DNA of 7,240 nucleotides from Candidatus Bathyarchaeota archaeon (lineage in GTDB: Archaea > Thermoproteota > Bathyarchaeia > 40CM-2-53-6). Shown here in pieces: positions 1 to 7,240 of this stretch (within the stretch, counting starts at the first letter, position 1; the number at the start of each line of letters is the position of its first letter). The position numbers were made by a program, and so were the translations under genes. The stretch spans positions 1-7,240 of the forward strand of contig VBBV01000098.1 of assembly GCA_005883695.1 (NCBI GenBank). Direction: 5' to 3'. The notes below the pieces were generated by a model. The model ran no database searches. It worked only from the letters and a program-made list of their open reading frames with translations, and was not told the DNA's origin.

Positions 1-2
1 CG

Positions 3-326
3 CCAACACCTCTTACGAAAGAGGTGATCAATGTTTTCGATCGAAAAGGCTGGGGAGCTCTGAAAAAGAGAGACTACGAAGAGATCAGAGGAAACTCGAC
101 AAGCTGCAACTGCGCTGTTTGCCAAGGGAAGGACCTTGAACCCTTCTACGAAGGCAAAGTCTTGGACGTGCTAGCAAAGGCGAAGGTCCACGATCATCTC
201 GCTCAGAGAACTGAGCTGGAGCTGGAATCCGCTAGAGCATCCATCAAGAAAGGAGAGTTTTTGACATTTCTGAACTCGAAACAATATCCCAAGGAATTTC
301 TCAGACAGATCCCTAAGGAAGCATGA
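3..326 (+). CDS. tRNA-guanine transglycosylase-family protein, C-terminal part (5' end outside window)
   Basis: The frame is open to the left edge, so the gene starts upstream; the in-frame GTG at 24 is probably internal. The visible part holds the TGT-type zinc site. Three cysteines are spaced C-x-C-x2-C (codons at 105, 111 and 120), followed about 25 residues later by a His in VHDHLAQ (codon at 195, with a second His at 189). This matches the CxCxxC...H site that ends the TGT barrel. Family members exchange guanine, or a 7-deazaguanine, in tRNA (queuosine, archaeosine), and the DpdA branch does so in DNA. The catalytic Asp residues lie outside the window, so tRNA and DNA enzymes cannot be told apart here. 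The protein ends about 43 residues after the His with no PUA-like extension, unlike classical archaeosine TGT. This suggests a short or divergent TGT, or one whose C-terminal domains are on another gene. Confidence 0.72.
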   Translation, partial: PTPLTKEVINVFDRKGWGALKKRDYEEIRGNSTSCNCAVCQGKDLEPFYEGKVLDVLAKAKVHDHLAQRTELELESARASIKKGEFLTFLNSKQYPKEFLRQIPKEA

Positions 327-343
327 ACAGTTCAAGCCGCGGT

Positions 344-349
344 CTTATA
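344..349 (+). promoter_or_regulatory. Weak box A candidate (CTTATA) before the split-barrel gene pair
   Basis: CTTATA lies in the gap between the TGT stop (326) and the next start. It is about 45 bp before the ATG at 394, which would give a leader of roughly 20 nt. It matches the archaeal box A only partly, and read-through from the upstream gene is equally possible. Confidence 0.25.
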
Positions 350-393
350 GCCAAGGGGCTGCCGAAACCACACCTGCAAGGTTGAGTAGGTTG

Positions 394-861
394 ATGAAAG
401 CTCCGAACTGGGTTCAAGACGTCTTCGAGCGTTACTTGATTTGCGAATTCACATCCATATATAATGGGAAGCCTGTGACGTTTCCTCTACTGTTCTTCTA
501 CGACAATAACCCGCCTAAGTTCGCGGTGACATCCAGCATACTGTTCTCGCGCAAGATTGAGCATATGAAGAGGAACCCTAAGGTCTCCCTGCTCTTCTCC
601 AACCCGGAAGGCAGCGGAATAGAGAAGCACGTTGTCCTCGTCCAGGGCGTTGCAAAATGTGATGATTCTGACCTTGACCATGGATGGGAACGATACCTGC
701 CTATGTGGCGCAAGAAGGAGCCTTACATTGACGGATTCCTTGCGGCCCGGGAGCAATTCGCCTGGTTCTGGAAAAGAATCGTGGTCGAAGTAGAACCAAA
801 GAAGATACTTGCATGGAAGAACGGAGACACCTCCAAACCCGCGGAGGCGATCCACCTTTGA
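394..861 (+). CDS. FMN-binding split-barrel (pyridoxamine 5'-phosphate oxidase-like) protein, first of a pair
   Basis: This is a protein of about 155 residues with the pattern of the PNPOx-like split barrel. A first strand pair is seen in YLICEFTSIYNGKPVTFPL, then FAVTSSILFSRKIEHMKRNPKVSLLF, the usual strand, Lys-rich helix and 'NPkVslLF' strand that contacts flavin phosphate, then VVLVQGVAKCDD and a C-terminal strand VEVEPKKILAWKNG. Such proteins bind FMN, F420 or heme as dimers and act on varied substrates, so the substrate cannot be assigned. I chose ATG 394 because it is the only ATG. TTG 382 in the same frame would add four residues, and its purine-rich sequence directly abuts the start. 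The stop overlaps the next gene's likely start by four bases (TTGA), implying coupled translation and possibly a heterodimer with the next product. Confidence 0.8.
   Translation: MKAPNWVQDVFERYLICEFTSIYNGKPVTFPLLFFYDNNPPKFAVTSSILFSRKIEHMKRNPKVSLLFSNPEGSGIEKHVVLVQGVAKCDDSDLDHGWERYLPMWRKKEPYIDGFLAAREQFAWFWKRIVVEVEPKKILAWKNGDTSKPAEAIHL
843..860 (+). promoter_or_regulatory. Shine-Dalgarno GGAGG and TTG start coupling the two split-barrel genes
   Basis: GGAGG at 843-847 lies inside the end of the first gene, ten bases before TTG 858. The TTG shares bases with the first gene's TGA stop (859-861). This is a standard arrangement for terminating ribosomes to restart, and it decides the start of the second gene over ATG 813. 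Confidence 0.6.
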
Positions 862-1265
862 CCACATTAGGTCTCATTGACCCAGACAGGCTAGCACTGT
901 TCCGATACAGCATAGTCACCTGGATCGACAAAGACGGTTTCCCGTTCAGTGTTGCAACAGACTTTATTCTGTCCGAGAACGGCGAGATTCTCCTCAAGAA
1001 ACCCAGCGTCCCTGCAACAATGACCGGCGGCCGAGTCGGAGTTCTCTTCAACCATATTACCGGAATCCCAACGGGGGGCTACACTGACCGTCGCTACATG
1101 CTAGTGTGGGGCACAGTCAGCGAAGATAAGGGATTTCTAAAGCTCCGTCCCGAAGAGGTCTCAGAGTGGGACGAGAAGATTCTGCCGTTCGACAAACTAT
1201 GCGCGGCCGCTGTGCCTCAAGGAAAGAGGTACATAGAGAGCATTCAGCCTTCTATCGACGCCTGA
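858..1265 (+). CDS. FMN-binding split-barrel (pyridoxamine 5'-phosphate oxidase-like) protein, second of a pair
   Basis: About 135 residues, again with split-barrel features. LALFRYSIVTWIDKDGFPFS aligns in character with the start of the preceding protein (x-RY-I-x-(T/F)-x-G-x-P-x-(T/S)), followed by ILLKKPSVPATMTGGRVGVLFNH and YMLVWGTVSEDKGFLKL. I prefer TTG 858 as start. It overlaps the previous stop as TTGA and has GGAGG at 843-847, ten bases upstream. The frame also holds an ATG at 813, but using it would mean a 49-base overlap and an N-terminus (MEERRHLQTRGG) with no family character. The two proteins look like two halves or two paralogous protomers of one flavoprotein. The 3' end overlaps the last gene of the opposite-strand SMC operon by 22 bases, tail to tail. 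Confidence 0.75.
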   Translation: MTTLGLIDPDRLALFRYSIVTWIDKDGFPFSVATDFILSENGEILLKKPSVPATMTGGRVGVLFNHITGIPTGGYTDRRYMLVWGTVSEDKGFLKLRPEEVSEWDEKILPFDKLCAAAVPQGKRYIESIQPSIDA

Positions 1266-1810
1266 TCCTCGTCAACAGGCTCGTTCGTCTCCGCGGAGGG
1301 TGCTTTCGATTCCGCCAGCAGCATCATTAGGCTTGGAAGATCGAGCTCGGCACGAGTCCGCCAGCCAAGCTTGACCAGTCCTTCCTCGTCTTCTTCCAAG
1401 TATCCCGATCGGAGGAATGTGTCCATTAGGGTCAGCGCTCTCCAGCGCCCTGCTTTATTGCCGATGACCATTTCCAATTCCTTCCTTTCGCTCCTCCCTT
1501 GTTTCGATACTACAAGCGCCAAGGCGGCGGCTAAGGCTGCGAGATTGTCGATTCTCCACCCGCAGAGTCTCGCTTCCTTCGGAGCCAGTGTCCCCTTGAG
1601 GCGGACGAAATATCGGGATTCTTCTTCCCCGTCGTCTGGTCCTGGTTTGTAATCAGACAGAGTCTGCGGTTCGACCTTCTTGACTTCGAGGTCCAAGTCC
1701 TTCAGACTCTCATCCAGCTGTTCCAGAACCTTCGTGTACCCCTTTCCAAGTCCTGTTTTCAACTCCCACGATCTTGCACCAGGTACTCTTCCCCGTTTGA
1801 AGAAGAGCAT
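1244..1810 (-). CDS. Tandem winged-helix KITE protein, Nse1/Nse3-like (Smc5/6-type complex)
   Basis: 188 residues from ATG 1810. The layout fits two winged helices. The first (residues 1-75) has helices then a wing, LEVKKVEP...SRYFVRLKG. The second (about 85-157) has LAALAAALALVVSKQG, then RWRALTLMDTFLRSGYLEEDEEGLVKLGWRTRAELD. The closing 'GYL...G-x-(V/I)-x-LG-x-RT-x-x-EL' strongly recalls the winged helix of eukaryotic Nse1 (LGxRTLLEL) and related MAGE/Nse3 proteins. There is no RING, so no Nse1-type ubiquitin ligase module; an acidic tail follows residue 170. KITE proteins dimerise and clamp the kleisin bridging an SMC ATPase, and this gene is third after an Smc5/6-like ATPase and an Nse4-like kleisin. 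The frame stays open upstream with plausible protein (NEPTYYNEKVKRAAH), so the true N-terminus is probably earlier than ATG 1810. Family assignment is by eye. Confidence 0.7.
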   Translation of the reverse strand: MLFFKRGRVPGARSWELKTGLGKGYTKVLEQLDESLKDLDLEVKKVEPQTLSDYKPGPDDGEEESRYFVRLKGTLAPKEARLCGWRIDNLAALAAALALVVSKQGRSERKELEMVIGNKAGRWRALTLMDTFLRSGYLEEDEEGLVKLGWRTRAELDLPSLMMLLAESKAPSAETNEPVDEDQASIEG

Positions 1811-1857
1811 GTGCGCTGCTCGCTTGACCTTTTCATTGTAGTAGGTTGGTTCGTTCT

Positions 1858-2652
1858 TTACTTCGCCCGTATCAAAACCTCCTTTGTGATGGGGATGGGA
1901 AAGCTGAGCGGTGATCCTTCGGGGTGAGGATCAGGATTTGCTTTCGGGACCAAGAGCAAGCTGTCCCCCCCTCGGTGCAAATTCGCGTATCCGTAGCTGA
2001 CGAGAAAGCTGACAAGTTGGGCCCGAGCGATAGTCTCAGCAAAGTCCGACCCTCTGATAAAGTTCCAGTAGTCCGCCCTCTCGTCCTTTGCGGCGCTCTC
2101 CTTGAGCTCCTTCCAAAGGTCCTGCATTTTTCTTGTGAACGCCTTCTCCTCGACCACGCGCATTCGCGCCAGTTCCCCAAAGTCAGTCGCATCAGGGCCG
2201 ACGAAGGGTCCAAGGTGAAGCCTCTTTCTTCGCTCGAAGAACGAAAGCATCCCTTCCCAAAATTCTTTCGCCTCCTTGGTCGACGCTAGCGTGAGCTGTT
2301 CCAGCTCCACTATCGGGTGCCATGAGAGGAGGAGAAACTCTGCCAATTGTTCTCTCGAGAGTGAATCGAGCTTCTGTTGTACCATGCTAGGGTCGACAAA
2401 GAGGGCGCTGGACTGGAATCTGAGATTCGCGCTCTGCAACCCTACAACCCTAGCCACGCTAGTGATGGCTCGCATATCGAGTAGATGGTCATCTAGCGTG
2501 CGCAACTGGTTCGAGTGTCGTCGTATGATCCGGAGAGCTTCAGTGATGTCCAAGAGGAACGGGTTGAACCTGCGGTTCTCGATCGAGACACAAGTCTGAA
2601 TCAATTCCTCCAATTCTCGTCGTCCAGACGATCGGCGGACCTTCTCCGCCAT
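1858..2652 (-). CDS. Nse4-like kleisin of an archaeal Smc5/6-type complex
   Basis: 264 residues, ATG start two bases after the SMC stop, with AAGGAG at 2669-2664 inside the SMC gene's end. Two segments resemble the eukaryotic kleisin Nse4. N-terminal residues 12-96 (ELEELIQTC..., then LRTLDDHLLDMRAITSVARVV, ALFVDPSMVQQKLDSL) follow the Nse4 pattern of a helix, 'LD-x-x-LL' and an 'F-D-x-x-x-(F/V)-x-x-KL' helix that contacts the SMC neck. C-terminal residues 195-237 (YWNFIRGSDFAETIARAQL, then VSFLVSYGYANL, SLLLVP) match the Nse4 C-terminal winged helix, 'F-x-F-I...F-x-x-T-(V/I)-E-x...SFL-V-x-x-G', which binds the other SMC head. The middle (110-190) is helical and charged, where KITE binding would be expected. 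It is shorter than eukaryotic Nse4 (300-400). Order and position between the SMC and KITE genes support the role. A generic ScpA-type kleisin is the alternative. Confidence 0.72.
   Translation of the reverse strand: MAEKVRRSSGRRELEELIQTCVSIENRRFNPFLLDITEALRIIRRHSNQLRTLDDHLLDMRAITSVARVVGLQSANLRFQSSALFVDPSMVQQKLDSLSREQLAEFLLLSWHPIVELEQLTLASTKEAKEFWEGMLSFFERRKRLHLGPFVGPDATDFGELARMRVVEEKAFTRKMQDLWKELKESAAKDERADYWNFIRGSDFAETIARAQLVSFLVSYGYANLHRGGDSLLLVPKANPDPHPEGSPLSFPIPITKEVLIRAK
1870..1885 (-). promoter_or_regulatory. Strong Shine-Dalgarno (AAAGGAGG) pointing to an upstream, non-canonical start of the KITE gene
   Basis: On the minus strand AAAGGAGG runs 1885-1878 inside the 3' end of the kleisin gene. 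Seven bases further, in the KITE frame, is ACG (1870-1868). No ATG, GTG or TTG occurs in that frame between here and ATG 1810, although it is open and protein-like. ATG 1810 itself has only a weak GGT about 16 bases upstream. Either ACG 1870 starts a 208-residue protein, or a base error hides a normal start. Confidence 0.4.
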
Positions 2653-2654
2653 AG

Positions 2655-4682
2655 CTATGTTAGCTCCTTGACGATGGAACTGCCCTCGACGTTCTGGACT
2701 ACGATAACGTGGACATTGTCCTCTGGAAGTGTCACCTGTCCAGGGGTTATAGCGATGTACTGGCTCGAGTCTGTGGCTTTTGCAGCGGCATGGATGAGCT
2801 TGGATACTGTCTCCCGGTTTCGTGGGTCCATGTGAACGTCGAACTCATCGATTGCCCGGAAAGGAGATGAGATGAATTGTTGTAGCGAGAGGAGAAACGC
2901 GATGAGTGCGACCGTGCGTTCGCCCCCACTTGGGGCTAGACCGTCCAGTGAGACTGGCTCGTTTCCCTTGAACCCTGCGTAGAGCTCAAGGCCCGCCTTC
3001 TCAATATCTTTGGAGGCTTTGATGACGATTCGTCCCTTTGATTCCACCTCCGAGAGCAAAGCGTTGTATCTTGCGGAGAGTTCTTCAAGCAACTTGTCCA
3101 TGACAGTTTTCCATCGGTCGAAGCGTTCTCTCAGTTCGCCGAGGACTTCGGACCTGTTCTGCTCTACAACCTCAGCTTTCTTCTTTACATCCTCGTAGAG
3201 GTCTCCATAGTTCTTGTACATCTTCTCCACTTCCGCGGAAAGATGCGCTAGTGGACGTAACCGTTCTTGAACGGAGGCGACGTCTAGTGATATCTGTTGG
3301 AGGTCTCTGGGATCTTCGAATACCGGTCCGAGCTGAGAAGCCTGCGTTTTAAGGGGTTCAATTTCCTCTTGGCCAATGCGAAGCTGGACCTCGAGTTCTT
3401 GAACCTCCTGTTCCATCAACGCGAGCTTGAAGTTGCTGACCTCTTTCTTGACTCTCGATTCTATGAGGAGGTCGGTATTCTTGCCGAGTTGTGAGGTCAG
3501 CTCGGTAATCCCTATGCGTACTTTCTCGAAGTCGTGATCGGCTGTCTCGGCAGTGTTCGAAATTTTCTCATGCTCTTCAACTAGGTCCGATAACACCTGA
3601 CTCAGCTGGTCGTTCTCTGCTGCCAAGCTCACATCACGAGCTTTTTGCTGAAGCGTAGTCAAGACTTCCTGCTGCGTCCGAAGGAGATCAGTGACTTTTG
3701 AGATCCATTCCAATGAACCGGCTCGAAGGCCACGACCGTGCTCAAGCTTCAGATGTTCTTCCCTAAGTTCTTCCAGATCTACAGAGACCCTTGCGAGGTC
3801 GGTCAGGACCTGTTGGTGTTGTTTGTGAGATGTTTCGAACTCTTCCCTCGTTTCCACCATCTTGCCTTGCAGGGAGGAGATTCGGTCTTTCACCCGTTTT
3901 TGTGAGGATTCTCTTCTGATGATACGTCTCCAGATGAGTTCTCTCTGGAGGTCCTTGAACTGGTCTTCAAGTTTCCTCTTCAGCTCATACTTCTCGTACT
4001 CCCGCTGCCAGTGCAAATAGGTCTCTTTCGTGCCCTCCAGGACTGAAGACATTGTCTCTCGTTCAGTCGTGAGTTTCTGCAATCGAGAGGATGCCTCGAG
4101 TACTTCTCGACGATAAGCTGCAAACCCCACGGCATCTTCCAGAAGGAGTAGCTTGTCTATCGGGCTAACTGAGCCGAATCGTCCGACCATGAGCTGGTGC
4201 ATGATGACCAGCATGTTGTCAGGGTTGAGTCCTATCCTAGATAGTCCGTCGACTAGGTTGATCTTGCTGATTGGTTTGTTGTTGAGCAAGTAGTGATAGT
4301 CTCCCGACCGCTTGAGAACTCTGGTTAGGAGCACCTTGTCAGATCTGGCTTGTGGAAACGGTCTTCCACCTTTCGGTGCTTCGTTGTCCAGAAGAAGAGA
4401 GATGCGCGCTTCTTGTTCGTTCCAGCGTATGAGCTCACTGAGTTTTTTCGCTCGCTCAGTGTAAGCTTGGCCTAGGACGACGGAGATTGCGAGCAGTATG
4501 GAAGATTTTCCCGCTCCGTTTGGACCGATGATCAAGTTTAGGCCAGCCCGAAGCGGGATGCTTGTGTTCTTGTAGGACATGAAGTTGGAGAGTTGGACTT
4601 CGCGGATCAATTTCCTACAGGCCAGCCTTGTTATTGGATAGTATTGACTTGGCTGAATTAGAAGTCTTTCTCGTCCAATCAA
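2655..4682 (-). CDS. Short SMC ATPase with Smc5/Smc6-type head motifs
   Basis: 675 residues from TTG 4682. The N-terminal head has NFMSYKN (33-39), Walker A GPNGAGKS (53-60) and a Q-loop in NPDNMLVIMHQ (Q163). Coiled coil runs about 195-508. The C-terminal head has signature PSGGERT (584-590), Walker B with SPFRAIDEFDVHMDP (606-620; D612, catalytic E613, D-loop D619) and a switch region QYIAITPGQ (641-649). 'PFR-x-(I/L/V)DE-F-D-V-x-MD' and 'ITP' in place of the usual switch His are Smc5/6 hallmarks; canonical SMC and Rad50 differ. No 150-residue hinge and no CxxC zinc hook are seen, and length is about 60% of Smc5/6. A single gene implies a homodimer. It should act at DNA by ATP-driven engagement with the two downstream products. 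TTG 4610 (residue 25, just before IREVQLSNF) is perhaps the truer start, since SMC proteins usually begin at that strand and the only TATA element overlaps 4685-4692. Confidence 0.93.
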   Translation of the reverse strand: MIGRERLLIQPSQYYPITRLACRKLIREVQLSNFMSYKNTSIPLRAGLNLIIGPNGAGKSSILLAISVVLGQAYTERAKKLSELIRWNEQEARISLLLDNEAPKGGRPFPQARSDKVLLTRVLKRSGDYHYLLNNKPISKINLVDGLSRIGLNPDNMLVIMHQLMVGRFGSVSPIDKLLLLEDAVGFAAYRREVLEASSRLQKLTTERETMSSVLEGTKETYLHWQREYEKYELKRKLEDQFKDLQRELIWRRIIRRESSQKRVKDRISSLQGKMVETREEFETSHKQHQQVLTDLARVSVDLEELREEHLKLEHGRGLRAGSLEWISKVTDLLRTQQEVLTTLQQKARDVSLAAENDQLSQVLSDLVEEHEKISNTAETADHDFEKVRIGITELTSQLGKNTDLLIESRVKKEVSNFKLALMEQEVQELEVQLRIGQEEIEPLKTQASQLGPVFEDPRDLQQISLDVASVQERLRPLAHLSAEVEKMYKNYGDLYEDVKKKAEVVEQNRSEVLGELRERFDRWKTVMDKLLEELSARYNALLSEVESKGRIVIKASKDIEKAGLELYAGFKGNEPVSLDGLAPSGGERTVALIAFLLSLQQFISSPFRAIDEFDVHMDPRNRETVSKLIHAAAKATDSSQYIAITPGQVTLPEDNVHVIVVQNVEGSSIVKELT

Positions 4683-4684
4683 TG

Positions 4685-4692
4685 TTTATATA
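4685..4692 (+). promoter_or_regulatory. Box A (TTTATATA) for gar1-tfb, possibly shared with the divergent SMC operon
   Basis: TTTATATA is a consensus archaeal box A on the plus strand. With the usual 25-27 base spacing it predicts a transcript start near 4715, about ten bases before GTG 4726. Its complement, TATATAAA, is also TATA-like on the minus strand and would start SMC transcripts near 4660. That is downstream of TTG 4682 and upstream of TTG 4610. No other TATA-like element is visible in the divergent gap. Confidence 0.7.
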
Positions 4693-4725
4693 CGCGATTT
4701 GACATTTTTCGCCTTTCGTTGGAGT

Positions 4726-4974
4726 GTGCCAGGTGCGGGATTAAGACGGCTTGGCAAAGTTCTGCACATGTCGAAAAGCGGTAACCTGATTGTCCGGCTC
4801 GAACAACCACCCGTACCAGCTGAGCGCACTGGAGTGGTCGATTACAAGATCAAGAGGATCGGGACTGTTAACAATATTCTCGGTCCTGTGAGGAGTCCAT
4901 ATGTCTCCGTAAAGCCGGAGGCTGCGGGAGAAGGGTTCTCGGGTAGAGTTCTATACCTTTTAGAGGATAATTAG
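4726..4974 (+). CDS. gar1: H/ACA ribonucleoprotein subunit Gar1
   Basis: 82 residues from GTG 4726. It matches archaeal Gar1: LRRLGKVLHMSKSGNLIVRLEQPPVPAERTGVVD, then KRIGTVNNILGPVRSPYVSVKP. The 'RLGKVLH-x-x-x-SGNLIVR' opening and 'IG-x-V-x-x-I-x-GPV-x-x-PYV-x-V-KP' core are family signatures of the small six-stranded barrel. Gar1 binds Cbf5 in the H/ACA RNP and controls substrate loading and release during guide-RNA-directed pseudouridylation of rRNA. I chose GTG 4726 because box A at 4685-4692 places the transcript start near 4715. TTG 4699, the longest frame, would lie before it and adds residues not seen in the family. The gene sits 14 bases before tfb, an arrangement known in several archaea, and probably shares its transcript. 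Confidence 0.93.
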   Translation: MPGAGLRRLGKVLHMSKSGNLIVRLEQPPVPAERTGVVDYKIKRIGTVNNILGPVRSPYVSVKPEAAGEGFSGRVLYLLEDN

Positions 4975-4988
4975 GGGAACGGGAAAAA

Positions 4989-5948
4989 GTGGTTGAAGAA
5001 GTAGGCCAGACGCTAGAACGGGCACCTGAGAGCACCTCGCGGAGGATACGATTGTGTCCAGAGTGCGGGGGCTCGCGGCTCATGAGAGACTATGACGCTG
5101 CTGAGGTCGTCTGCATGGCTTGTGGGTATGTTGTTCAGGAGAAGATTGCTGACACGCGCCCCGAGTGGCGCGCGTTTGACGACGAGCAGCGAGCGAAGAG
5201 AGCTCGCACGGGCGCGCCTATGACGTACACGATTCATGACAAGGGACTCTCTACAATCATCGACTGGCGTGATCGCCCTACCGGGACGAAGGGTGTCTCA
5301 GCGGATCAACGGATCGAGCTGTACAAGCTGCGAAAGTGGCAGCGTCGTGTCCGGGTTTCGGATGCGACGGAGCGGAACCTGGCTGTGGCATTGTCGGAGC
5401 TGAGCAAGTTGTCATCGGCTCTCTCTCTGCCGAAGAATATTCTCGAGACTGCGTCTGTGATTTATCGCCGTGCGATCAAGAGGCGTTTGATCCGTGGGAG
5501 ATCGATTCACAATGTTACGGCTGCAGCGATTTACATGTCGTGCCGGCAGTGCGGCATTCCGCGGACTCTGGATGAGATTGCTAGTGTGTCGACGCTGAAC
5601 AAGAAGGATATTGGTCGTAGCTACCGGTTTATGCTGCGGGAGCTGGGGATGTTTGTGCCGCCCTCCGCGAACAGGAATTATGCGGCGCGGTTTTCGAACA
5701 AGCTGACGATATCGGGGAAGGCGGAAGGGATCGCTATCAGGATCTTGGAGATCGCGCGTCAGATGAAGCTGACCAGCGGTCGGGGTCCGGCGGGGATCGC
5801 GGCCGCGTCCACGTACATTGCGACGGTGTTGACGAATGAGCGGAAGACGCAACGGGAGATTGCGGAGATAGCGAACGTGACCGAGGTTACTATTCGGAAC
5901 CGGTACAAGGAGCTTCTTGAGAAGCTGATGATAGAAGTCCCGATATAG
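4989..5948 (+). CDS. tfb: Transcription initiation factor B (TFB, archaeal TFIIB)
   Basis: 319 residues, GTG start, with AGGGG at 4973-4977 upstream. The zinc ribbon is complete (C23, C26, C42, C45: LCPECGG...CMACG) and recruits RNA polymerase. The B-reader and linker follow, PEWRAFDDEQRAKRARTGAP, with the conserved HDKGLSTIIDW (83-93). Two cyclin-like repeats (about 125-215 and 222-315) bind TBP and DNA. The second ends in the BRE-reading helix-turn-helix TQREIAEIANVTEVTIRNRY (287-306). All key parts are present, and the length is typical (about 300-320), so it should be a functional general factor that places polymerase at TATA/BRE promoters such as those seen in this window. It follows gar1 by 14 bases. 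The gene is not obviously a diverged paralogue, but whether the genome has others cannot be seen. Confidence 0.96.
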   Translation: MVEEVGQTLERAPESTSRRIRLCPECGGSRLMRDYDAAEVVCMACGYVVQEKIADTRPEWRAFDDEQRAKRARTGAPMTYTIHDKGLSTIIDWRDRPTGTKGVSADQRIELYKLRKWQRRVRVSDATERNLAVALSELSKLSSALSLPKNILETASVIYRRAIKRRLIRGRSIHNVTAAAIYMSCRQCGIPRTLDEIASVSTLNKKDIGRSYRFMLRELGMFVPPSANRNYAARFSNKLTISGKAEGIAIRILEIARQMKLTSGRGPAGIAAASTYIATVLTNERKTQREIAEIANVTEVTIRNRYKELLEKLMIEVPI

Positions 5949-5981
5949 GTGCCACGAAGGGCACGGCGTGAGACTTGAGTA

Positions 5982-6000
5982 GGCCCCCGGGGGGCCCCGG
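5982..6000. repeat. 19-base G/C-only palindromic block downstream of tfb
   Basis: The block reads GG, five C, six G, four C, GG. It contains overlapping self-complementary segments, such as CCCCC/GGGGG centred at 5988/5989 and GGGG/CCCC centred at 5994/5995. It lies 33 bases after the tfb stop. It is not followed by a T tract, so it is not a typical archaeal terminator, though a stable RNA fold could still protect or end the tfb transcript. Confidence 0.6.
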
Positions 6001-6013
6001 AAATTCACGGTTA

Positions 6014-6118
6014 CTGTTTTCGGAAGCTGTTTCAGAAAATGGTTTCTAGAACCTTTTCCAAATTGCGTTTCAGAAACCTGTTTCAGAAGCCGATTTCAGG
6101 AACCGGTTTCAAAAGTGG
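6014..6118. repeat. Tandem 13-bp repeat array, consensus near GTTTCAGAAACCG
   Basis: Units begin at 6016, 6029, 6042, about 6054, 6067, 6080, 6093 and 6106, with a weak ninth at 6118. Spacing is 13 bases with one 12/13 slip. The best units are GTTTCAGAAAC (6067-6077), GTTTCAGAAGC (6080-6090), GTTTCTAGAAC (6042-6052) and ATTTCAGGAAC (6093-6103). Each unit is an imperfect dyad, GTTTC-x-GAAAC. There are no spacers of unique sequence, so this is a minisatellite-like or operator-like array and not a CRISPR. Confidence 0.85.
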
Positions 6119-6546
6119 TTCTCCGATCTGCTTGTTCTGATTCTGTAAGTCATGTGGTCGGGATCGTGTCATGGTTGACCAGGGGCGGTTCTGTTGGTGG
6201 AAAGAGACGATTGGCATTTTATTTTCGCAGGCGTTCGCGGGGACCGCTCATACTACACGAGGTGCCCAAGGGATTCAATTTTTTCCGAATGCTGTTTCTG
6301 TCTGGGCGTGATTCCGGGGTTGTTTCTTAGAGACGGGCTTGTTATTGGCTTGAACGGCCGTTTTCGATCCCCGCGGATTCCCCTAGGGATAAGCGTGGAA
6401 TATGGCGTACCTGGAAACGTCGGGCTTGGATTCGGGATCAGGGCTTATTCTGCGGCTAAAAGTTCCGGGAGCCGGCGTCTGCCCAGAAAGGCCAGCGCGA
6501 TAGTTTGGGAGCGAAATATTCCCAGTAGAATAGCGTAAGCAAGGGA

Positions 6547-6553
6547 TTAATAT
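6547..6553 (+). promoter_or_regulatory. Box A candidate (TTAATAT) of the rhodanese gene
   Basis: TTAATAT is preceded by AGGGA and lies about 37 bp (centre to start) before ATG 6587. It predicts a transcript start near 6576 and a leader of about ten bases. It overlaps the left arm of the inverted repeat at 6550-6562, so a protein bound there would block TBP/TFB. Confidence 0.5.
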
Positions 6554-6595
6554 GACATACGTTATAGCGCGCGAGCCTGATGACGTATGTCATAT
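6550..6595. promoter_or_regulatory. Perfect 13-bp inverted repeat at the rhodanese promoter and start codon (operator candidate)
   Basis: ATATGACATACGT at 6550-6562 is exactly complementary to ACGTATGTCATAT at 6583-6595. The gap is 20 bases, and the stem extends three more pairs if one U-G wobble is allowed. Each arm region also contains its own dyad: ATGAC-ATAC-GTTAT at 6552-6565 and ATGAC-GTAT-GTCAT at 6580-6593, 28 bp apart. The left site touches the TATA element and the right one covers ATG 6587. This fits a repressor with two operator sites. If an upstream transcript runs through, it could also form an RNA hairpin hiding the start codon. Confidence 0.75.
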
Positions 6596-7240
6596 GCACA
6601 CCCCGAAGTATTGGTAAGCAGTGACTGGGTACAACAGCACCTCAACGATCCTAAGGTAAGGATTGCAGAGGTGGACTACGACCCGGTTGCGAACTACCAG
6701 CTGGGCCATGTTCCCGGCGCGGTCCTCTTCGACTGGCGGAAGGACCTCAACCATCCCCTCGAAAGAGACATCCTATCAAAAGAACAATTGGAAGAGCTAT
6801 TCGCCAAGTCCGGAATCGCACTCGATACTAAGATCGTCCTCTACGGCGATTTCAACAACTGGTTCGCAATACTACGGCGTCAAAAATGTCGTACTCATGA
6901 ACGGCGGACGGAAGAAGTGGATCGAAGAAGACAAACCACTAACCAAGGACATCCCCAATTACCAACGCACCGCCTTCAAGGCATCAGGACCTGATGAGAG
7001 CGTTAGAGTCTATTTCAAACAGGCTCTCGACCTTTATCGGAAACCTAACGTGAGGCTGGTTGACGTGAGAGGACCGAAAGAGTTCACGGGTGAAGTCCTA
7101 GCGCCACCAGAGTACCCGACAGAACATGCACAGCGTGGAGGCCACATACCGGGCGCGATCAACATTCCATGGTCCCAAGCTGTCCGAGAGGACGGCACGT
7201 TCAAGAGCCCAGAGGAGTTGAGGAAGCTCTACGAGGACAA
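6587..7240 (+). pseudogene. Two-domain rhodanese (thiosulfate sulfurtransferase), frameshifted and cut by window end
   Basis: The start is MSYAHPEVLVSSDWVQQHL. Domain 1 shows YQLGHVPGAVLFDWRKDL and KIVLYGDFNNWFA, the sulfurtransferase motif in which Asp replaces Cys in the inactive first domain. The initial frame then degenerates and stops at 6994. From 6870 the homology continues in the +1 frame: YYGVKNVVLMNGGRKKW, then VRLVDVRGPKEFTGE and GGHIPGAINIPWSQA, open to the window end. Relatives carry about eight residues (of the type AYALWVFT) between 'NWFA' and 'YYG' that are missing here, so a deletion near 23 bases at 6868-6870 explains both the loss and the frame change. The family transfers sulfane sulfur from thiosulfate or mercaptopyruvate through a Cys in domain 2, which lies beyond the window. 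It is either a recent pseudogene or an assembly error. The flanking sequence is otherwise intact, arguing for a young or artefactual lesion. Confidence 0.8.

What the first reader, a model, noticed from the sequence alone, without database searches (positions are those of the whole stretch)
1244..4682. Compact archaeal operon encoding a putative Smc5/6-Nse4-Nse1/3-like complex
Seen: three same-strand genes, the first two 2 bp apart and the second and third at most 47 bp apart. They encode an SMC ATPase with Smc5/6-type Walker B and switch motifs, a protein matching Nse4 at both its N-terminal and C-terminal winged-helix regions, and a tandem winged-helix protein ending in an Nse1-like LGxRTxxEL motif. 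Known: in eukaryotes these three protein types form the core of Smc5/6, which is usually treated as a eukaryotic machine, while bacteria use SMC-ScpAB, MukBEF or Wadjet. Inference: this is a minimal one-SMC, one-kleisin, one-KITE ancestor or relative of Smc5/6. Each match alone is modest, but the three together in functional order are hard to explain otherwise. I cannot tell whether this exact operon has been described.
Basis: partly seen in the sequence, partly recalled or inferred. Interest (0 to 1): 0.95.

Follow-up and report, generated by a model that had tools for sequence, protein, structure and literature searches.

The report
Hingeless archaeal relative of Smc5/6
Many archaea carry three neighbouring genes for a short SMC ATPase without a detectable hinge and two partner proteins that resemble the core of the eukaryotic Smc5/6 DNA-repair machine, and together they likely form a stripped-down DNA clamp that may show what that machine looked like before eukaryotes arose.

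Summary
Window 1244-4682 (minus) encodes an SMC ATPase, a kleisin and a KITE protein. The set is widespread: 71 of 80 loci from a genome scan carry all three in order; in 300 genomes of one phylum, strong kleisin and KITE matches occur together in 124 and apart in 3. Against the whole PDB the deep profiles match best Smc6/Smc5 (9e-71, 7e-68), Nse4 (2e-5) and Nse3/Nse1 (0.1-0.2); the predicted KITE fold has four Foldseek hits at E<=0.001, all from Nse1-Nse3 entries. Canonical SMC and ScpA controls from host genomes behave the opposite way. Heads group with Smc5/Smc6 (UFBoot 99).

One correction makes it stranger: no hinge is detectable. The SMC is 572-697 aa with 169-304 inter-head residues, against 733-798 in canonical SMC; there is one SMC, one KITE and no RING. 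So it is not a textbook Smc5/6.

The SMC alone was already called 'SMC5/6-related' (2021 paper, seen only as cited). I found no report of its partners or missing hinge in the searches made. Function (ATP-driven DNA clamp, probably repair or topology) is inferred from homology and from Lhr-helicase and topoisomerase IB neighbours in other loci.

The parts
2655..4682 (-). Smc5/6-type SMC ATPase without a detectable hinge (675 aa ORF; start may be the TTG at 4610)
4503..4526 (-). Walker A GPNGAGKS
   Evidence: residues 53-60
2919..2930 (-). ABC signature SGGE
   Evidence: residues 585-588
2844..2864 (-). Walker B PFRAIDE, followed by FDVHMD; aligns with DEFDVFMD of Smc6
1858..2652 (-). Nse4-like kleisin, 264 aa; C-terminal part matches Nse4
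1244..1810 (-). KITE (Nse1/Nse3-like tandem winged helix), 188 aa from the first ATG
1811..1858 (-). Conserved in-frame extension of the KITE (16 codons, most of the first helix) upstream of the ATG

Best explanation
The three genes encode an SMC ATPase, a kleisin and a KITE protein that resemble Smc5/6, Nse4 and Nse1/Nse3, and they likely assemble into a small ATP-driven DNA clamp that would work without an SMC hinge. Shown by calls: the similarity of each subunit, the conserved gene order, the tight co-occurrence, the absence of a detectable hinge, and intact ATPase motifs. Inferred: two copies of the short SMC would come together through their ATP-engaged heads. The kleisin would bridge them, its N-terminal part on the neck of one SMC and its C-terminal winged helix on the cap of the other. 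Two copies of the single KITE would sit on the kleisin middle and hold duplex DNA on top of the heads. ATP hydrolysis would release or ratchet the DNA. Without a hinge the complex could not form the usual large hinge-closed ring; it would keep the clamp and either have no ring or close it weakly through the coiled-coil tips. Likely job: dealing with joined, looped or over-wound DNA during replication and repair, alongside Lhr helicase and, in some lineages, topoisomerase IB.
For: SMC: deep profile A7 (46 rows) scores yeast Smc6 9.3e-71, yeast Smc5 7.3e-68, human SMC6 5.2e-67, then one archaeal Smc chain 9.9e-59, human SMC5 7.8e-58, Smc2 2.6e-49, Smc3 4e-43, Smc1 2e-39, Smc4 2e-36, Rad50 1e-15 (best 60 of 125 shown; organisms recalled). 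Control profile A8 of 18 canonical SMCs from host genomes: full-length Smc1-4 chains 9.2e-129 to 4.5e-85, Smc5 1.8e-45 to 4e-31, Smc6 about 1e-27 (best 60 of 272 shown). Head tree: family + Smc5 + Smc6, SH-aLRT 98.1, UFBoot 99. Kleisin: deep profile A5's best PDB hits are EID3 2.3e-5 and Nse4 6.4e-5, then ScpA 0.02; Pfam Nse4_C in 20 of 46 rows at E<=0.1, best 3.5e-7; an ScpA control profile hits ScpA and Rad21, not Nse4; profile comparison with ScpA 95%, 191 columns. KITE: best PDB profile hits MAGE-domain protein 0.096, Nse1 0.14 and 0.17; AlphaFold model pLDDT 82.6, tandem winged helix; the four Foldseek hits with E<=0.001 are all chains of Nse1-Nse3 entries. Linkage: 71 of 80 loci in order; both 124, strong kleisin only 2, KITE only 1 of 300 genomes; congruent trees r 0.85-0.89. 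Hinge. Neighbours: Lhr in 35 of 80 loci, topoisomerase IB in 9 of 80.
Against: No complex, ATPase activity or DNA binding has been measured. The window's own kleisin and KITE stay below Pfam cut-offs, the best single-protein Pfam hit of the KITE is TY-Chap3, not Nse1 (0.016 against 0.11), and the KITE sequence match to Nse1/Nse3 in the PDB is at E 0.1-0.2. TM-scores to Nse1/Nse3 chains are only 0.51-0.59 where rmsd is below 6 (best four). The AU test does not reject grouping the family with Rad50 (p 0.158), only with canonical SMC (0.015); Smc5 and Smc6 did not group together, the branches are long and only one sequence of each was used. The repair role rests on neighbours that the window itself lacks. 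No SMC, kleisin or complex structure was predicted.
Confidence: 0.72

Rival explanations
1. It is a divergent canonical archaeal Smc-ScpA(B) condensin that lost its hinge.
For: Kleisin and ScpA profiles are related; ScpA chains are the next hits after Nse4; 11 of 39 host genome assemblies show no SMC hinge match and might rely on this set alone.
Against: 28 of 39 host genomes have a hinge match elsewhere, 18 of these fetched as full-length canonical SMCs, three of them beside an ScpA match (L138, L140, L141); the PDB ranking is the reverse of canonical SMC; the AU test rejects grouping with canonical SMC (p 0.015).
Confidence: 0.07
2. It is a Wadjet/MksBEF-type anti-plasmid defence system or a Lamassu-like ATPase system.
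For: Same SMC-kleisin-KITE logic; the SMC has generic similarity to defence ATPases in PADLOC (best mad3 4.2e-32, LmuB 1.4e-15).
Confidence: 0.08
3. The ATPase is a Rad50- or RecN-like repair ATPase; the Smc5/6 resemblance of the head reflects retained ancestral features and long-branch effects.
For: Short architecture without a detectable hinge; AU test does not reject family plus Rad50 (p 0.158); two long relatives carry a zinc-hook-like CxxC.
Against: Rad50 complexes lack kleisin and KITE partners (PMC10586767, passage), while this ATPase is genetically tied to both; Rad50 chains score more than 40 orders of magnitude below Smc5/6 in E-value; the split family + Smc5 + Smc6 is supported 98.1/99.
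Confidence: 0.08
4. An SMC-kleisin-KITE without hinge that is a deep side branch of KITE-based SMC complexes, not specifically linked to eukaryotic Smc5/6; it works the same way but says nothing about the origin of Smc5/6.
For: Tree support within the clade is weak (family 73.8/88; Smc5 and Smc6 do not group); the KITE sequence match is weak.
Against: Three subunits each match the Smc5/6 counterpart first, with opposite results for both controls.
Confidence: 0.2

Closest known systems
Eukaryotic Smc5/6-Nse4-Nse1/Nse3 core
   Same: Best profile matches for all three subunits and best fold match for the KITE; SMC + kleisin + KITE composition; Smc6-like Walker B region.
   Different: No detectable hinge, much shorter arms, one SMC gene instead of two, one KITE instead of two, no RING match on the KITE; no Nse2/5/6 seen in the window (not searched elsewhere).
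[quoted passage not shown] cited in PMC9389158)
   Same: Archaeal SMC grouping with Smc5/6; presumably the same ATPase family.
   Different: The passages I saw describe the SMC subunit only, and a term count in PMC9389158 gives no kleisin and no ScpA. Partners, operon and missing hinge are added here. The 2021 paper itself is not held, so it may say more.
Archaeal/bacterial Smc-ScpA(B)
   Same: Kleisin superfamily and ATPase head.
   Different: A hinge-bearing SMC is a separate gene in 28 of 39 host genomes; archaeal Smc-ScpA is reported to lack a kite (PMC7055376, passages).
Hinge-less SMC of marine Actinobacteria (PMC12153180)
   Same: SMC head and coiled coil without hinge or zinc hook.
   Different: Bacterial, branches near actinobacterial SMC; no occurrence of kleisin or SMC5 by term count.
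Wadjet JetABCD / MksBEF / MukBEF
   Same: SMC-kleisin-KITE composition.
   Different: No JetD seen, no PADLOC match for the partners, KITE fold nearer Nse1/Nse3.

Membership tests
Smc5/6 complex | SMC head groups with Smc5 and Smc6 | tested here: met
   (Rad50 grouping not excluded by AU, p 0.158)
Smc5/6 complex | SMC hinge domain and long arms | tested here: not met
   No PF06470 at E<=1 in the window SMC, or at E<=0.01 in four short and two long relatives; inter-head 169-304 residues in 46 rows against 733-798 in 18 canonical. No structure model
Smc5/6 complex | Nse4-type kleisin | tested here: met
   control. The window protein alone is below the Pfam cut-off
Smc5/6 complex | Nse1/Nse3-type KITE fold | tested here: met
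Smc5/6 complex | Two different SMC subunits and two different KITEs | tested here: not met
   One SMC, one kleisin and one KITE in the window and in the operons tabulated; a single KITE match in 124 of 125 positive genomes, the other having one KITE in two pieces
Smc5/6 complex | RING domain on Nse1 | tested here: not met
   No RING among the families matched by 41 KITE rows at E<=0.1; the modelled part is a tandem winged helix
Smc5/6 complex | Nse2 SUMO ligase, Nse5/Nse6 | not tested
   Not searched genome-wide; none seen in the window
Smc5/6 complex | ATP-dependent DNA clamping or loop extrusion | not testable with these tools
   needs purified complex
Kleisin superfamily | Profile link to ScpA and Nse4 over N- and C-terminal parts | tested here: met
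KITE superfamily | Tandem winged helix | tested here: met
   (predicted fold)
Canonical Smc-ScpAB | Head within canonical SMC clade | tested here: not met
   (AU p 0.015)
Canonical Smc-ScpAB | SMC hinge | tested here: not met
Wadjet (JetABCD) | JetD nuclease in the operon and JetA/JetB matches | tested here: not met
   kleisin and KITE: no PADLOC match; no Pfam nuclease among nine window ORFs
Rad50 | Zinc hook CxxC | tested here: not met
   0 of 46 short SMCs; present in the long relatives L067 and L068

The most novel reading that the evidence does not exclude
The whole Smc5/6 core (one SMC, an Nse4 and a KITE ancestral to both Nse1 and Nse3) existed in archaea before eukaryotes, and this widespread archaeal lineage works as a hinge-free, ring-free SMC: a pure ATP-driven head-and-kleisin DNA clamp. 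This would show that an SMC-kleisin-KITE motor does not need a hinge or long arms.
Probability: 0.5. Interest if true: 0.93.

Novelty: new variant of a known kind. Interest (0 to 1): 0.86.

Why it matters
A review lists KITE-based SMC complexes as Smc5/6 in eukaryotes and Smc-ScpAB, MukBEF/MksBEF and Wadjet in prokaryotes (PMC10512200, passage). One paper states that SMC complexes are absent from Thermoproteota (PMC12153180, passage). Another detected no smc, scpA or scpB in Crenarchaeota and argues that archaeal Smc works without a kite (PMC7055376, passages). This gene set extends the first list, runs against the second statement, and gives archaea, including loci titled Thermofilaceae and Thermofilales, an SMC-kleisin-kite set that the third did not detect. 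If it works as proposed, it is a simple, tractable relative of Smc5/6, makes the origin of Smc5/6 testable, and is a natural experiment on what the SMC hinge and long arms are for.

Tried and rejected
Canonical condensin: disfavoured by profile controls, co-resident hinge-bearing SMC and the AU test. Wadjet: no JetD seen, no PADLOC match for the partners. Pfam TY-Chap3 was the best single-protein hit for the KITE (0.016; 11 of 13 close relatives at E<=1) but matched only 2 of 41 rows of the diverse set at E<=0.1, so it was dropped.

First KITE model used 13 close relatives and the short 188-aa start: pLDDT 55.9, not used. The second, with 95 rows and the 16 upstream codons, gave 82.6.

Tree: the first version included a row wrongly labelled Rad50 (L158, which fell inside the short SMCs); it was removed, and nine further rows were dropped for speed. 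A C20 mixture model timed out. Smc2 and Smc3 were N-head only; one Smc5 and one Smc6 were used; three Rad50-like rows served as outgroup.

PF02616 found ScpA in only 8 of 39 host genomes (7 over the cut-off), although weak C-terminal hits of the kleisin profile suggest more; so ScpA absence is not claimed.

The 80 loci are the best of 125, so weaker relatives were not looked at. No statement on Asgard is made. One phylum search (of G039) did not complete.
Full report
What is there. The window is archaeal: Gar1 and TFB genes at 4699-5948, and an SMC 96% identical lies in a soil Bathyarchaeota MAG (L001). No whole genome is held for it. The minus strand carries SMC (2655-4682), kleisin (1858-2652) and KITE (1244-1810), with 2 and 47 bp between them. 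ATPase motifs are intact. Organism names of PDB chains below are recalled; the tables give molecule names.

The SMC. A single-sequence search of PDB puts Smc5 first (2.5e-32). A deep profile of 46 rows (A7) puts yeast Smc6 (9.3e-71), yeast Smc5 (7.3e-68) and human SMC6 (5.2e-67) first; an archaeal Smc chain (9.9e-59) ranks just above human SMC5 (7.8e-58); Smc2, Smc3, Smc1 and Smc4 follow, Rad50 at about 1e-15. The control, 18 canonical SMCs from host genomes (A8), ranks archaeal Smc and the full-length Smc1-4 chains (9.2e-129 to 4.5e-85) far above Smc5 (1.8e-45 at best) and Smc6 (about 1e-27). In a 43-taxon head tree the family (21 rows, two long forms included) with Smc5 and Smc6 forms one side of a split with SH-aLRT 98.1 and UFBoot 99. 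AU tests reject family + canonical (p 0.015) and, narrowly, Smc5/6 + canonical (0.047), but not family + Rad50 (0.158). Smc5 and Smc6 do not group with each other, and the family's own support is 73.8/88. So the affinity is good and the exact branching open.

The missing hinge. The window SMC has no SMC-hinge match at E<=1, nor do four short and two long relatives at E<=0.01. In 46 short SMCs the protein is 572-697 aa and the part between the heads 169-304 residues, against 733-798 in 18 canonical SMCs; 0 of 46 have a CxxC there. The Pfam hinge model alone is 116 positions, so hinge plus ordinary arms do not fit. Two of 80 loci (L067, L068) hold long forms of 1067 and 1039 aa, without a hinge match but with a CDKCGS motif mid-coil, and no kleisin or KITE beside them. 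One such genome (G034) also has the short SMC with kleisin, so the long form is a paralogue there.

The kleisin. Pfam Nse4_C is the best hit (window 0.16; 14 of 15 close relatives at E<=1, best 2.1e-4; 20 of 46 diverse rows at E<=0.1, best 3.5e-7). The deep profile's best PDB hits are EID3 (an Nse4 paralogue, recalled) 2.3e-5 and Nse4 6.4e-5, then ScpA at 0.02. An ScpA profile from three host genomes hits ScpA and Rad21 but not Nse4 at E<=10. The two profiles are nonetheless related (95%, 191 columns), as expected for two branches of kleisins.

Linkage and spread. Of 80 GTDB loci (best of 125 found), 71 have SMC, kleisin and KITE in this order; in one of them (L021) other genes lie between SMC and kleisin. 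Seven of the rest are cut by contig ends and two are the long form. At least two further genomes have the SMC some 9-10 kb from the kleisin, on the other strand (G229, G252). In 300 genomes drawn from the phylum of L001's genome (unnamed by the tool; Thermoproteota by recall), the kleisin profile matched in 134, 8 of them only weakly (E 4.4e-5 to 9.7e-4; those shown in the capped list lie at C-terminal positions, read as ScpA), and the KITE in 125: both in 124, strong kleisin only in 2, KITE only in 1 (my count from the two lists). In the phylum of G016 (host of L032, titled Hadesarchaea) it is 22 of 28 at E<=1e-8, 19 of them over nearly the whole profile. Gene-tree distances agree (r 0.85-0.89 over 69 loci), which shows co-inheritance, not contact. 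A hinge match was found in 28 of 39 host genomes and ScpA in 8, so in most of these hosts this is a second SMC system; in 11 draft assemblies no hinge was found.

Neighbours. An Lhr-family helicase (identified on four examples) lies in 35 of 80 loci, in 21 of them convergent and within 61 bp of the KITE end. Topoisomerase IB (identified on one example) lies upstream in 9 of 80, all in loci titled as Methanomethylicota or members of it. A 227-aa protein without a Pfam match (two examples scanned) lies nearby in 27 of 80. Loci are related by descent, so these are not independent events, and flanks differ in length. The window has Gar1 and TFB upstream instead.

How it most likely works. Known for Smc5/6: Nse4 bridges the head of Smc5 to the neck of Smc6, and loading uses DNA clamped on ATP-engaged heads (PMC10191858, abstract and passages; PMC10512200, passages). 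By homology the archaeal set should keep this clamp: two SMC heads, kleisin bridge, KITE pair over the DNA. Yeast Smc5 and Smc6 sub-complexes with the hinge removed still come together with ATP when hydrolysis is blocked (PMC8327961, passages), which makes a hinge-free head-engaged state plausible. Without a hinge the large ring would be missing or held only by coil tips. A role in replication-linked repair or DNA topology is the best guess from Smc5/6 itself and from Lhr and topoisomerase IB next door in other loci.

What is known. An 'SMC5/6-related' archaeal SMC clade is in print (Yoshinaga and Inagaki 2021, read only through passages of PMC9389158, and PMC10003631). In nine searches of the held library, judged by titles, starts of abstracts and the passages I opened, I met no paper naming an archaeal Nse4 or Nse1/Nse3 partner or the missing hinge in this clade; listings were capped, and most subscription papers and bioRxiv preprints are not held, so this is not proof of absence. 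Hinge-less SMCs are reported for marine Actinobacteria (PMC12153180, passages).

Verdict. Works like a minimal Smc5/6: likely. Is a member of Smc5/6 as defined: no, because hinge, second SMC, second KITE and RING were tested and not met. It is filed as a new variant, without a detectable hinge, of the SMC-kleisin-KITE kind, on the Smc5/6 side.

Noticed in passing
L067:1657-4860 and L068:2941-6060: Long (1067 and 1039 aa) relatives of this SMC with a CxxC (CDKCGS) mid-coil and no hinge match: an Smc5/6-type head on what looks like a Rad50-type zinc hook, without kleisin or KITE beside it; one genome (G034) has both forms.
   Followed up: partly
near the operon, e.g. L072:2407-3090 (-), L070:4246-4917 (-); 27 of 80 loci: A conserved ~227-aa protein without a Pfam match in the two examples scanned, mostly divergent upstream of the SMC gene; function unknown.
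   Followed up: partly
window 1858-1861 (-) and L001, L002, L005, L007: Kleisin stop and KITE start overlap as GTGA in L009 but read GTAA in the window and these loci, removing the usual GTG start while the 16 following codons stay conserved; start codon use is unexplained.
   Followed up: partly
L128 and L129 (genomes G252 and G229): Kleisin and KITE lie apart from the SMC gene by some 9-10 kb, so the operon can split.
   Followed up: partly
window 6587-7239 (+): A rhodanese-type protein whose reading frame changes part-way; it looks frameshifted or mis-assembled.
   Followed up: no
window 6027-6111: Degenerate tandem repeats of GTTTCAGAAACCG downstream of the TFB gene.
   Followed up: no
window 382-861 and 813-1265 (+): Two overlapping ORFs, the first weakly PNPOx-like (below cut-off); the second runs convergently into the end of the KITE gene by 22 bp.
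   Followed up: no
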